Below, in pieces: positions 1 through 64,000 of a DNA stretch of 64,000 nt. The stretch lies in the NCBI RefSeq assembly GCF_000384075.1, contig NZ_KB913025.1:4596187-4660186 (forward strand), given 5' to 3'. The notes below the pieces were generated by a model. It saw only the letters and a program-made list of their open reading frames with translations. It made no database searches and was not told the DNA's origin. The position numbers and the translations under genes are program-made. This DNA comes from Methylovulum miyakonense HT12 (GTDB lineage: Bacteria; Pseudomonadota; Gammaproteobacteria; Methylococcales; Methylomonadaceae). Numbering within the stretch: the stretch's first letter is position 1; the number at the start of each line of letters is the position of its first letter.

Positions 1-1
1 T

Positions 2-1405
2 GAAGCCTTTAACCGCCAAGTCATTACCGAAAGTTTCAACCAAGTCATCTGCACCCAACTGGCAAAAGAACTCGACCCCTTCGGCGAAGAAAAAACCCTC
101 ATTTTCTGCGCCACCGACTTACACGCCGACATGGTCAAACGGTTATTGGATAAAGCCTTTCAAGCTATATATGAAGACGCTTACAACGAAAAGGCCGTGC
201 GTAAAATCACCGGACAAAGCGATAAAGTCAAACAACTGATCCGCCAATACAAAAACGAACGCTATCCCAATATCGCCATCACCGTCGATTTGCTGACCAC
301 AGGCATTGACGTACCCAAAATTGGCAATCTGGTATTTTTGCGCCGCATCCGCTCCCGTATCCTCTTCGAACAAATGCTCGGACGCGCCACCCGCCGTTGC
401 GATGACATCGGCAAAACCGTCTTCAAAATCTACGACCCCGTTGATATTTACGCGGCATTGCAAGAGGTCAGCACCATGAAACCCTTGGTCAAAGACCCCA
501 ACGTCACCCTGGAGCAATTGCTGCAAGAGCTGAACGACCCCAACAGCTTGACCGCACCCGGCAGCAAGGCCGACACCAGCCACGCCCACGACGTGCGCGA
601 TGCCATCAGCCAAAAAGTCATGCGGATATTGCGCAAAGCCGTCAAATCCGCCGAAAAGAAACCGCCACTCAAACAAAAGCTCGCGGAACTGGAAACGCTG
701 TGGGGCGTGGAACCCAGCAAACTGCACAAGCACCTTCACCAACTCAGCCCAGAGCAAGCGGCGGACTTTGTGCTGAACCACAGCGGCCTGCTCAAGCAAT
801 TGGGTGAAGTCAACACCTTGCTGGGTTCGGATCGTTTGCCGATCATTTACGAAGGCACGGACGAATTTAAAAGCCGTAGCCAAACTTACGGTGTCAACGA
901 AAAACCCGCCGATTATTTGGACAGCTTTAACCACTTTATCCGCAACCAGCTCAACCAATCCGTCGCCTTGGGCGTCATCGTCAACCAACCCAAAGACCTG
1001 ACCCGCGAACAACTGCGCGAAGTGCGCCTGCTATTGGACGAACACGGCTACAGCGAAGCCAAACTGCAAAGTGCCTGGCGCAACCAAACCCATCAGGAAG
1101 TCGCCGCCAGCATTGTCGGTTACATCCGCCAAGCCGCCTTGGGTGAAGCCTTATTGCCGTTTGAGCAACGTGTGAATCTAGCGATGCAGAGAATCTACAT
1201 GTTGCACGATTGGACACCCGTACAACGCAAATGGCTGGAGCGCCTCGCCAAACAACTCAGCCATGAAGTGGTTATCGACCAACACTTCGTCAACCGTGCC
1301 TTTGCCCTGGATGGCGGGGCTAAACGCCTAAATTCCTTGCTTGATGGTGATTTGGATAAGGTTTTGGACACGCTCAGTGAAAACCTTTGGCAAGCCACCG
1401 CTTAA
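2..1405 (+). CDS. hsdR: Type I restriction enzyme R subunit, C-terminal part (5' end outside window)
   Basis: The reading frame is open from base 2 to a TAA at 1403-1405, so this is the 3' part of a longer gene. HsdR is the ATP-dependent translocase and nuclease subunit of type I restriction-modification complexes. The visible piece covers the second RecA-like helicase lobe, with TLIFCATDLHAD, VDLLTTGIDVPKIGNLVF and the arginine-rich EQMLGRATRRC motif VI. A long helical C-terminal region follows, of the kind that docks HsdR on the HsdM/HsdS core. The nuclease and Walker A regions must lie upstream of the window. hsdM and hsdS follow on the same strand, after a toxin-antitoxin pair. Confidence is high for the family. 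Whether the full gene is intact cannot be judged here. Confidence 0.93.
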   Translation, partial: EAFNRQVITESFNQVICTQLAKELDPFGEEKTLIFCATDLHADMVKRLLDKAFQAIYEDAYNEKAVRKITGQSDKVKQLIRQYKNERYPNIAITVDLLTTGIDVPKIGNLVFLRRIRSRILFEQMLGRATRRCDDIGKTVFKIYDPVDIYAALQEVSTMKPLVKDPNVTLEQLLQELNDPNSLTAPGSKADTSHAHDVRDAISQKVMRILRKAVKSAEKKPPLKQKLAELETLWGVEPSKLHKHLHQLSPEQAADFVLNHSGLLKQLGEVNTLLGSDRLPIIYEGTDEFKSRSQTYGVNEKPADYLDSFNHFIRNQLNQSVALGVIVNQPKDLTREQLREVRLLLDEHGYSEAKLQSAWRNQTHQEVAASIVGYIRQAALGEALLPFEQRVNLAMQRIYMLHDWTPVQRKWLERLAKQLSHEVVIDQHFVNRAFALDGGAKRLNSLLDGDLDKVLDTLSENLWQATA

Positions 1406-1458
1406 ACCAAACCCTGTTATAATCTAGCCAGATCAACTAGCCCGCTCAAGAGGTATGT

Positions 1459-1716
1459 ATGCAAACCAAGCAATGGTCGTTGCAAGACGCAAAAAATAAA
1501 TTCAGTGCAGTAGTCGATGCCGCACGGCAAGGTAAGGCTCAGGTTATTACCCGCCGTGGCGTGCCTTCGGCGGTCGTGCTATCCATTGAAGAATTTGAAA
1601 AATTCCAACGATTTGAAGCCGCCGAAGCGCCTTCTTTTATCGACCATCTGCTCACTATGCCTAGCGATGACGGCGAGTTTGAGCGCATAGATGTCCAACT
1701 CAGGGATTTTGAATAA
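1459..1716 (+). CDS. Antitoxin of a Phd/YefM-type toxin-antitoxin pair
   Basis: This 85-residue protein opens with WSLQDAKNKFSAVVDAARQG and then VITRRGVPSAVVLSIEEFEKF, the typical N-terminal DNA-binding fold of Phd/YefM antitoxins. The acidic tail (residues 60-85) would wrap the toxin. Such antitoxins neutralise the partner toxin and repress their own promoter. The stop overlaps the start of the PIN toxin by one base (TAATG), so the two are translationally coupled. The pair sits between hsdR and hsdM, where it may stabilise the restriction locus; that role is inferred from position only. Confidence 0.9.
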   Translation: MQTKQWSLQDAKNKFSAVVDAARQGKAQVITRRGVPSAVVLSIEEFEKFQRFEAAEAPSFIDHLLTMPSDDGEFERIDVQLRDFE

Positions 1717-2129
1717 TGCCTTATCTACTGGATACCGATATTCTGTCAGCCATTCGTCGTAAACAACGTGATCAGAATCTGGAAAAATGGCTGCGTAGCA
1801 TTAATCCGGCAGATTTTTATCTGAGCGTGGTTACGATAGGCGAAGTGGAACGCGGTATCATCCAGCAACGGCGCATTAATCCAGAATTCGCTGAGGATTT
1901 GCAACGCTGGCTAGACACCATTTTACAACGGTACGAACAGCGCCTATTGCCGTTATCCGTTAGTATTGCCCGCCGTTGGGGACAGTTGAGCGGAGAACTG
2001 GGGCATAACAGCGCCGATTTAATGATTGCCGCCACGGCACTGGAACATAACCTGACCGTTGCCACCCGCAATACTCGCCATTTTGAACCCACCCAAGTCA
2101 GTCTAATTAACCCCTACCTTTATCAATAA
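1716..2129 (+). CDS. VapC-like PIN-domain toxin (putative ribonuclease)
   Basis: The 137-residue protein begins MPYLLDTDILSAIRR, with the first PIN acidic residues in LLDTD. It continues with the glutamate in VVTIGEVERGI and ends its core with NSADLMIAATALEHNLTVATRN, giving the further conserved aspartate and the TRN(T)xHF-like motif (TRNTRHFE). PIN toxins of this family are Mg-dependent ribonucleases that cleave tRNA or rRNA. All key acidic residues are present, so it looks active. It is coupled to the antitoxin upstream. hsdM starts six bases after its stop, so it may be co-transcribed with the methylase. Confidence 0.9.
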   Translation: MPYLLDTDILSAIRRKQRDQNLEKWLRSINPADFYLSVVTIGEVERGIIQQRRINPEFAEDLQRWLDTILQRYEQRLLPLSVSIARRWGQLSGELGHNSADLMIAATALEHNLTVATRNTRHFEPTQVSLINPYLYQ

Positions 2130-2135
2130 TGGATT

Positions 2136-3722
2136 ATGACCAACAACGACATCGTTCAAAAACTCTGGAATCTCTGCGACGTACTGCGTGACGATGGCAT
2201 TAACTACAGCGATTACGTCACCGAACTGGTGTTATTGCTGTTCATTAAAATGGAATACGAAAACACCGAAGCCGGATTGCTGGACAAGCACAAACTGCCC
2301 GAAGGTTGCCGCTGGCCTGACCTAAACGCCAAAAGCGGCCTGAATCTGTTGAACGAATACAAACGCATCCTCTTCATCCTCTCCACGGGTAAAGAGATAG
2401 CCAAAGACCCTAATGATGACAGCAAAACCATCGAAAAAACCGTCATCACCGACCCGCTGATTTTGGCGATTTACGCCGATGCCCAAACCCGCCTGCGTGA
2501 GCCGCGGCATTTAGAACAACTGATAAAAAGCCTGGACACCATCGACTGGTTCAGCGCCCAACGCGACGGCCTCGGCGATTTATACGAAGGCTTGCTGGAA
2601 AAAAACGCCAGCGAAACCAAATCCGGCGCAGGCCAATATTTCACCCCACGCCCCTTGATCGACAGCATCATCCGCTGCATTAAGCCGCAAGCAGGCGAAG
2701 TGATCCAAGACCCCGCCGCCGGAACAGCAGGATTTTTAATCGCCGCCGATGCCTACATCAAAGGCAATACCGACGATTACTACACGCTGCCCGATAAAGA
2801 CCGCAGCTTCCAACACACCAAAGCCTTTGTCGGCATGGAACTCGTACCAGGCACTCGCCGTTTGGCCTTGATGAATTGCCTGTTGCACGGCATGGAAGGC
2901 GACGACGAAGGCGTAGTGCATTTGGGTAATACGCTCGGTCTGCCCGGCACGCAATTGCCCAGAGCCGATGTGATACTGACCAATCCGCCGTTCGGCACAG
3001 CCAAAGGCGGCGGTCGTCCGACCCGCGATTTCACCCATTCCACCAGCAACAAACAACTGGCCTTCTTGCAACACATTTACGGCAGTTTGAAATCCGGAGG
3101 CCGCGCCGCCGTGGTGCTGCCCGATAACGTGCTGTTCGAGGCCGGAGTCGGCACTGACATCCGCCGCGATTTAATGCACAAATGCAACCTACACACCCTG
3201 CTACGCTTACCCACAGGCATTTTCTACGCCCAAGGCGTAAAAACCAACGTGCTGTTTTTCACCAAAGGCACGACAGAAAACCCCCATCAGGACGAAAACT
3301 GCACCCAAAACGTCTGGGTATATGATTTGCGCACCAACATGCCCAGTTTCGGCAAACGCACCCCGTTTACCGACCAGCATTTGCAACCATTTGAAAATTG
3401 CTACCACGCCACACCCCGCGAACAAAAACACGGGCAAATCGCCCTTGACGATGAAACCGAAACCCGCTGGCGTTGCTTCTCCCGCGACTGGATCAAAACC
3501 CAAAAAACCGATTCCTTAGATATTGCCTGGCTGAAAGACCAAGACAGCGTCGATGCCGCCAGCCTGCCCGAACCGGATGTGCTAGCCGCCGAAGCCATGA
3601 GCGAACTGACCGAAGCCCTGCGCGAACTCAACGGCCTGATGCAAGCCTTAGGCGCGGGCGATCAGGCCAAAGTACAACGGGATTTGTTAAGCGAAGCCTT
3701 GGCCTTGCAGGAAGAACAATGA
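2136..3722 (+). CDS. hsdM: Type I restriction-modification methylase (M subunit)
   Basis: The 528-residue N6-adenine DNA methyltransferase protects the host site and is needed for restriction. An HsdM N-terminal helical domain (about residues 5-150) is followed by GAGQYFTPRPLIDSII (165-180), the SAM-binding motif I DPAAGTAGF (192-200) and the catalytic NPPF (283-286). Then come AFLQHIYGSLKSGGRAAVVL and the IFYAQGVKTNVLFF strand. Length and motif order match the family. The gene ends in an ATGA overlap with the following nuclease gene, so translation of the two is coupled. Confidence 0.95.
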   Translation: MTNNDIVQKLWNLCDVLRDDGINYSDYVTELVLLLFIKMEYENTEAGLLDKHKLPEGCRWPDLNAKSGLNLLNEYKRILFILSTGKEIAKDPNDDSKTIEKTVITDPLILAIYADAQTRLREPRHLEQLIKSLDTIDWFSAQRDGLGDLYEGLLEKNASETKSGAGQYFTPRPLIDSIIRCIKPQAGEVIQDPAAGTAGFLIAADAYIKGNTDDYYTLPDKDRSFQHTKAFVGMELVPGTRRLALMNCLLHGMEGDDEGVVHLGNTLGLPGTQLPRADVILTNPPFGTAKGGGRPTRDFTHSTSNKQLAFLQHIYGSLKSGGRAAVVLPDNVLFEAGVGTDIRRDLMHKCNLHTLLRLPTGIFYAQGVKTNVLFFTKGTTENPHQDENCTQNVWVYDLRTNMPSFGKRTPFTDQHLQPFENCYHATPREQKHGQIALDDETETRWRCFSRDWIKTQKTDSLDIAWLKDQDSVDAASLPEPDVLAAEAMSELTEALRELNGLMQALGAGDQAKVQRDLLSEALALQEEQ

Positions 3723-4729
3723 ACCTGCCAAGCAACCCAGATAACGCCCACTTTCCGCCCGTCTTACAATTAATCCAACACGCCAAATCACGGGCATTAA
3801 GCACCGTCAACCAACAATTGCTGGAGCTGTATTGGCAGATTGGTGAGTATTTGAGCAACCAAGTCAGCGAACAAGGTTGGGGCAAAAGTACCATAACAGA
3901 ACTGGCAAACTGGTTAGCGGAACGCGAACCCAATCTGCGCGGTTTTTCCGCCCAAAACTTATGGCGCATGAAGCAGTTTTTTGAGACCTATCAAGGTAAT
4001 GAAAAACTCTCACCACTGGTGAGAGTTTTGTCATGGACACATAATTTATTGATACTGTCCAAATGCAAAACCGAAGAGGAGCGAGGTTTTTACCTCAAAC
4101 TAACGCTTGAACAGCGCTGGTCAAAGCGCGAACTGGAACAACAAATCAACAACGCCTTGTTTGAACGCACCCTGGCCTCGCCATTAAAAGTCTCAGCAGT
4201 GTTGAGAGAAATACACCCCGCCGCCCACCAAGTCTTTAAAGACAGCTACCTCTTCGATTTCCTGCACTTACCGGAACCCCATCTTGAGCGGGATTTACAG
4301 CAAGGCTTGGTCAGGCATTTAAAAGCATTTCTATTGGAATTAGGCCGTGACTTTTGTTTTATCGGTCAGGAATTCACCGTACAAGTCGGACAAAAAGATT
4401 TCTCGATAGACTTGCTGTTTTTCCATCGTGAATTACAAGCTTTGGTGGCGTTTGAACTAAAAATCGACGACTTTAAACCCGCCTACCTCTGTCAACTGGA
4501 ATTCTATTTGGAAGCCCTAGACCGTGACCACCGCAAAGCCCATGAAGCCGCCAGCATAGGCGTGTTGCTGTGCAAAAACCGCGATCATGACGTGGTGGAA
4601 TACGCCCTATCGCGCAGCTTGTCGCCCACCGTCATCGCCCAATACCAAACCCGTTTGCCGGATAAAGCCTTGTTGCAAGCCAAATTGGATGAGTTCTATG
4701 AATTGGCGAAAATGGAGAGTGGGCAATGA
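3719..4729 (+). CDS. DUF1016 / PDDEXK nuclease-domain protein (YhcG-like) inside the hsd operon
   Basis: I place the start at the ATG overlapping the hsdM stop (ATGA); the open frame extends further upstream inside hsdM but without family similarity. The 336-residue product begins with a DUF1016 N-terminal domain (LSTVNQQLLELYWQIGEYL, then GFSAQNLWRMKQFFETY). It ends with a PD-(D/E)xK-type nuclease domain (FIGQEFTVQVGQKDFSIDLL, then VAFELKIDDFKPAYLCQLEF); the aspartate of SIDLL and the ELK supply the catalytic set. Family members are restriction-like nucleases of unsettled role, often found beside type I systems. Both ends overlap neighbours by four bases (hsdM upstream, hsdS downstream), which implies co-translation with the methylase complex. 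Confidence 0.85.
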   Translation: MNLPSNPDNAHFPPVLQLIQHAKSRALSTVNQQLLELYWQIGEYLSNQVSEQGWGKSTITELANWLAEREPNLRGFSAQNLWRMKQFFETYQGNEKLSPLVRVLSWTHNLLILSKCKTEEERGFYLKLTLEQRWSKRELEQQINNALFERTLASPLKVSAVLREIHPAAHQVFKDSYLFDFLHLPEPHLERDLQQGLVRHLKAFLLELGRDFCFIGQEFTVQVGQKDFSIDLLFFHRELQALVAFELKIDDFKPAYLCQLEFYLEALDRDHRKAHEAASIGVLLCKNRDHDVVEYALSRSLSPTVIAQYQTRLPDKALLQAKLDEFYELAKMESGQ

Positions 4730-6186
4730 GCCAAGCTGAGAATAATGTAGGTTGGGTTAGCGATAGCGTAACCCAACAAATCCAAGACCAGGGTGCGGAA
4801 TATCGTGTTGTTGGGGTAATGTCGGGTTACGCTCCGCTAACCCGACCTACGGAACTTCCACAAGGCTGGTTGCATACTAATCTTGGAAGTGTCGTTGATT
4901 ATGGAAAAGTAGGGAAAGCTGAACCCAATAGCATCACTGACGATACTTGGGTACTGGAGCTAGAAGATATTGAAAGAGACAGCTCAAAAATATTACAACG
5001 GTTATATTTCCGTGATCGTCAATCAAAAAGCACAAAGAACAAATTCAAAAAAGGCGATGTTTTATATGGAAAACTCCGGCCTTACTTAAACAAAGTGGTT
5101 GTCGCTGATTTAGACGGCGTATGTACAACCGAAATCATCCCGTTATCCGGTGACGAAAACCTAAACAACCTCTATTTATTTTACTGGCTAAAGCATCCAG
5201 AATTTTTAGCTTACGTCAGTGAGGTTGGTTATGGTGTAAACATGCCGAGACTTGGCACGAAAGACGGTATTGCCGCGCCATTTGTCTTAGCTCCACTCGC
5301 CGAACAACAACAAATCGCCGCCAAACTGGACGAACTGCTGGCGCAGGTGGACACCCTCAAAACCCGCCTTGACACCCTCCCCAAAATCCTCAAACGCTAC
5401 CGTCAATCTGTCCTTGCCGCTGCGGTGAGCGGAAGGTTATTAGAAAATAGGTATGACGATAACGATGCCATTAAAGCAACTTCATGCTTAAAAAAGTTAG
5501 GAAAAATTACTGGTGGGAAAACGCCCAGCAAATCGAACCCTATGTTTTGGACAAACGGAAGTATTCCGTGGGTTTCACCAAAAGATATGAAAGTCTTAGA
5601 GATTGACTCTTCCGAAGATACGATTACTGAGCTTGCACTGTCAAAAGGTGGAATGAACGTTATTCCAAAAAACAGTATTTTAATGGTGACACGAAGCGGA
5701 ATTCTTGCTCATTCGTTCCCTGTTGCGATTACAAAAGTTGAAGTAACTATCAATCAAGATATAAAAGCGTTTATTCCAGACACAAAAAAAATACTCCCTA
5801 TGTTTGCTTCGATATTGATGCGGGGGCTTACTACAAGAGTTTTGCATGAATGTTCAAAGATGGGAACAACAGTATCAAGTGTGGAAACTACATTGCTCGA
5901 AAATTTGGAGTTTTCGCTACCAGCAATCGAAGAACAAACCGAAATAGTCAACCGAGTGGAACAACTTTTCACCTACGCCGACCAAATCGAGCAACGGGTC
6001 AAAGATGCCCAAGCCCGCGTCAACCAACTGACCCAAGCCATCCTAGCCAAAGCTTTTCGCGGCGAACTCACCGCCGACTGGCGCGAACATAATCCCGATC
6101 TCATCAGCGGCGAAAACAGCGCGGCAGCCTTGCTGGCAAAAATCAAAGCCGAACGCGAAAAGATAAAGCATAAGAAACTAAAGTGA
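4726..6186 (+). CDS. hsdS: Type I restriction-modification specificity subunit with a repeat-derived N-terminal insert
   Basis: HsdS recognises the bipartite DNA target and holds the M and R subunits. The 486-residue protein has two target-recognition domains. Each is followed by a conserved helical spacer: LAEQQQIAAKLDELLAQVD with LKRYRQSVLAAAVSGRL, and IEEQTEIVNRVEQLFTYAD with LTQAILAKAFRGEL. The start is the ATG that overlaps the upstream stop (ATGA). Residues of about 7-42 are translated from a GTAG-headed palindromic repeat doublet (4747-4850), so the usual N-terminal start near ELPQGWLHTNLG is displaced by about 45 residues. The frame stays open through the repeat, so the protein is probably functional. 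Confidence 0.92.
   Translation: MSQAENNVGWVSDSVTQQIQDQGAEYRVVGVMSGYAPLTRPTELPQGWLHTNLGSVVDYGKVGKAEPNSITDDTWVLELEDIERDSSKILQRLYFRDRQSKSTKNKFKKGDVLYGKLRPYLNKVVVADLDGVCTTEIIPLSGDENLNNLYLFYWLKHPEFLAYVSEVGYGVNMPRLGTKDGIAAPFVLAPLAEQQQIAAKLDELLAQVDTLKTRLDTLPKILKRYRQSVLAAAVSGRLLENRYDDNDAIKATSCLKKLGKITGGKTPSKSNPMFWTNGSIPWVSPKDMKVLEIDSSEDTITELALSKGGMNVIPKNSILMVTRSGILAHSFPVAITKVEVTINQDIKAFIPDTKKILPMFASILMRGLTTRVLHECSKMGTTVSSVETTLLENLEFSLPAIEEQTEIVNRVEQLFTYADQIEQRVKDAQARVNQLTQAILAKAFRGELTADWREHNPDLISGENSAAALLAKIKAEREKIKHKKLK
4747..4850. repeat. REP-type palindrome doublet inserted in hsdS
   Basis: Two imperfect palindromes lie head to head: GTTGGGTTA ... TAACCCAAC at 4751-4777 and GTCGGGTTA ... TAACCCGAC at 4821-4846. 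The outer ends are GTAG (4747-4750) and CTAC (4847-4850), so the whole 104-base unit is bounded by a 16-base inverted repeat, GTAGGTTGGGTTAGCG and its complement, with one mismatch. A GTAG tetranucleotide next to a hairpin is the hallmark of REP elements mobilised by RAYT (TnpA-REP) transposases; no such transposase is in this window. The repeat is translated as part of HsdS. Confidence 0.85.
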
Positions 6187-6548
6187 TTCAATTGATCTGA
6201 TTGAAATGACTCAAGTTTTCCTTAAATAGTGTTCATAAAGGGCGAAAAGATCAGCACTTTGATTTTAGCGAGACCGAAGGGGATGTCATTGCACTTATCG
6301 CCTTAAACGCTTCCTGCGTTAATGGATGGCGATCAACCAACTCGGCTGTGGCGTTTTGCTGGCTCATTATAGTGGGGCTTAACCCACACGATTACCCACA
6401 ACTCCCAAAATCAGCGATGATATGGCCTTTTCGCTAATCATATGAGCTGTGATGGAACATGCGGATGAAGAAGAGTTTAAGGATTACGTTAAAGCCCGTT
6501 GGACAAAAGGCGGGGAGAAACTGATCTAATTTTTTATTAGAAGGGAAA
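6187..6548. other. Gene-free stretch between hsdS and tRNA-Arg
   Basis: No complete gene is recognisable. A short plus-strand frame near 6451-6531 (reading EHADEEEFKDYVKARWTKGG) has the look of a protein tail but lacks a recognisable start or relatives, and may be a decayed remnant. No terminator with a clear T-run was seen after hsdS. Confidence 0.4.
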
Positions 6549-6625
6549 TGGCGCGCCCGAGTGGATTCGAACCACCGACCACAGCCTTCGGAGGGCTGTA
6601 CTCTATCCAGCTGAGCTACGGGCGC
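6549..6625 (-). tRNA. tRNA-Arg, anticodon CCG
   Basis: The minus strand folds as a complete cloverleaf. The acceptor stem is GCGCCCG / CGGGCGC, the D arm GCTCAGCTGGATAGAGT, the anticodon stem CAGCC / GGCTG with loop CTCCGAA, and the T arm GGTGG TTCGAATC CCACT-type. The CCA end is encoded. The anticodon CCG reads the arginine codon CGG. Length is 77 bases including CCA. Confidence 0.96.
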
Positions 6626-6635
6626 GTAGCCGGGC

Positions 6636-6641
6636 ATTATA
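6636..6641 (-). promoter_or_regulatory. Probable -10 box of the tRNA-Arg promoter
   Basis: A perfect TATAAT on the minus strand lies about ten bases upstream of the tRNA 5' end and is followed by a GC-rich CCCGG. This matches the spacing and stringent-type discriminator of stable RNA promoters. A -35 box is not convincing. The element sits between the end of rep and the tRNA, so the tRNA probably has its own promoter. Confidence 0.55.
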
Positions 6642-6658
6642 CCCGCTACGCGCCAAAA

Positions 6659-8665
6659 TTACGACAACATTGTCTTTAAACTCGCCAAACTCGCCTTGCC
6701 GCGTTCTTTTATCACTTCTGGCGACAGTTGTTTTTTGTTGACCCATTCCAAATCCGCTTCCGGTAACTCATTCAAAAAACGGCTGGGTTCGCATTCGCTG
6801 ATTTCGCCGTAACGCTTACGGTGGGTGCAGTAGCTGAAGGTGAGCGTGCGTTGGGCGCGGGTGATGCCGACGTAGGCCAGGCGGCGCTCTTCTTCTATCG
6901 CGCCGCTTTCGACGCTGTTTTGGTGGGGTAGGATGTTTTCTTCCATGCCGATCAAAAACACATGCGGGAACTCCAAGCCTTTGGCGGCATGTAAGGTCAT
7001 GAGGCTGACTTGGTCGCTGGCTTCTTCCTCTTGGTTGCGTTCCATAATGTCCATCAGCATGATTTTGGAGACGATTTCCGCTAACGGTTTTGCTCCGCTG
7101 TCTTTGTTGTCTTTGGCTTCGATGCGTTTTAGCCAGTCCACCAATTCAGAAACGTTTTTCATTTTGCGTTCGGCGGATTCTTTGGTTTTGCTGTTTTCGC
7201 GCAGCCATTGTTCATAGCCGAGTTGGGCTATCATTTTTTCAATCACAACAAACGTGTCACCACGCTCGATGTCCCCGGCGGTTTCCAGCACCCAATCTTT
7301 AAATTTACCCAGTCTTAACCGCGATTTTTCCGATAGCGATTGCATCAGGCCAAATTCGCTGCTGGCGGCGAACAGGCTGATGTGGCGTTCGTTGGCGTAG
7401 GCACCGAGTTTTTCCAAAGTGGTCGGGCCGATTTCGCGGCGCGGGGTGTTGATGATGCGCAAAAATGCCGCGTCGTCGTCGGGGTTGACGAACAGGCGCA
7501 GATAGCTCAACACGTCTTTGATTTCAGCGTAAGCAAAAAACGAGGTGCTGCCGCTGATGAAATAGGGAATGTTGTTTTCGCGAAAGGCTTTTTCAAACAG
7601 CCGCGATTGGTGGTTGCCCCGGTACAAGATGGCGTAGTCTTGGTAACGGCTACCCGTGCGGAATTTGTGGTGGATGATTTCCGAAACAATTTGTTGGGCT
7701 TCGGTGGCTTCGTCTTTGTGGCTGAGGACGCGCAAGGGGTCGCCGTAGCCTAACTCACTCCAAAGCTTTTTCTCGAAGGCGTGCGGGTTGTTGGCGATCA
7801 GGTGGTTGGCGACTTTTAATATGCGTCCGGTCGATCGGTAATTTTGTTCCAACTTAATGACTTGCAGGCGGGCAAAGTCTTTTTGCAGTTGCGCGAGGTT
7901 TTCCGGTTGTGCGCCGCGCCAGGCGTAGATGGATTGGTCATCATCGCCCACGACAGTAAACCGCCCTAACCTGCCCGCCAGCAATTTCACTAATTGGTAT
8001 TGGGTGACGTTGGTGTCTTGGTATTCGTCCACCAATAAATAGCGGATAAGGTTTTGCCATTTTTCCAACACGGCGGGATGGGCTTGGAACAGCAACACGG
8101 GCATCAGGATCAGGTCGTCAAAATCCACGGCGTTGTAGGCTTTCAGGCTACGGATGTAGTCGGCGTAGAGCATCGCGGACGGCAGTTGTTCGGCGTTGGC
8201 AATCGCCACGGCCTGTTCCGGCGTGACGAAGGCGTTTTTCCATTGCCCGATGTGCAGGGAATAGCGGTCGATGTGGTCAATGTCGTGATTGTTGCTGTGG
8301 TTGACCAGCGTCTTCAACAACGTTTGTTTGTCTTGCTCGTCGAACAGCGTGATAGCGGCTTTGTAACCTAGCGTAAGATGTTCCCGGCGCAGGATGTCCA
8401 AACCTAAGGAATGGAAGGTGGACACGCGCAAGCCACGGCTGGCTTGGCTGTCCAACAATTTCGAGACACGGCTTTGCATCTCCCGCGCGGCTTTGTTGGT
8501 GAACGTCACGGCGGCGATATGGCGGGCGGGCGTACCTTGTTTGACGAGGTAAGCGATTTTTTCGGTGATGACGCGCGTCTTGCCGCTACCCGCACCTGCC
8601 AACACTAATAAAGGATGGTCTATGGTTTTGACAGCGGCTTGTTGTTGGGGGTTGAGTTTGGACAT
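6659..8665 (-). CDS. rep: ATP-dependent DNA helicase Rep (UvrD/Rep superfamily 1)
   Basis: This 3'-5' helicase removes protein roadblocks ahead of replication forks. The 668-residue length matches E. coli Rep. The N-terminus [20 protein letters not shown] holds the Q motif, and [15 protein letters not shown] is Walker A. Other SF1A motifs are [13 protein letters not shown] (Ia), LVDEYQDTN (II), [15 protein letters not shown] (III), LEQNYRS (IV), [18 protein letters not shown] (V) and [14 protein letters not shown] (VI). All are intact. It is convergent with hsdS, separated from it by the tRNA, and divergent from the potassium channel gene. Confidence 0.95.
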
Positions 8666-8737
8666 TTGTGTGTTAAGTAATTGCTATTAAGCCTTTGAAT
8701 ACGTTATAAAGAACAATCTGTTATAAAACAGCTGAAA

Positions 8738-8758
8738 GGTACGCACAGCGTACCCTAC
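8738..8758 (-). repeat. Single GTAG-headed REP-type palindrome
   Basis: On the minus strand this reads GTAG followed by the hairpin GGTACGC TGT GCGTACC (7-base arms, 3-base loop). It lies in the divergent region between rep and the potassium channel gene. It has the same head tetranucleotide as the doublet in hsdS and the element at 58.1 kb, but a different stem sequence. Confidence 0.7.
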
Positions 8759-8818
8759 ATGAAGTCGCTCCATACCAGTTTACCTTAACTTTTCCAATAA
8801 CCTGCACGTCAACAGACT

Positions 8819-10411
8819 ATGCCAGCACGACTGCTCGTTTATCTCGCCTATTTTCTAGCATCATCCACGCATTACCAACACACCAAACAGTTTTTTTACG
8901 ACTTGTTGGAAAACCCCAACAGCCGTATGAAAGCCTATTTTGATGTGTTTATGATTTGCTTGGTGATGGCTAGCGTGTTTTTGCTGATTTATGAGGTGGA
9001 CACGCCGCTGACGCGCATGGATATGCTGTTTGAACAAGCTATCGTGGCTATTTTCATCTTGGAATATCTCCTTAGGGCCTGGCTTTACAATGACTGCCAT
9101 AAGGTCATCATCGGGTATCACGAACACACCCAATACCTGAAAATCCCGTTCCGCTCCACTAAAGCCCTGGGCATGGTCGTAAGCAAAAAAATCGACTACC
9201 TGTTCACGCCTTTAGCCATCATCGACTTACTGGCGATCCTGCCGAGTTACCGCCCGTTGCGGATACTACGTGTCTTCCTTATCTTTCGCCTGTTCAAGCT
9301 GCTGCGCTATTTCGATAGCATCAAATTGTTCACCGAAGTGCTGGCCAGCAAGCGTTTTGAATTATTCACCCTGTTGATCTTTTTAAGCTTTGTCGTCATG
9401 ATCGGCAGCACCGCCATTTACCTGTTTGAAAAGCCCTCAGGCAATCCGCAAGTGAAGGAACTGTTTGATGCCGCCTATTTTACGATAGTCACCGTGTCCA
9501 CGGTCGGCTATGGCGATATTACCCCGCATTCCACGGGCGGGCGGCTGGTGGCGATGAGCCTGATTTTAAGCGGCTTGGGCGTGTTCTCGTTCCTGACTTC
9601 GATCCTGGTGTCGGGCTTTAATGAAAAAATGCACGTCATGCGCGAAAACCGCACCTACTCCGAACTTAAACGCCATGCCCATTATGTGATCATCTGCGGT
9701 TTTGGGCGGGTCGGAGAGCATATCGCCACGCAATTGGCAAAAGACCGGCTACATTTTGTGATCATTGATACCGATGAGAAAAACGTCCAGGAGGCCAAGC
9801 AACGCGGTTATCTGGCGATCCAAGCGGACGCCAGCAAAAATGATGTGCTGCGCAATGCGGGGATCAACAATGGCGCGACGGCGGTTTTCTGCACTACGGG
9901 CAATGATGTGGTGAATGTCTACATCACCTTGAGCAGCCGCTACCTGAACCCGGACATCCGCATCATCTCCCGTGCCAATCAGGAACACAACGTCAACAAA
10001 CTCTATCAGGCAGGCGCCAATGATGTCATCCAGCCGTTTGCGATTGCGGCGATGGTGGCGGCGGAATACATCGGCCAGCCCGTGGCTTTTGAAGCGATCC
10101 AAGGCATACTGCGGCAAGAAAACCAGTCGGGTATGGAAGCGGTTGCCGTGCTCCCGGGTTCGGCATTGGTTGACAAAAGCACTGGCGAGCTGGATTTTGC
10201 CCAACGCAAACTGATACTCATCGGTGTCATCAGTTCCCATTTAGCCCATCAGCGCCATAAAAACCGCTACCGTGTGAACCAACAGCATTTTTATTTTAAT
10301 CCTGCCCCGCATTTTGTATTGCAAGCCGGCGATTTGTTGGTGCTGTTAGGCCGCAACGTCAGCATCGGGCATTTCCGCAGCCAATTTCCGGGTAAAAAAC
10401 ATCGGCCATGA
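8819..10411 (+). CDS. Six-transmembrane voltage-gated-type potassium channel with RCK (TrkA-N/TrkA-C) domain
   Basis: The 530-residue inner-membrane channel has a Kv-like membrane part. S1 is around residue 40-60, an S4-like basic helix reads RPLRILRVFLIFRLFKLLRY, and the selectivity filter TVSTVGYGDITP lies near residues 223-235. A cytoplasmic RCK follows: a Rossmann domain starting at VIICGFGRVGEHIATQL, then a TrkA-C lobe ending near residue 520. RCK domains gate K+ flux in response to nucleotides or cations. The next gene overlaps it (ATGA) and encodes a second, free RCK protein, so the two probably act together. The start is the first ATG; a later ATG at residue 37 would also keep S1. Confidence 0.9.
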   Translation: MPARLLVYLAYFLASSTHYQHTKQFFYDLLENPNSRMKAYFDVFMICLVMASVFLLIYEVDTPLTRMDMLFEQAIVAIFILEYLLRAWLYNDCHKVIIGYHEHTQYLKIPFRSTKALGMVVSKKIDYLFTPLAIIDLLAILPSYRPLRILRVFLIFRLFKLLRYFDSIKLFTEVLASKRFELFTLLIFLSFVVMIGSTAIYLFEKPSGNPQVKELFDAAYFTIVTVSTVGYGDITPHSTGGRLVAMSLILSGLGVFSFLTSILVSGFNEKMHVMRENRTYSELKRHAHYVIICGFGRVGEHIATQLAKDRLHFVIIDTDEKNVQEAKQRGYLAIQADASKNDVLRNAGINNGATAVFCTTGNDVVNVYITLSSRYLNPDIRIISRANQEHNVNKLYQAGANDVIQPFAIAAMVAAEYIGQPVAFEAIQGILRQENQSGMEAVAVLPGSALVDKSTGELDFAQRKLILIGVISSHLAHQRHKNRYRVNQQHFYFNPAPHFVLQAGDLLVLLGRNVSIGHFRSQFPGKKHRP

Positions 10412-11109
10412 AACGTATAGCGATATTTGGCTACAGCATTATGTCAGTGGCGGTGATGACGCGGCTACGCGACGATAAATACCAACTGCTGTTCGTGGGC
10501 CAAGACGAACAGGAAGCGATGCTGATGGCGGACCAAGGTTTCACCTCGCAAGCTATTGATTTCCGAAACGACGACGAATTGAAAGCCATTGGCATAGGTA
10601 GGGACATTGACGTCATTTTCTGCTTCTTCCCCGCCGATTCCGATAACGTGTTCCTGACGATTTCCGCCCGTGCCTTGGATGCCAGTTTGACCATCATCGC
10701 CGTAGTGGACGATCCCGAATCTGCCGACAAATTGCTCGCCGCAGGAGCGGATAAAATCATCGACCCGCATGAGATTTGCGGCCGCAAAGCCCATGAAATG
10801 CTGGCCCGTGCGGACATCTCCACGATACTCGACAACACGGTGTTCGGCCAGCATGACCTGAACATGGCGCAAATCGAAATTCCGCCGGGTTCTTTTTTGC
10901 AAAACCAAGCCGTCAGCGGCTTGAAATTGAATGCCAATCATAACTTGATTTTGTTGGGCGTGGTGGATAAGGAACTGGGGAATGGGCTGCACCTTGCCGT
11001 TGGCGAGCAAGAACATTGGCTGGCTGAAGGGGATGTGCTGGTGGTGTTAGGTACGGCGGCGGGGATCCGGGCGTTTAAGGAAGAGGTGGCGCGAGTTTCT
11101 GGCGGCTGA
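10408..11109 (+). CDS. Stand-alone RCK/TrkA-type nucleotide-binding regulatory protein
   Basis: The 233-residue soluble protein opens with a degenerate Rossmann start (RIAIFGYSIMSVAVMTRL), has conserved VDDPESADKLLAAGADKIIDP, and ends with a TrkA-C-like beta lobe (LILLGVVDKELG, then EGDVLVVLGTAAGIRAF). RCK proteins form rings that gate K+ channels or transporters. The GxGxxG loop is altered (GYSIMS), so nucleotide binding may be weakened or lost. Translation is coupled to the channel gene by an ATGA overlap, which suggests heteromeric RCK assembly with it. Confidence 0.82.
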   Translation: MKRIAIFGYSIMSVAVMTRLRDDKYQLLFVGQDEQEAMLMADQGFTSQAIDFRNDDELKAIGIGRDIDVIFCFFPADSDNVFLTISARALDASLTIIAVVDDPESADKLLAAGADKIIDPHEICGRKAHEMLARADISTILDNTVFGQHDLNMAQIEIPPGSFLQNQAVSGLKLNANHNLILLGVVDKELGNGLHLAVGEQEHWLAEGDVLVVLGTAAGIRAFKEEVARVSGG

Positions 11110-11147
11110 CATTAATTTGCGGCTAGGGATAAGCAAAGGCTCCCGGC

Positions 11148-12350
11148 CTATGCTACGGTTTGCTTGCCGGCCAGGTGCCGCTTCTGGTTTTTCATCTCTT
11201 GCGCCGCCAGCGCATAGCCGCCATTTGCGCCATCCAAAAAATGCACATGGTGGTTGCCGTAATCGGAGATGATGCAGGTTATCAATGCGGTCGGCGCCGC
11301 GTGGAGGCCAAACGCAATTTTGCCATCCTGATGCAATTGTCCCAACACTTCCCGTAATTGCTGGCGTTGGGCCGCCGTCCCAGAAATGACCATACGCAAC
11401 ACATCATCAAATTTCCGGTAGTCGGTGTTGGCGACCAGCATTTGTTTGTACCGGCCCCAATTTCCGGCCCTTGTTTTTAGCCGCAAGCCCATGAACAGCC
11501 TCCCCAACAGCACCCGGAACGGCAGTTTGAACGCGTATAACCAGCGTTGCCAGCCCGATTGCCCCGCCGTCCTGATTTTGATCTCAGCAGACAAGTTTTT
11601 CGGGGAAAGGCTAAGCGCAAGCCGGTTTTCCCTAAGCGGGTGGTGGCACCCCTCATTGCCATAGATTTGGGTGATATGTCCTGAAATCGCCTGATAAACC
11701 GCCTGTTCCGAGGCTTCCTCGGTTTCCAGGCATTGCACCAGCAGGGTGATGATCTCTTCATGGGGACTGGCAATTTCATTCCAGCGGCATTCAAAGCCGC
11801 TAAAATCGCCTTCCGTGTGCAATTCTGATTCCGGCACTAAGAAGGGGTTGTTGGGGCTTTGGCCTTTGACCAAAGCTTCCGCATAAGCAATGCCACTGCC
11901 GGCAAACATAGCTTGCTGGTAAGTGGCGTAAGGCCGGTATTTGCTTACCCGCACCGTATGCCCGCTTGCCTCAATGACCTGCATCGGCACCATACCAACC
12001 CGCAAAGCCAGGCCAAATTGCCCCGCCGCCATATCCCGAGCGGCCTTTAGCGCGGATGCGACAGGCTCTTGTTGGGACGGCGGAATGCAAAACGTCGCAC
12101 CGTCACCACCAAATATGTAGGGGATATTCAGGGGTTTTGCGGCGTTCAGCACGGCGACGATAGAGGCTACCCCTAGCGCATTAATGTCTTTGTAACGGCC
12201 ATCTTGGATGGCGCGGGTCGAATCCACCACATCAGTAATGACCACCAGCCAATCCGATGGCAGCGGCGTGTAGCGGCCGATCTGCGAAAAGGCATGGAAG
12301 TCGGTGAATCCGGCAAGGTTTTCGTAGAAATCATCATTAATGGAAGCCAT
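11148..12350 (-). CDS. DUF3095 domain protein
   Basis: The 400-residue protein matches the DUF3095 family: FYENLAGFTDFHAFSQIGRY at the N-terminus, DWLVVITDVVDSTRAIQDG, then IFGGDGATFCIPP. The D(V)VDSTRA and GGDGAT segments resemble the metal-binding strands of class III nucleotidyl cyclases, as does the family generally, but a catalytic role is unproven. I start at the ATG of MASINDD, which has AAGG upstream; a TTG eight codons earlier is possible. It ends a minus-strand group after the SanA-like gene. Confidence 0.8.
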   Translation of the reverse strand: MASINDDFYENLAGFTDFHAFSQIGRYTPLPSDWLVVITDVVDSTRAIQDGRYKDINALGVASIVAVLNAAKPLNIPYIFGGDGATFCIPPSQQEPVASALKAARDMAAGQFGLALRVGMVPMQVIEASGHTVRVSKYRPYATYQQAMFAGSGIAYAEALVKGQSPNNPFLVPESELHTEGDFSGFECRWNEIASPHEEIITLLVQCLETEEASEQAVYQAISGHITQIYGNEGCHHPLRENRLALSLSPKNLSAEIKIRTAGQSGWQRWLYAFKLPFRVLLGRLFMGLRLKTRAGNWGRYKQMLVANTDYRKFDDVLRMVISGTAAQRQQLREVLGQLHQDGKIAFGLHAAPTALITCIISDYGNHHVHFLDGANGGYALAAQEMKNQKRHLAGKQTVA

Positions 12351-12431
12351 TATCCATACCTTTTTAAAGGCCAAGCCCTAGGATTACCCAACGAGGCTTG
12401 TCCATACCCTTTTATCCATGATGGCCATCGC

Positions 12432-13133
12432 TTAAGCCCCACACGAGCCATAGCGCACAAGATAATGAATAAAGGCGGCAGTCTCGCGCAATGACGAATA
12501 GACATCCCGGAGTTCAAAAAAATCGGCGTGCGCCGAATACACATTAGGGAGATGGCAACGTTGGAGAATGAAACGGGAACGGGGCAAGTGGTAATACTGG
12601 GAAACCACCAAGACACTGTTGAAATGGTGCCGCCTGGCAAGCACCGAGGTGTTCCGCGCACTGGCAAAGGTAGTATTGCCATGGCTATCAACCAGGATGT
12701 CCGTGGCGGACACACCCTGCGCCACGAGGTAAGCTTTCATCACCGCCGCTTCATCATGGCCTTCTTTACCCACTGCACCGCTGGTGATGATGGTGCGGAA
12801 ATAACCGGAGCGGTATAAGGCCAAGGCCTTATCCAAGCGCGCTTGCAAACGCGGGGAAAGCGTGCCGTCCTGGTTGACGGTATTGCCCAAGACCAAACCG
12901 GCATCGGCATAACCTAACCGGTCTTGCAAACCATCGGCGATGATAAACAGGGTGCAAAGCAAACTTGCCGATAGGCCTAAGCCGACCAATGTTACCGCCT
13001 GTTTAAGCCAGTTTGCCCATGGCAACGTGATGATAAACAGGGTGCAAAGCAAACTTGCCGATAGGCCTAAGCCGACCAATGTTGCCGCCTGTTTAAGCCA
13101 GTTTGCCCATGGCAACGTTAAGGGATAGCTCAT
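12432..13133 (-). CDS. SanA/YdcF-like DUF218 protein with duplicated transmembrane segment
   Basis: The C-terminal DUF218 domain (about residues 75-233) has DAGLVLGNTV, SPRLQARLDKALALYRSG, TIITSGAVGKEGHDEAAVMK, SHGNTTFASARNT and VVSQYYHLPRSRFILQR. This is typical of SanA-type envelope-barrier proteins, normally held by one N-terminal helix with the domain in the periplasm. Here the helix-coding unit of 30 codons is present twice in tandem (TLPWANWLKQA...TLFII repeated, differing in one residue). Two helices would place the domain on the opposite side of the membrane unless one fails to insert. The frame is intact. It lies downstream of ftsB. Confidence 0.85.
   Translation of the reverse strand: MSYPLTLPWANWLKQAATLVGLGLSASLLCTLFIITLPWANWLKQAVTLVGLGLSASLLCTLFIIADGLQDRLGYADAGLVLGNTVNQDGTLSPRLQARLDKALALYRSGYFRTIITSGAVGKEGHDEAAVMKAYLVAQGVSATDILVDSHGNTTFASARNTSVLARRHHFNSVLVVSQYYHLPRSRFILQRCHLPNVYSAHADFFELRDVYSSLRETAAFIHYLVRYGSCGA
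12939..13118. repeat. Exact 90-bp tandem duplication within the SanA-like gene
   Basis: Bases 12939-13028 and 13029-13118 are identical except for one position (A at 12994, G at 13084). The unit is 30 codons, so the frame is kept. It encodes one complete hydrophobic helix with its flanking residues. The near identity indicates a recent event, or an assembly artefact if the reads do not span it. Confidence 0.97.
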
Positions 13134-13208
13134 TAAATTGGGTTTGCCGCAAAGTGGCCACTTGGATTAATAATCCCAAAATGGGTTGCCAAAAGCCCGG
13201 AACCTTGC

Positions 13209-13481
13209 CTATTCGAGCACTTGAAAGAACGTTTCGTCCGCCCGGATCATGCCCAGTTCGTCTCTGGCCCGTTCTTCTAAAGCTTCTTGGCCTTTGCGTA
13301 AATCTTCCACTTCGGCGTAAAGCGCTTCATTGCGCTGTTTTTTTTCTTCAACCAGTTGCTTTAATTCGGCCAATTGCTGTTCACGGCCTTTAAGCTCGGC
13401 AATGCTGCCATTTTCAGGATCCCATAAACGGTATTGAAAATGCGCAATCAATAACACAATGATGACGAGCAGGATTTTCAT
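13209..13481 (-). CDS. ftsB: Cell division protein FtsB
   Basis: This small bitopic protein links FtsL and FtsQ in the divisome. I start at the second ATG (MKILLVIIVLLIAHFQY), giving 90 residues. One membrane helix (3-17) is followed by a leucine-rich coiled coil (REQQLAELKQLVEEKKQRNE) and the conserved ERARDELGMIRADETFFQV. The start ten codons upstream would add a charged stretch not seen in the family. The gene lies directly downstream of eno, as in many gammaproteobacteria, with a terminator-like hairpin between them. Confidence 0.92.
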   Translation of the reverse strand: MKILLVIIVLLIAHFQYRLWDPENGSIAELKGREQQLAELKQLVEEKKQRNEALYAEVEDLRKGQEALEERARDELGMIRADETFFQVLE

Positions 13482-13503
13482 GGCGTGCCTTAAAATAAAA
13501 ATC

Positions 13504-13533
13504 CGGGGCAACCGGGCTATGCCAATTGCCCCG
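13504..13533 (-). terminator. Rho-independent terminator after eno
   Basis: On the minus strand an 8-base stem CGGGGCAA / TTGCCCCG closes a 14-base loop and is followed by GATTTTTATTTT. It lies between the eno stop and the ftsB start, so it ends or attenuates transcription into ftsB. Confidence 0.75.
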
Positions 13534-13543
13534 AATTAGCTAA

Positions 13544-14878
<1,335 letters not shown>

Positions 14879-14907
14879 TTAAAAATTTTTCAATGCTGTT
14901 TGCGGGT

Positions 14908-15384
14908 TTAATCGTCCGAACGTTTCGGGATTAAGGATTTGATTTGTAAATGATGGCCTTTAGGGGTTGGCTTAAAACTAAAGTCCACTATATGTCGTTC
15001 ATCATTAGGGTACAACTCGTCTTTGCGCCTCATCAGCTCCGCCAGAACACGCAGCATGACTATCGAATCGGGCGGGTCTTGATGCAAAGTTGGCGCATTG
15101 GAAAAAGCCGCAATATCGTGTTCGAACCGCTGGTTAAAGCCAGGTAATGCATCCAAAGCCGACAGTAACTTTGACTGGCGCCCTTCAAGATCAGTCGACA
15201 AGGCAATATTCCAAGCGGTGACCGCCATGGTTATCAGATTATGCTGGCTATCAAAGTCTAGCGCGTCGGTATCAAACGGTTCGCATAAATGCAAGATGGC
15301 CTCGGATAATTTGACCTTGTCATATTTTTGTACAGTAGCTTGTTGTAAGCGTTGCTGATGTTTTTTGCGGCTAGCTTTGCCCAT
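14908..15384 (-). CDS. Hypothetical protein between eno and a Uma2 gene
   Basis: I do not recognise this 158-residue soluble protein. It starts with a basic stretch, MGKASRKKHQQRLQQ, as in many small nucleic-acid- or ribosome-associated proteins. A helical middle (LITMAVTAWNIALSTDLEGR) and a C-terminal DFSFKPTPKGHHLQIKSLIP follow. There are no membrane segments and no obvious catalytic motif. Composition resembles the neighbours, and it lies on the same strand as eno and kdsA, so it is probably a real gene transcribed with them. Confidence 0.7.
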   Translation of the reverse strand: MGKASRKKHQQRLQQATVQKYDKVKLSEAILHLCEPFDTDALDFDSQHNLITMAVTAWNIALSTDLEGRQSKLLSALDALPGFNQRFEHDIAAFSNAPTLHQDPPDSIVMLRVLAELMRRKDELYPNDERHIVDFSFKPTPKGHHLQIKSLIPKRSDD

Positions 15385-15435
15385 TTGTGTAATTCTTTTG
15401 AATAGGTAAAAAATAGGTTAACGGGTGGAGGCAAG

Positions 15436-16044
15436 TCACCCTTCTTTAAACAACCCCGCCAAATCAATCGCCAAATCCGGAAACAAAAACGGTATGGCGA
15501 GATCATCGCCCGCATAGTTGTTGGTCAACTGATATTCGCCTGTTTCATCATTCAAGACAAATTGGTTGATGACTTCCTCGTAAGGAAATACTAGCCAATA
15601 TTCTTTTACACCGCTTTCGGCATATAAGGCCTGCTTAGTTTTGACTTCTTTCTTGGAGTTGCCTTTGGATAATATTTCGATAATCCAATCGGGTGCGCCA
15701 TTGCAGCCTTGTTCATCGAGTTTTTCCGGGTCGCAAATCACGCAAATATCGGGTTGGACAACGGTGGTAATGTCTCTATTGGCTAGTAACGACTTTTTAC
15801 GGTTATATAAACGCACATCGAATGGGGCAGCGAAAACTTGGCAAGGTTTGCTTAGAAAATAATTAAACAACCGTCCACTAAGTTGCATTGATAAGCGTTG
15901 ATGCTTCACATTCGGCCCCGGACACATCAACGAAATCTTGCCCTTAAACAATTCCAGCCTTTCTTCGAACTGCCAGGTCAAATAATCGGCATAACTATAG
16001 TTGCCGTTAGGATCAAGCTGGCTAATATCAGTGATGGCGGGCAT
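15436..16044 (-). CDS. Uma2-family (DUF820) putative restriction-like nuclease, copy 1
   Basis: The 202-residue protein carries the PD-(D/E)xK core of the family: VVQPDICVICDPEKL, GAPDWIIEILSKGNSKKEVKTK and GVKEYWLVFP, so the acidic residues and lysine are in place. Uma2 proteins are widespread, often multi-copy, and without a settled role. It is a clear paralogue of the protein at 16939-17553; both begin MP(A/V)IT(D/E)(I/L)SQLD. The two lie on either side of kdsA, pointing to local duplication. Confidence 0.88.
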   Translation of the reverse strand: MPAITDISQLDPNGNYSYADYLTWQFEERLELFKGKISLMCPGPNVKHQRLSMQLSGRLFNYFLSKPCQVFAAPFDVRLYNRKKSLLANRDITTVVQPDICVICDPEKLDEQGCNGAPDWIIEILSKGNSKKEVKTKQALYAESGVKEYWLVFPYEEVINQFVLNDETGEYQLTNNYAGDDLAIPFLFPDLAIDLAGLFKEG

Positions 16045-16062
16045 GGCGATACCTCTGACGAT

Positions 16063-16896
16063 TTACAAGGTGTTTTCAATAAACGGCTGGGCTTTAACGG
16101 CCCTGTCTAAAATCAACAAAGTTTCCAACAATTCTTTCATGCGGTGCAACGGCCAGGAGTTAGGGCCGTCGCTTTTGGCTTCGGCAGGGTTCGGGTGGGT
16201 TTCCATAAACAATCCGGCAATACCGACCGCGACCGCCGCCCGTGCCAACACCGGCACATGCTCGCGCTGGCCGCCGGAGCAGTTGCCTTGACCACCCGGC
16301 AATTGCACGGAATGGGTGGCATCAAACACCACCGGGCAATCGGTGTCGCGCATCACGGCAAGCGAGCGCATGTCAGACACCAAGTTATTGTAGCCAAACG
16401 AGACGCCGCGTTCACAGACCATAATCTTGTCGTTGCCTGTGGCCTTGGCTTTTTTGGCGACATTCGCCATATCCCAAGGCGCGAGGAATTGGCCTTTTTT
16501 GATGTTGACCGGAATGCCTTGCGCGGCAACGGCTTGGATAAAATTGGTTTGGCGGCATAAAAACGCGGGCGTTTGCATGACATCAACGACGCCGGCGACT
16601 TCCGCCAACGGTGTGTCTTCGTGGACATCGGTCAACACGGGCACGCCGATTTGGGCTTTCACTTTCGCCAGGATTTCCAGGCCTTTTTCCACGCCCAAAC
16701 CACGGAAACTTTCGTGCGAGGAACGGTTGGCTTTATCGAATGAGGATTTGTAAATGAACGGGATGCCCAGTTCGCTGGTGAGTTCTTTCAAATAGCCCGC
16801 CGTATCCAAAGCCAGTTGCTCGCTTTCGATGACGCAAGGGCCGGCGATCAGAAATAAGGGTTGGTTCAGGCCGACTTCAAAGCCACATAATTGCAT
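16063..16896 (-). CDS. kdsA: 3-deoxy-8-phosphooctulonate (KDO 8-phosphate) synthase
   Basis: KdsA condenses arabinose 5-phosphate with phosphoenolpyruvate, the first committed step to the KDO sugar of lipopolysaccharide. The 277-residue protein has [90 protein letters not shown] and the C-terminal [12 protein letters not shown]. It is complete. It sits in the pyrG-kdsA-eno-ftsB group, with one Uma2 gene immediately downstream (18 bases) and two upstream. Confidence 0.97.
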
Positions 16897-16938
16897 GGGT
16901 ATTCCTGTTATCTAATATAAAAAAAGTTTTTGCGGATG

Positions 16939-17553
16939 TCAGTCATCCACGCAGTCTGCAAAAAGTTCTGCCAGATCAATCGCCAAATCAGAAAACAAGG
17001 CCGGAATGGCCTTATCGTCTTCGGCGTACATGTTTTTCAGTTGATAGAGTCCGCCATCATCCAGCACAAATTGGTGGACGGCTTCGGCTTCCGGATAAAC
17101 TAGCCAATATTCCTGCACGCCGCTTTCTTGATAAAGCTGGTATTTGATCTGCATCTCGCGTTTGGAGTTGCCTTTCGACAAGATTTCAATAATCCAATCC
17201 GGCGCACCGTTGCAACCTTGTTTGTCCAGCAACTCAGGGTTACAAATCACGCATAAATCGGGCTGGACTACCGTGTAAATCTCTTGGCTTTTTAGGATGG
17301 ACTTTTTGCGGTCATATAAACGCACATCGAAAGGTGCGGCAAAAAATTGGCAAGGCTTATGCTTAAAGTAGTTGTACAACATGCCATTAATATCAGCAGA
17401 AATCCGCTGATGGCTGACATTCGGCGCAGGCGACATCAACATGACTTTGCCTTTAACCAACTCGACCGCTTCTTTAAGCCGCCAAGTCAGATAATCGGCG
17501 TAGCTGTAAGTTTGGTTCAAATCCAATTGCGACAATTCGGTGATGACAGGCAT
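16939..17553 (-). CDS. Uma2-family (DUF820) putative nuclease, copy 2
   Basis: This is a paralogue of the protein at 15436-16044, with the same core: VVQPDLCVICNPELL, GAPDWIIEILSKGNSKREMQIK and GVQEYWLVYP. I start at MPVITELSQLD because it aligns with the start of copy 1. An ATG 11 codons upstream (17586) would overlap the preceding Uma2 gene by eight bases and remains possible. Length is then 204 residues. The PD, E and K positions are intact. No promoter was seen between it and the gene upstream. Confidence 0.86.
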   Translation of the reverse strand: MPVITELSQLDLNQTYSYADYLTWRLKEAVELVKGKVMLMSPAPNVSHQRISADINGMLYNYFKHKPCQFFAAPFDVRLYDRKKSILKSQEIYTVVQPDLCVICNPELLDKQGCNGAPDWIIEILSKGNSKREMQIKYQLYQESGVQEYWLVYPEAEAVHQFVLDDGGLYQLKNMYAEDDKAIPALFSDLAIDLAELFADCVDD

Positions 17554-17578
17554 ATTGGGTAGCTTTTCTGACAATGGA

Positions 17579-18055
17579 TTACGCATCCACTTTGACCGGA
17601 AACCCAGGCACCAATTCAGAATGGATCAATTGATGCTGGACATTAAAAAAAACCATATCCCCTTGTTCATTGCACATCCAAACTTCTTTCGCCCCTACGG
17701 CAAAATACAGTTGGCGTTTTTCCGCCATTTCTTTTTGGGTGTTGCTGTCAGAAATGATTTCTACGCAAATTTCCGGTGCGATGGAGGCTTCGGTTTGGGC
17801 TTTGATGATCTGTAACAGTTCAGAAGAAGCCCAAGCCACATCCGCTACCTTTGTGCCTTTGCTGGTTTTAATGGCACATTCGGGCAATGCTTTACCATCT
17901 TTTAACAAACAACGCAGAAGAAATTCAATTTCGCCCTGCAGTAGAGCGTGATAAAGCTTTACCGGACTCATAATAATTTTACCGTTTTCATCCAGCTCAA
18001 TTTTAAAAGGCAAATCTTGTAAGCTAGGATGTTCGCAGACTTCTTGCCAGTTCAT
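17579..18055 (-). CDS. Uma2-family (DUF820) putative nuclease, divergent copy 3
   Basis: The 158-residue protein is a shorter Uma2 member: NGKIIMSPVKLYHALLQGEI, KVADVAWASSELL, APEICVEIISDSNTQKEMAEKR and GAKEVWMCNEQGDMVFF. The catalytic pattern reads D-V-A-W, then VEIIS with a downstream lysine. It differs much more from copies 1 and 2 than they differ from each other, so it is a separate lineage, not a recent duplicate. It lies between pyrG and copy 2 on the same strand. Confidence 0.82.
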   Translation of the reverse strand: MNWQEVCEHPSLQDLPFKIELDENGKIIMSPVKLYHALLQGEIEFLLRCLLKDGKALPECAIKTSKGTKVADVAWASSELLQIIKAQTEASIAPEICVEIISDSNTQKEMAEKRQLYFAVGAKEVWMCNEQGDMVFFNVQHQLIHSELVPGFPVKVDA

Positions 18056-18132
18056 GGTCGCACCTTTTTTGCTTTAGAAAATCAACTTGCCCAATCAGCC
18101 TAGGAACGAACAAAAGCCAATTTCTTAAATCC

Positions 18133-19812
<1,680 letters not shown>

Positions 19813-20041
19813 TTAATCGACAATAAGCGTTTCGTCATGGGCTTTCGGGGTTTTACAAGCAATCGCACCAATGCCTAGGCTAGGCTGCGGGCACCCTTTT
19901 AAAAATAGGCTTATTAATCAACATGTAAAATGGCTCGCATAGCATGCCCTTATATTCTTGGGCATTTCGCCGGGAATGGGCGGGCTGGGTTGCCAAGTTG
20001 GCACGGATGCCTTGCGTAACAGGCTTGGCACTGCAAAGCCC

Positions 20042-21500
20042 TTACTTCCGCCAAAATTCCGGCACAAACAAAATGACGATGGAGAAAATTTGCACACGAC
20101 CCAACAGCATAGCGAACGTGCACACACCCGTTTGGAAATCGCTTAGGCCAGCGTAATTGGTGGCCGGGCCGACTTGATTGAGGCCAGGGCCGGCATTGTT
20201 AAAACAAGCAATGATTGCGCTTAACGCACTGATAAAATCCAGGCCGCTAAACAGCAAGGCAAACACCAAAATGACAACGCTGATGAAATATAAAAAGATA
20301 AAACCCATCACGGAAGTGACGATATTATGGCTGATGGCGTTGTCACCGATACGCATGGACCTGATCGCCGCCGGATGGATGAATTTGAACAACTCCATCC
20401 GCGCCTGCTTCATCAGGATAATCGTCCGTATCATACGGATACCACCGCCCGTGGAACCGGAAGACGCCGACAAACAGCTTAAAAACAACATCCACATGGG
20501 CACAAAAATAGGCCATTGGTCAAAATTTTGGGTCGAAAAACCACAATCGGTGGCGATGGTGACCAAGTTAAACGAAGCATGGCGCAGGGCTGTCCAAAAA
20601 TCAGGATAAGTGCCTGAATGGAAAAGCACGGATGCGGCCAGCACGCAACTGCTTAAGACCAACAACAAAAACGCCTTGGCTTCCATGTCATACCAATAGG
20701 GCCGCAATGACCTTTTCTTAAGGGCGATAAAGTGGGAAGCAAAATTGATGGCGGCGACCAATTGGAACACGGTCAAGACAATTTCAATCGGCAGGGATTT
20801 AAAATAACCGACACTGTCGTCATGTGTGGAAGCCCCCCCCCAAACTCATCGCTGAAAAAGCATGGCAAATGGCGTCAAACCAGCCCATACCCGCCAGCTT
20901 CAAGGCAATGATGCACACTACGGTGATCCCGGCGTAAACCATCCACAAGGCCTTTGCGGTCTGGGCGATACGCGGCGGCAAATCCGATTCTTTCACCGAA
21001 CCCGGGGTCTCGGCGATATACAGCTGCATCCCGCCTATGCCCAAAATCGGCAAAATGGCGACCGCAAAAATAATGATGCCCATGCCCGCAATCCAGTTCA
21101 GCTCGTGCCGCCAAAGATTGATGGACATGGGCAGCTTGTCAATCCCGCTCAAGAGGGTCGCCCCCGTGGTGGTCAAGTCTGACACCACTTCAAAATAGGC
21201 ATCGATAAAGCTTAGCTGCGGCATAAAAAACAGCAAAGGCAAGGTGCAGAACACCGGGATCAATGACCAGGTCATCGACACCAGCAAAAACCCTGCCTGC
21301 CGCGAGACTTTTTTGGGGGTCTTCATGGTCGGGAAGAACAGCAGCATACCTGCCGCCAAGGTGATCGGGACAGCCATCAGAAAAGCATCCAAAGCCCCGT
21401 CCCCCGCAATCGCCGAGGTGATCAGGCAAGTCAGCATCACTCCGCTAAAGCCCATGGTCACTAAGCCGAAGATATGGATAATGGTAAAAAGGACATTCAT
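20042..21500 (-). pseudogene. trkH: Trk potassium uptake protein TrkH, frame broken at a run of nine G
   Basis: TrkH is the membrane subunit that moves K+ (with H+) through the Trk system. The first part (21500 to about 20820) reads MNVLFTIIHIFGLVTMGFSG to DAICHAFSAMSLGGGFHT and then stops. The rest reads on in another frame from STHDDSVGYFKSLPIEIVL through to FVPEFWRK at 20042. On the minus strand the break lies in TTT-GGGGGGGGG-CTTCC. Removing one G gives SLGGASTHDDSVGYF, the form expected at a TrkH filter loop, and a protein of about 485 residues, normal for the family. A sequencing or assembly slip, or true slippage at the homopolymer, could explain it. Confidence 0.85.
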
Positions 21501-21580
21501 GGCGGTGTTTTCACAAAGAAATGCGGACGATGTCTGGAGATTGGTTTTGCTTCATTACCCTGCCTTTGGTCACGTTTGGG

Positions 21581-22942
21581 TCAAATCGGTTGGAAGACTT
21601 TTTCGATCTTACAGACCAGTTTCTTATCAATCGCAAACATCACGACGTGGTCGTTTTCTTCGAACACCGTATCATGATGGATAGAAATGACTTGCTGGCT
21701 ACGGATTAAGGCGCCCATGACTATCCCTTCGGGCAAGTTGATGCTGTTGACTTTACGGCCAACCACCGAATTTTCACCGTTGCCATGATGGGCGATCGCT
21801 TCGATAGCCTCGGCGGTGCCGCCACAAAGTGAGCTGACTTGCGCCACGTCACCCCGGCGCACATGTTTGAGGATACTGCCCAATGTCTCTTGGTTAGGCA
21901 ACACCGCGACATCAATGCCAGTCCCCGGGAGCAATTTGCTGTAAGAGATATGGTTTAGCAAACAGATGGCTTTACGGGCACCCAAACTTTTTGCCAATGA
22001 AGCGGAAATGATATTGACGCCGTCATTATTGGTGATGGCACAAAACAAGTCAGTCGATTCAACGGACTCATCAAGCAACAATGCCTCGTCCGCGCAATCA
22101 CCCAACAACACAGTGGTCTTGCTTAGGTCATTGGCAATTTTTTTGGCGCGGCGGCTGTCCTTTTCAATGATCTTGACTTGGTGGTCATTTTCCAGGGCCA
22201 ACGCCAGACGTTTGCCGATATGGCCGCCGCCCGCAATAATGATGCGCTTTAATGGCTGTTCAAGCTTGTTGAGTTCTTTTAAGACCCTCAGGACATCTTT
22301 ACGTGGCGCCACAAAAAACACTTCGTCATCGGTTTCTATGACCGCCTGGCCATTAACAACAACAGGCGTGCCGTTCCTGAAAATAGCGGCGACACGGATT
22401 TTGCCATTGACGAAACGGTCTTTTAACGCCTTGACTTTTTGGCCTGTCAAAAAACCGCCCGCCACCACCTTCACCGAAAATAGCCGCACCAAACCACCGG
22501 CAAAGTCGGAAATATGCAACACACCCGGAAATTCAATCAAATTGCGTATGGCTTCCATGACGATCTGTTCGGGGCTGATGACAAAATCCACCGGGATGCC
22601 TTTGGCGCTGAACAGATGCGGATGGGTCAGATAATCAATGGCCCTGACCCGGGCAATGGTTTTGGGGCGGTTATACAGGGTGTTGATGATCAGGCACGCC
22701 AGCATATTGGTTTCGTCCCGGTCGGTGACGGCGATGACTATATCGGTGTTATGGATGCCCGCCTGTTCGAGCACGCTAGGATGCGCCGCATTGCCGGTCA
22801 CGGTGGCTATGTCGACCCGCTCTTTTAAGGCCTCCAGCAGTTCCGGCTTAAAATCAACGACAACAATATCGTTTTCTTCACTTGCCAGTGCTTCGGCAAC
22901 CGAGGAACCGGTAACGCCAGCACCCAGAATCAATATCTTCAA
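21581..22942 (-). CDS. trkA: Trk system potassium regulatory subunit TrkA
   Basis: TrkA is the cytoplasmic NAD-binding ring protein that gates TrkH. The 453-residue protein has two RCK repeats. The first begins KILILGAGVTGSSVAEAL with an acidic strand VVDFKPELL. The second begins RIIIAGGGHIGKRLALAL. Each is followed by a TrkA-C domain. I choose the TTG at 22942 because MKILILGAG is the family start and AGGGA lies nine bases upstream. An upstream TTG at 22978 would add twelve residues. trkH follows 80 bases downstream on the same strand, so the pair is an operon. Confidence 0.95.
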   Translation of the reverse strand: MKILILGAGVTGSSVAEALASEENDIVVVDFKPELLEALKERVDIATVTGNAAHPSVLEQAGIHNTDIVIAVTDRDETNMLACLIINTLYNRPKTIARVRAIDYLTHPHLFSAKGIPVDFVISPEQIVMEAIRNLIEFPGVLHISDFAGGLVRLFSVKVVAGGFLTGQKVKALKDRFVNGKIRVAAIFRNGTPVVVNGQAVIETDDEVFFVAPRKDVLRVLKELNKLEQPLKRIIIAGGGHIGKRLALALENDHQVKIIEKDSRRAKKIANDLSKTTVLLGDCADEALLLDESVESTDLFCAITNNDGVNIISASLAKSLGARKAICLLNHISYSKLLPGTGIDVAVLPNQETLGSILKHVRRGDVAQVSSLCGGTAEAIEAIAHHGNGENSVVGRKVNSINLPEGIVMGALIRSQQVISIHHDTVFEENDHVVMFAIDKKLVCKIEKVFQPI

Positions 22943-23087
22943 TGTGGTAATCCCTGTATAGATTTTGCAGGAACGCAAAACGGGCGGTTCTACTTTTTGA
23001 GAATGCCGTCACAAAATCCGATAATTATAACGGCAATAACCCGTTGTTTCAATTTGCTTTTGAACTTTTCGGCATAAGCACTTTACT

Positions 23088-23657
23088 TTAATCAAACACC
23101 ACATCTTCATAAATGTCGGCAAGCTGGAATACGGCTTGATAAGCATCATAGCTTACCGTCAATTTTTCTCCGGCATCCAAGGCCGCCGTTTGCCAATCAC
23201 CGTTGCTGTCACGGACAAAATAATCAACCCGCTCACAGTCACTGGCGACGATCAAGTAATAACGCAAACTGGGGATCTTTTGATAAGCCATTAATTTTTC
23301 GCGCCTATCAATCGCGGCGGTACCGGATGACAGCACTTCGGCGAGCAAGCAGGGCTGTTCTTTAAATAAGGGTTCCTTATCATTGGGATCACAGGCCAGC
23401 ATGACATCAGGATAGTAATAGGTTCTACCTTTGTCTATGCTCAGCTTCATATCATTTAAAAATACACCGCAACGGCTTCCTCGTGCCGCCGCCCGTAAAT
23501 GAAAGCCAATGTTCAGGCTAATACGGTTATGGCGTTCATTTGCACCAGCCATCGCATAAATATAGCCGTCAACATACTCATGGCGGCACTCCGCCGTCAG
23601 TTCAAACGCCAGATAATCTTGCTCGCTTATTCTCGCCAGTTTTTCTAATGCACTCAT
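23088..23657 (-). CDS. Uma2-family (DUF820) putative nuclease, copy 4
   Basis: The 189-residue protein has the family layout: ISEQDYLAFELTAECRHEYV, DGYIYAMAGANERHNRISLN, YYYPDVMLACDP, LLAEVLSSGTAAIDRREKL and SLRYYLIVASDCERVDYFVR. The PD and E-x-lysine pattern is present. It is of a different subtype from the copies around kdsA. It lies 25 bases downstream of ubiA on the same strand and could be read through from it. Confidence 0.86.
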   Translation of the reverse strand: MSALEKLARISEQDYLAFELTAECRHEYVDGYIYAMAGANERHNRISLNIGFHLRAAARGSRCGVFLNDMKLSIDKGRTYYYPDVMLACDPNDKEPLFKEQPCLLAEVLSSGTAAIDRREKLMAYQKIPSLRYYLIVASDCERVDYFVRDSNGDWQTAALDAGEKLTVSYDAYQAVFQLADIYEDVVFD

Positions 23658-23682
23658 TTCAACACGCCCATTATGTTTGCCA

Positions 23683-24540
23683 TCAAACCAGATAAGCCCC
23701 TACCAAACCTACAAAAACCGCCATACCAAACCAGTTGTTATTCAAAAATGCCTGAAAACACAAGGCTTTTTCCCGATAAAAAATCAGCTTTTGCTGATAC
23801 ACCGACAGCCCGGCGGCAACCACCAAGCCTAGGTAATACGGCCACTGCAAATGCTCCAGTTGGCCAACGGCAAGCAATAAGGCAATTATGACAGCTTGTA
23901 GTGCAGCAATGATATGGCGGTCATAATCACCAAACAAAATCGCTGTGGATTTGACCCCGATCTTGAGGTCATCGTCCTTATCAACCATCGCGTACATGGT
24001 GTCATACACCAACGCCCATAACATCACCGCCAGATACAACACCCAAGCGACCACCGGGATCGTGTCGGTTTGGGCGGCAAACGCCATCGGCACCGCCCAA
24101 CCAAAGGCCATACCCAAATACGCTTGCGGCAACTGCGTATAACGCTTCATGAACGGATAACTGGCGGCCAGGAACGCGCCCGCAAACGACAGCCAAATGG
24201 TGTAGGCATTCATCAGCAAGACTAAGGCAAACGCGGCCAGGCATAACACCGCAAACACGGCCAAGGCCTCTTTGGGCGAAACCTTGCCCGCCGCAATGGG
24301 CCGCTGTTTGGTGCGCTCCACATGCGGGTCAAAATCGCGGTCAGCATAATCATTAATGACACAACCCGCCGAACGCATCAGCACCACACCCAATACGAAC
24401 ACCGCAAACACCTGCATATCCGGTTTGCCATGGCTGGCAAGCCATAACGCCCACAAGGTAGGCCATAATAAAATCAGGATGCCGATGGGGCGGTCCAAGC
24501 GTGCCAGTAATGCGTATTGTCTGAGCCTTTCGATAATCAT
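23683..24540 (-). CDS. ubiA: 4-hydroxybenzoate polyprenyltransferase
   Basis: UbiA attaches the polyprenyl tail to 4-hydroxybenzoate in ubiquinone synthesis, in the inner membrane. The 285-residue protein is largely hydrophobic, with about eight or nine membrane helices. It carries both Mg-diphosphate motifs: [18 protein letters not shown] (residues about 63-80) and [20 protein letters not shown] (about 185-205). The N-terminus [21 protein letters not shown] is typical. No chorismate lyase gene (ubiC) lies next to it. Confidence 0.95.
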
Positions 24541-24664
24541 TGCGGTAACCTGCCGATCGTTTTTCAGCGTATGAATGTGAGTAAAATGCTATTATAGCCC
24601 TTGTTTTGATGAGCGCGCGCCTACCAACCTATTACCAAGCATCAGCGGCAATAACTCCCGCTGA

Positions 24665-25297
<633 letters not shown>

Positions 25298-25315
25298 CCG
25301 TTTACAAACCGATAC

Positions 25316-25669
25316 ATGAAACCCAACGCCGACACTTATTATGCCGCCGCCCTCATCGGCTTTTTTGGGCTGTTCGCCTTATTGATGCTTTGGCATACCG
25401 TGCTAGTGCCTGCCAACCAGTTTCCCGTCGCCCTGGTGTTGCTGGCAACTGTCACCCCTCTGCTGCTACCGATGCGCGGGTTGCTAAGCCGCCATCGCAA
25501 AAGCTGCACCTGGATGGCCTACATCAGCCTGTTCTATTTCATCCACGGCTCCACCGAAGCATACAGCAATGCCGACGAACGGGTTTACGCCTCCTTGGAA
25601 ACCGTCTTCAGCCTGATGTTGTTCCTCGGCACCACCCTTTATTTGCGCTTCGCACCAAAACCTGACTGA
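25316..25669 (+). CDS. DUF2069 small inner-membrane protein
   Basis: The 117-residue protein has four hydrophobic segments and the family motifs RGLLSRHRKSCTWMAYISLF and YFIHGSTEAYSN. Proteins of this family are found in gammaproteobacteria beside wrbA-like and hda genes, the arrangement here. Function is unknown. The hda start follows two bases after its stop. Confidence 0.88.
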   Translation: MKPNADTYYAAALIGFFGLFALLMLWHTVLVPANQFPVALVLLATVTPLLLPMRGLLSRHRKSCTWMAYISLFYFIHGSTEAYSNADERVYASLETVFSLMLFLGTTLYLRFAPKPD

Positions 25670-25671
25670 TT

Positions 25672-26373
25672 ATGGCTGAACAACTACCGGTTAATTTTGA
25701 ATTTAGGGCCAATCAGACGTTCAACGATTTTTTTCCTGGCGGCAACCAAGAAATCATCGGTCACCTAAAAAACACCCTGGAAGGCACTGGCGAACAACAA
25801 ATTTTTATCTGGGGCGAAAGCGGCCTAGGCAAGAGCCATTTGCTGCAAGCCTGCTGCCATCATGCCCACTTGCACAAACTCGATGCCTTTTATTTTTCCT
25901 TGTCATCGGCGGCGGGATTGCCCGACCCGGCGATCCTGGCCGGACTGGACAAATTTGATGTGGTTTGCGTGGACAATATCGAACATATTGGCGGCGATCC
26001 GGTTTGGGAACAGGCATTTTTCAACTTCTTCAACCTGCACCGCAGCCACGAGCATAAACTGATTTTATCCGCCAGTTGCCCGCCGCAAACCATCGCCATT
26101 GATTTGCCGGATTTGAAAACCCGCCTGAACTGGGGCTTGACGCTCAAACTGAAACCTTTGACCGAAAACGACAGCATCAAGGCCCTCATGTTCAAGGCTA
26201 AACACATGGGGTTTGAAATCTCCCCACAAGCCGGACGCTTTTTATTGACCCATTACAACCGGGACTTGGCTTCGTTGTGGAATTTGCTGGACACCTTAGA
26301 CCGCGCATCTTTAGCGGCACAACGCAAGCTCACCCTGCCTTTTCTAAAAAAACTCCTCCAACACCTATTATGA
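25672..26373 (+). CDS. hda: DnaA regulatory inactivator Hda
   Basis: Hda, with the DNA-bound sliding clamp, stimulates ATP hydrolysis by DnaA and so prevents over-initiation. The 233-residue AAA+ protein is DnaA-like: FNDFFPGGNQEIIGHLKN, Walker A IWGESGLGKSHLLQACC, Walker B-like DVVCVDNIEHI, sensor 1 LILSASCPP and the arginine-rich LKTRLNWGLTLKLKPLTE. The N-terminal EQLPVNFEF contains a clamp-binding-type Q-L-P segment. A 22-base perfect palindrome follows directly after its stop. Confidence 0.93.
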   Translation: MAEQLPVNFEFRANQTFNDFFPGGNQEIIGHLKNTLEGTGEQQIFIWGESGLGKSHLLQACCHHAHLHKLDAFYFSLSSAAGLPDPAILAGLDKFDVVCVDNIEHIGGDPVWEQAFFNFFNLHRSHEHKLILSASCPPQTIAIDLPDLKTRLNWGLTLKLKPLTENDSIKALMFKAKHMGFEISPQAGRFLLTHYNRDLASLWNLLDTLDRASLAAQRKLTLPFLKKLLQHLL

Positions 26374-26395
26374 CCGGCAAGGCATGCCTTGCCGG
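26374..26395. repeat. Perfect 22-base palindrome directly after hda
   Basis: The half-site CCGGCAAGGCA is followed by its exact complement, starting at the base after the hda stop. No T-run follows, so a classical terminator is unlikely. It may be a REP-like unit or an RNA 3' end-stabilising hairpin. Confidence 0.6.
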
Positions 26396-26411
26396 AGCCC
26401 GGACAGAAAGT

Positions 26412-26615
26412 TTAAAGCCATAAGTGCTGTAGATACCATCTCTCCACACCAATCACAAGAGGGTACACAGCCACTTGTGGTTGATAGGGTTGCTGGTGTT
26501 TGATGACACCATAACAAATCTGTGCCAGCTTCCGCATGGCGGCTCCCAGAGCTGACATCTTGCTTTTGCCCTTTCCGGTCAGGCGTTCAGCTTGTTCATA
26601 CAGCCTCTTTCCCAT
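26412..26615 (-). pseudogene. IS110-family transposase, C-terminal remnant
   Basis: The minus strand encodes 67 residues containing RLTGKGKSKMSALGAAMRKL, then QICYGVIKHQQPY, the usual C-terminal end of IS110-type (DEDD/transposase_20) transposases. The rest of the transposase is absent upstream (26616 onward), so this is a dead fragment. It marks the left edge of the accessory region that starts after hda. Confidence 0.8.
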
Positions 26616-27294
26616 CGGGGAAGGACTTGGATACCATTCAGTTTTAAGAAAAGGGGCGCATGGGTTTTATCTACTCCTCAGACTTTTCGTCTCAGCCCGC
26701 ATACAAACTCTGATCATGCGCTTTGATATAGTGCTAGCTAAGCAATATATCATTGCTTGGAGAGATACAAGGGCACCGTCTCAGTGTCTGGTTTGAGCCG
26801 CTCTGAAACCTTCGGCTATACCACGTTTGCTAATGTCCAAAGGCTACTTTGACTATTTTGCATTCCAGCATCGTAACGGAATCTGCAAAACTGGGCGGAA
26901 CGTTAGCCCAAGCCTCCATCAGCATGAGGGCCCTCTGTCTAAATTCGCGAAACCTATTGCCACGCATCGCACTGGTAACGCTGGCAGCGTGCGTTGCGGA
27001 CTGCCAAAACCGTACCGGATCGTGCCGCCGCCGTCGCAATACCATCTGGGATATAAATGCGGGCAGGCGCACCGTCAGCCCAACGCAACTGCCGGATGGG
27101 TGGCATAACAGCGGGCTGCACTGACTAACTGTTTGATGGTGACTGAGGTTTCCATCCGCCCGTTTTACCAAAAGGCCTCAAAACACGTATTGGGCCTTTA
27201 TCTTCCCCATCAGTTTTGCAAATCCACATCGCATTGCTCCAAGCGCAGCAATTCTTTTGGTTCATTGCTTCAAAAGCGGCGATTTTTCCTCCGC
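26616..27294. other. Gene-free, probably decayed stretch between the IS110 remnant and the porin promoter
   Basis: Open frames on both strands here (up to 113 codons) have erratic composition and no recognisable motif. I take them as non-coding. A small palindrome AAGCAAT ... ATTGCTT occurs near 26738-26756. The stretch probably consists of degraded mobile or displaced DNA. Confidence 0.45.
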
Positions 27295-27312
27295 ATTGCC
27301 GCTAGTGCGGCA
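27295..27312. promoter_or_regulatory. Candidate activator site (UAS) upstream of the porin gene
   Basis: The sequence ATTGCCGCTAGTGCGGCA shares 16 of 18 positions with the centre of the palindrome at 29890-29915 (ATTGCCGCTACAGCGGCA). It ends 50 bases upstream of the sigma-54 promoter at 27362, a usual distance for an enhancer-binding activator. The nearest encoded activator is the SfnR-like protein at 38824. The assignment is an inference from repetition and placement. Confidence 0.6.
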
Positions 27313-27361
27313 TCAATAATAAAAACAGATAAATTGTCATTAATAAACAATTAGTTATAAA

Positions 27362-27377
27362 TGGCATAAGCTTTGCT
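27362..27377 (+). promoter_or_regulatory. Sigma-54 (-24/-12) promoter of the FadL-type porin gene
   Basis: TGGCATAAGCTTTGCT matches the sigma-54 consensus TGGCACG-N4-TTGCW at all but two positions, with the essential GG and GC ten bases apart. The predicted transcript start is near 27388, about 90 bases before the porin ATG. The candidate activator site at 27295-27312 lies upstream. Confidence 0.75.
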
Positions 27378-27480
27378 CTGAAAGGGTTCAGGCGCAACGC
27401 GTTTGTCTTTCCTAGAATCCCCTTAGGGCAAACCCAACGGACGTCGCCGATATCTGAAAATATTTTAATTGGAGCTTCAA

Positions 27481-28848
27481 ATGTATAGAGAATTGTTTCC
27501 TCCCAAAAATTACCGGCGTATAAATTTATGGCGATTGCAGAAGGTGTCGTTATTGGCGCTAGCGAGTACGGTGTCGCCTGGTGTATTGGCCCTGAATACC
27601 GGAACGGATCTGAACCTGTCTTTAAAACCTATTGCCGGCGGTATGGCCGGCGCGGCTTATACCCGACCGCAAGAAGTTTCCGCCGCATTGTTTGGCAACC
27701 CGGCCACCTTGACCCAGTTTAAAGGCTTTAATTTTGGCTTGGGCGCGGCGCTTCTTGAACCTGTAGTCGACAATTATCAAAGCAACAACGGATTTACTAA
27801 CCATTCCCCCAGCTTGGCGCAGAATTACATTGCGCCGGATGTCGCACTCAGCGGAGAAGTCTTGCCCGGCTTTGTGGTGGGCGGCGGTGTCGCGCTTGAT
27901 TCGGGCTTAGGCGCGGATTACCGCACCCATCCCATCAATGGCGGGGCCGGGCTTGGACTGGGTGGCGCCGGTGCCGGTGGCGCGGCGACATTACCTTTGG
28001 TTGTGGAATTGCTGTCATTTAGTGCCAACGTGGGGGCGGCTTATGAAGTGACGCCAGATTTGTCATTAGGGGCGGCTTTGACGGTAGGGTTTGGTTTGGG
28101 CCAATTCGGAACTACCGGGAATACGAGCGGGCTCGGCGGGTTGTCGGGTGATTTTGGGGGGACTACGTCCAGCGTACATAATATTTCGCTCCGTGGTTCA
28201 TTGGGTGCAACTTACCAGCTCACCGATGATGTGAAGCTAGGTGTTTCGGTCAAGTCCCCTTTGCAATACCACTACCATAACGTATTGTCGACTACAGTAG
28301 GCGGCGGTCAGGAATACCAAAGCGTAAAGCTCGATCAACCCTTGGAGGTCACCTGGGGCATAGCAGCCAATGCAACGCCTAACTTGCTATTGGAGGCGGA
28401 TGTCGCCTGGAAAAACTGGTCGCAATCTTCACTGTATAAGGACGTCTATGATGACCAGTTCCTGGCTATGCTGGGTGGCCAATATAGCCTTGGAAAATGG
28501 CAGCTCCGCTCGGGTTACAGTTATGCCTCGGAGATACTTCGCAATAATCCGAACGGCACTGTTGGCGGCTTTTCAGGACTGGGGACGCTGCCGCTTGATA
28601 CCAATGTCCCCGGGGTTCTTAACAGCAATGATTTGATTAAGGTCGTACAAACGACTTTAGGCCCGGTCGTCTGGGAGCATACCGCCACGGCAGGTCTAGG
28701 ATATGCCTTTACACCCCAGTTTAGGCTGGATGCGTTTGCCGCCTATGCTTTTGAAGGCACAGCAAGCCGCAGCACACTGGCTTTGGGAGATTATCATGTC
28801 ACCAGTAGCGAATGGGCCTTGGGTGCGGGCGCGAATTTCAAATTTTAA
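27481..28848 (+). CDS. OmpP1/FadL-family outer-membrane channel
   Basis: FadL-type proteins are 14-strand barrels that pass hydrophobic compounds through the outer membrane by lateral diffusion. The 455-residue protein has a long signal region (KVSLLALASTVSPGVLAL), then the family start LKPIAGGMAGAAYTRPQEVSAALFGNPATLTQFKG (read in pieces) with the NPA motif. Amphipathic strands alternate through to a C-terminal aromatic WALGAGANFKF, as needed for barrel assembly. I start at the ATG at 27481 with GGAG six bases upstream. It is preceded by a sigma-54 promoter and stands next to sulfone-use genes, so its substrate may be an organosulfur compound (inference). Confidence 0.85.
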   Translation: MYRELFPPKNYRRINLWRLQKVSLLALASTVSPGVLALNTGTDLNLSLKPIAGGMAGAAYTRPQEVSAALFGNPATLTQFKGFNFGLGAALLEPVVDNYQSNNGFTNHSPSLAQNYIAPDVALSGEVLPGFVVGGGVALDSGLGADYRTHPINGGAGLGLGGAGAGGAATLPLVVELLSFSANVGAAYEVTPDLSLGAALTVGFGLGQFGTTGNTSGLGGLSGDFGGTTSSVHNISLRGSLGATYQLTDDVKLGVSVKSPLQYHYHNVLSTTVGGGQEYQSVKLDQPLEVTWGIAANATPNLLLEADVAWKNWSQSSLYKDVYDDQFLAMLGGQYSLGKWQLRSGYSYASEILRNNPNGTVGGFSGLGTLPLDTNVPGVLNSNDLIKVVQTTLGPVVWEHTATAGLGYAFTPQFRLDAFAAYAFEGTASRSTLALGDYHVTSSEWALGAGANFKF

Positions 28849-28857
28849 CGGAGGGAT

Positions 28858-28887
28858 GCCGAATAATCCGCGCTAGGATTATTCGGC
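28858..28887. terminator. Strong hairpin between the converging porin and amidohydrolase genes
   Basis: A perfect 12-base stem, GCCGAATAATCC and its complement, closes a 6-base loop (GCGCTA) ten bases after the porin stop. A clear T-run is lacking on either side. The position between convergent genes suggests a shared transcription end. Confidence 0.65.
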
Positions 28888-28903
28888 AAATCCGGTCTAC
28901 CAG

Positions 28904-29751
28904 TTAAACCCGCAATAAGTGTTTCGCATTTTGATATAACACCCGATCCAACACCTCCTCGTGCAAACCGAGCCGTAGAAAGTCCTCTAGCGTTTGCCCC
29001 ATCGCCCGGAACGGGTACGAGCTGCCAAACAGCAGTTGCCCCTTCATAAAACCGTTGGCCGCTTCCACATACAAGCTTCCGCCCGGCAGAAAAATATACA
29101 TGTCCGGGACGACGTAAACGTTTTCATAGCGAAACGCGACGCCGATCATTTCGTTCACATACGGATAAAAACCGTGGTAGCAGACGATAGGCAAACCTGA
29201 AAAAGCCCTGGCCACCTTGCCGACGGCGACCGGATTGGCATATTCCAAATTCGGCGTGGTCGGCCCTGACATTAAAAACACCGGCACATCCAGTTGTTTG
29301 CAGGCGTCATAAATCGGGTAGAGCGACGGATCATCGGCCTGAATGGGCGGCGCGCCGAATCCGGGTTCTATGTTAATTCCCCTCAATCCCAGCGTGTTCA
29401 CGGCCTTTTCAATTTCTTTGGCGATGCCACGGCTATCCAGCGCTTGCGGGTTGACCGAGGCGATGCCGATCAGCTCCGGGTGCGGCGCGGTAATGTCCCG
29501 GAGGTTTCGTTAGGGATTGTGATGTCGGGCGTATCGCGGCCCACGACGACCGCATGGCGGATACCCACCTCGCGGATTTCCTCGATAAACCCATCCAGGG
29601 TATGCGAACGGACAAAGTGATCGTCCTGTTTGGAGCCCAAGCGGCGGTTAAGCCATTTGGCGGTTTCATATCCGGGGGTTGCCGGCGTTGCGCCATAAAA
29701 ATCATGTAGAAACGCAGGTCGGCTGCGCATATCGATTATCGGTCTGGACAT
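28904..29751 (-). pseudogene. Amidohydrolase-2-type protein, split by a single-base frameshift
   Basis: The first 70 or so codons (from the ATG at 29751, MSRPIIDMRSRPAFLHDFYG) run to TPDITIPNET and then into a premature stop at about 29470. The remainder continues in another frame as LRDITAPHPELIGIASVNP, NTLGLRGINIEPGFGAPPIQ, YHGFYPYVNE, and ends FGSSYPFRAMGQ...NAKHLLRV at 28904. Adding one C near 29510 rejoins the two into about 282 residues. The usual metal ligands HxH are replaced (DMRSR), so the family member may be non-metal or inactive even when intact. A sigma-54 promoter match lies 73 bases upstream. It may be a recent null mutation or a sequencing error. Confidence 0.78.
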
Positions 29752-29823
29752 CTTGTCAATTCTCGGCTTTGGCTAATGTATTGAAGCGATCTTCGCTTCG
29801 GCTGGTGTGCTAGCCACAGAAGC

Positions 29824-29839
29824 AGCAGATATTGTGCCA
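29824..29839 (-). promoter_or_regulatory. Sigma-54 promoter of the amidohydrolase gene (divergent pair, left)
   Basis: On the minus strand TGGCACAATATCTGCT fits TGGCACG-N4-TTGCW with two mismatches and correct GG-GC spacing. The start of the amidohydrolase lies 73 bases downstream. It faces away from the match at 29994, with a palindrome between them. Confidence 0.7.
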
Positions 29840-29889
29840 AATGGCCAGGAGCGGCCTGAATCCTGGGGTTGCCAGATGCTTGTCCAACC

Positions 29890-29915
29890 ACGATTGCCGC
29901 TACAGCGGCAATCGT
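29890..29915. promoter_or_regulatory. 26-base palindrome between divergent sigma-54 promoters, candidate activator site
   Basis: The arms ACGATTGCCGCT and AGCGGCAATCGT are exact complements with a 2-base centre. The site lies 50 bases behind the left promoter and about 79 bases behind the right one. Its core recurs upstream of the porin promoter (27295-27312). That placement is what a shared upstream activator site for an enhancer-binding protein such as the SfnR-like regulator would need. Confidence 0.68.
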
Positions 29916-29993
29916 TGTAATCCGCTGCTGCAACAACGGCATCCAAACCGATAAGGCCATCATTAATCATTTTAAAAACAATGAGTTGAAAGT

Positions 29994-30009
29994 TGGCATG
30001 GTCGGTGCT
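29994..30009 (+). promoter_or_regulatory. Sigma-54 promoter of the organosulfur operon (divergent pair, right)
   Basis: TGGCATGGTCGGTGCT matches TGGCACG-N4-TTGCW with two mismatches; the GG and GC elements are intact and ten bases apart. The predicted start of transcription is near 30020, giving a leader of about 57 bases before the FMN reductase ATG at 30077. Confidence 0.68.
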
Positions 30010-30076
30010 AAAGCTTAAGCACAGTACCCATGCTTTGCAGGCATTGGGATTTTTCAACCGTACAAAGGCAATCAAC

Positions 30077-30655
30077 ATGAGTACATTAAAAGTCGTGGTT
30101 GTTTCAGGCAATCTAGGGCTACCGTCTAAGACGCTCGTATTGGCCGGGCAAATCGTCGATGCAATCAAGCAGCAAGCTTACCAACAAGCTTGTATTGAAG
30201 TAATAACCCACAGCTTGGCTGATCTGAGCCCGGTTTTCGGACTTGCCCGTCATCCTGGGGAGCTGGGCGATATTGGCAAAGCCGTGCTGGATTCTATCGG
30301 CTCGGCCGACATCCTGGTAGCGGTCACACCAGTTTACAAGGGTTCCTACACCGGCCTATTCAAGCATGTGTTTGATTTTCTGGATGTGAAGGCGCTGAAC
30401 GAACTGCCGGTGATTCTTGGCGCCACTGGCGGCGGGGAAAAGCATGCCCTGATTATCGAACATCAACTGCGGCCGCTGTTTGGCTTCTTCGGTGCGCAAA
30501 CCGTCCCTTCCGGCATCTACGCCACCGAACAGAACTATGACGGCTCACGCTTTAGCGATGCCATCGTCAATGAACGTATCCATGCGGCAGCGCGCCAAGC
30601 CGTTGCGGCGGCGCTTATCCGGGCGGATCAAACCCAATTATCTGAAGTAGCTTAA
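30077..30655 (+). CDS. NADPH-dependent FMN reductase (MsuE/SsuE/SfnF type)
   Basis: This flavin reductase supplies FMNH2 to the two-component monooxygenases downstream. I start at MSTLKVVVVSGNLGLPSKTL, giving 192 residues. The flavodoxin-like phosphate loop SGNLGLPSKT, then ADILVAVTPVYKGSYTGLFKHVFDFLD and LGATGGGEKHALIIEHQLRPLFGFFGAQTVPSGIYA are family hallmarks. It is the first gene of the plus-strand organosulfur operon, behind a sigma-54 promoter, and ten bases ahead of an acyl-CoA-dehydrogenase-like gene. Confidence 0.9.
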   Translation: MSTLKVVVVSGNLGLPSKTLVLAGQIVDAIKQQAYQQACIEVITHSLADLSPVFGLARHPGELGDIGKAVLDSIGSADILVAVTPVYKGSYTGLFKHVFDFLDVKALNELPVILGATGGGEKHALIIEHQLRPLFGFFGAQTVPSGIYATEQNYDGSRFSDAIVNERIHAAARQAVAAALIRADQTQLSEVA

Positions 30656-30665
30656 GGAGAGCATC

Positions 30666-31847
30666 ATGTCTGTACACGATTACGAAAAAATCCGTTCCGA
30701 AATTCGCGCCCTGGTTGACGAGGTCATCCGGCCTAATGCCGAACAAACCGACCAGGGCGTTTTCCCGCGGGAGAACCTTGAAGCCTTGGGCCGGGCGGGC
30801 TGGAATGGCGTGCTGATTCCGAAGGAATACGGCGGCCTGGGTCTGGACCATGTCGCCTTTTCGATCGTGGCCGAAGAAATCGGCCGCGCCTGCGCCTCCA
30901 CCGGCCTGGTTTATGTGATGCACACCGGTGCGGCGCAGACCATCAACTTATTCGGCAACCACGACCAAAAAGAACGTTGGCTGAAGCCTGCCCGCGACGG
31001 TTTGATCGGCACCTATTCGACCAGCGAAAAAGCCTCGGGCGGGCACTGGTGGTTCAACTTCAGCGAAGCTTCCCGTGGCAGCGACAATAACTATCTGCTC
31101 AATGCGGAAAAATCCTTTACCACCAGCGCCGGGCAAGCGGATTACTACATTTTTCAAACCCGTTCGCCGGGCGCCAAAGGCCCTACCGATATTAGCTTTT
31201 TCATCGTCGATTCCAAACTGGAGGGCATCACGCATGGCACCTGGGAAGCGCTCGGGGTGCGCGGCAACCACAGCGGGCCGATCACCTACAAAGAGGTGAA
31301 TGTGAAAAGCATCGACCGCCTGGGCGACGAAGGCCAGGGTAAAGACATTGTTTACCACGGTGTGTCCCCCGTGTATCTGGTTGGTCTGGGCTCTGTTTGG
31401 CACGGTGTGGCCAGGGCGGCACTGGAAAAAGCCGCCGACCACCTGACTGGCACCATCCACCGCGATTTCAACCGCAAACTGTCCGACTACCAAGTGCTGC
31501 GCCAGCAATTGGGCGAGTCCAAGGTGTTGGTCGAAAGCCTGCGCCCCTGGCAGCACGAGCTGGCGCGGCAATTGGACCAATTGCAGGCCGCCAGCCAGCC
31601 GCAAGGGCAAATCCTGCTGCCATTGACCGAATTCAAGGTGCATGCGGCGGAAGTCGCCAATATCTCGGCGCGCAACGCCCTGGATGTCAGCGGCGGTTAC
31701 GGTTACAAGAAAGGCCCGATCGAACGCATCTTCCGTGATGCCCGTGCCGGCATCGGTATGGGGCCATCGAACAATATCGCCCGCGAATGGATTGGTAAGG
31801 CACTGGTGGGATTGCCGCTGGAGCTGTTCGAGGCCGGCGGAGAATAG
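30666..31847 (+). CDS. Acyl-CoA-dehydrogenase-like flavoprotein of the sulfur operon
   Basis: The 393-residue protein has the acyl-CoA dehydrogenase fold: helical N-domain (RAGWNGVLIPKEYGGLGLDH), beta middle (GTYSTSEKASGG, SFFIVDSKLEG), and C-terminal helices ending DVSGGYGYKKGPIERIFRDA. Related flavoproteins in sulfur-starvation clusters (SfnB, SfnC, MsuC, DszC groups) act as FMNH2-dependent oxygenases, not CoA dehydrogenases. The substrate here is not known. A GGAG ribosome site precedes the ATG. Gene order with an FMN reductase and SfnG supports an oxygenase role. Confidence 0.82.
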   Translation: MSVHDYEKIRSEIRALVDEVIRPNAEQTDQGVFPRENLEALGRAGWNGVLIPKEYGGLGLDHVAFSIVAEEIGRACASTGLVYVMHTGAAQTINLFGNHDQKERWLKPARDGLIGTYSTSEKASGGHWWFNFSEASRGSDNNYLLNAEKSFTTSAGQADYYIFQTRSPGAKGPTDISFFIVDSKLEGITHGTWEALGVRGNHSGPITYKEVNVKSIDRLGDEGQGKDIVYHGVSPVYLVGLGSVWHGVARAALEKAADHLTGTIHRDFNRKLSDYQVLRQQLGESKVLVESLRPWQHELARQLDQLQAASQPQGQILLPLTEFKVHAAEVANISARNALDVSGGYGYKKGPIERIFRDARAGIGMGPSNNIAREWIGKALVGLPLELFEAGGE

Positions 31848-31965
31848 GCTCCGAAAAGGCCGTCCCGTTTTGTAAATATTTGGAACAATTCAATTTGACG
31901 AACCGATCGCAAAGCCATCCTTATTTAGATTGGGTAGCTTCAACATCAATGCTATGGAAATCCAC

Positions 31966-32508
31966 ATGTCACAGAAAGATTTGAAAGCCGCATTAGAAAA
32001 CACCATTGCCGCCTTGCAAGAAAATCCGGCGAGCGCCCGTCTGGTTTTTAAGGCAAAGACCCGCTGGCTCGATGGCGTGCGTTGCGCCGCCCAAGTGCGG
32101 GATTTTCCGCCGCTGATCATTGACGAACCCCCGGAATTGGGTGGGGGTGACGCGGGTGCAAACCCCGTCGAGCTGATCCTGGCCGCGCTCGGCACCTGCC
32201 AGGAAATCGTCTACGCAGCGTACGCCGCCGTGCTGGGCATCCCTTTGGAGGCGGTCGAGGTGAGCGCCAAGGGCTATCTGGATCTGCATGGCCTGTTCGG
32301 CTTGAAAGAGGTGCACTCCGGTTTCCAGAAAATCAGTTTTGAAACCACATTGAAGAGCCCTGCGGCGCCGGAAACGATCAGCCAACTGGTTGCGGCCGTG
32401 GAAGCGCACTGCCCCGTGCTCGATACCTTGACCCGGCCAGTCGAGGTGGCCGGTACGGTCACGCTCAATGGAACACCGCTTAACTTCCCCGCACGCCATG
32501 CCGCATAA
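31966..32508 (+). CDS. OsmC-family protein
   Basis: The 180-residue protein has the OsmC pattern: DEPPELGGGDAGANPVELIL, AALGTCQEIVYAAYA with the active cysteine, and a second cysteine in EAHCPVLDTLTRP. OsmC proteins are thiol-dependent peroxidases or redox proteins. I start at the ATG at 31966 (MSQKDLKAAL) with GGAA upstream; ATG 31954 is possible. It lies within the organosulfur operon, so handling of reactive sulfur or peroxide by-products of the flavin oxygenases is a fair inference. Confidence 0.88.
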   Translation: MSQKDLKAALENTIAALQENPASARLVFKAKTRWLDGVRCAAQVRDFPPLIIDEPPELGGGDAGANPVELILAALGTCQEIVYAAYAAVLGIPLEAVEVSAKGYLDLHGLFGLKEVHSGFQKISFETTLKSPAAPETISQLVAAVEAHCPVLDTLTRPVEVAGTVTLNGTPLNFPARHAA

Positions 32509-32519
32509 GGAAAAATCAA

Positions 32520-33626
32520 ATGAGCCAATCACATCAAAGCAACAACCCAATCAAGTTTGCCTATTGGGTGCCCAACGTCAGTGGCGGCCTGCTTATCAGT
32601 AAAATCGAGCAACGCACCAGTTGGGATATTGACTATAACCGCAAGCTTGCGCAAATAGCCGAGCAAAGCGGCTTTGACTACGCCCTCAGCCAGATCCGTT
32701 TCACCGCGGGTTACGGGGCGGAATACCAGCACGAATCGGTGTCTTTCTCCCATGCCTTGTTGGCGGCGACCCAGAAACTACGGGTTATTGCGGCTATTTT
32801 GCCGGGGCCTTGGCACCCGGCTGTCGTCGCCAAGCAAATTGCTACCATTGACCACCTGACGGGAGGCCGCATCGCCGTCAACATCGTCAGTGGTTGGTTT
32901 AAAACTGAATTTACCGCGATCGGCGAGCCGTGGCTGGAGCATGACGAACGTTATCGTCGTTCAGAAGAATTCATCCGCGCACTGAAAGGCATTTGGACGC
33001 AGGACGATTTCAGCTTTTCCGGCGATTTCTACCGTTTCCACAATTTCACATTAAAGCCTAAGCCTTTACAACAACCGCATCCGGAAATATTTCAGGGCGG
33101 TAGCTCCCGGGCGGCGCGCGATATGGCGGCCCGGGTCTCGGATTGGTACTTCACTAACGGCAATACGCTGGAAGGCATTAAAGCGCAAGTTGACGATATC
33201 CGCGCTAAGGCTGCCAAAGGCGGCCATTCGGTCAAGATTGGCATCAATGCTTTCGTTATAGCCCGAAATACCGAAGCTGAAGCCCAAGCGGTGTTGAATG
33301 AAATTATTGACAAAGCAGACACGAAAGCGGTCAACGCTTTTGGACATGAGGCCAAGCAAGCAGGAAAAGCATCCCCGGAAGGTGACGGTAATTGGGCCAA
33401 GTCAACATTCGAAGATTTGGTGCAATATAACGACGGCTTTAAAACCAATCTGATCGGGACACCCAGACAAATTGCCGAGCGTATTGTGGCGTTAAAAGCG
33501 GTGGGTGTGGACTTGGTCCTGACGGGCTTTTTACATTTCCAGGAAGAAGTCGAATATTTCGGGAAGCATGTTTTGCCCTTAGTACGCGAACTGGAATCAC
33601 GGCAAACTGACAAAGTGGCTGCATAA
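32520..33626 (+). CDS. sfnG: FMNH2-dependent dimethylsulfone monooxygenase
   Basis: SfnG cleaves dimethylsulfone to methanesulfinate and formaldehyde with FMNH2 and oxygen. The 368-residue luciferase-like (LLM) protein carries the SfnG-specific KFAYWVPNVSGGLLISKIEQ and IAEQSGFDYALSQIRFTAGY, then LPGPWHPAVVAKQIATIDHL, GRIAVNIVSGWFKTEF, HDERYRRSEEFI and IFQGGSSRAARDMAARVSDW. Its stop overlaps the next start (TAATG). The FMN reductase at the head of the operon is the likely electron partner. Confidence 0.94.
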   Translation: MSQSHQSNNPIKFAYWVPNVSGGLLISKIEQRTSWDIDYNRKLAQIAEQSGFDYALSQIRFTAGYGAEYQHESVSFSHALLAATQKLRVIAAILPGPWHPAVVAKQIATIDHLTGGRIAVNIVSGWFKTEFTAIGEPWLEHDERYRRSEEFIRALKGIWTQDDFSFSGDFYRFHNFTLKPKPLQQPHPEIFQGGSSRAARDMAARVSDWYFTNGNTLEGIKAQVDDIRAKAAKGGHSVKIGINAFVIARNTEAEAQAVLNEIIDKADTKAVNAFGHEAKQAGKASPEGDGNWAKSTFEDLVQYNDGFKTNLIGTPRQIAERIVALKAVGVDLVLTGFLHFQEEVEYFGKHVLPLVRELESRQTDKVAA

Positions 33627-34819
33627 TGGGCGTGGTTAATCCTATCAAACAGGCCCAATTAAAGGCCCAATCGTTGTTCGGCAAGGCCGAACAATTAGCG
33701 GCGGAGTTTGCGGCCACCGCAGTGGAACGGGATAAACGTGGCGGCACGGCCAAAAATGAACGCGACAGCCTGCGTAAAAGCGGCCTATTAAACCTCATCA
33801 TTCCGGTTGAATATGGTGGGCACGGCCTAGATTGGCACGATACGCTACAGATTGTGCGTATTATTTCCAGGACCGATAGTTCGGTAGGACATTTGTTTGG
33901 TTTCCAGCATTTGTTGTTGGCGACTATCCGGCTGTTCGGGGGCCAATGGCCGCATTATTACCGTGAAACGGTTAAAAATAACTGGTTTTGGGGAAACACC
34001 CTCAATCCTCTCGATACTCGCGCCAGAATCAGTGCTGACGGCAAAGACTGGTTGGTGCATGGCACCAAAAGCTTTTGTTCCGGCGCCACGGATTCCGATC
34101 ACTTGATCGTATCGGCCTTGTCGGAGACTGACGGCAAATTAGTCATAGCAGCCATTCCAAGTAATCGCACAGGCATCCAGATCCATTCGGATTGGGACAA
34201 TATGGGGCAACGCCAGACCGACAGCGGTACTGTGGATTTTCATGGGGTGCGGATTTATGACCATGAAATTTTACGTGAGCCTGGCCCTCTAGGTAGTGTG
34301 TTTGCCACCTTGCGTCCGCTGCTTGCACAGCTGATCCTAACCAATATTTACTTAGGCATAGGCGAAGGCGCTTTGGCGGAAGCGATAGGTTATACCCGCA
34401 GCCAGTCGCGGGCTTGGTTTTTGTCCGGCGTGGAAAGTGCGACCCGCGACCCTTATGTGCTCAAAAAGTACGGTGAATTTTGGGTTGACCTTAATGCGGC
34501 CGCACTGTCGACCGATCATGCCGCCAGTTTACTGGACGCCGCTTGGCGTCAGGAAAATGCACTCACCGAGGCGGAGCGCGGCAGTGTCGCTGTTGCGAGC
34601 GCGACGGCCAAAGTCTTGGCCACCCGGGCCGGGTTAGACGTGACACAACGCTTGTTTGAAGTCACCGGCGCACGGGCCACCAGCGCCAAAGGAGGTTTTG
34701 ACCGCTATTGGCGCAATCTGAGAACCCATTCGCTGCATGATCCGGTGGATTATAAGCTGCTTGATCTTGGCGAATGGGTGTTGAATGCCAAATTACCCGC
34801 GCCGAGTTTTTACTCCTAA
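33626..34819 (+). CDS. SfnB/MsuC/DszC-type flavin monooxygenase (sulfur acquisition)
   Basis: The 397-residue acyl-CoA-dehydrogenase-fold protein belongs with DszC-like sulfur-acquisition oxidoreductases: LLNLIIPVEYGGHGLDWHDT, RTDSSVGHLFGFQHLLLATI, KNNWFWGNTLNPLDTRA, FCSGATDSDHLIVSA and GFDRYWRNLRTHSLHDPVDY. The Y-W-R-N-x-R-T-H-x-H-D-P segment is characteristic. If MsuC-like, it would oxidise methanesulfinate to methanesulfonate, joining SfnG to SsuD. If SfnB-like, its exact reaction is unknown. The sequence alone does not decide. It is coupled to sfnG by a TAATG overlap. Confidence 0.88.
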   Translation: MGVVNPIKQAQLKAQSLFGKAEQLAAEFAATAVERDKRGGTAKNERDSLRKSGLLNLIIPVEYGGHGLDWHDTLQIVRIISRTDSSVGHLFGFQHLLLATIRLFGGQWPHYYRETVKNNWFWGNTLNPLDTRARISADGKDWLVHGTKSFCSGATDSDHLIVSALSETDGKLVIAAIPSNRTGIQIHSDWDNMGQRQTDSGTVDFHGVRIYDHEILREPGPLGSVFATLRPLLAQLILTNIYLGIGEGALAEAIGYTRSQSRAWFLSGVESATRDPYVLKKYGEFWVDLNAAALSTDHAASLLDAAWRQENALTEAERGSVAVASATAKVLATRAGLDVTQRLFEVTGARATSAKGGFDRYWRNLRTHSLHDPVDYKLLDLGEWVLNAKLPAPSFYS

Positions 34820-34826
34820 GGACTCT

Positions 34827-36065
34827 ATGATGAATTACGACACAATAGAAACGGCGCTGGAAGCCATCCGCAATGGCGGCTTCGTGGTGGTGGCCGACGA
34901 TGCCGGCCGGGAAAACGAAGGCGATTTAATCATCGCGGCCGAAAAAATCACGCCCGAACGCATGGCCTTTCTGGTACGGCACAGCAGCGGCGTCGTTTGC
35001 GTCGCCCTGCCGGGCGAGCGCGTCGATGCGTTGCATCTGGAGCCGATGGTCGCGAACAACACCGATGCCCATGGCACGGCATTTACGGTTTCGGTGGACT
35101 TGAACAAAGGCACCAGCACCGGCATTTCTGCAGCAGACCGCAGCGCCACCCTCCGTGCCCTGGCGAACCCTGCCTGCACCGCCGACAATTTTGCCCGCCC
35201 AGGCCATGTGTTCCCCTTACGCGCCAGACAGCACGGGGTGTTGGCGCGGCCGGGCCACACTGAAGCGGCCAGCGATTTGGCGAGCTTGGCCGGACTGTAT
35301 CCGGCCGGCGTGCTGTGCGAAATCGTGAATGACGATGGCAGCATGACCCGTGGCGGGGCATTGCAGGCATTTGCCAGAAAACATAACTTACCGTTTATCA
35401 GTATTGCCGATCTTATTGCTTACCGCCGCCGTAATGAATTATTGGTTGAGCACGTCTCAGAAGCACGGATACCCACAGCTATTGGGGTTTTCACCGCCCA
35501 TGTTTACCGTTCCGTGCTAGACGGTTCAGAGCATTTGGCATTGGTCAAAGGCCAAGTGGCGGGACAACAAAATGTTTTGGTGCGGGTGCACTCCGAATGT
35601 TTAACAGGTGATGTGCTTGATTCTCTGCGTTGCGATTGCGGCAACCAACTCAAAATGGCGTTGGCAAAAATCGAACAGGCGGGCAGCGGGGTTTTGGTTT
35701 ACTTGCGCGGGCATGAAGGCCGCGGCATCGGTTTGGCGCACAAGCTGCGCGCCTATGAATTGCAGGATCAGGGCCGGGACACCGTACAAGCCAATTTGGA
35801 CTTGGGTTTGCCTATCGATTCCCGCAGCTATGATGTCGGCGCCCAAATACTAACCGATCTGGGCGTGACGACTCTACGATTGATGAGCAACAACCCGGCT
35901 AAGTTCACCGAGTTGGCCGGATACCGGTTAAAAATTGTCGGGCGTGTACCGCTAGAACCCGTCCCCAATCGGGAGAATATCTCCTATTTACGGACTAAAT
36001 CCGAGAAGCTAGGGCATTTGCTCAATCTGAACAATCTTCCTTGGGAAGCCCTAAGTGCCGAATGA
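34827..36065 (+). CDS. ribBA: Bifunctional riboflavin enzyme RibBA
   Basis: The N-terminal half is 3,4-dihydroxy-2-butanone 4-phosphate synthase: [60 protein letters not shown]. The C-terminal half is GTP cyclohydrolase [22 protein letters not shown] with the zinc cysteines, [20 protein letters not shown] and [10 protein letters not shown]. Both active sites look intact, over 412 residues. The start is the first of two adjacent ATGs; AAGGA lies just upstream. Its place between two flavin-dependent oxygenase genes suggests it raises flavin supply when the operon is on. Confidence 0.93.
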
Positions 36066-36105
36066 GGCTGGCGAGCACACTAATACTGAATTTGGAGACA
36101 ATAAA

Positions 36106-37248
36106 GTGAATGTTTTCTGGTTTTTACCGACACATGGTGACGGCCGTTACCTGGGCTCGGCCCAAGGCGCACGCGAAGTGAGTTTGCACTATTTGCGCCA
36201 AATAGCCCAGGCTGCGGATGCTTTGGGTTATGGCGGGGTCCTGATTCCTACCGGCGTCACCTGTGAGGATCCCTGGGTCGCCGCCGCCTCGTTGATTGAA
36301 TCCACCGAGAATCTACGGTTTTTGGTGGCGGTCCGGCCCGGCTTGACCTCGCCCACGGTGGCGGCACGCATGGCGGCTACTCTGGACCGCTTTTCCGGCG
36401 GGCGCTTGCTGGTCAATGTCGTTGCCGGCGGGGATCCGGTTGAGCTGGCCGGCGACGGCTTGTTCCTGGCGCATGATGAGCGTTATGCCTTGGCCGCCGA
36501 GTTTTTGACCGTCTGGCAGCGCTTATTGGCGGGTGAAACCGTCAGTTTTGCCGGCAAGCATATCCGGGTCGATAACGCGAAACTGGCCTTTCCGCCTGCG
36601 CAGACGCCCAGCCTGCCGTTATATTTTGGCGGCTCATCGCCAGCCGCCCATCATTTGGCCGCCGAGTATATCGACCACTATCTGAGCTGGGGCGAGCCGG
36701 TGCCGGCCGTGGCGCAAAAAATCGCCGATATGCAAGCTCGCGCCAGGCTGACCGGGCGGGCCGTGCGTTACGGCCTGCGCATACACATCATCGTTCGGGA
36801 AACCGAAGCCGAAGCGTGGGCGGCGGCCAATGCGCTGATCCGTCATGTCGGCGATGACGCGATTGCCGCCGCGCAGCACGCCTATGCCCGCTCGGATTCC
36901 GAGGGGCAGCGGCGGATGAACAGCCTGCACCGAGGCTCCCGGCAAAACCTCGAAATCGCCCCCAACTTATGGGCCGGTGTCGGTTTAGTCCGGGGCGGCG
37001 CAGGGACTGCGTTGGTCGGCGACCCGCAAACCGTTGCCAAACGCTTGCAGGAATATGCCGATCTCGGCATCGAAACTTTTGTGCTCTCCGGTTACCCGCA
37101 CCTCGAAGAAGCCTACCGCGTGGCCGAATTGCTGTTCCCGTTGTTGCCGGTCGCAAAAGCTGGCAAAAAGACACGCGCCAAACCGGTGTTCCATTTAAGC
37201 CCTGTGGGCGATACCGGAAAAGTCGAGTTGCAAGCCAAGGCCGGGTGA
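36106..37248 (+). CDS. ssuD: FMNH2-dependent alkanesulfonate monooxygenase (SsuD/MsuD type)
   Basis: SsuD desulfonates alkanesulfonates to sulfite and an aldehyde. I start at a GTG ([18 protein letters not shown]) with GGAG eight bases upstream. This gives 380 residues, close to the family length; an open GTG 17 codons earlier has no such site. Motifs: [86 protein letters not shown] and [20 protein letters not shown]. It could act as a methanesulfonate monooxygenase (MsuD) in this cluster. No ssuABC transporter is nearby. Confidence 0.93.
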
Positions 37249-37358
37249 GCTGGGGCGGCGCCGGGACTGGCGCTGCCATCGTTTGCCGCCAAGCCCGTTA
37301 TCAAAACCGAAAACCAGACTTTTTACAGATTCTATCAACCTCGCCAACCCTAAAGCCT

Positions 37359-38630
37359 ATGAAACTAGAAACAATAGCCATACACGGTGGCTACAGCCCC
37401 GATCCAACCACCAAAGCCGTGGCCGTGCCCATTTATCAGACCACGTCTTACGCCTTTGACGATACCCAGCATGGCGCCGATCTATTTGACCTGAAAGTGG
37501 CCGGCAATATCTATACCCGCATCATGAACCCGACCACCGACGTACTGGAAAAACGCGTGGCCGAATTGGAAGGCGGATTGGCAGGGCTGGCACTGGCCTC
37601 CGGCATGGCCGCAATTACCTACGCGATCATGACCATCGCCGAGGCGGGCGACAACATCGTTTCCGCCGCCACGCTGTACGGCGGCACCTATAACCTCTTC
37701 GCCCATACCCTACCTCAATACGGCATCAACGTGCGTTTTGCCAATTATCGCGATCCGGATGCGTTCGAGGCATTGGTTGACGACAAAACCAAAGCCATTT
37801 TCTGCGAATCGGTCGGCAACCCATTGGGCAATATTACCGATTTTGAACGGTTGGCCGAGATCGCCCATCGCCATGGCGTACCGCTAATTGTCGATAACAC
37901 CGTGCCATCGCCGTATTTGTGCCGACCGATCGAACACGGTGCCGATATCGTCGTGCATTCGCTCACCAAATATCTGGGCGGCCACGGCAACAGCATCGGC
38001 GGGGTGATTGTTGATAGCGGCAAATTCCCCTGGGCTGAACATAAAGAACGCTTCCGTCGTCTGAACGAACCGGATGTTTCCTATCACGGCGTGGTGTATA
38101 CCGAAGCGCTGGGGCCTGCCGCTTATATCGGCCGGGCGCGGGTGGTGCCGTTGCGCAATACCGGCGCGGCCATTTCGCCGTTCAATTCGTTCTTGATCTT
38201 GCAAGGCATTGAAACCCTGGCGTTGCGCATGGATAGAATCTGCGGGAACACCGTCAAAGTCGCGCAATATCTGCAAAGCCACAGTAAAGTTGCTTGGGTG
38301 AATTACGCAGGATTGGATGACCATGAAGACAAAGCGCTGGTTGACAAATACATGGGCGGACGCGCCTCCGGTATCCTCACCTTTGGCTTGAAAGGGGGCC
38401 GCAAGGCCGGTGGGCACTTTCAGGATGCCTTAAAACTGTTCACCCGGCTCGTGAATATCGGCGATGCCAAATCGCTGGCTTGTCATCCGGCCTCCACCAC
38501 ACATCGGCAATTGTCGCCTGAGGAGCTGGTTAAGGCGGGGGTCACCGAAGATATGGTGCGTTTATCCATCGGGATAGAACACATCGACGATATTGTCGCG
38601 GATCTGGAACAGGCGCTCGAGGCGGCCTGA
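37359..38630 (+). CDS. metY: O-acetylhomoserine sulfhydrylase (aminocarboxypropyltransferase)
   Basis: MetY makes homocysteine directly from O-acetylhomoserine and sulfide, bypassing cysteine. The 423-residue PLP enzyme of the Cys/Met metabolism family begins ETIAIHGGYSPDPTTKAVAV. It has PIYQTTSYAFDDTQHGADLF, IYTRIMNPTTDVLEKRVAEL, VDNTVPSPYLCRPIEHGADI and the PLP lysine in VVHSLTKYLGGHGNSIGGVI, and ends GDAKSLACHPASTTHRQLS. The start is ATG 37359; an upstream extension overlaps ssuD and is not family-like. It closes the route from sulfone sulfur to methionine, given a sulfite reductase elsewhere. Confidence 0.94.
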   Translation: MKLETIAIHGGYSPDPTTKAVAVPIYQTTSYAFDDTQHGADLFDLKVAGNIYTRIMNPTTDVLEKRVAELEGGLAGLALASGMAAITYAIMTIAEAGDNIVSAATLYGGTYNLFAHTLPQYGINVRFANYRDPDAFEALVDDKTKAIFCESVGNPLGNITDFERLAEIAHRHGVPLIVDNTVPSPYLCRPIEHGADIVVHSLTKYLGGHGNSIGGVIVDSGKFPWAEHKERFRRLNEPDVSYHGVVYTEALGPAAYIGRARVVPLRNTGAAISPFNSFLILQGIETLALRMDRICGNTVKVAQYLQSHSKVAWVNYAGLDDHEDKALVDKYMGGRASGILTFGLKGGRKAGGHFQDALKLFTRLVNIGDAKSLACHPASTTHRQLSPEELVKAGVTEDMVRLSIGIEHIDDIVADLEQALEAA

Positions 38631-38823
38631 CACCAGAAAATTGGCGTGCGCTTGACAGATTCAGGCCCAACAAAGCCTGGATCTGCCTATCCGGAAATTG
38701 CCCAGTTTTGCGGAACCCGGCAGCCCTACCATTATCACATTTAAGCATAATTATATTGATTTTAATCACTTTATAAGTTCTTTCCAGCATGTTATCTTGA
38801 CAGTCAACATAACTTCAAAGGAC

Positions 38824-40017
38824 ATGTTTATACTTATGCATTTACTTGCTTTTCCTAATCCATCTGAGATGGCCCTCTCAATTCGAGCATCAGCCCTCGT
38901 TTTCGAAGATCCAAAATCCAAAGAGCTACTGGACAGAATCAAACGTATTGCCCCTAGTGAGTTGAATGCCCTTATCATCGGCGAAACGGGTACCGGGAAA
39001 GAACTGGTCGCCCGCCACCTTCATGAACTTAGCGCAAAACGCAACGGGCCATTTTTAGCGGTTAATTGCTGTGCCTTATCGGAAACATTGATTGAGAGTG
39101 AGTTGTTTGGCCATGAAAAAGGGGCTTTTACCGGCGCGATGACGGCCAAACAGGGTTGGTTTGAAGCTGCTTCGGGCGGCACGCTTTTTCTGGATGAAAT
39201 TGGTGATTTACCTCAGTCGATGCAAGTAAAATTATTGCGGGTGTTGCAGGAACGGGAGGTGGTGCGGGTCGGTTCCCACAAGGCAATACCTATAGATGTG
39301 CGATTGATTGCGGCAACCAACGTCAAATTGGAAGAAGCGGTCATGGCCGGTCGGTTTCGTGAGGATTTGTACTACCGCCTGAATGTAGCCGCATTGAATT
39401 TATTGCCATTGCGGCAACGTACTGGGGATGTCTTGCCCTTAGCCGAGCATTTTCTAAAAGTGTATGGCCAGCGCTTTGGTTGTCCTGAAGCCACGATTGC
39501 CCCTGCCGCAAAACAAATTCTGTTAGCGCATACTTGGCCCGGTAACATTCGTGAATTGGAAAATGTTATCCATCACGCCTTATTGGTAACGCGTGACCTT
39601 ATCATTAAGCCAACGGATTTAAATCTCTCTCAATTGCCAAGTTTTCCTAAATCGGCAGACTCTGATGCTGGAGATTTTGAGAGATTAGTTAGTGCGTTTC
39701 AGGCTTTATGCGAACAAGAGTATCCTGATTTATATGCCCGTGCCGAACAAGCTTTGTTACAAGTCGCTTATAAGCATACCTACCGAAACCAATTGGCAAC
39801 AGCCAGATTGCTTGGGCTGAGCCGACATGTGGTTCGGGCCAGATTGATCCAGCACCATATCTTGACAGCAGGGGAGCCGGAAACTGACAAATCTCATCCT
39901 GTATTACCGCAGGGTGTAAGTGGGCCCCCCATTATTGTGCGTGACTTTTTTCCAAAGGATAATGACTACAAGGAACCTTTTTTAGCCGAAGCATCGCAAG
40001 AATGCTGGGGCTTTTGA
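38824..40017 (+). CDS. sfnR: Sigma-54-dependent activator, SfnR type (no N-terminal sensor domain)
   Basis: This bacterial enhancer-binding protein drives sigma-54 promoters. The 397-residue protein goes almost straight into the AAA+ domain: Walker A IIGETGTGKELVARHLHE, the sigma-54 contact loop ELFGHEKGAFTGA, Walker B GGTLFLDEIGDLP, and RFREDLYYRLNVAALNLLPL. It ends with a Fis-like helix-turn-helix (NQLATARLLGLSRHVVRARL). SfnR of Pseudomonas, which activates sfnFG under sulfate limitation, likewise lacks a receiver domain. The ATG at 38824 is chosen; ATGs at 38836 or 38869 are possible. It is the obvious candidate to act at the three sigma-54 promoters in this island. Confidence 0.88.
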   Translation: MFILMHLLAFPNPSEMALSIRASALVFEDPKSKELLDRIKRIAPSELNALIIGETGTGKELVARHLHELSAKRNGPFLAVNCCALSETLIESELFGHEKGAFTGAMTAKQGWFEAASGGTLFLDEIGDLPQSMQVKLLRVLQEREVVRVGSHKAIPIDVRLIAATNVKLEEAVMAGRFREDLYYRLNVAALNLLPLRQRTGDVLPLAEHFLKVYGQRFGCPEATIAPAAKQILLAHTWPGNIRELENVIHHALLVTRDLIIKPTDLNLSQLPSFPKSADSDAGDFERLVSAFQALCEQEYPDLYARAEQALLQVAYKHTYRNQLATARLLGLSRHVVRARLIQHHILTAGEPETDKSHPVLPQGVSGPPIIVRDFFPKDNDYKEPFLAEASQECWGF

Positions 40018-40179
40018 TTTGCTGGTGGTACTAATAGGTCCGGAAGTAATGTTTGATCCGATCCATTGAGTTTGTTCATATGGGTAACACCGGATCTCAA
40101 CTTAGCCAAGCGCAAAGGTTTGTTCGTAAATTGTGAGTAGTGGCCTGCAACACGCATCCCGCTTACAATCATCCCGTTT

Positions 40180-40660
40180 TAACCGCTCTATTTAGTCCGA
40201 AACCGAAGGCTTCCGCCCCACGTTTCTTAGCAGCCTTCAATCCAGCTTTGGATTCGCCCAACATCAAATCCCGCTCGAATCCCGCCAGCGCCGCCAGCAT
40301 GTGGACTAGCAGCCCCCGCCGCACTTTCGGTGCCTATGGCTTCGGTCAGCGACAGGAAGGCGCCCTCCTTCCCTTACAGGCCAGCCAGCACCCCAACCAG
40401 ATAAGACAGCGACCGCCACAGCCTGTCCCAGCTTCCAGACAACAAGCGTATCCCCTGCCCGTAGCGACTCCAGGCAGCGCGTCAATCCTGGCCGCTTGCT
40501 GGCCGCACCGCTAGCCGTGTCGGGAAGATATGCCCGCACCCCGTATTTTCAGGGCGGCAAGTAACTGGACAGCTTTGCGGTGTCGTTCTGACTTTACGGC
40601 AGGAGCCTTTACTTCTGTGCCCGTTGCGGAGTATCGTATCCAAGATCGGAAGAAATTGTG
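40180..40660 (-). pseudogene. Serine recombinase (resolvase/invertase) remnant with frameshifts
   Basis: Pieces of one resolvase appear in different minus-strand frames: VQLLAALKIRGAG, then LPDTASGAASKRPGLTRCLE with SLRAGDTLVVWKL, then FLSLTEAIGTESAAG and HMLAALAGFERDLMLGESKA with GLKAAKKRGAEAFG. Intact relatives read these in one frame. At least two frameshifts and the missing N-terminal catalytic start show it is dead. It lies at the right border of the organosulfur genes. Confidence 0.8.
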
Positions 40661-40836
40661 GCGGAACCGGGGGTCGAGGTTGAATTCAACGCTTAATCGT
40701 TGGGTCGCTTGGCATTCTCTGGCTGGTTGCTGAGGCCGCAATGAAAAATAATCAGCTGGCAACGGGTTTTCGAAAGGCCGATGAAAGCTATACGATGCGT
40801 GGCCAGCAAATTGAGTCACTTTAACCGGAGAGTGTA

Positions 40837-41556
40837 ATGGGCAGCTTCTATACGATAAAAATAAAAAATGAAAGTTTTCTTAACCAGAATTTTGTTATCT
40901 TCCAACAACCCGCGGTTTATGTCGGCGGATGGCAGGTGTATGTCAATGCCGTTTTTGATGGCAGCTTAAGGCCGTTCTATTCTGATGGGGGCTTGTTAAT
41001 ATTTCAATGCCTTCAACACTGTTACGCTGGCGCCCAGGTGGCGGTGCCCTCATTGCAACCGGGACAAAGCACGGGTTATATGACAGCCGGGCAAGCGATA
41101 GATGTTACGCCGCAATCCGGTGTCTCCAATAATTCCACCAACCTCAATTTGTCGATCAATCCCTTGGGCTTGGACAGCCCCACTCATGCAGAGGGCGTTC
41201 GTGAGGGCGCTTATCGTATCGTAACGCCCTCATTCGACCCGATAAGCTCGCCAATCAACGTGGGCCTGGCCATTAAGCATCCCGCGAGTGATTCGTATAT
41301 CCTGTCCAGCTTTATCCAGGCCCAACCCTTGAGCAACATCGATTGCCAACCGATTGCGAAATTTTATATCACCACCGGCAATGACTACCAAGCGGGACAA
41401 CTGATTAACCCCGAATCGCTCGAGAAGCTTTTGGAATCTGCGGCGATTTGTGACGCAACGCAGGGTTCCGACACATTTGACGTGACCTATAACCCAGATG
41501 GTTCATGGACGGTTTTGTACGATAGGAGTGTACCTTCGGGAGGGGGCGGTTTATAG
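40837..41556 (+). CDS. Hypothetical protein of unknown family
   Basis: I do not recognise this 239-residue protein. It starts MGSFYTIKIKNESFLNQNFV with a good ribosome site (GGAGAG seven bases upstream). It is rich in Ser, Asn, Pro and Gly and has beta-strand-like alternation, no membrane helix and no clear signal peptide. The end is GSWTVLYDRSVPSGGGGL. It stands alone between a resolvase remnant and the NAD operon, so it may have arrived with mobile DNA. The long clean frame and ribosome site favour a real gene. Confidence 0.65.
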   Translation: MGSFYTIKIKNESFLNQNFVIFQQPAVYVGGWQVYVNAVFDGSLRPFYSDGGLLIFQCLQHCYAGAQVAVPSLQPGQSTGYMTAGQAIDVTPQSGVSNNSTNLNLSINPLGLDSPTHAEGVREGAYRIVTPSFDPISSPINVGLAIKHPASDSYILSSFIQAQPLSNIDCQPIAKFYITTGNDYQAGQLINPESLEKLLESAAICDATQGSDTFDVTYNPDGSWTVLYDRSVPSGGGGL

Positions 41557-41967
41557 GACGGCGAGGAGGCCAATCGACAAGCCTTTCTTCCCGTCATAAG
41601 ACCAACCGGGCTCAAGTGCCTTGGCCAGTTTATGTCGGGGCAAGACCAGGCTTGTCGGAAAGCGCGTTTATCGTAAACGCCAGTGTATGGATCCTGTAAT
41701 GGTCAGACGACTCATTGCCACGCTTCACGATTTCGACGTTCACGATGGAGTTGCCGTTGTTGAATATGTTGGGTAATTATATGGTTCTGTATATCTTCCT
41801 GTATAGGATGATAGTCAGGTATGTGTAACAAACCGGCCGATCAAATTTTTGTTGTCAGGGACAGGTATGGGTCGGTTGTTCACTTTGGAGGACGAACTGG
41901 TACTCTAGCCATGCCAGTAGTGCTCTGTCGATTTAATTCGGCAAATTTGTTCTATGAGCCGTTCTGA
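41557..41967. other. Gene-free stretch before the end of nadM
   Basis: I see no gene, tRNA or clear terminator in these 411 bases. Short frames on the plus strand (for example one ending near 41780) have no recognisable content and may be remnants. Confidence 0.4.
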
Positions 41968-43014
41968 TTAGGCATGAACAGGTAGAAAGTCGAACAAAAT
42001 GGCAAAGTGGTCCTCAAATAATTCTTCTTCCATTGCAGGAATCCTGCAAAAAGGTATCCATGCCACACTTTCTAGATCGTCGGCGGCCTGAATCGTAGGC
42101 CAAACATCATCATTGAGCGGCCATCCGCTTAAAGAGAAGTGATGAACATGGGTGATAACCCGACCTCGGCATGATCGTCGGGGGTGGGAGAAGACCTTAA
42201 CTGCGGCAAGAGATTTCCGTAGCGCGGCATCTGAAATATCGAGACTTGTTTCTTCCTTTAATTCACGTATGGCGCCGTGAAGCAAGGACTCGCGTTTTTC
42301 AAGGAATCCGCCGGGAATGGCCCACAAGCCTTTACCGGGATAATTTTTTCGCTGTCCCAGCAATACGTGGCCATTCACAGTTACCAGTGCGTCGACCGTC
42401 GTCGAAATCACGTCCCAGGGGATGCCGGTATAGACCTGGTTATCTTGCTTAATTTTGGCGTGTTCGCTCTTGAGGTTGTCATACACGGAATCCAGAGACC
42501 AAGCATTTAAGAAATGTCTAACTGGCAATGGTATCCGTTCAGCCATTTCCGCCAAAGCCTGGTTTACCGTTTCCGCCTCAAAAAACAGCTGCCTGAGATC
42601 GGTGGCGTCGATATCGAGACTGGATTCAACGTCAACCATCCGCCAAGCCGGAAAGTTATCCAGGTAGTAAGTCGTATCGTCCTTCTTGAATCCTACCAGC
42701 GCGATCCGATCGGTGCTTGAAACGTATTCCCCCACTTGACGCCTAACGTCGGCATTCCACAGGGCATCGTTATAGTAATCTCGCACCGGCAAGAACTTAA
42801 GACGAATCCGATCGGACTCAGGCAGAGTAGATAAGATCATCTCGGCCCGCTCAGTCCACTTGAAAGGATTGCGGATGTTTCTCGACTGGAAAGACGAGCC
42901 GACGATGACCAACACTTCATCGGCTATTTCAAGAGCCTGGCGGGTCAACAGCTCATGGCCCTTGTGATAGATTTGGAAGCGGCCAATCACAATCGCTTTT
43001 TGGTAGTTCGACAT
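41968..43014 (-). CDS. nadM: Bifunctional NMN adenylyltransferase / Nudix hydrolase
   Basis: The N-terminal half (about residues 1-165) is an archaeal-type NadM nucleotidyltransferase that makes NAD from NMN: VIGRFQIYHKGHELLTRQAL and the SSFQSRNIRNPFKWTERAEM segment. The C-terminal half (about 200-348) is a Nudix domain (GKGLWAIPGGFLEKRESLLH, then AIRELKEETSLDI), probably acting on ADP-ribose. The same fusion is known from cyanobacteria and other bacteria. The last Nudix box residue is Ser in place of Gly. It is the last gene of the NAD salvage operon. Confidence 0.93.
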   Translation of the reverse strand: MSNYQKAIVIGRFQIYHKGHELLTRQALEIADEVLVIVGSSFQSRNIRNPFKWTERAEMILSTLPESDRIRLKFLPVRDYYNDALWNADVRRQVGEYVSSTDRIALVGFKKDDTTYYLDNFPAWRMVDVESSLDIDATDLRQLFFEAETVNQALAEMAERIPLPVRHFLNAWSLDSVYDNLKSEHAKIKQDNQVYTGIPWDVISTTVDALVTVNGHVLLGQRKNYPGKGLWAIPGGFLEKRESLLHGAIRELKEETSLDISDAALRKSLAAVKVFSHPRRSCRGRVITHVHHFSLSGWPLNDDVWPTIQAADDLESVAWIPFCRIPAMEEELFEDHFAILFDFLPVHA

Positions 43015-43025
43015 AATGGGTTCCC

Positions 43026-44732
43026 TTAATGCCTGGCGGCGATCGGCATTTGCCGGCCCGCCCCAAATGCTCTTGGCCGTACACGAATGATGGGAGGGGC
43101 TTGCCGACGCTTGTATTCGTTCCGCGCGATCATGCCGGCAACCCGTTGATAAACCGTTTCGCCGGCCGCCGTCGACCGATAGTTGGCAACAAAGTCGCGC
43201 GCTTGCTGAAATTCCGGCTGCGGTAACTGGTCGCCCTCGATCAATATTTTTAAAACCTCGTCAAGCACCTCGTAAGGCGGAAGACTGTCGGTGTCTTTTT
43301 GGTCGGGCGCCAACTCGGCGGACGGTTCCTTACTTAAAATCGTCTCTGGAATGATCTCCCTGCCAGCGCGTTGGTTGATATGGGCGGATAAGCGGTAAAC
43401 CTCCGTTTTATAAAGGTCGCCGATAGGGCTAAGGCCGCCATTGGTATCGCCGTAGAGGGTGCAATAACCGACCGATATTTCGCTCTTGTTGCCAGTGGTC
43501 AACACCAGGGCGCCTGAATGGTTCGAGTAAGCCATCAGGATCGTGCCACGGATTCGGGCTTGGAGGTTTTCCAAGGAAAGGCCTTTCAGTTCATCGGCAA
43601 AGCTATCATGGAATTGCTGGCTAAAATCCCCGACCAAAGCCTTGATGGGATGGGTATAAAGTGTCACACCCAGCGCATCGCAGAGCAGCCGGGAATCCGA
43701 AACGGAACCCGAGCTGGAAAATTGTGACGGCATGGTGATCGCAATCACATTGCCGGCGCCCAATGCCTCAACCGCCAGCGCGATCGTTAAAGCCGAATCA
43801 ATGCCACCGGAACAGCCCACTGCGGCCGTTTTAAAACCACAGCGGCGGGCATAATCCCTAAGGCCCAACACAATGTGACGTAAAACGAATTCATCGACAG
43901 AATAGCCATCCAGTGAATTGAGAGGGAAGTGCGGTTGAGGTAGGAATGTGTGGGTATCAAAAGTGAGGGTATCAACCACGGTTTGAAACGCAGGCCATTG
44001 CTTGGCGACCAAGCCGTCGGCATTCACCGCGAACGATGCACCGTCAAAAACGGTACTATCTTGCCCACCCACCTGATTGACATACAGAATCGGCAAGGCA
44101 TGTCGGCGGGCTGCAGCGCAAATGACTTGTTGACGTTGCTCACGCTTACCGATATTGGAGGGGCTGGCATTGATGCTAACCACAAGATCAGGACGGATCA
44201 TGGCGAGCGCTTCATACGGGTTGACGGCGTAATTTTCCGCACTATCATTCCAGCCATCTTCACAAATCATCAAGCCCACATTGTAGCCTGAGACATCAAT
44301 GCCCACCGCATGTTGGGGGCCTGGCTCGAAGTGACGGCGCTCGTCGAAAATGTTGTAAGTCGGTAGCAATTGCTTGTGATATTCGGCGATGACTATGCCG
44401 TTATTGAGCGCGATCAGCGAGTTATACAGAAGCTTGCCGGGGCCATTGGATTTTCTGGGCATGCCGACAATGGCAGTGATGCCTGGAAACTGTTTTGAAA
44501 AACTCGCCAATTCCCCTAATGCCTGATAGCTTTTGCTTATAAAGGCGGATTCATTCAACAAATCGCCAGGGTAATAACCGCACAAGGACAGTTCGGGAAA
44601 AACCAGAAGCCTGGCGTGAAGGCGGCTCGCTTCCTGAAAAGCATCCATGGCCATCTTTACGTTACCGGCGAAATCCCCCACCATGGGGTTGATTTGGGCG
44701 ATGGCGATATTGAGTGGATTAGCTGTTGCCAT
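43026..44732 (-). CDS. nadE: Glutamine-dependent NAD+ synthetase
   Basis: The enzyme amidates nicotinate adenine dinucleotide to NAD. The 568-residue protein joins an N-terminal nitrilase-type glutaminase (glutamate in LLVFPELSLCGY, lysine in EYHKQLLPTYNIFDERRHFE, cysteine in GLMICEDGWND) to a C-terminal synthetase (P-loop AVGCSGGIDSALTIALAVEA, then LTTGNKSEISVGYCTLYGD and ILSKEPSAELAPDQKDTDSL). All catalytic residues are present. nadM follows after 11 bases and pncB precedes it, so it belongs to the NrtR-controlled group. Confidence 0.96.
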   Translation of the reverse strand: MATANPLNIAIAQINPMVGDFAGNVKMAMDAFQEASRLHARLLVFPELSLCGYYPGDLLNESAFISKSYQALGELASFSKQFPGITAIVGMPRKSNGPGKLLYNSLIALNNGIVIAEYHKQLLPTYNIFDERRHFEPGPQHAVGIDVSGYNVGLMICEDGWNDSAENYAVNPYEALAMIRPDLVVSINASPSNIGKREQRQQVICAAARRHALPILYVNQVGGQDSTVFDGASFAVNADGLVAKQWPAFQTVVDTLTFDTHTFLPQPHFPLNSLDGYSVDEFVLRHIVLGLRDYARRCGFKTAAVGCSGGIDSALTIALAVEALGAGNVIAITMPSQFSSSGSVSDSRLLCDALGVTLYTHPIKALVGDFSQQFHDSFADELKGLSLENLQARIRGTILMAYSNHSGALVLTTGNKSEISVGYCTLYGDTNGGLSPIGDLYKTEVYRLSAHINQRAGREIIPETILSKEPSAELAPDQKDTDSLPPYEVLDEVLKILIEGDQLPQPEFQQARDFVANYRSTAAGETVYQRVAGMIARNEYKRRQAPPIIRVRPRAFGAGRQMPIAARH

Positions 44733-44753
44733 ATTAAAATCCCTTGTTGGAAA

Positions 44754-45941
44754 TCAGGCGTAGTGATTGAAAATTTGCCGCAAATAGGCAATAAACGTTT
44801 GGTCATTGCATAGGGTTTTGCCAGGGGCGTCGGAGAGTTTGGCCACCGGGGCGCCGTTACAGCGAACTAGTTTCATGACGATATTCAAAGGTTTTTGGCC
44901 GAGGTCATTGGTTAAATTGGTGCCTATCCCAAAGCCTAGTTGAATCCTATCGGCGAAGTGCCGGTAGAGGTCAATTGCCTTGGGGATGTCCAAGCCATCC
45001 GAGAAAACCAGCCGTTTGCCGTGCGGGTCGATGCGAAAGTTTTGATAATGGGCAATGGCTTTTTCACCCCAGACGAAGGGCTCACCGGAATCATGGCGCA
45101 GGCCGTCAAATAACTTGGCGAAATACAGATCGAAGTCGCGTAAAAAGGCATCCATGCCAATGGTGTCAGTCAAGGCTATGCCCAGATCGCCGCGGAATTC
45201 CTGGGCCCAGTCTTCCAGTGCCGTGCGTTGAAACTCGCGCAACCTGACCACATGTGCTTGGTAGGATTGCAGGTATTCGTGGGCCATAGTGCCGATGGGT
45301 GTCAGGCCAAATTTCTTGGCCAGATAGACGTTAGATGTGCCTTTGAACAGGCCAGGCAGCTCCGCTTGAAAAGTTCTCACCACTTCTTCTTGCCAACTGC
45401 CCCAGGCTCTTCGGCGCAGGCCAAAATCGAAAAGCTCAAAAGGATGTGCTTTCAATGGCTCGGCTTCAAATGATTTCAGCACGGCCAGTTTCTCGTTAAG
45501 ACGCCGACGTCCCTCATCCAATAATGCCGCCTGATCAAAACGGCGGAAGTACAGTTCCGAAACGATGTACAAGCAGAAAATTTCGAAATTCATGACATGC
45601 ACTTGCGGGCCGATCGCCTGAATCCTTAGGCTATCGCCTTCGGTAAACACTTTCAGGTATTTAGCCTTAAATCTGAATAACGACAGAAATTCGATGAAGT
45701 CCGGCTTCATGTAGCGCAGGCTCGCCAAGTAGTCCAGTTCATCGTCGGCAAACTGCAGCGAACAGAGTTGGTCGAGTTGCTGTTTCATGTCGTCAAGCAA
45801 TTCGGCCAGGGGATATTCCGGTGTACTGCGGCAGACAAAGTCATACTCGGCCGTTGCCTCGGGACGCTTGTGCAACATGGTCTGCCACATGGGAAATTTG
45901 TAAAGGTCGTTTTCCAGTAGGCTTCTAACAATAGGTTCCAT
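44754..45941 (-). CDS. pncB: Nicotinate phosphoribosyltransferase
   Basis: PncB converts nicotinate and PRPP to nicotinate mononucleotide in NAD salvage. The 395-residue protein has the family start IVRSLLENDLYKFPMWQTML, FELFDFGLRRRAWGSWQEEV, KGTSNVYLAKKFGLTPIGTM with AHEYLQSYQAH, GLRHDSGEPFVWGEKAIAHY and FGIGTNLTNDLGQKPLNIVM. It is complete. The pncA-like gene ends 11 bases upstream, so the two are co-transcribed. Confidence 0.96.
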   Translation of the reverse strand: MEPIVRSLLENDLYKFPMWQTMLHKRPEATAEYDFVCRSTPEYPLAELLDDMKQQLDQLCSLQFADDELDYLASLRYMKPDFIEFLSLFRFKAKYLKVFTEGDSLRIQAIGPQVHVMNFEIFCLYIVSELYFRRFDQAALLDEGRRRLNEKLAVLKSFEAEPLKAHPFELFDFGLRRRAWGSWQEEVVRTFQAELPGLFKGTSNVYLAKKFGLTPIGTMAHEYLQSYQAHVVRLREFQRTALEDWAQEFRGDLGIALTDTIGMDAFLRDFDLYFAKLFDGLRHDSGEPFVWGEKAIAHYQNFRIDPHGKRLVFSDGLDIPKAIDLYRHFADRIQLGFGIGTNLTNDLGQKPLNIVMKLVRCNGAPVAKLSDAPGKTLCNDQTFIAYLRQIFNHYA

Positions 45942-45952
45942 GACGTTCTCCT

Positions 45953-46801
45953 TTATGAATTTTGGCTGTCGGCAATCAGTTCTGAAACGATTTCTTCGCT
46001 GCTAGCCAGACGAACGCCCTGCCATTGCAAGTCGTCTAAAAATTTAGCGGTGCTTGTTTCGAATCCAGGAACCGGGCTCATGCAGTCGGTCAGCATGATC
46101 AGCTTGTTTTTGATCTCGGGCGAACCGAAACGCAAGATGTCCTCAACCGTTTCTTTAACACAATGGCTGCTAGCCTGACCGGCAACCAAAATGTTATCCG
46201 ACTCAAGTAGCATGTTAAGAAGCGGCTGATTGAGGTCGGTCGTCGGGTCGCCGGGATAAGGTATCACTGCTTTTAAAGCAGAAAAGTTTTCCGTCCAAAT
46301 GTTTTCGCCTTTTTGAATGACGCTAACCGGCGTGAAATGCTGTGCCTCCCAATCGCGTAAGGCTATGGCCAGTTCGGCATTCAGGTTGTTGCCCGGCGAG
46401 CCGATCAAACAATGTGGTGGCCACAGCGTAAAAGGCCTACCCAGTTGTTCCAGATCTTGAAGGTACTGAAGGACATATTCCGAAGCCTCCTGGCTTGCAA
46501 GGCCCGGCGCCAATCGGTAGCGGCCGGCGAGTAAACCGGTTATCGAGACAAGCGCGAAGGGCGGCGGAATCTTACCGTTTTCATCACGCCAGCACATGTT
46601 ATGAGCAAGATCGATAGCGTGGTGGGTGTCGAGCGTAGCGATCACCTGGCTAATGCCGGTGCCGGCCAGGCGGATTAACCGGGACAATCTCAGAAAATCT
46701 TGATAAGCGCCGGGAACGGGGAGAGCTGGCTGGTAGCCGTTCGATGGGTAATCACAAAAGTCGTTTTGTGCGTCGATGATGAGGAGTTGAGTATGGGTCA
46801 T
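45953..46801 (-). CDS. Cysteine hydrolase, probable nicotinamidase of the salvage operon
   Basis: The 282-residue isochorismatase-fold protein has the triad: Asp in LLIIDAQNDFCDYPSNGYQP, Lys in SVIQKGENIWTENFSA, and Cys in VAGQASSHCVKETVEDIL. Nicotinamidase PncA deaminates nicotinamide to nicotinate, the substrate of the next gene, pncB. At 282 residues it is longer than typical PncA (about 210), so it is a variant subfamily. Its position as first gene of a pncB-nadE-nadM operon supports the nicotinamidase role. Confidence 0.85.
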   Translation of the reverse strand: MTHTQLLIIDAQNDFCDYPSNGYQPALPVPGAYQDFLRLSRLIRLAGTGISQVIATLDTHHAIDLAHNMCWRDENGKIPPPFALVSITGLLAGRYRLAPGLASQEASEYVLQYLQDLEQLGRPFTLWPPHCLIGSPGNNLNAELAIALRDWEAQHFTPVSVIQKGENIWTENFSALKAVIPYPGDPTTDLNQPLLNMLLESDNILVAGQASSHCVKETVEDILRFGSPEIKNKLIMLTDCMSPVPGFETSTAKFLDDLQWQGVRLASSEEIVSELIADSQNS

Positions 46802-46849
46802 AACCGTCGATCCTAGGTAAATAATCTAGACGGTTTTAGTGTAGTTAAA

Positions 46850-46870
46850 TTAGTTACAAATTGCAACTAA
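46850..46870. promoter_or_regulatory. Probable NrtR operator between the NAD operon and nrtR
   Basis: A 21-base near-perfect palindrome has outer arms TTAGTT and AACTAA and inner CAA / TTG, with only one mismatched pair. It lies 49 bases upstream of the pncA-like ATG in the AT-rich divergent region. NrtR sites are palindromes of about this length near its own gene. A second, weaker palindrome (TTC..TACTAAGTA..GAA) lies at about 46926-46944, nearer to nrtR. Confidence 0.65.
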
Positions 46871-46988
46871 CAAAATTTAATATACTTGAATTAATTGATA
46901 GTTTAATGCTTTAATTATTTATAATTCGTTACTAAGTAGTGAATGCCAAGGCGCGTTTCCGCCGATCGGAAGAAGGGTAAAGATCAAC

Positions 46989-47657
46989 ATGATGCAGTCC
47001 ATTATTGCAACTATCGATGTCGTATTACTGACCATTCAAGATGATCGGTTGTGTGTCGTATTGTCAAAACGAGACAAGGAGCCCTATGCGAACCTGGATG
47101 CTTTGCCGGGCGGATACATTCATGCCGAAGAAGATAGGGACAGCCTGGATGCCGCCGTGCGAATACTTCAACAGAAAACCAGCCTGATTCCGCCTTATCT
47201 GGAGCAATTGCGCACATTTGCCGGCGCCTCGCGCGATCCTCGCGGCTGGTCCATATCGGTGGTGTATTTTGCCTTGGTCAATAACGACTTGATTATATCC
47301 TCGCAACAGCCGGGACTTACAATTTGCCCCGTTGACGAACTACGCCGATTACCGTTCGATCATAATGAGATCATCGAAACTGCGGTGGATCGCATTCGTA
47401 ACAAATCGCAGTATTCATCCCTACCTTGTTATCTGGCTGGGGAAACCTTTACGCTGCCAAGATTGCAGAAGATCTATGAGGCCTGCTTGGGCGAAGGTTT
47501 GAATAAAGTCAGCTTCAGAAGGAAAATGGACGAACTTGGTGTATTAGAGGAAATACCAGGACAAACGGAATCGGGGGGAGCTCATCGCCCGGCACAAGTT
47601 TACGGACTCAAGAGCGAATTCAAAAATCAGTTGAAATTATTGGAGCGGGGGTTGTAG
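46989..47657 (+). CDS. nrtR: Nudix-related transcriptional regulator NrtR
   Basis: NrtR represses NAD biosynthesis genes and releases DNA on binding ADP-ribose. The 222-residue protein has a Nudix-like domain (ATIDVVLLTIQDDRLCVVLS, ALPGGYIHAEEDRDSLDAAV). In it the catalytic REUxEE box is lost (AAVRILQQKT), as expected for a sensor and not an enzyme. The C-terminal winged helix has GLNKVSFRRKMDELGVLEEI and HRPAQVYGLK. It is divergent from the pncA-pncB-nadE-nadM operon with a palindrome between them. Confidence 0.92.
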   Translation: MMQSIIATIDVVLLTIQDDRLCVVLSKRDKEPYANLDALPGGYIHAEEDRDSLDAAVRILQQKTSLIPPYLEQLRTFAGASRDPRGWSISVVYFALVNNDLIISSQQPGLTICPVDELRRLPFDHNEIIETAVDRIRNKSQYSSLPCYLAGETFTLPRLQKIYEACLGEGLNKVSFRRKMDELGVLEEIPGQTESGGAHRPAQVYGLKSEFKNQLKLLERGL

Positions 47658-47669
47658 GGTGTCAAACGG

Positions 47670-47760
47670 CGTTAAAAATTTTCCATTGATCGGCACTAGG
47701 GTAACCCTAAAATCTATTTCAGATTAATCCCTTAAACCGTTGACCGGAAAATTTTTAACG
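47670..47760. repeat. 15-base inverted repeat enclosing about 60 bases
   Basis: CGTTAAAAATTTTCC (47670-47684) and its exact complement (47746-47760) flank a short AT-rich stretch just after nrtR. It may be a terminator-like structure or the ends of a miniature element; the IS256 remnant starts about 100 bases further on. Confidence 0.55.
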
Positions 47761-47859
47761 TCCATTTTTGTTTTAAAAGTGGCTAATTTTGCACGCGCTA
47801 ATGCAGACATACGCTTTCTTTTTAGCTTGACGACCGTCTGTTGAAGGTAACCGACATTT

Positions 47860-48397
47860 TATGTGGGTAGGAAGCGATCGAAGCCACCTATCCCAAGACT
47901 GCCGTGCAGTTGTGCATCGTACATCTGGTCAGGGACAGCCTGAACTTTGTCAGTTGGAAACGGCGCAAGGCGGTGGCGGCTGATCTGCGGGCCATCTATA
48001 CCGCCGCGACGGCTAAAGGAGCCGAGACGCGACTTGCGGAATTTGCAGGCTAATGGGGAGCCGAATCCCCGGCTATCGTCCAGTCCTGGCAACGTAACTG
48101 GGCCCGTATCATCCCCTTCTTTGGCTTCCCGCCGGACTTCGCCTGATCATATATACCACCAACGCCATTGAGCCGGTGAACATGAGCCTACGCAAGGTCA
48201 CTAAAAACCGGGCGGCGTTCCCCAGCGATGAGGCGGTACTGAAGTTATTCTATTTGACCTTGGCTAACATCAGCAAAAAATGGCCGATGCCGCTGCAAAA
48301 CTGGAAAGCCGCCCTTAATCGGTTTACCCTCCTATTTGAAGACCGGATGCCTGGCCGATAAATGAAAGTTCGTTTACACAAAATTCAGGACACCCTC
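47860..48397 (+). pseudogene. IS256-family transposase remnant with right end
   Basis: The plus strand reads EAIEATYPKTAVQLCIVHLV, RDSLNFVSWKRRKAVAADLR, then a stop after RLAEFAG. It continues WGAESPAIVQSWQRNWARII, a frameshift, IIYTTNAIEPVNMSLRKVTK and finally WKAALNRFTLLFEDRMPG to 48361. This is the C-terminal half of an IS256-type DDE transposase (TTNAIE is diagnostic). The adjoining GTTTACACAAAATTCAGGAC with ACACCCTC at 48371-48397 resembles an IS256 terminal repeat. The left end is gone, so the element is dead. Confidence 0.88.
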
Positions 48398-48624
48398 CGC
48401 CTCGGCACACCGCTACGCTGCTCCTGCATCCATGCATAATGCGCCTACTGTTGGTACAAAACCGTTCCGGCTGTCGGATGAGTGCTCCAAAAATTTAATG
48501 TTAAAATACTTTTGCACACCTACTTAGCTTCCCCAAGCCACATCCTCCTTTGTAGACCCAACAATTCAAATGGCGTTTGTACACATAGGAACACTTTCTG
48601 GCCCGCTTTTTTTAGGATTTCACG

Positions 48625-50181
48625 ATGAAATGGTTTGTACGCGCCGATCTTGACGGCTTTTTTGGTTTGGCTTTAGATAATCTTGTGCAATTGCTGGTTA
48701 TCGTAGGCTTATGCCAGCATGTCTTAGGCTTTTCGGAAGCCTTGGTTTACCAACACATCTTGCCTGGCGCCGCCGTCTCGTTGCTAATTGGCAATGGCTT
48801 TTATGCCTACCAAGCCAAGCAATTGGCGGCGGCCACGGGACGCAGCGATATTTGCGCCCTGCCCTACGGCATCAATACCGTTTCCTTATTTGCCTTTGTT
48901 TTTTTGGTGATGTTGCCTGCGAAAATGGTGGCGGAAGCCAGTGGCGCCAAAGACCCCGAAACGGTGGCTTGGCAAGCGGGTTTGTTGGCCTGTTTCGGTT
49001 CCGGCCTGATCGAGTTTGGCGGGGCTTTTGTCGGGGAAAAATTAAGGAAAGCCACGCCGCGCGCCGCCTTATTGTCCACTTTGTCGGGCATTGCCTTGAC
49101 GTTCATTTCCTTGGGCTTTTTGTTCCGTACTTATGCCCATCCCATCGTCGGTTTGGTGACGCTCGGCGTGATTTTATTGACTTATTTCGGCAAGCTCCGG
49201 TTTCGCGGCAATATTCCGGGTGGCTTGGTGGCGGTGGTCTTGGGCACGTTATTGTCCTGGTTGACCGGTTTGGCCCCGGTCGGGAGCCCGCCGGACAATG
49301 AATTGGGGCTGTATTTGCCCATCCCGGTGCTAAGCGACCTGTTCCAAGCCCTGACGTCGGGGCATAGCTTGAGCTACCTATCGGTCATCATCCCCATGGG
49401 GCTGTTCAACCTCATCGGCTCCCTACAAAATATCGAATCCGCCGAGGCCGCTGGTGACAGCTATCCCAGCCGGCCCTCTTTAGCGGCCAACGGCATAGGG
49501 ACATTGGCGGCCTGCCTGTTCGGTTCCTGCTTCCCTACGACCATTTACATCGGCCATCCGGGCTGGAAGGCGATGGGGGCACGGGCGGGCTATTCGATCC
49601 TAAACGGCGCGGTCATTACCTTGATTTGCCTGACGGGCAGTTTATCTTACATCGCCTGGGCAATCCCGGTTGATGCCGGTATGGCGATTGTTTTGTGGAT
49701 AGGCATTGTGATTGCGGCACAGGCTTTTCAGGAAACCCCGAAAAGCCACGCGCCAGCGGTTGTGATGGGCTTGCTGCCCGGCATTGCCGCGTGGGGGGCG
49801 TTCATGGCGAAGAGCGGTGTGCGGGCCGCCGATTATGGCAATGCCCCCATGCCCGCCTTTTCAGAAACCCTGCTAGCACGTTTCCAACAGGAAGACATTT
49901 GGATTAACGGGGCTTTTGCATTGGAGCAAGGGTTTATTTTCACGGCGATGATCCTGGCGGCGATGACGGTCGCGATCATTGAACGGCAATTTGCCAAAGC
50001 GGCCTTATGGAGCGGCTCCGCCAGTTTGTTGGCGGCGGGCGGCCTGATCCACTCTTACCGCTGGACGGTTAGCGACACCGCATTGTCATTAACGCCCGCA
50101 TGGGAATGGGCATGCGCCTACGCGTTGATGGGGGTGATATTTTTAAGCGCCAGATGGGTAGCCGCCCCGGCCCGGCCATAA
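48625..50181 (+). CDS. NCS2-family nucleobase permease-like membrane protein
   Basis: The 518-residue protein has about 12-14 hydrophobic helices and NCS2 hallmarks: an N-terminal LDGFFGLALDNLVQLLVIVG, the Q of the substrate region in ATGRSDICALPYGINTVSLF, and SLQNIESAEAAGDSYPSRPS in the GxxE-bearing segment. FGSCFPTTIYIGHPGWKAMG follows. Members bring in purines, uracil or xanthine with H+ or Na+; the substrate cannot be set from sequence. It is the first intact gene after the IS256 remnant. It stands alone on the plus strand. Confidence 0.82.
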   Translation: MKWFVRADLDGFFGLALDNLVQLLVIVGLCQHVLGFSEALVYQHILPGAAVSLLIGNGFYAYQAKQLAAATGRSDICALPYGINTVSLFAFVFLVMLPAKMVAEASGAKDPETVAWQAGLLACFGSGLIEFGGAFVGEKLRKATPRAALLSTLSGIALTFISLGFLFRTYAHPIVGLVTLGVILLTYFGKLRFRGNIPGGLVAVVLGTLLSWLTGLAPVGSPPDNELGLYLPIPVLSDLFQALTSGHSLSYLSVIIPMGLFNLIGSLQNIESAEAAGDSYPSRPSLAANGIGTLAACLFGSCFPTTIYIGHPGWKAMGARAGYSILNGAVITLICLTGSLSYIAWAIPVDAGMAIVLWIGIVIAAQAFQETPKSHAPAVVMGLLPGIAAWGAFMAKSGVRAADYGNAPMPAFSETLLARFQQEDIWINGAFALEQGFIFTAMILAAMTVAIIERQFAKAALWSGSASLLAAGGLIHSYRWTVSDTALSLTPAWEWACAYALMGVIFLSARWVAAPARP

Positions 50182-50254
50182 AAATTTTGGCGGTTTATCC
50201 CCATCCACTTACCGGACCAATGGGTTAAACCGCCCGCCAACTACAGATTAAAAC

Positions 50255-50758
50255 TTAAGGGCCATTAAAAAACACATAGTCCGCCGTATAAGGCACACGT
50301 TTTTCGCCACCTAAATGGTTGCCGTCACAACCGGACACCGGTGGCAAACCGCCGTGGGTGTTGATCCGGTTGATAAAACGGGTCTCGGCAAATATATCCT
50401 TGCCTTTATGCGCGACAATTTCCACCAATAACCAGGCAATGGATGTTTCCGGGTTCACATCAAGCTTTTTAAGGACACGCCCGACCACATGGCTACCGGC
50501 CTTATATTCCCAGATCGGCCCGGCATAATGTTTGCCGACCACCTGCCCGTGCTTATCAAATAAGGCCGCATCGGGGGCTTTAGCTTCCCAAGCGTATTTG
50601 CCTTGGTTTAAAGTGCATTGGTAAATCTGCTCGCCTTTCGCATGGACTGACAAGAACGGCTGATGTCCAGGCGGGGCTTTAATGGGTTCAGGGATTGCAC
50701 AATTGGCATGGGCGGCACTTTGCGACAGCGCCAGTAACAACAGGATTTTTTTCAACAT
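50255..50758 (-). CDS. DUF3455 exported protein
   Basis: The 167-residue protein has a clear Sec signal (MLKKILLLLALSQSAAHANC) and family motifs GEQIYQCTLNQGKYAWEAKA, PDAALFDKHGQVVGKHYAGP, WLLVEIVAHKGKD and RINTHGGLPPVSGCD. The paired cysteines suggest a disulfide in the envelope. Its role is unknown. I start at ATG 50758, since the earlier GTG would cut into the upstream SDR gene. It follows the SDR gene by five bases, so both are probably one transcript. Confidence 0.87.
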   Translation of the reverse strand: MLKKILLLLALSQSAAHANCAIPEPIKAPPGHQPFLSVHAKGEQIYQCTLNQGKYAWEAKAPDAALFDKHGQVVGKHYAGPIWEYKAGSHVVGRVLKKLDVNPETSIAWLLVEIVAHKGKDIFAETRFINRINTHGGLPPVSGCDGNHLGGEKRVPYTADYVFFNGP

Positions 50759-50763
50759 ATTAC

Positions 50764-51450
50764 TCACCAAGGCATTAACGTGCCGTCGTATTTAATAAAA
50801 CTGCCGGATTGTTGCGGTGAAAATTGGGCGATGACGTCACGCATCCCGGCTATGCTTTCTGGCGCTTCAATCAAGGCATTCGGCCCGCCCATATCGGTCT
50901 TGACCCAACCCGGGTGCAACGTCAACACGCCAATGCCTTGCGCCTTTAAGTCGATTGCCAGGCTTTTCATTGCCGCATTCAACGCCGCTTTGCTGGAACG
51001 GTAAAACAAACTGCCGCCGCTGGTGTTGTCGGCAATGCTGCCCATCAGGCTGCTGACATTGGCGATGACCTTTTGCCCGCCACGTTGCAGATGCGGCAAA
51101 AAGGCTTCCGCCATTTTCACAGGGGCTTGGGTATTGGTCACAAAAGACCGCAACCACAGCGGGTAATCCAGCTGGCCAAACCCGTTGGCCTTATTGTCGC
51201 CATAAACGCCCGCATTGTTAAGCAACACATCAATAGAAACATCCGCCAGTTTTGCCGCCAAACGGTCTATCGCCGCAAAATCGGCGACATCCAGGGTTTC
51301 CAGTTGGATATTGCCTGCCAAAGCCTGTAAACCCGCGGCTTGCGCCGGATTCCGGCAACATGCGATGGCCCGCCAACCGTCCGCCGCATATTGGCGGCAA
51401 AATTCCAAACCCAAGCCCCGGTTCGCACCCGTTATTAAAATAATCCCCAT
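50764..51450 (-). CDS. Short-chain dehydrogenase/reductase (SDR) family protein
   Basis: The 228-residue classical-type SDR has the NAD(P) loop ILITGANRGLGLEFCRQYA, VLLNNAGVYGDNKANG and the catalytic Ser-Tyr-Lys: IANVSSLMGSIADN and LFYRSSKAALNAAM. Note that the active-site motif reads YRSSK, matching YxxxK. The substrate is unknown. Start at ATG 51450 has TGGAGGAAAAT upstream. It lies behind the sodB terminator. Confidence 0.9.
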   Translation of the reverse strand: MGIILITGANRGLGLEFCRQYAADGWRAIACCRNPAQAAGLQALAGNIQLETLDVADFAAIDRLAAKLADVSIDVLLNNAGVYGDNKANGFGQLDYPLWLRSFVTNTQAPVKMAEAFLPHLQRGGQKVIANVSSLMGSIADNTSGGSLFYRSSKAALNAAMKSLAIDLKAQGIGVLTLHPGWVKTDMGGPNALIEAPESIAGMRDVIAQFSPQQSGSFIKYDGTLMPW

Positions 51451-51466
51451 ATTTTCCTCCAATAAA

Positions 51467-51499
51467 AAAGCCTTCTGCATCAGTGACGCAGAAGGCTTT
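51467..51499 (-). terminator. Rho-independent terminator of sodB
   Basis: On the minus strand a perfect 12-base stem AAAGCCTTCTGC / GCAGAAGGCTTT closes a 9-base loop and runs into a T-tract. It lies 22 bases after the sodB stop and immediately before the ribosome site of the SDR gene. Confidence 0.88.
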
Positions 51500-51521
51500 G
51501 GTTACAACATCAAACGGGTGA

Positions 51522-52103
51522 TTAGGCAGCGAAATTCGCTTCGGCAAAATCCCAGTTAACCAAGGCCCAGAAGGCTTCCAGATATTTAGGGCGTGCGTTG
51601 CGGTAGTCAATGTAATAAGCATGCTCCCACACGTCACAAGTCAATAATGGCGTTTGGCCGGTAGTCAACGGGCAACCTGCGTTGCTAGTGCTCACCAACG
51701 CCAGGCTACCATCGGCATTTTTAACCAGCCACGCCCAACCAGAACCAAAAGTGCCAACGGCGCATTTGGTGAACTCTTCTTTGAATTTTTCAAAAGAACC
51801 AAATGTTTCGTTGATCGCCGCCGCCAACGCGCCAGTAGGTTCGCCACCTGCGCTAGGAGCCAAGCTGTTCCAGTAAAATGTGTGGTTCCAGATTTGGGCC
51901 GCGTTGTTGAAAATAGGCCCGGAAGATTTCACAATAATTTCTTCCAATGACAACCCTTCGAATTCAGTACCAGGAACCAAATTGTTCAGGTTAGTCACAT
52001 ACGTTTGGTGGTGCTTACCATGATGGAATTCTAAAGTTTCTTCAGAGATATAAGGGACTAATCTATTGCTAGCATAAGGCAAAGCAGGAAGTTCGAAAGC
52101 CAT
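51522..52103 (-). CDS. sodB: Superoxide dismutase, iron type
   Basis: SodB turns superoxide into peroxide and oxygen in the cytoplasm. The 193-residue length fits E. coli SodB. Metal ligands are visible: His in [20 protein letters not shown], His in [18 protein letters not shown], and Asp plus His in [20 protein letters not shown]. The [11 protein letters not shown] and [13 protein letters not shown] segments are typical of the Fe type. It has its own terminator. Confidence 0.96.
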
Positions 52104-52489
52104 TTGATTTTCCTAAATAAAAGTTAAAAGGGAGTGTAAAAAGCACTGGATTTACCAATTACCCAGTAATTTAATAGGCTATAACTTTAGCACTGCTGGG
52201 CGATTAAATAAAGCCGGCCACCACTTCAGCCATGGGATAAAGGCCATAACCATCAGTTTCATCCATTAAAAACACATAAACAAAAGCACAAAAATCCTAC
52301 CAACCTTAACATTTTTAAGGGAAAACAGGAATACGGGGCTTCATCAAAAATTGTTATTGCCTCGGTAGCGAAATAGGGAAACCCAAGGAAAACCTACCCC
52401 CCTAGCAACTCCGTACCCGCTGCCCCCGTCGGGTGGGTACAAAAGGTCACTTATTGCCCTTAACACGATGTGCCCTGCCTTAGGCCCAA
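52104..52489. other. Gene-free stretch upstream of sodB and after the efflux outer-membrane gene
   Basis: This 386-base stretch holds the sodB leader and the 3' side of the TolC-like gene. No further gene is visible. It is AT-rich nearest sodB, where the sodB promoter must lie; I could not fix a single -35/-10 pair. Confidence 0.4.
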
Positions 52490-54010
52490 CTATGGAAGGC
52501 CGCTGCCAAACGCTTCGCCGTCCGTATTCAAACTGCCCCTGCCCAACCCTCCGGAAGCATAAACCAGCGCCGCCGCCGACCGTAGCAAGGTGGCGCGGCT
52601 GTCGATTTCGGTATAACGGGCGCGCGCCAAATCCTTGTGCGCGGACAGCAGTTCGATTACCGTGGAAAAGCCGTGGGCGTAGGATTCTTGTGTGGCGGCG
52701 TAGGATTCTTCGGCGGCCTTCAATAAGGCTAGCGCAAACTCACGTTTTTCCAGCGCGGTTTTGGTGTCGGCATAGGCTTTCCAAATCTCGCGCATGATGT
52801 CCAGGCGCAAGGTTTCAAGTTCAGCCCCGGAAGCCTTTTTCCTGGCTTCCGCTTCATGCACGGCGTTGCTGCGTTCAAATCCGTCGAACAAGACCCATTC
52901 CATCGTCAGCATCGCGGTGCCGACCAGATTACTGGCCGAATAACTTTCATTGCCGGGTGGCGTTGTATGCACATTGCCCCAGTATTGGTTGCCAATATTG
53001 CCGCCCAGGGAAAACTTGGGCCAAAATTCGGCCCTGGCTTTCTTCACTTCCGCTTCGCGTGCCCGCAATTCCGCAAGCCGCGCCATCAGGTCGGGGCGTT
53101 GTTCCAAGGCTTGGTCGACAATTTTTTCGGCCGACTGCACCAGCCCCGCCGGTAACGGCAATTTGTCCAAATCTATCAGTTGCAAGGAGTAAGAAGGTGA
53201 AATGCCCAAGTTAGCGGCCAGCTCGGCCCGTGCCTGGATCACCGAGCCACGGGCATCCTGGAGGTCATAGCTGGCTTTTGCCCGCTCCTGGACCGCCAAC
53301 AACAAACTTGGGCGCGTCGCCAAGCCTTGGCCGAATTTTGCCTGGACTGAAGCCGTGCCCGCATTTGCGGACTCCAACGTCCGCTGCGCCGCCGTTACCT
53401 TGGAAAGCATGGCCTGGTAGGCAAAAAAACTGCTGGCAACCCGATAGGCAATTTCCTGGTGTTTGCGGTTGAAGGAAAAATTAGCGGCCATCAAACGTTG
53501 TGCGCCCGCATCGACCAAAGCCTCCCGGCGCCCAAAATCAAACAGTGTCCAGGCCAACTCCAAACTGCCAAAAGCGGCGTGGCCATCGCTGACCAACGCG
53601 CCTCCGGGGATGGGGAAGCTGGTGTTGAAATATTGCCCGAACGCCATAGCGGTCAGCGTCGGATACCAGGCGCTACGGTTCCTTTCGAGCTTGGCGGCGG
53701 CGGCTTTCGCTTCTTCCCAGCTCGCCCGGGTTTCCGGATTGGCATGCAAGGCCAAATCGACCAGCGCCGGCAGGTCGTAGGTCAGCGTGGTGTCGACCGG
53801 ATTTTCTTCCGGCGTGCGGCTGGGTATGCCTATCTGCTGGGCACCGCTTGTAGCCTCCCGCCCATGCCAATAATCGGCAGGATGAGCCGGAGCCGCTGCG
53901 TAGGGGCCATCAAATTGTATTGCAGCTGGCGGCATGCAGCCTGTCAGTGCCATCGCTACGGCTATCACCAGGCATTTGCCGCGCCGCAACTGTCGCAAAC
54001 TTGAAAACAT
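52490..54010 (-). CDS. TolC-family outer-membrane efflux lipoprotein (MdtP-like)
   Basis: This protein forms the outer-membrane duct of a tripartite pump. The roughly 506-residue product has a lipoprotein signal (VIAVAMALTGCMPPAAIQ, lipobox LTGC), a first OEP repeat with LPALVDLALHANPETRASWE, and a second with EKIVDQALEQRPDLMARLAE and VKKARAEFWPKFSLGGNIG. I start at ATG 54010; an upstream TTG adds three codons. It is divergent from ytcA-mdtN-mdtO-like genes, whose E. coli counterparts are encoded with the TolC-like MdtP. It is therefore the likely partner duct. Confidence 0.9.
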   Translation of the reverse strand: MFSSLRQLRRGKCLVIAVAMALTGCMPPAAIQFDGPYAAAPAHPADYWHGREATSGAQQIGIPSRTPEENPVDTTLTYDLPALVDLALHANPETRASWEEAKAAAAKLERNRSAWYPTLTAMAFGQYFNTSFPIPGGALVSDGHAAFGSLELAWTLFDFGRREALVDAGAQRLMAANFSFNRKHQEIAYRVASSFFAYQAMLSKVTAAQRTLESANAGTASVQAKFGQGLATRPSLLLAVQERAKASYDLQDARGSVIQARAELAANLGISPSYSLQLIDLDKLPLPAGLVQSAEKIVDQALEQRPDLMARLAELRAREAEVKKARAEFWPKFSLGGNIGNQYWGNVHTTPPGNESYSASNLVGTAMLTMEWVLFDGFERSNAVHEAEARKKASGAELETLRLDIMREIWKAYADTKTALEKREFALALLKAAEESYAATQESYAHGFSTVIELLSAHKDLARARYTEIDSRATLLRSAAALVYASGGLGRGSLNTDGEAFGSGLP

Positions 54011-54193
54011 CTTCTTCAAGCGCCGGTTCCGTTGTGGAGTAAATACATGTTCGGGGGATTAAATTTAGTGGCTGGGCAGAAGGATTGCGGCCATAATAAA
54101 ACAATAAGCCACCGAGTGATACAGATCCATTAAAGCCAATCAAATGTCCTTACCCAGATTATCGGAATTTAATTTTTCGTTCAGGCACAAATT

Positions 54194-54463
54194 ATGACGC
54201 TCTGGCCAACGTTACGAAAAGCGGCGGTGCTGACTAGTTTTCCGGTTTTTTTGACCGCTTGCGACCCGATGCTAAGTATCCAGGGTTCGTTCTGGCCCGC
54301 TTGGATTATCTGCATTCTTGCCGGTCTGGCGGCCAGCATGGTGCTGATGTGGCAATTGGTGCGGTACAGGCTGGCGCCGCATCTGGGGCCGCCACTGTTG
54401 ATTGCGCCTAGCCTATGGGCCTTATGCACTTTTGCCATCTGGTTGTTATTTTACTCGACGTAA
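54194..54463 (+). CDS. ytcA: YtcA-family small membrane lipoprotein
   Basis: The 89-residue protein has an N-terminal signal with a lipobox-like VFLTACDPM and two hydrophobic helices (WIICILAGLAASMVLMWQLV and LWALCTFAIWLLFYS). The SIQGSFWPAW and RLAPHLGPPLL segments are of the YtcA type, found beside mdtNOP in Escherichia. Function is unknown, probably accessory to the pump. The membrane-fusion gene starts 16 bases downstream. Confidence 0.8.
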   Translation: MTLWPTLRKAAVLTSFPVFLTACDPMLSIQGSFWPAWIICILAGLAASMVLMWQLVRYRLAPHLGPPLLIAPSLWALCTFAIWLLFYST

Positions 54464-54479
54464 ACGCGTTCCGCCCATT

Positions 54480-55667
54480 ATGGAAAACCATCAAGCTGAC
54501 CCCCACGTCACCAGCATTAAACGCCGCCTATTGCTGGGACGCATCATCGGCACACTGATAGTGCTCGGCGCGCTCATGACCGGGACATTGGCATGGCGCA
54601 TCAACTACCAGCATCCCCGCACCAACGATGCGATGATACGGGCCAATATCGTCGGCATTGCGTCCGAAGTGGGCGGCCGTATCGTGGAACTGCATGTCGA
54701 GGACAACCAGTATGTTAAAAAAGGTGAACTGCTGTATGTGATCGACCCGCGCCCCTATCTGGCCAGACTGGCCCAGGCCAAGGCGGAATTGCTGCTGGCC
54801 GAAAAAGAGGTCGATTCACGGCGCGCCTCCAGCGGTTCCGCCGAGCTTGCCATAGCACGGCTGGAACACCAACGCGCCGCCGCCGAAGCCGAAGCCAACC
54901 GGATTGAGGCTGAGGATGAATATCTGCATAACTATCTGGAACGCATTGAACCATTGGCGGAAAAACAATACGTCACGGCGGACCAGCTAAAACAGGCCCG
55001 GTCCAAATACGCCGCCTCCCGCGCCGAGCTGGCGGATGCCCGCGCCAAGGCGCTTTCCGCCCAAAGCGCGATAGAGGAAGCCAAAAGCGAGAGCCGCCGC
55101 GCCGTCTCGTTGATTGCCCAATCCGGCAACGTCAACGCCCGCATCGAAGCGGCCAAAGCGGTGGTCACCGCCGCCGAACTCGATGTGGAATACTGTTCGG
55201 TGCGCGCGCCTTTCGATGCTTACGTCACCAACCTGAACACCCGCGAAGGCGAATACACCAAGGCCGGGGCGCAGCTATTCGCGCTGGTCGATGACCGCCA
55301 CTGGTACGCCATCGCCAACTTCAAGGAAACTTATCTGCAATCCATCCGCCCGGGCCAGGAAGCCGAAGTCTTCCTGGTCGCTTATCCGGGCAAACGCTAT
55401 CGGGGCGTAGTGACCGGTATCGGCTGGGCCAACTCCCCCGATAACATCAAACAACAAGGCGTATTGCCGGAAGTTCAGCGCACCTTGAACTGGGTTGTCC
55501 TGGCGTCCCGCTTTCCGGTGCGCATCGAGATAAATGAACGTGACCCCGAACACCCGCTACGCATGGGCATGACCGCCTTTGTCACCGTTCTGGATCGCCT
55601 GGCCGAAATTCCGAAGCCTTTGTCGGCCAAGGAGGATATAGCCAACACGCCCCCGATTCCGCAATGA
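54480..55667 (+). CDS. HlyD-type membrane fusion protein (MdtN-like)
   Basis: The periplasmic adaptor links the inner-membrane pump part to the outer-membrane duct. I start at ATG 54480 (MENHQADPHV), giving 395 residues; an upstream open start lies within ytcA. One N-terminal membrane helix (RIIGTLIVLGALMTGTLAW), the lipoyl half RANIVGIASEVGGRIVELHV, a long coiled-coil hairpin rich in Ala/Glu/Arg (about 105-215), and the closing VRAPFDAYVTNLNTREGEYT are present. Its stop overlaps the next start (ATGA). Confidence 0.93.
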   Translation: MENHQADPHVTSIKRRLLLGRIIGTLIVLGALMTGTLAWRINYQHPRTNDAMIRANIVGIASEVGGRIVELHVEDNQYVKKGELLYVIDPRPYLARLAQAKAELLLAEKEVDSRRASSGSAELAIARLEHQRAAAEAEANRIEAEDEYLHNYLERIEPLAEKQYVTADQLKQARSKYAASRAELADARAKALSAQSAIEEAKSESRRAVSLIAQSGNVNARIEAAKAVVTAAELDVEYCSVRAPFDAYVTNLNTREGEYTKAGAQLFALVDDRHWYAIANFKETYLQSIRPGQEAEVFLVAYPGKRYRGVVTGIGWANSPDNIKQQGVLPEVQRTLNWVVLASRFPVRIEINERDPEHPLRMGMTAFVTVLDRLAEIPKPLSAKEDIANTPPIPQ

Positions 55668-57937
55668 ACAGCAGCGGCGCTCAGCACGCTTCAGTTCTGA
55701 AGAAAAAGCGAAGCGGCCTGTGGTTCGGAACCAACCTGACGCAATTCCTGACAGCCGAACTTCAGGATTTTCCAGGGCGGCGCGTCGCTGCATTACGCCT
55801 GTTCATCGTGTCGCTGAGCATCGCCCTGGCCAGCCAAACCCTGCATGTGCCGCCGTTGGGGGCGATTGCGCTGCTGATTTGCCTGAGTTACGACGCCTAT
55901 GCGAATGCTGGCCAATCGCTGGCGTTCGGGATGCGCCAACTGGGCTATATCATCGTCACCACCCTAATTTCGGTATTCACGCTGATGTTTGCCGGCAATG
56001 ACGCCTGGCTGTTGCTGCCCCTGTCTTTCACCGTATTGGCTTTGGCCCTGTTCCATGCCCGCCTGATCGCCTGGCCCACCGGCATCGCGCTATGGTATTC
56101 GGTGGCGGTGCTGTACAACCCCGGCACTCCCGAACAGGCGATCTACAACGCCTTGTGGAATATCCCGATCATCGGCGTGCTGGCGATCGGCTCCTGGACG
56201 GTGGTGCATCTGGCCATCAAACCACAAGACCCGCTCAAACAATTGAAGGCGGGTATCGCGGTGCAGCTGGCGGCGGTGGAATCTATTTTAAACACGCGCC
56301 TGGCTGACAGTGGCGTGAATGTCCATGCACAGGCGATCCCGAAGCCCTCCAGTGCCGGCAGCTTAGGCAAGATGCTGGCATTGCTGGGGAACGCGGAACT
56401 GGTGCATCCTTCTATCAATAAACGGCACGACACGTATCGTGCTCTGCTGCTGGAAATCGACGGCCTACGGCAGATGGCCATCTGGCTGGACCAGGTCTTG
56501 GAGGCGGAATATCGCGCCCAACCGATGAACCAGGAAAAATTAAACGTCTACTTGGCCATGCAAAGCGCCTGCGCAACGCTGCGGCAAGGCATGGAAGAAT
56601 GGCGCGACGTTTCCGGACACATAGCGGCGCTGCTGACCGATGAAGTGCTGCACGGTTATTCGCTGCAAACCAACCCTTCGCTACTGGCGGCCATTTGGCG
56701 CGCGCTGCAGCGGATTGCCGGGCTGTTGCATGACTTGCATCTGCCAGTGCCTGACATAAAAACGCCGGATACCGAAACGGACGACAGTGAAGCGGAAGGC
56801 TGGTTTCCTGCTTGGTTTGGCTATGACTTCTGGGCCGCCCATGCCGACAGCCTGCAATTCGGGATCAAGTTTTCCCTGGGCGCGATACTCTGCACGCTGA
56901 TCGTGGAAAGCCTGGGCTGGCCAGCTATCAACACCGCCATACCCACCTGTCTGGTCGCCGCACAAACCAGCCTTGGCGCCGACTACCGGCTGTCGCTATT
57001 GCGTTTGTCGGGAGCCGTTGCGGGCGGGCTGTGCGCCTATTTTTATGTGCTGGTGTTCCAGTCCCAGCTCGACACCATCGCCGGCTTTGCACTGGCAACG
57101 GCCCCGTTTTGGGCTTTGGCGGCCTGGATTTCGGCGGGTAGCGAGCGTATCGCTTACCTGGGCCGGCAGCTTGGGTTTTCATTTGCGATGTTCGTTTTGC
57201 ATGATTTCGGCCCGGTCACCGACCTCTACCTGCCGCGCGACCGGGTTGCCGGGATTTTGCTGGGCATTATCGTGATGGGGCTGCTCGACTATGCGCTGTG
57301 GCCGCGGCGTTCGATTGCGCTGGCCCGCCACCATAGCGTAACGGCATTGCACACGCTCGCCAGACTCACCGCCCGGTTGCCGGATGTGGGTTTATTGCTA
57401 AAATCCACCCTGCCCTTGCGTTTATCGGCAGATAAAGACCTAGCGGCCGCACAGGATCTGGTGGTCCACGCGGTATTGGAACCGGACGCCAGGTTAAGCC
57501 ACAAGCTCTATGAAAGGACGGCGTTAAGTGCGTTGATTGAAGCGGCAAGCAACTTATCCGGCTTGCTACAGATCCGGCGACGCTATCGCTTGCTGAGCGG
57601 CCAGCAATTCAGCAGTTTCCCTGATGAACTGCAACAATATAGCCGCGCTTTCGACGCGGCGTTGGCAAGCGAGCTGGAGAATGCGGCACTGACGCTGCAA
57701 GACGGGCAGCAGGAAACCAGGGCTAAGGCTGCAGACATCCACGGGCTATTGAAACAAAGCTACACGGAGCACCACCGCATAGACAGCTTGCCCGCTGACC
57801 TGGCGCTGGAATGGGAACTGCGCTTTAGGCTAGACCAGCAAATCATGGAACTGGTCGGGCACATCCAAAGCAAGGCCCTGGATTCTGTCTCGTATCGCAT
57901 GAAAGCCAGTCCGGCCAGCACTTCCGCACAACAGTGA
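55664..57937 (+). CDS. FUSC-family inner-membrane efflux protein (MdtO-like)
   Basis: The 757-residue protein has two clusters of membrane helices (about residues 45-190 and 400-540) separated by a soluble region, the layout of fusaric-acid-resistance/AaeB-type transporters. FPGRRVAALRLFIVSLSIAL and, in the second half, FGIKFSLGAILCTLIVESLG with TAIPTCLVAAQTSLGADYRL mark the paired halves. MdtO-type proteins export toxic aromatic compounds with MdtN and MdtP. The gene is coupled to the membrane-fusion gene by an ATGA overlap. Confidence 0.9.
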   Translation: MNSSGAQHASVLKKKRSGLWFGTNLTQFLTAELQDFPGRRVAALRLFIVSLSIALASQTLHVPPLGAIALLICLSYDAYANAGQSLAFGMRQLGYIIVTTLISVFTLMFAGNDAWLLLPLSFTVLALALFHARLIAWPTGIALWYSVAVLYNPGTPEQAIYNALWNIPIIGVLAIGSWTVVHLAIKPQDPLKQLKAGIAVQLAAVESILNTRLADSGVNVHAQAIPKPSSAGSLGKMLALLGNAELVHPSINKRHDTYRALLLEIDGLRQMAIWLDQVLEAEYRAQPMNQEKLNVYLAMQSACATLRQGMEEWRDVSGHIAALLTDEVLHGYSLQTNPSLLAAIWRALQRIAGLLHDLHLPVPDIKTPDTETDDSEAEGWFPAWFGYDFWAAHADSLQFGIKFSLGAILCTLIVESLGWPAINTAIPTCLVAAQTSLGADYRLSLLRLSGAVAGGLCAYFYVLVFQSQLDTIAGFALATAPFWALAAWISAGSERIAYLGRQLGFSFAMFVLHDFGPVTDLYLPRDRVAGILLGIIVMGLLDYALWPRRSIALARHHSVTALHTLARLTARLPDVGLLLKSTLPLRLSADKDLAAAQDLVVHAVLEPDARLSHKLYERTALSALIEAASNLSGLLQIRRRYRLLSGQQFSSFPDELQQYSRAFDAALASELENAALTLQDGQQETRAKAADIHGLLKQSYTEHHRIDSLPADLALEWELRFRLDQQIMELVGHIQSKALDSVSYRMKASPASTSAQQ

Positions 57938-58086
57938 CCTTGCGTTACGTAGCATCCCCCTCGCTATAAAAACAACACCTTAATTGGCATTCCCTTGGGA
58001 GGGGCCATATCTGGAGCCCGCCTGGCCAATCCCCTGGCTTCCCGGTCAAGCGGGGCGCCCAATATGGCGGCCTTACTTCCCCAAAC

Positions 58087-58249
58087 CTAGTGCCCAGTCA
58101 CTGTTGAATTGTCAGTGTCAATTGCGTAGGGGCGAGCGGTTGCCCGCCTGACTGCTGCGGATGTTGGCACAGGCCATAAACAAGGCGGACAACCGTCCGC
58201 CCCTACCGATTTAGATTGGCCCGACAAAAAATCAGTGACTAAGCACTAG
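58087..58249. mobile_element. Miniature inverted-repeat element, copy 1 (163 bp)
   Basis: The ends CTAGTGCCCAGTCACTG (58087-58103) and the complement of CTAGTGCTTAGTCACTG (58233-58249) form 17-base terminal inverted repeats with two mismatches. Inside lies a GTAG-headed palindrome pair (58126 to 58206): GTAGGGGCGAGCGGTTG...CCGCC and its near-complement. There is no coding capacity. A second copy is at 63786-63939. I cannot see clear target duplications. Confidence 0.85.
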
Positions 58250-58267
58250 GCCTTGTAAACCTTGGGG

Positions 58268-59032
58268 CTAAAGCTCAATGTCAATGCCAACCGGGCAATG
58301 GTCCGATCCGGTAATGTCCGGCAGGATAAACGCCTGCCGGACTTTTTCGGCCAGCGCGACGCTAGCTAGGACATAGTCTATCCGCCACCCGACATTCTTT
58401 GCCCTGGCGCCTGCGCGGAAACTCCACCAGCTATAAGCGACGGTGTCCGGATGGGAATGCCGGAAGGTGTCAACCAACCCGGCGTCCAGGAAACGGCTGA
58501 AACCGTCGATTTCGACTTGGGTGTAGCCGGATGATTTATTGTAATTCGCCTTGGGGCGGGCGATGTCGATTTCCCGGTGCGCGACATTAAAATCACCGCA
58601 GGCGACCAATGGTTTTTGGCTTTGCAGTTGCCGGCAATAGGCCAGAAAATCCGTATCCCAGCTTTGCCGGTAATCTAGCCGGGCCAAGGCCTCGCCCGAA
58701 TTCGGCACATAGACGTCGAGCAAAAAAAACTTTTCAAATTCGGCGACGATCACCCGCCCTTCCCGATCATGCCCGGCAATGCCCATATCGTTGATGACTT
58801 GCAGCGGCTCTTGCCGGGATAAAATCGCCACGCCGGAATAGCCCTTGCGTTCGGCGCAATTGGAATAGATGTGGTAACCATCAATTCCGGCCAAGGCCTT
58901 AGCGACCTGATCGGCCTGGGCCTTGGTTTCCTGCAACAGGATACAGTCGGCATCTAGCCGTGCGAGCGTTTCGGCAAAGCCTTTGCCTTGTACCGAGCGG
59001 ATGCCGTTGACATTCCAGGAGACTATTTTCAT
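58268..59032 (-). CDS. xth: Exodeoxyribonuclease III
   Basis: Xth is the AP endonuclease and 3'-5' exonuclease of base-excision repair. The 254-residue protein begins MKIVSWNVNGIRSVQGKGF with the metal-binding Asn. It has DCILLQETKAQADQVAKALA (catalytic Glu), LLDVYVPNSGE, VACGDFNVAHREIDIARPKA, GWRIDYVLASVALAEKVRQA and the terminal SDHCPVGIDIEL with the catalytic Asp-His. It is complete. It is flanked by the miniature element and a long repeat-rich gap. Confidence 0.95.
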   Translation of the reverse strand: MKIVSWNVNGIRSVQGKGFAETLARLDADCILLQETKAQADQVAKALAGIDGYHIYSNCAERKGYSGVAILSRQEPLQVINDMGIAGHDREGRVIVAEFEKFFLLDVYVPNSGEALARLDYRQSWDTDFLAYCRQLQSQKPLVACGDFNVAHREIDIARPKANYNKSSGYTQVEIDGFSRFLDAGLVDTFRHSHPDTVAYSWWSFRAGARAKNVGWRIDYVLASVALAEKVRQAFILPDITGSDHCPVGIDIEL

Positions 59033-59803
59033 GCGATGACCCGTCTGATGCGATTAAAATTAGGCCTCCGTAAAGGCCGCTGGGGTTGCCATTCTAACCC
59101 TAGGCCTTTCTGCTAACCAGCCGTTTCCGGCTTGGTTTTTCAAGAGGCCCGCCGCCCTCCCGAAAGTTCTTTTGGCTTCGGGGCTTGCCATGGGGGAGAT
59201 TTATGGCGGGCGATGTTATTATAAAAAGGCACGATAAGGCTTTACTTTAGAATTTAAGATCCTACCTATGAACTCACGTTACGCAGTAACGTAGTTATTA
59301 TCCCGTTTGCCGCGTCGAGCACCACAGTATTGGTCGGGACTAGCCCGAATACCCATAGGGCATAAAGGGGTGCGGCAGGGATGCCGCACGGCGGCAAAGG
59401 GGCAGGAAGCCCCTTTTGCCGTCCCCCGACCAATGCGAGGAGCGCAAGACATCAGCGGCAACCGGGCCGCCTTTTCTTTGGATACTTTCTTTTCGACTGC
59501 ATGGATGCAGGAGGTAGGGCAACGCAGGAGCAGTTGTCGAGGCGGAGCAAAAGAAAGTATCTCGCCTTCGGGTGCGGGAACCCGGTTAAAAAACATCGCG
59601 ATAGCGACTCTACTTTATTTATTTTCAACTTGCAGAAAAAGTCTACGTAACATCAGCTATGAATATTGGCCAAACAACACTTCAACCACGCCTTCCCGCC
59701 TTGGGTTTAGTGATAGGGCAACAGCGGGGCGCCGAGTTACCGCCCAATGGGACTTTGCCAAGCACACCGGCTGGATTCAATTAATTTTTACGGCAATTGA
59801 TAT
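59033..59803. repeat. 770-base gap with nested inverted repeats
   Basis: No gene is convincing here; a 218-codon plus-strand frame is read through the repeats and looks false. Structures seen are: CGTTAC-GCA-GTAACG at 59277-59291; outer arms ATTGGTCGGG / CCCGACCAAT (59329-59338, 59425-59434), enclosing the hairpins GTGCGGCA-GGGA-TGCCGCAC (59370-59389) and CGGCAAAGGGGC / GCCCCTTTTGCCG (59392-59421); and GATACTTTCTTTT / AAAAGAAAGTATC (59481-59493, 59549-59561). The folding suggests a repeat element or a structured RNA. Confidence 0.6.
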
Positions 59804-62800
59804 ATGGCTTATATGCGGTCGGTTATTAAGCACGCTTGGCTCGCGTGGGCATTGCTCGTTTTGGGGCTGCTGGCCACTGTTTTTGGCAGCCTCCGGATCA
59901 AACAGGGCATTGAGGAGACTGCGGCGCAGCATTTTTCCTTCACCTGCGACCAAGTTACCCTGAAGATCCAAGAACGCCTTGGGGCTTACGCCTTAACCCT
60001 ACGTGGGGGCGCCGCCCTTTTCGACGCATCAAAAGAGGTGTCCCGCCAAGAATGGCAAGCCTATACGGAAACCTTGCGGGCGGAGGACAGCATTCCCGGC
60101 GTACAGGGCATTGGTTTTGCGCAAGCCATCGCACCGGCCCAACTGGCTAGCCACATCGCCCGCATCCGTAAGGAAGGGTTTCCCGGATACAGCGTACGCC
60201 CGGCGGGCAAACGCGACCTCTACACCTCAATCATTTACCTCGAACCCTTCCGCGACCGCAACCTGCGCGCCTTCGGTTACGACATGTTCTCCGAACCGGT
60301 GCGGCGTGCCGCCATGGAGCAGGCACGCGACACTGGCGAAGCGGCCTTGTCCGGCAAGGTGGAGCTAGTGCAGGAAACGGGCACTGAAGTACAGGCGGGC
60401 ACGCTGATGTATGTCCCCGCCTATCACAAAAACATGCCTCACGGCACCATCGCACAGAAACGGGCGGCGCTCATCGGATGGGTTTATAGCCCCTACCGGA
60501 TGAATGACCTGATGACCGGGATTTTGGGCGACTGGGAACACCGTGAAGGCCAGGCTATCCGTTTGCAAATTTATGATGGCCCGCAGGCAACGCCTTCCGC
60601 CTTGCTGTTCACAAACAAGGCCGCCCCAGCCGCTGACCCGCATAGTTTGCCCCAACAACAACGCATCCTCGATTTCAATGGCCACCGGTGGCTAATGGCT
60701 TTTGAACGCAAGGGCATGGCATTCGGTATCGGCTACGCAAACGCATGGGCCGCCCTGGCGGGCGGGTGCTCACTGAGCTGCCTGCTATTCGGCTTAATGC
60801 GTTCGGTGGTCAACACCCAAACCAACGCCGCCCGCATCGCCAACAACCTGACCCAAGAACTCAGACGCCACGGGCAATTGCTGGAAGAAAGCGAATACCG
60901 CTGGCGGTTCGCGCTCGAAGGTTCCGGGGATGGCGTCTGGGACTGGAACTTGGCAAACAACACAGTGTTCTTTTCCAAACAGTGGAAGGGGATGCTCGGT
61001 TTTGCCGAAGATGAGCTAGGCGACAGCCTGGACGAATGGGAAAAACGCATCCACCCTGATGATAAGGCTGATATTTTGGCCATCGTACAAGCGTACCTTG
61101 ATGGCAAGACCCCCATTTATATCAGCGAACATCGGGTCAGCTGCAAAGATGGCAGTTGGAAATGGGTGCTTGACCGTGGCATGGTGGTGAGCCGCCGTGA
61201 CGACGGCACGCCTTTGCGCATGATTGGTACGCATACGGACATCACCGGGCGCAAATCACTGGAAGATACGCTACGGCAAAACCAAACCGAACTGCAAGAA
61301 GCGCAGCGCATAGCCCAAGTAGGCAGTTGGCATATGGATCTGGCCACAAACCAAGTCCGTTGGTCAAATGAGCTGTACCGGATGCTTGGCCTCGACCCCA
61401 AGTCGCCACTGCCAGATTTCACCCAACATTCCTGGCTGTTTGCCCCCCAGAGTTGGGAACGCTTGGCCACCGCCGTAAACCGGGCCAAAGACCTGGGGGC
61501 ACCCTACGAACTTGAGCTGGAGACGGTCAGGGCTGACGGGACACATGGCTGGATACTGACCCGTGGCGAGGCTATCCGTGATGGCCATGGCGCCATTACC
61601 GGGCTCCATGGCGTAGCGGCCGACATCACCGAACGCAAACAAGCCGAGCTGATGTTGCAGGCCGCACATACGGAAACCCAACGGTTCCGCAATGCGCTGG
61701 ATTATGTTTCCTCATTCATCTACATGAAAGACACCGAATTCCGTTATGTTTACGCCAACCGCTCCACGTTGGAACTGTTCGGATGCTCGGCGGAAGCATT
61801 GGTGGGCTCCGACGACACCCGGTTTTTCCCCACCGACACGGTAAGGCGGTTGCGGGAGATTGACCGGCGCGTCTTCAAGGGCGAGCAGACGACGGAGGAG
61901 GTTGAGGTTGCCTATGCCGAGGGTGTCCGACGGGTATATTTGGAGATCAAGACACCGATTTACGAACACGCCGATGACAAAACGGTCTGGGGCTTGTTGG
62001 GCATATCAACCGATATTACTGCAATTAAGGAGCACGAACAGTATCTGGAACATATCGCCCATTATGACGTGCTCACCGGCCTGCCTAACCGTGTGCTGCT
62101 GGCGGACCGTTTGCATCAGTCCATGGCCCAAACCCAGCGGCGCGGGCTGCAGCTGGCGGTGGCCTATATTGACCTGGACGGCTTCAAGGTGATCAATGAC
62201 CGCCACGGGCATGATGCCGGTGACCAACTACTGATGAACGTGGCCATACACATGAAACAGGCCTTGCGTGAAGGCGACACGCTCGCCCGTCTGGGTGGCG
62301 ACGAGTTTGTCGCCGTGCTGCTTGACCTGCCCGACACCGGAACCAGCGCGCCGATGCTGGCCCGGCTGCTTCACGCAGCGGCCGTCCCCGTGCAGCTGGG
62401 CGGCTCGGCCCTCCAGGTGTCGGCCAGTATCGGTGTCACCTTCTACCCGCAGGAAGGGGACGTGGATGCGGACCATCTGCTGCGCCAAGCTGACCAAGCC
62501 ATGTACCAGGCCAAGCTGGCAGGCAAGAATAGTTACCATATTTTTGACACCGAGCAAGACCGCCTTGCCCGTGGCCACCATGAAAGCCTGGAACATATCC
62601 GGCGCGCCCTGGCGGGACGGGAGTTCGTGCTGTATTACCAACCCAAAGTTAACCTGCGCACAGGCAAGGTCATTGGGGCCGAGGCGCTGATCCGTTGGCA
62701 ACATCCAGACCGGGGGCTGTTATTGCCGTCGGTGTTTTTGCCGGTGGTGGAAGAGCATCCGTTGGCCATCGAACTTGGCGAATGGGTGCTCGATAGCGCA

Positions 62801-63766
62801 TTGGCCCAGATGGAACGCTGGCAGGCAGAAGCCGGGCTGGATCTTCGGGTCAGCGTCAATATCGGCGCCCGCCAATTGCAGCAACTTAATTTTGCCGAAC
62901 GGCTGGCCAGCCTGCTGGCGGCACACCCGAAAGTCAAGCCATCCTCACTTGAACTGGAAGTGTTGGAAACCAGTGCGCTCGCGGATTTGGCCCTGGTTTG
63001 CCGGGTGATGGAAGACTGCCGCAGCCTAGGCGTGAGTTTTGCCTTGGACGATTTTGGCACGGGCTATTCATCGTTAACCTACCTCAAACGCCTATCGGCT
63101 GACATGATAAAAATTGACCAAAGTTTCGTGCGCGATATGCTGGACGATCCTGAAGACCTGGCTATTTTGGAAGGCGTCTTGGGGCTGGCGACCGCGTTCC
63201 GCCGGCAAATCATCGCCGAGGGCGTGGAAACCGTGGAGCATGGGGAAATGCTGTTGCAACTGGGTTGCGATCTCGCCCAAGGCTATGGCATTTCCCGTCC
63301 CATGCCGGCCCACGAACTCCCCGGATGGATTGCCGCTTGGCGGCCCGACCCACGTTGGTTTGGCCTCAAGGCCATCAGCCGTGATGACTTGCCGCTACTG
63401 TATGCGGGAGTCGAGCTGCGTGCTTGGATCCGGGCCTTTGAAGCCTCACTCACCGACGGTCGGGATACCCCACCGCTCGACCATCACCAGTGCCGTTTTG
63501 GTATGTGGCTGGATTCCGGCGGCTTAGCTGACAAAGGCCCGCAGCCCACCCTCCAGGCCATCACTTCATTACACCAGCGGGTGCACGAATTGGCGGCGGA
63601 ACTTGACCATCTCAAGAACCAAGGCCAGAACCAACAAGCCCTGGCAAGGCTCAATGAACTTCACCTTCTTAGGGACGCGCTGCTTAAACATTTTCAAGCA
63701 CTGCTGGACAAACAGCCAGGCCCGGACGGCGGGCCTGGCTGGCAAGGCGGCCCAACTCAACACTGA
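59804..63766 (+). CDS. Membrane sensor: CHASE, PAS repeats, GGDEF, EAL and C-terminal zinc-binding CZB domain
   Basis: This 1320-residue protein should both make and break cyclic di-GMP. TM helix 1 (about 12-31) and TM 2 (about 310-330) enclose a periplasmic CHASE domain (RGGAALFDASKEVSRQEWQA, IGFAQAI). Three PAS segments follow: about 355-470 (GDGVWDWNLANNTVFFSKQW), 480-610 and 625-735 (NALDYVSSFIYMKDTEFRYV). GGDEF (about 745-905) has LARLGGDEFVAVL at about 830 and an inhibitory-site RxxD (REGD) five residues before it. EAL (about 925-1165) keeps EALIRW, DDFGTGYSSL, IKIDQSFV and EGVET, so both domains look active. The C-terminus carries a CZB motif (DHHQCRFGMWLDSGG, LHQRVHEL), which in other proteins binds zinc. 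Confidence 0.92.
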   Translation: MAYMRSVIKHAWLAWALLVLGLLATVFGSLRIKQGIEETAAQHFSFTCDQVTLKIQERLGAYALTLRGGAALFDASKEVSRQEWQAYTETLRAEDSIPGVQGIGFAQAIAPAQLASHIARIRKEGFPGYSVRPAGKRDLYTSIIYLEPFRDRNLRAFGYDMFSEPVRRAAMEQARDTGEAALSGKVELVQETGTEVQAGTLMYVPAYHKNMPHGTIAQKRAALIGWVYSPYRMNDLMTGILGDWEHREGQAIRLQIYDGPQATPSALLFTNKAAPAADPHSLPQQQRILDFNGHRWLMAFERKGMAFGIGYANAWAALAGGCSLSCLLFGLMRSVVNTQTNAARIANNLTQELRRHGQLLEESEYRWRFALEGSGDGVWDWNLANNTVFFSKQWKGMLGFAEDELGDSLDEWEKRIHPDDKADILAIVQAYLDGKTPIYISEHRVSCKDGSWKWVLDRGMVVSRRDDGTPLRMIGTHTDITGRKSLEDTLRQNQTELQEAQRIAQVGSWHMDLATNQVRWSNELYRMLGLDPKSPLPDFTQHSWLFAPQSWERLATAVNRAKDLGAPYELELETVRADGTHGWILTRGEAIRDGHGAITGLHGVAADITERKQAELMLQAAHTETQRFRNALDYVSSFIYMKDTEFRYVYANRSTLELFGCSAEALVGSDDTRFFPTDTVRRLREIDRRVFKGEQTTEEVEVAYAEGVRRVYLEIKTPIYEHADDKTVWGLLGISTDITAIKEHEQYLEHIAHYDVLTGLPNRVLLADRLHQSMAQTQRRGLQLAVAYIDLDGFKVINDRHGHDAGDQLLMNVAIHMKQALREGDTLARLGGDEFVAVLLDLPDTGTSAPMLARLLHAAAVPVQLGGSALQVSASIGVTFYPQEGDVDADHLLRQADQAMYQAKLAGKNSYHIFDTEQDRLARGHHESLEHIRRALAGREFVLYYQPKVNLRTGKVIGAEALIRWQHPDRGLLLPSVFLPVVEEHPLAIELGEWVLDSALAQMERWQAEAGLDLRVSVNIGARQLQQLNFAERLASLLAAHPKVKPSSLELEVLETSALADLALVCRVMEDCRSLGVSFALDDFGTGYSSLTYLKRLSADMIKIDQSFVRDMLDDPEDLAILEGVLGLATAFRRQIIAEGVETVEHGEMLLQLGCDLAQGYGISRPMPAHELPGWIAAWRPDPRWFGLKAISRDDLPLLYAGVELRAWIRAFEASLTDGRDTPPLDHHQCRFGMWLDSGGLADKGPQPTLQAITSLHQRVHELAAELDHLKNQGQNQQALARLNELHLLRDALLKHFQALLDKQPGPDGGPGWQGGPTQH

Positions 63767-63785
63767 TCCTGCCCGCCTGTAGCCC

Positions 63786-63939
63786 CTAGTACCCAGTCAC
63801 TGTTGAATTGTCAGTGTTATGGTGAGCGGTTGCCCGCCTGACTGCTGCGGATGTTGGCACAGGCCATAAACAAGGCGGACAACCGTCCGCCCCTACCGAT
63901 TTAGATTGGCCCGACAAAAAACCAGTGACTGGGCACGAG
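63786..63939. mobile_element. Miniature inverted-repeat element, copy 2 (154 bp)
   Basis: Same element as at 58087-58249 and in the same orientation. The ends are CTAGTACCCAGTCACTG and the complement of CTCGTGCCCAGTCACTG. The long central part is identical to copy 1, but the left part lacks nine bases around the left GTAG head. It starts 20 bases after the stop of the large GGDEF/EAL gene. Confidence 0.85.
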
Positions 63940-64000
63940 TGACATGGGGCGCATGGGGCATTGCTGCCGCCCCAGCCCTTACCGGTACTTAATCTCCACA

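Follow-up and report, generated by a model that had tools for sequence, protein, structure and literature searches.

Phased palindromic dyads upstream of sigma-54 promoters as probable SfnR enhancer sites in a methanotroph sulfur-scavenging cluster

In the NtrC-type double enhancer of glnA, a sigma-54 promoter is preceded by two dyads separated by about three turns of the helix. NtrC carries a phosphorylated receiver domain, and the absence of a receiver domain is a defining trait of SfnR. SfnR control in Pseudomonas is already known: titles in reference lists present SfnR as a sigma-54 activator required for dimethyl sulfone use, and excerpts of PMC8234197 describe the Pseudomonas clusters sfnFG, msuEDC, and sfnAB. 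No published Pseudomonas SfnR site was seen in the literature searched, the primary SfnR papers lying outside its scope. For AauR of Pseudomonas putida, excerpts of PMC7962211 describe a dyad with a 4-bp centre, present as two motifs upstream of a -24/-12 promoter, in the control of acidic amino acid uptake genes.

We analyzed a window of 64,000 nucleotides (the whole stretch of DNA studied here) from the 4.69-Mb genome of a methane-eating bacterium, which holds the following cluster:

27481..28848, plus strand: FadL/OmpP1/TodX-type outer-membrane channel (Pfam PF03349, E=3.6e-14)
28904..29751, minus strand: amidohydrolase-family gene, target of the minus-strand promoter (PF04909, E=3.3e-19, on the 3' part)
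30077..30655, plus strand: MsuE-type FMN reductase, first gene of the operon (TIGR03566, 195.7 bits, just below the 212.5 cut-off)
30666..31847, plus strand: acyl-CoA-dehydrogenase-fold flavoprotein, FadE16-like (below curated NCBIfam cut-offs)
31966..32508, plus strand: OsmC-like protein (PF02566)
32520..33626, plus strand: SfnG, FMNH2-dependent dimethyl sulfone monooxygenase (TIGR04021, 636.4 bits, cut-off 382.95)
33626..34819, plus strand: DszC/SfnB-like flavin monooxygenase (below curated NCBIfam cut-offs)
34830..36065, plus strand: RibBA-like riboflavin biosynthesis gene (named by eye from the translation; found in related clusters)
36055..37248, plus strand: SsuD-type alkanesulfonate monooxygenase (TIGR03565, 596 bits, above the 518.2 cut-off)
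37359..38630, plus strand: O-acetylhomoserine sulfhydrylase (NF004757, 791.1 bits, above the 790 cut-off)
38824..40017, plus strand: SfnR-type sigma-54 activator, 397 aa (AAA+, PF00158, from residue 26; GAFTGA at residue 100)
39820..39849, plus strand: recognition helix of the activator, S333-R-H335-V-V-R-A-R-L-I (His335, at 39826-39828, is the residue that tracks half-site base 4)

The predicted targets include sulfone/sulfonate-use genes, with SfnG and SsuD above curated cut-offs and MsuE just below. The amidohydrolase frame is broken about one third in, and is open in the related locus L078 when the frames are compared. The SfnR-type activator that the original prediction had placed at 38824 has the AAA+ domain, GAFTGA motif, and Fis-type HTH of that class (a Fis-like fold with His335 in the recognition helix), and a Pfam search found no N-terminal receiver domain. 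Matches to it at E<=1e-90 occur in 38 of 40 sfnG-bearing genomes (best per genome 56–83% identity), and these relatives are clearly closer to it than general enhancer-binding proteins are; 41 of 80 named loci were chosen for this search and 40 searched (L108 left out), and four weak places (G441, G451, G459, and G460) were omitted from the 60 listed. The host also has sigma-54 (rpoN; TIGR02395, 497.8 bits), so that, by sequence match, both the -24/-12 elements of the targets and their sigma factor are present.

As in the Pseudomonas SfnR regulon, the promoters are of the -24/-12 type, the targets include sfnG, msuE, and monooxygenase genes, and the activator is 57–62% identical over ∼340 residues to Pseudomonas homologues. 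In contrast, the half-site is TGCCGC instead of TGTTGC, the activator has His instead of Asn in the recognition helix, with the W-G-F/Y C-terminal tail as a further difference, and the cluster adds a FadL-type channel, an amidohydrolase, RibBA, and a sulfhydrylase. The geometry resembles that of AauR, whose half-site TTCGG differs, and the dyads are spaced upstream of sigma-54 promoters much as in the glnA double enhancer, although no receiver domain like that of NtrC was found.

The 18-mer palindrome ATTGCCGCTANNGCGGCA occurs exactly at 27295-27312 and 29893-29910 (plus strand). Its second copy had been described as part of a 26-base perfect palindrome at 29890-29915; the 12-base arms are perfect, but the two-base centre (AC) is not self-complementary. 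Nor is the 18-mer the conserved unit, as had been supposed, and it was dropped as such because spacer and flanks differ among relatives: these keep TGCCGC-N4-GCGGCA or a dialect of it, while the spacer TA and flanking AT vary. In the whole genome this core has three exact copies, versus one for a reversed control pattern. Two of the three lie in the window ahead of sigma-54 elements, in agreement with the expected link between palindrome and promoters, and the third (C1:3024754) falls within an unrelated 789-aa ORF. The predicted sites and promoter elements are:

27235..27250, no strand: imperfect putative SfnR dyad TGCTCCAAGCGCAGCA, one mismatch to TGYYGC-N4-GCRRCA, centred 119.5 bp ahead of the fadL -24 element; counterpart at the same distance in L078, also with one mismatch
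27266..27281, no strand: imperfect putative SfnR dyad TGCTTCAAAAGCGGCG, two mismatches to TGYYGC-N4-GCRRCA, centred 88.5 bp ahead of the fadL -24 element; unchanged in L078 and differing by one letter in L202
27297..27312, no strand: exact putative SfnR dyad TGCCGCTAGTGCGGCA, centred 57.5 bp ahead of the fadL -24 element
27362..27377, plus strand: sigma-54 -24/-12 element TGGCATAAGCTTTGCT of the FadL-type gene; identical in L078
29824..29839, minus strand: sigma-54 -24/-12 element TGGCACAATATCTGCT of the amidohydrolase gene; identical in L078
29895..29910, no strand: exact putative SfnR dyad TGCCGCTACAGCGGCA inside 29890-29915; its centre is 63.5 bp away from the -24 element on the minus strand and 91.5 bp away from that on the plus strand
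29926..29941, no strand: second putative SfnR dyad of this pair TGCTGCAACAACGGCA, one mismatch to TGYYGC-N4-GCRRCA, 31 bp from dyad 29895..29910; its centre is 60.5 bp away from the -24 element on the plus strand and 94.5 bp away from that on the minus strand; identical in L078
29994..30009, plus strand: sigma-54 -24/-12 element TGGCATGGTCGGTGCT of the msuE operon; GG/GC retained in L078

All three sigma-54 promoters of the original prediction have GG and GC correctly spaced, with two mismatches each to its pattern, and its palindrome-promoter distances of about 50, 50, and 80 bases measure 49, 53, and 83 between elements. Its single-site picture is incomplete, having overlooked weaker dyads in 31-bp register (29926-29941, 27266-27281, and 27235-27250); the unit is a phased array. 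The FadL-type gene has three dyads upstream in 31-bp steps, and one pair (29895..29910 and 29926..29941) is common to both divergent promoters, those of the amidohydrolase and msuE genes. The scoring of -24/-12 matches throughout is home-made. The -24/-12 pattern alone shows no enrichment (95 matches with <=3 mismatches versus 134 expected), and such matches were discarded as evidence by themselves; the unusual feature is their combination with the dyad.

We further quantified this combination in related loci. The generalised dyad TGYYGC-N4-GCRRCA has 73 copies in 48 of 86 sfnG loci (the exact dyad is absent from the other 38), and 65 of these copies lie 20–250 bp upstream of a -24/-12 match. 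Eleven of 12 control patterns gave 0–2 copies near -24/-12 matches, namely six scrambled patterns (0, 0, 0, 0, 2, and 0) and spacers N2, N3, N5, N6, and N8 (0, 2, 0, 0, and 0); the 7-bp spacer gave 12 of 24. Part of the N7 matches sit in CAG-like runs overlapping a second dyad. A blind inverted-repeat scan recovered the motif, with TGTTG-N6, TGCTG-N6, and TGCCG-N6 among its top six.

Raw counts (123 exact dyads, 94 with a promoter match) include overlapping loci of the same genomes; promoters or dyads more than 62–70% alike (ungapped) were therefore thinned, leaving 75 dyads with a -24/-12 match 35–160 bp downstream and 27 without a promoter match. L085, on the same contig as L078, was removed before the dyad, blind-scan, tandem, first-ORF, and IHF counts. 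Distances from dyad to -24 element among the 75 peak at 55–64 and 90–94 bp, with centres ∼60 and 91 bp upstream. A tandem partner 29–32 bp away accompanies 35 of the 75, versus 3.1 expected (both members of a pair can count), compared with none in shuffled flanks and 3 of 27 dyads without a promoter match. The first ORF downstream matches genes of this sulfur-scavenging set in 64 of 75 cases, in loci chosen by SfnG or SfnR (L214 is listed twice, the rule used assigns no ORF to the L082 promoter, and a few of the "other" ORFs are apparently in the wrong frame).

Counted over whole genomes, the TGCCGC palindrome shows just a mild excess, also outside SfnG genomes (83 versus 55 for the control in 54 genomes without SfnG; 27 versus 14 in seven with it); what sets it apart is where it lies. 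In 23 whole Pseudomonas genomes, TGTTGC-N4-GCAACA occurs 44 times versus 7 for the reversed control, and 11 of 19 copies examined have a -24/-12 match 35–160 bp downstream. Beyond the cluster, 30 loci examined in the host's own genome (some overlapping; L002-L004 and L012 are inside the window) yielded only weak dyad/promoter combinations (L007, L008, L019, and L163). SfnG itself was found in 5 of 370 genomes sampled across the whole class and 13 of 237 in the host's own family.

Which half-site dialect occurs (TGCCGC, TGCTGC, or TGTTGC) goes with the recognition helix of the SfnR linked to it. Counted by half-site, since majority calls break ties arbitrarily, C occupies base 4 in 22 of the 26 half-sites linked to His activators, and T does so in 54 of the 60 linked to Asn activators. 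Within the window's genus, G000 and G006 have His and TGCCGC, and G007, G009, and G018 have Asn and mainly TGCTGC, a split by regulator lineage. Counter-examples are G431, with an Asn activator (L211) and a TGCCGC dyad at fadL (L088), where the draft may miss a second activator, and L214, where an Asn activator goes with C at base 4; L081 and L255 give mixed results. On the AAA+ tree (68 SfnR-type proteins, built without an outgroup of other enhancer-binding proteins) the His type has a single origin, so the co-variation amounts to about one evolutionary event. Duplicates L160 and L213 (of L249 and L123) were left out of tree and half-site analysis; in the latter, L205 was dropped because it lacks the helix, and a single dyad is shared by two L216 genes.

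Sites, phasing, promoter elements, genes, and co-variation with the regulator can all be read directly from the DNA. The association of dyad with -24/-12 element, the blind scan, the preferred distances and tandem spacing, the downstream genes, and the helix-linked half-sites support both original proposals, that the palindrome is the activator's binding site and that the three promoters belong to one local regulon, and argue strongly for SfnR binding to these dyads. We consider it very probable that the activator at 38824-40017 uses the palindrome as its enhancer site and that the dyads drive a local sulfur-starvation regulon. It is improbable that another sulfur-starvation regulator, CysB or some other factor, binds the dyads and that SfnR merely shares the cluster. 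Many sfnG loci have no SfnR gene within the stretch examined, 38 of 67 SfnR-like genes lack a linked exact dyad there, and a title in reference lists places CysB above SfnR in Pseudomonas; yet the half-site letters shift with the helix of the linked SfnR, also inside one genus, and the preferred distances from -24/-12 elements are those that an enhancer-binding protein should show. AauR, the nearest parallel encountered, uses a site of the same layout, TTCGG-N4-CCGAA, according to excerpts of PMC7962211.

That the palindrome at 29890-29915 is an RNA or DNA hairpin, such as a terminator between divergent genes, is very unlikely: its RNA form has a strong fold (-20.5 kcal/mol, z -4.67), but what relatives keep is the short 6-N4-6 dyad, frequently repeated in tandem and combining different half-sites. 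The terminator reading was dropped, as the stretch is absent from a terminator scan and, lying upstream of both divergent promoters, is transcribed from neither. We give almost no credence to chance similarity or a functionless decayed repeat; dyads of this kind have a background of a few per genome, but position, spacing, and half-sites recur in relatives of other families and in Verrucomicrobium loci.

Under SfnR control, dimers would bind TGCCGC-N4-GCGGCA dyads repeated every 31 bp, or roughly three turns of the helix, with centres ∼60 and 91 bp ahead of the -24 element, where adjacent dimers on one DNA face would help to build an AAA+ ring that remodels sigma-54 RNA polymerase. We infer ring assembly and activation by SfnR, with sulfate limitation as the signal. 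The single pair between the amidohydrolase and msuE genes would drive both promoters and the three-dyad array the FadL-type gene, yielding an outer-membrane channel, flavin reductase, SfnG, other flavin monooxygenases, riboflavin supply, and sulfhydrylase. Because shared sites follow the SfnR-type activator in related genomes, the cluster is probably switched on as one unit, and as such probably takes sulfur from compounds such as dimethyl sulfone.

Together, the 16-bp dyad, the spacing of tandem copies, and the interval to the -24/-12 element provide a searchable rule for sulfur-scavenging operons that reaches methanotrophs, methylotrophs, Pseudomonas, and Verrucomicrobium loci, and for a family of enhancer-binding proteins there is now a recognition code that can be tested. 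Among the genes newly assigned to the proposed regulon, the most useful is the FadL-type porin, which may be a sulfone channel; dimethyl sulfone transporters are still to be characterised according to excerpts of PMC8234197. A more speculative possibility, which we hold only tentatively, is a switchable code in which the third residue of S-R-[H/N] sets base 4 (C/T) and an aliphatic residue or Thr two positions on helps set base 3 (C/T), such that sulfur regulons present in one cell stay separate through the three dialects on 31-bp phased dyads, and dimethyl sulfone crosses the outer membrane through the FadL-type channel. Promoters with such dyads may also carry an IHF-like site: CAA-N4-TT, after the IHF consensus, occurs in the 80 bases before -24 in 21 of 72 promoters versus 90 of 993 box-less matches (A+T uncontrolled; p 3e-6).

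The palindrome finding is real. Sequence matching bore out the positions originally assigned to both 18-base palindromes and to all three −24/−12 matches (predicted sigma-54 promoter elements) in the window (4,596,187–4,660,186, on a single 4.69-Mb contig). The original prediction, that the palindrome is the site of the SfnR-type activator encoded nearby, is probably right, judging from promoter association, phasing and regulator-linked half-site dialects. The features concerned are:

27295–27312, 18-base palindrome
27362–27377 (+), −24/−12 match of fadL
29824–29839 (−), −24/−12 match of the amidohydrolase gene
29893–29910, second occurrence of the palindrome, inside a longer inverted repeat at 29890–29915
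29994–30009 (+), −24/−12 match of msuE
38824–40017 (+), SfnR-type activator

The cluster encodes a FadL-type outer-membrane protein, an amidohydrolase, an MsuE-like reductase, an acyl-CoA-dehydrogenase-fold protein, an OsmC-like protein, SfnG, a DszC/SfnB-like monooxygenase, a RibBA-like protein (labeled by eye), SsuD, O-acetylhomoserine sulfhydrylase and the activator. The amidohydrolase gene (28904–29751, −) has a broken frame in the window, from either recent loss or sequencing error, but its promoter is conserved; the frame is open in L078, a relative. The system is a previously unseen form of the known SfnR–sigma-54 system, in which the probable enhancer consists of several phased dyads, the half-site is specific to a clade and a FadL-type channel joins the set. 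Our literature search, covering titles and the beginnings of abstracts, found no description of the dyad or of methanotroph SfnR sites, which does not mean that none exists.

Full SfnG was present in 7 of 61 genomes (this one and 60 relatives). The TGCCGC-N4-GCGGCA core occurs three times in the window's genome, twice near SfnG and once within a long ORF with no visible link to sulfur genes. Exact palindromes also lay near SfnG in G006, the same-genus genome closest for this cluster (2/3 copies), G060 (5/7) and G039 (1/4), and the other three SfnG genomes (G007, G009 and G018) carry the variant TGCYGC-N4-GCRGCA upstream of strong −24/−12 matches. Genome-wide, palindrome counts exceeded the control only mildly. 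An SfnG alignment scan gave 80 named loci, 79 of which, with seven others, formed an 86-locus set. Here 33 of 39 copies of the variant lay 20–220 bp upstream of a −24/−12 match, in windows covering ∼4% of bases. The top six of a blind scan for 5-base inverted repeats (spacers 0–14) comprised TGTTG-N6 (50/60 upstream), TGCTG-N6 (34/45), TGCCG-N6 (15/22) and three shifted registers of the same dyad. The general form TGYYGC-N4-GCRRCA had 73 copies in 48 of the 86 loci, 65 of them upstream of a match, and no copy in the remaining 38. A dyad with a 7-bp spacer also occurred near −24/−12 matches (12/24; L093, L100, L133 and others), partly as CAG-like runs overlying a second dyad.

Architecture was analyzed in a set enlarged by 60 further regions around SfnG or SfnR. 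Among 75 thinned dyads with a −24/−12 match 35–160 bp downstream, centre-to-TGG distances peaked at 55–64 and 90–94 bp. A partner dyad (≥ 10/12 matches) lay 29–32 bp away for 35 of the 75, although both members of one pair may be counted. All offsets taken together predict 3.1 such cases; shuffled flanks gave none, and dyads lacking a promoter match gave 3/27. In the window, dyads lie at:

57.5, 88.5 and 119.5 bp, fadL promoter
63.5 and 94.5 bp, amidohydrolase promoter
60.5 and 91.5 bp, msuE promoter

The two divergent promoters, amidohydrolase and msuE, thus have one dyad pair in common, placed almost symmetrically. A second dyad (≤ 2 mismatches, ∼30 bp away) was found in all but one (L209) of 16 aligned Methylococcales promoters (msuE 7, fadL 9), all picked for one exact dyad; GG/GC was retained, though scoring itself requires GG and GC. 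An IHF-site-like CAA-N4-TT lies between dyad and −24 element at ∼27345–27360 and 29975–29992, and in some of the related promoters.

The first ORFs behind 75 dyad-bearing promoters were msuE (20), sfnG (16), DszC-like (13), FadL-like (7), SsuD (5), amidohydrolase (2), RibBA (1) and other (11), an agreement partly built in because loci were picked by SfnG or SfnR. As a check involving no choice of place, 23 whole Pseudomonas genomes held 44 copies of TGTTGC-N4-GCAACA versus 7 of the reversed pattern, and 11 of 19 copies (one per genome with a match) had a −24/−12 match 35–160 bp downstream, where chance coverage is 0–28%. An excerpt of a published study (PMC12581299) gives a ∼260-fold rise of sfnG in P. 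aeruginosa on sulfur starvation.

A search of 40 SfnG genomes turned up SfnR-like genes in 38, and an exact dyad was linked to 29 of 67 such genes with a readable helix. The window's activator carries His335, which is residue 72 of the model of its predicted DNA-binding domain, within helix 71–80; the model has four helices (block-mean pLDDT 93–94, residues 51–80), and Foldseek placed Fis at the top and the DNA-binding domains of sigma-54 activators lower, with no match at E below 0.001. Activators with His at this position go with C at half-site base 4 (22/26 half-sites), whereas those with Asn go with T (54/60; Fisher 2e-11 on non-independent half-sites, 5e-4 per gene). Exceptions are G431 (Asn with a TGCCGC dyad), L214 (Asn with C) and the mixed loci L081 and L255. 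Among Asn activators, those of the Pseudomonas type, whose helix contains [V/I]-T-R, pair with T at base 3 and the rest mainly with C; a His activator with V-T-R (L077) pairs with C too, and base 3 therefore cannot be traced to one determinant.

A tree built on the AAA+ part unites the ten His proteins in a single clade (96/86). G007, G009 and G018 belong to the window's genus, but their SfnRs group outside this clade with a Methylophilus protein (L220, from the genome of L139). Their dyads are mainly TGCTGC, with lone TGCCGC half-sites in G009 and G018, and dialect therefore tracks the regulator more than the host. All ten His-type activators (window, 39982–40014; L078, L202, L082, L206, L209, L210, L077, L204 and L203) end in W-G-[FY], a tail absent from the remaining SfnR-like proteins in the same listing. 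Three same-genus loci (L079, L080 and L081) have the sfnG cluster in a different arrangement, with an Asn-type activator closest to a Methylophilus protein, which suggests a joint exchange of cluster and sites. Two Verrucomicrobium records (L123 and L134) combine sfnG and an SfnR-like gene with dyads that have −24/−12 matches, possibly through transfer across phyla.
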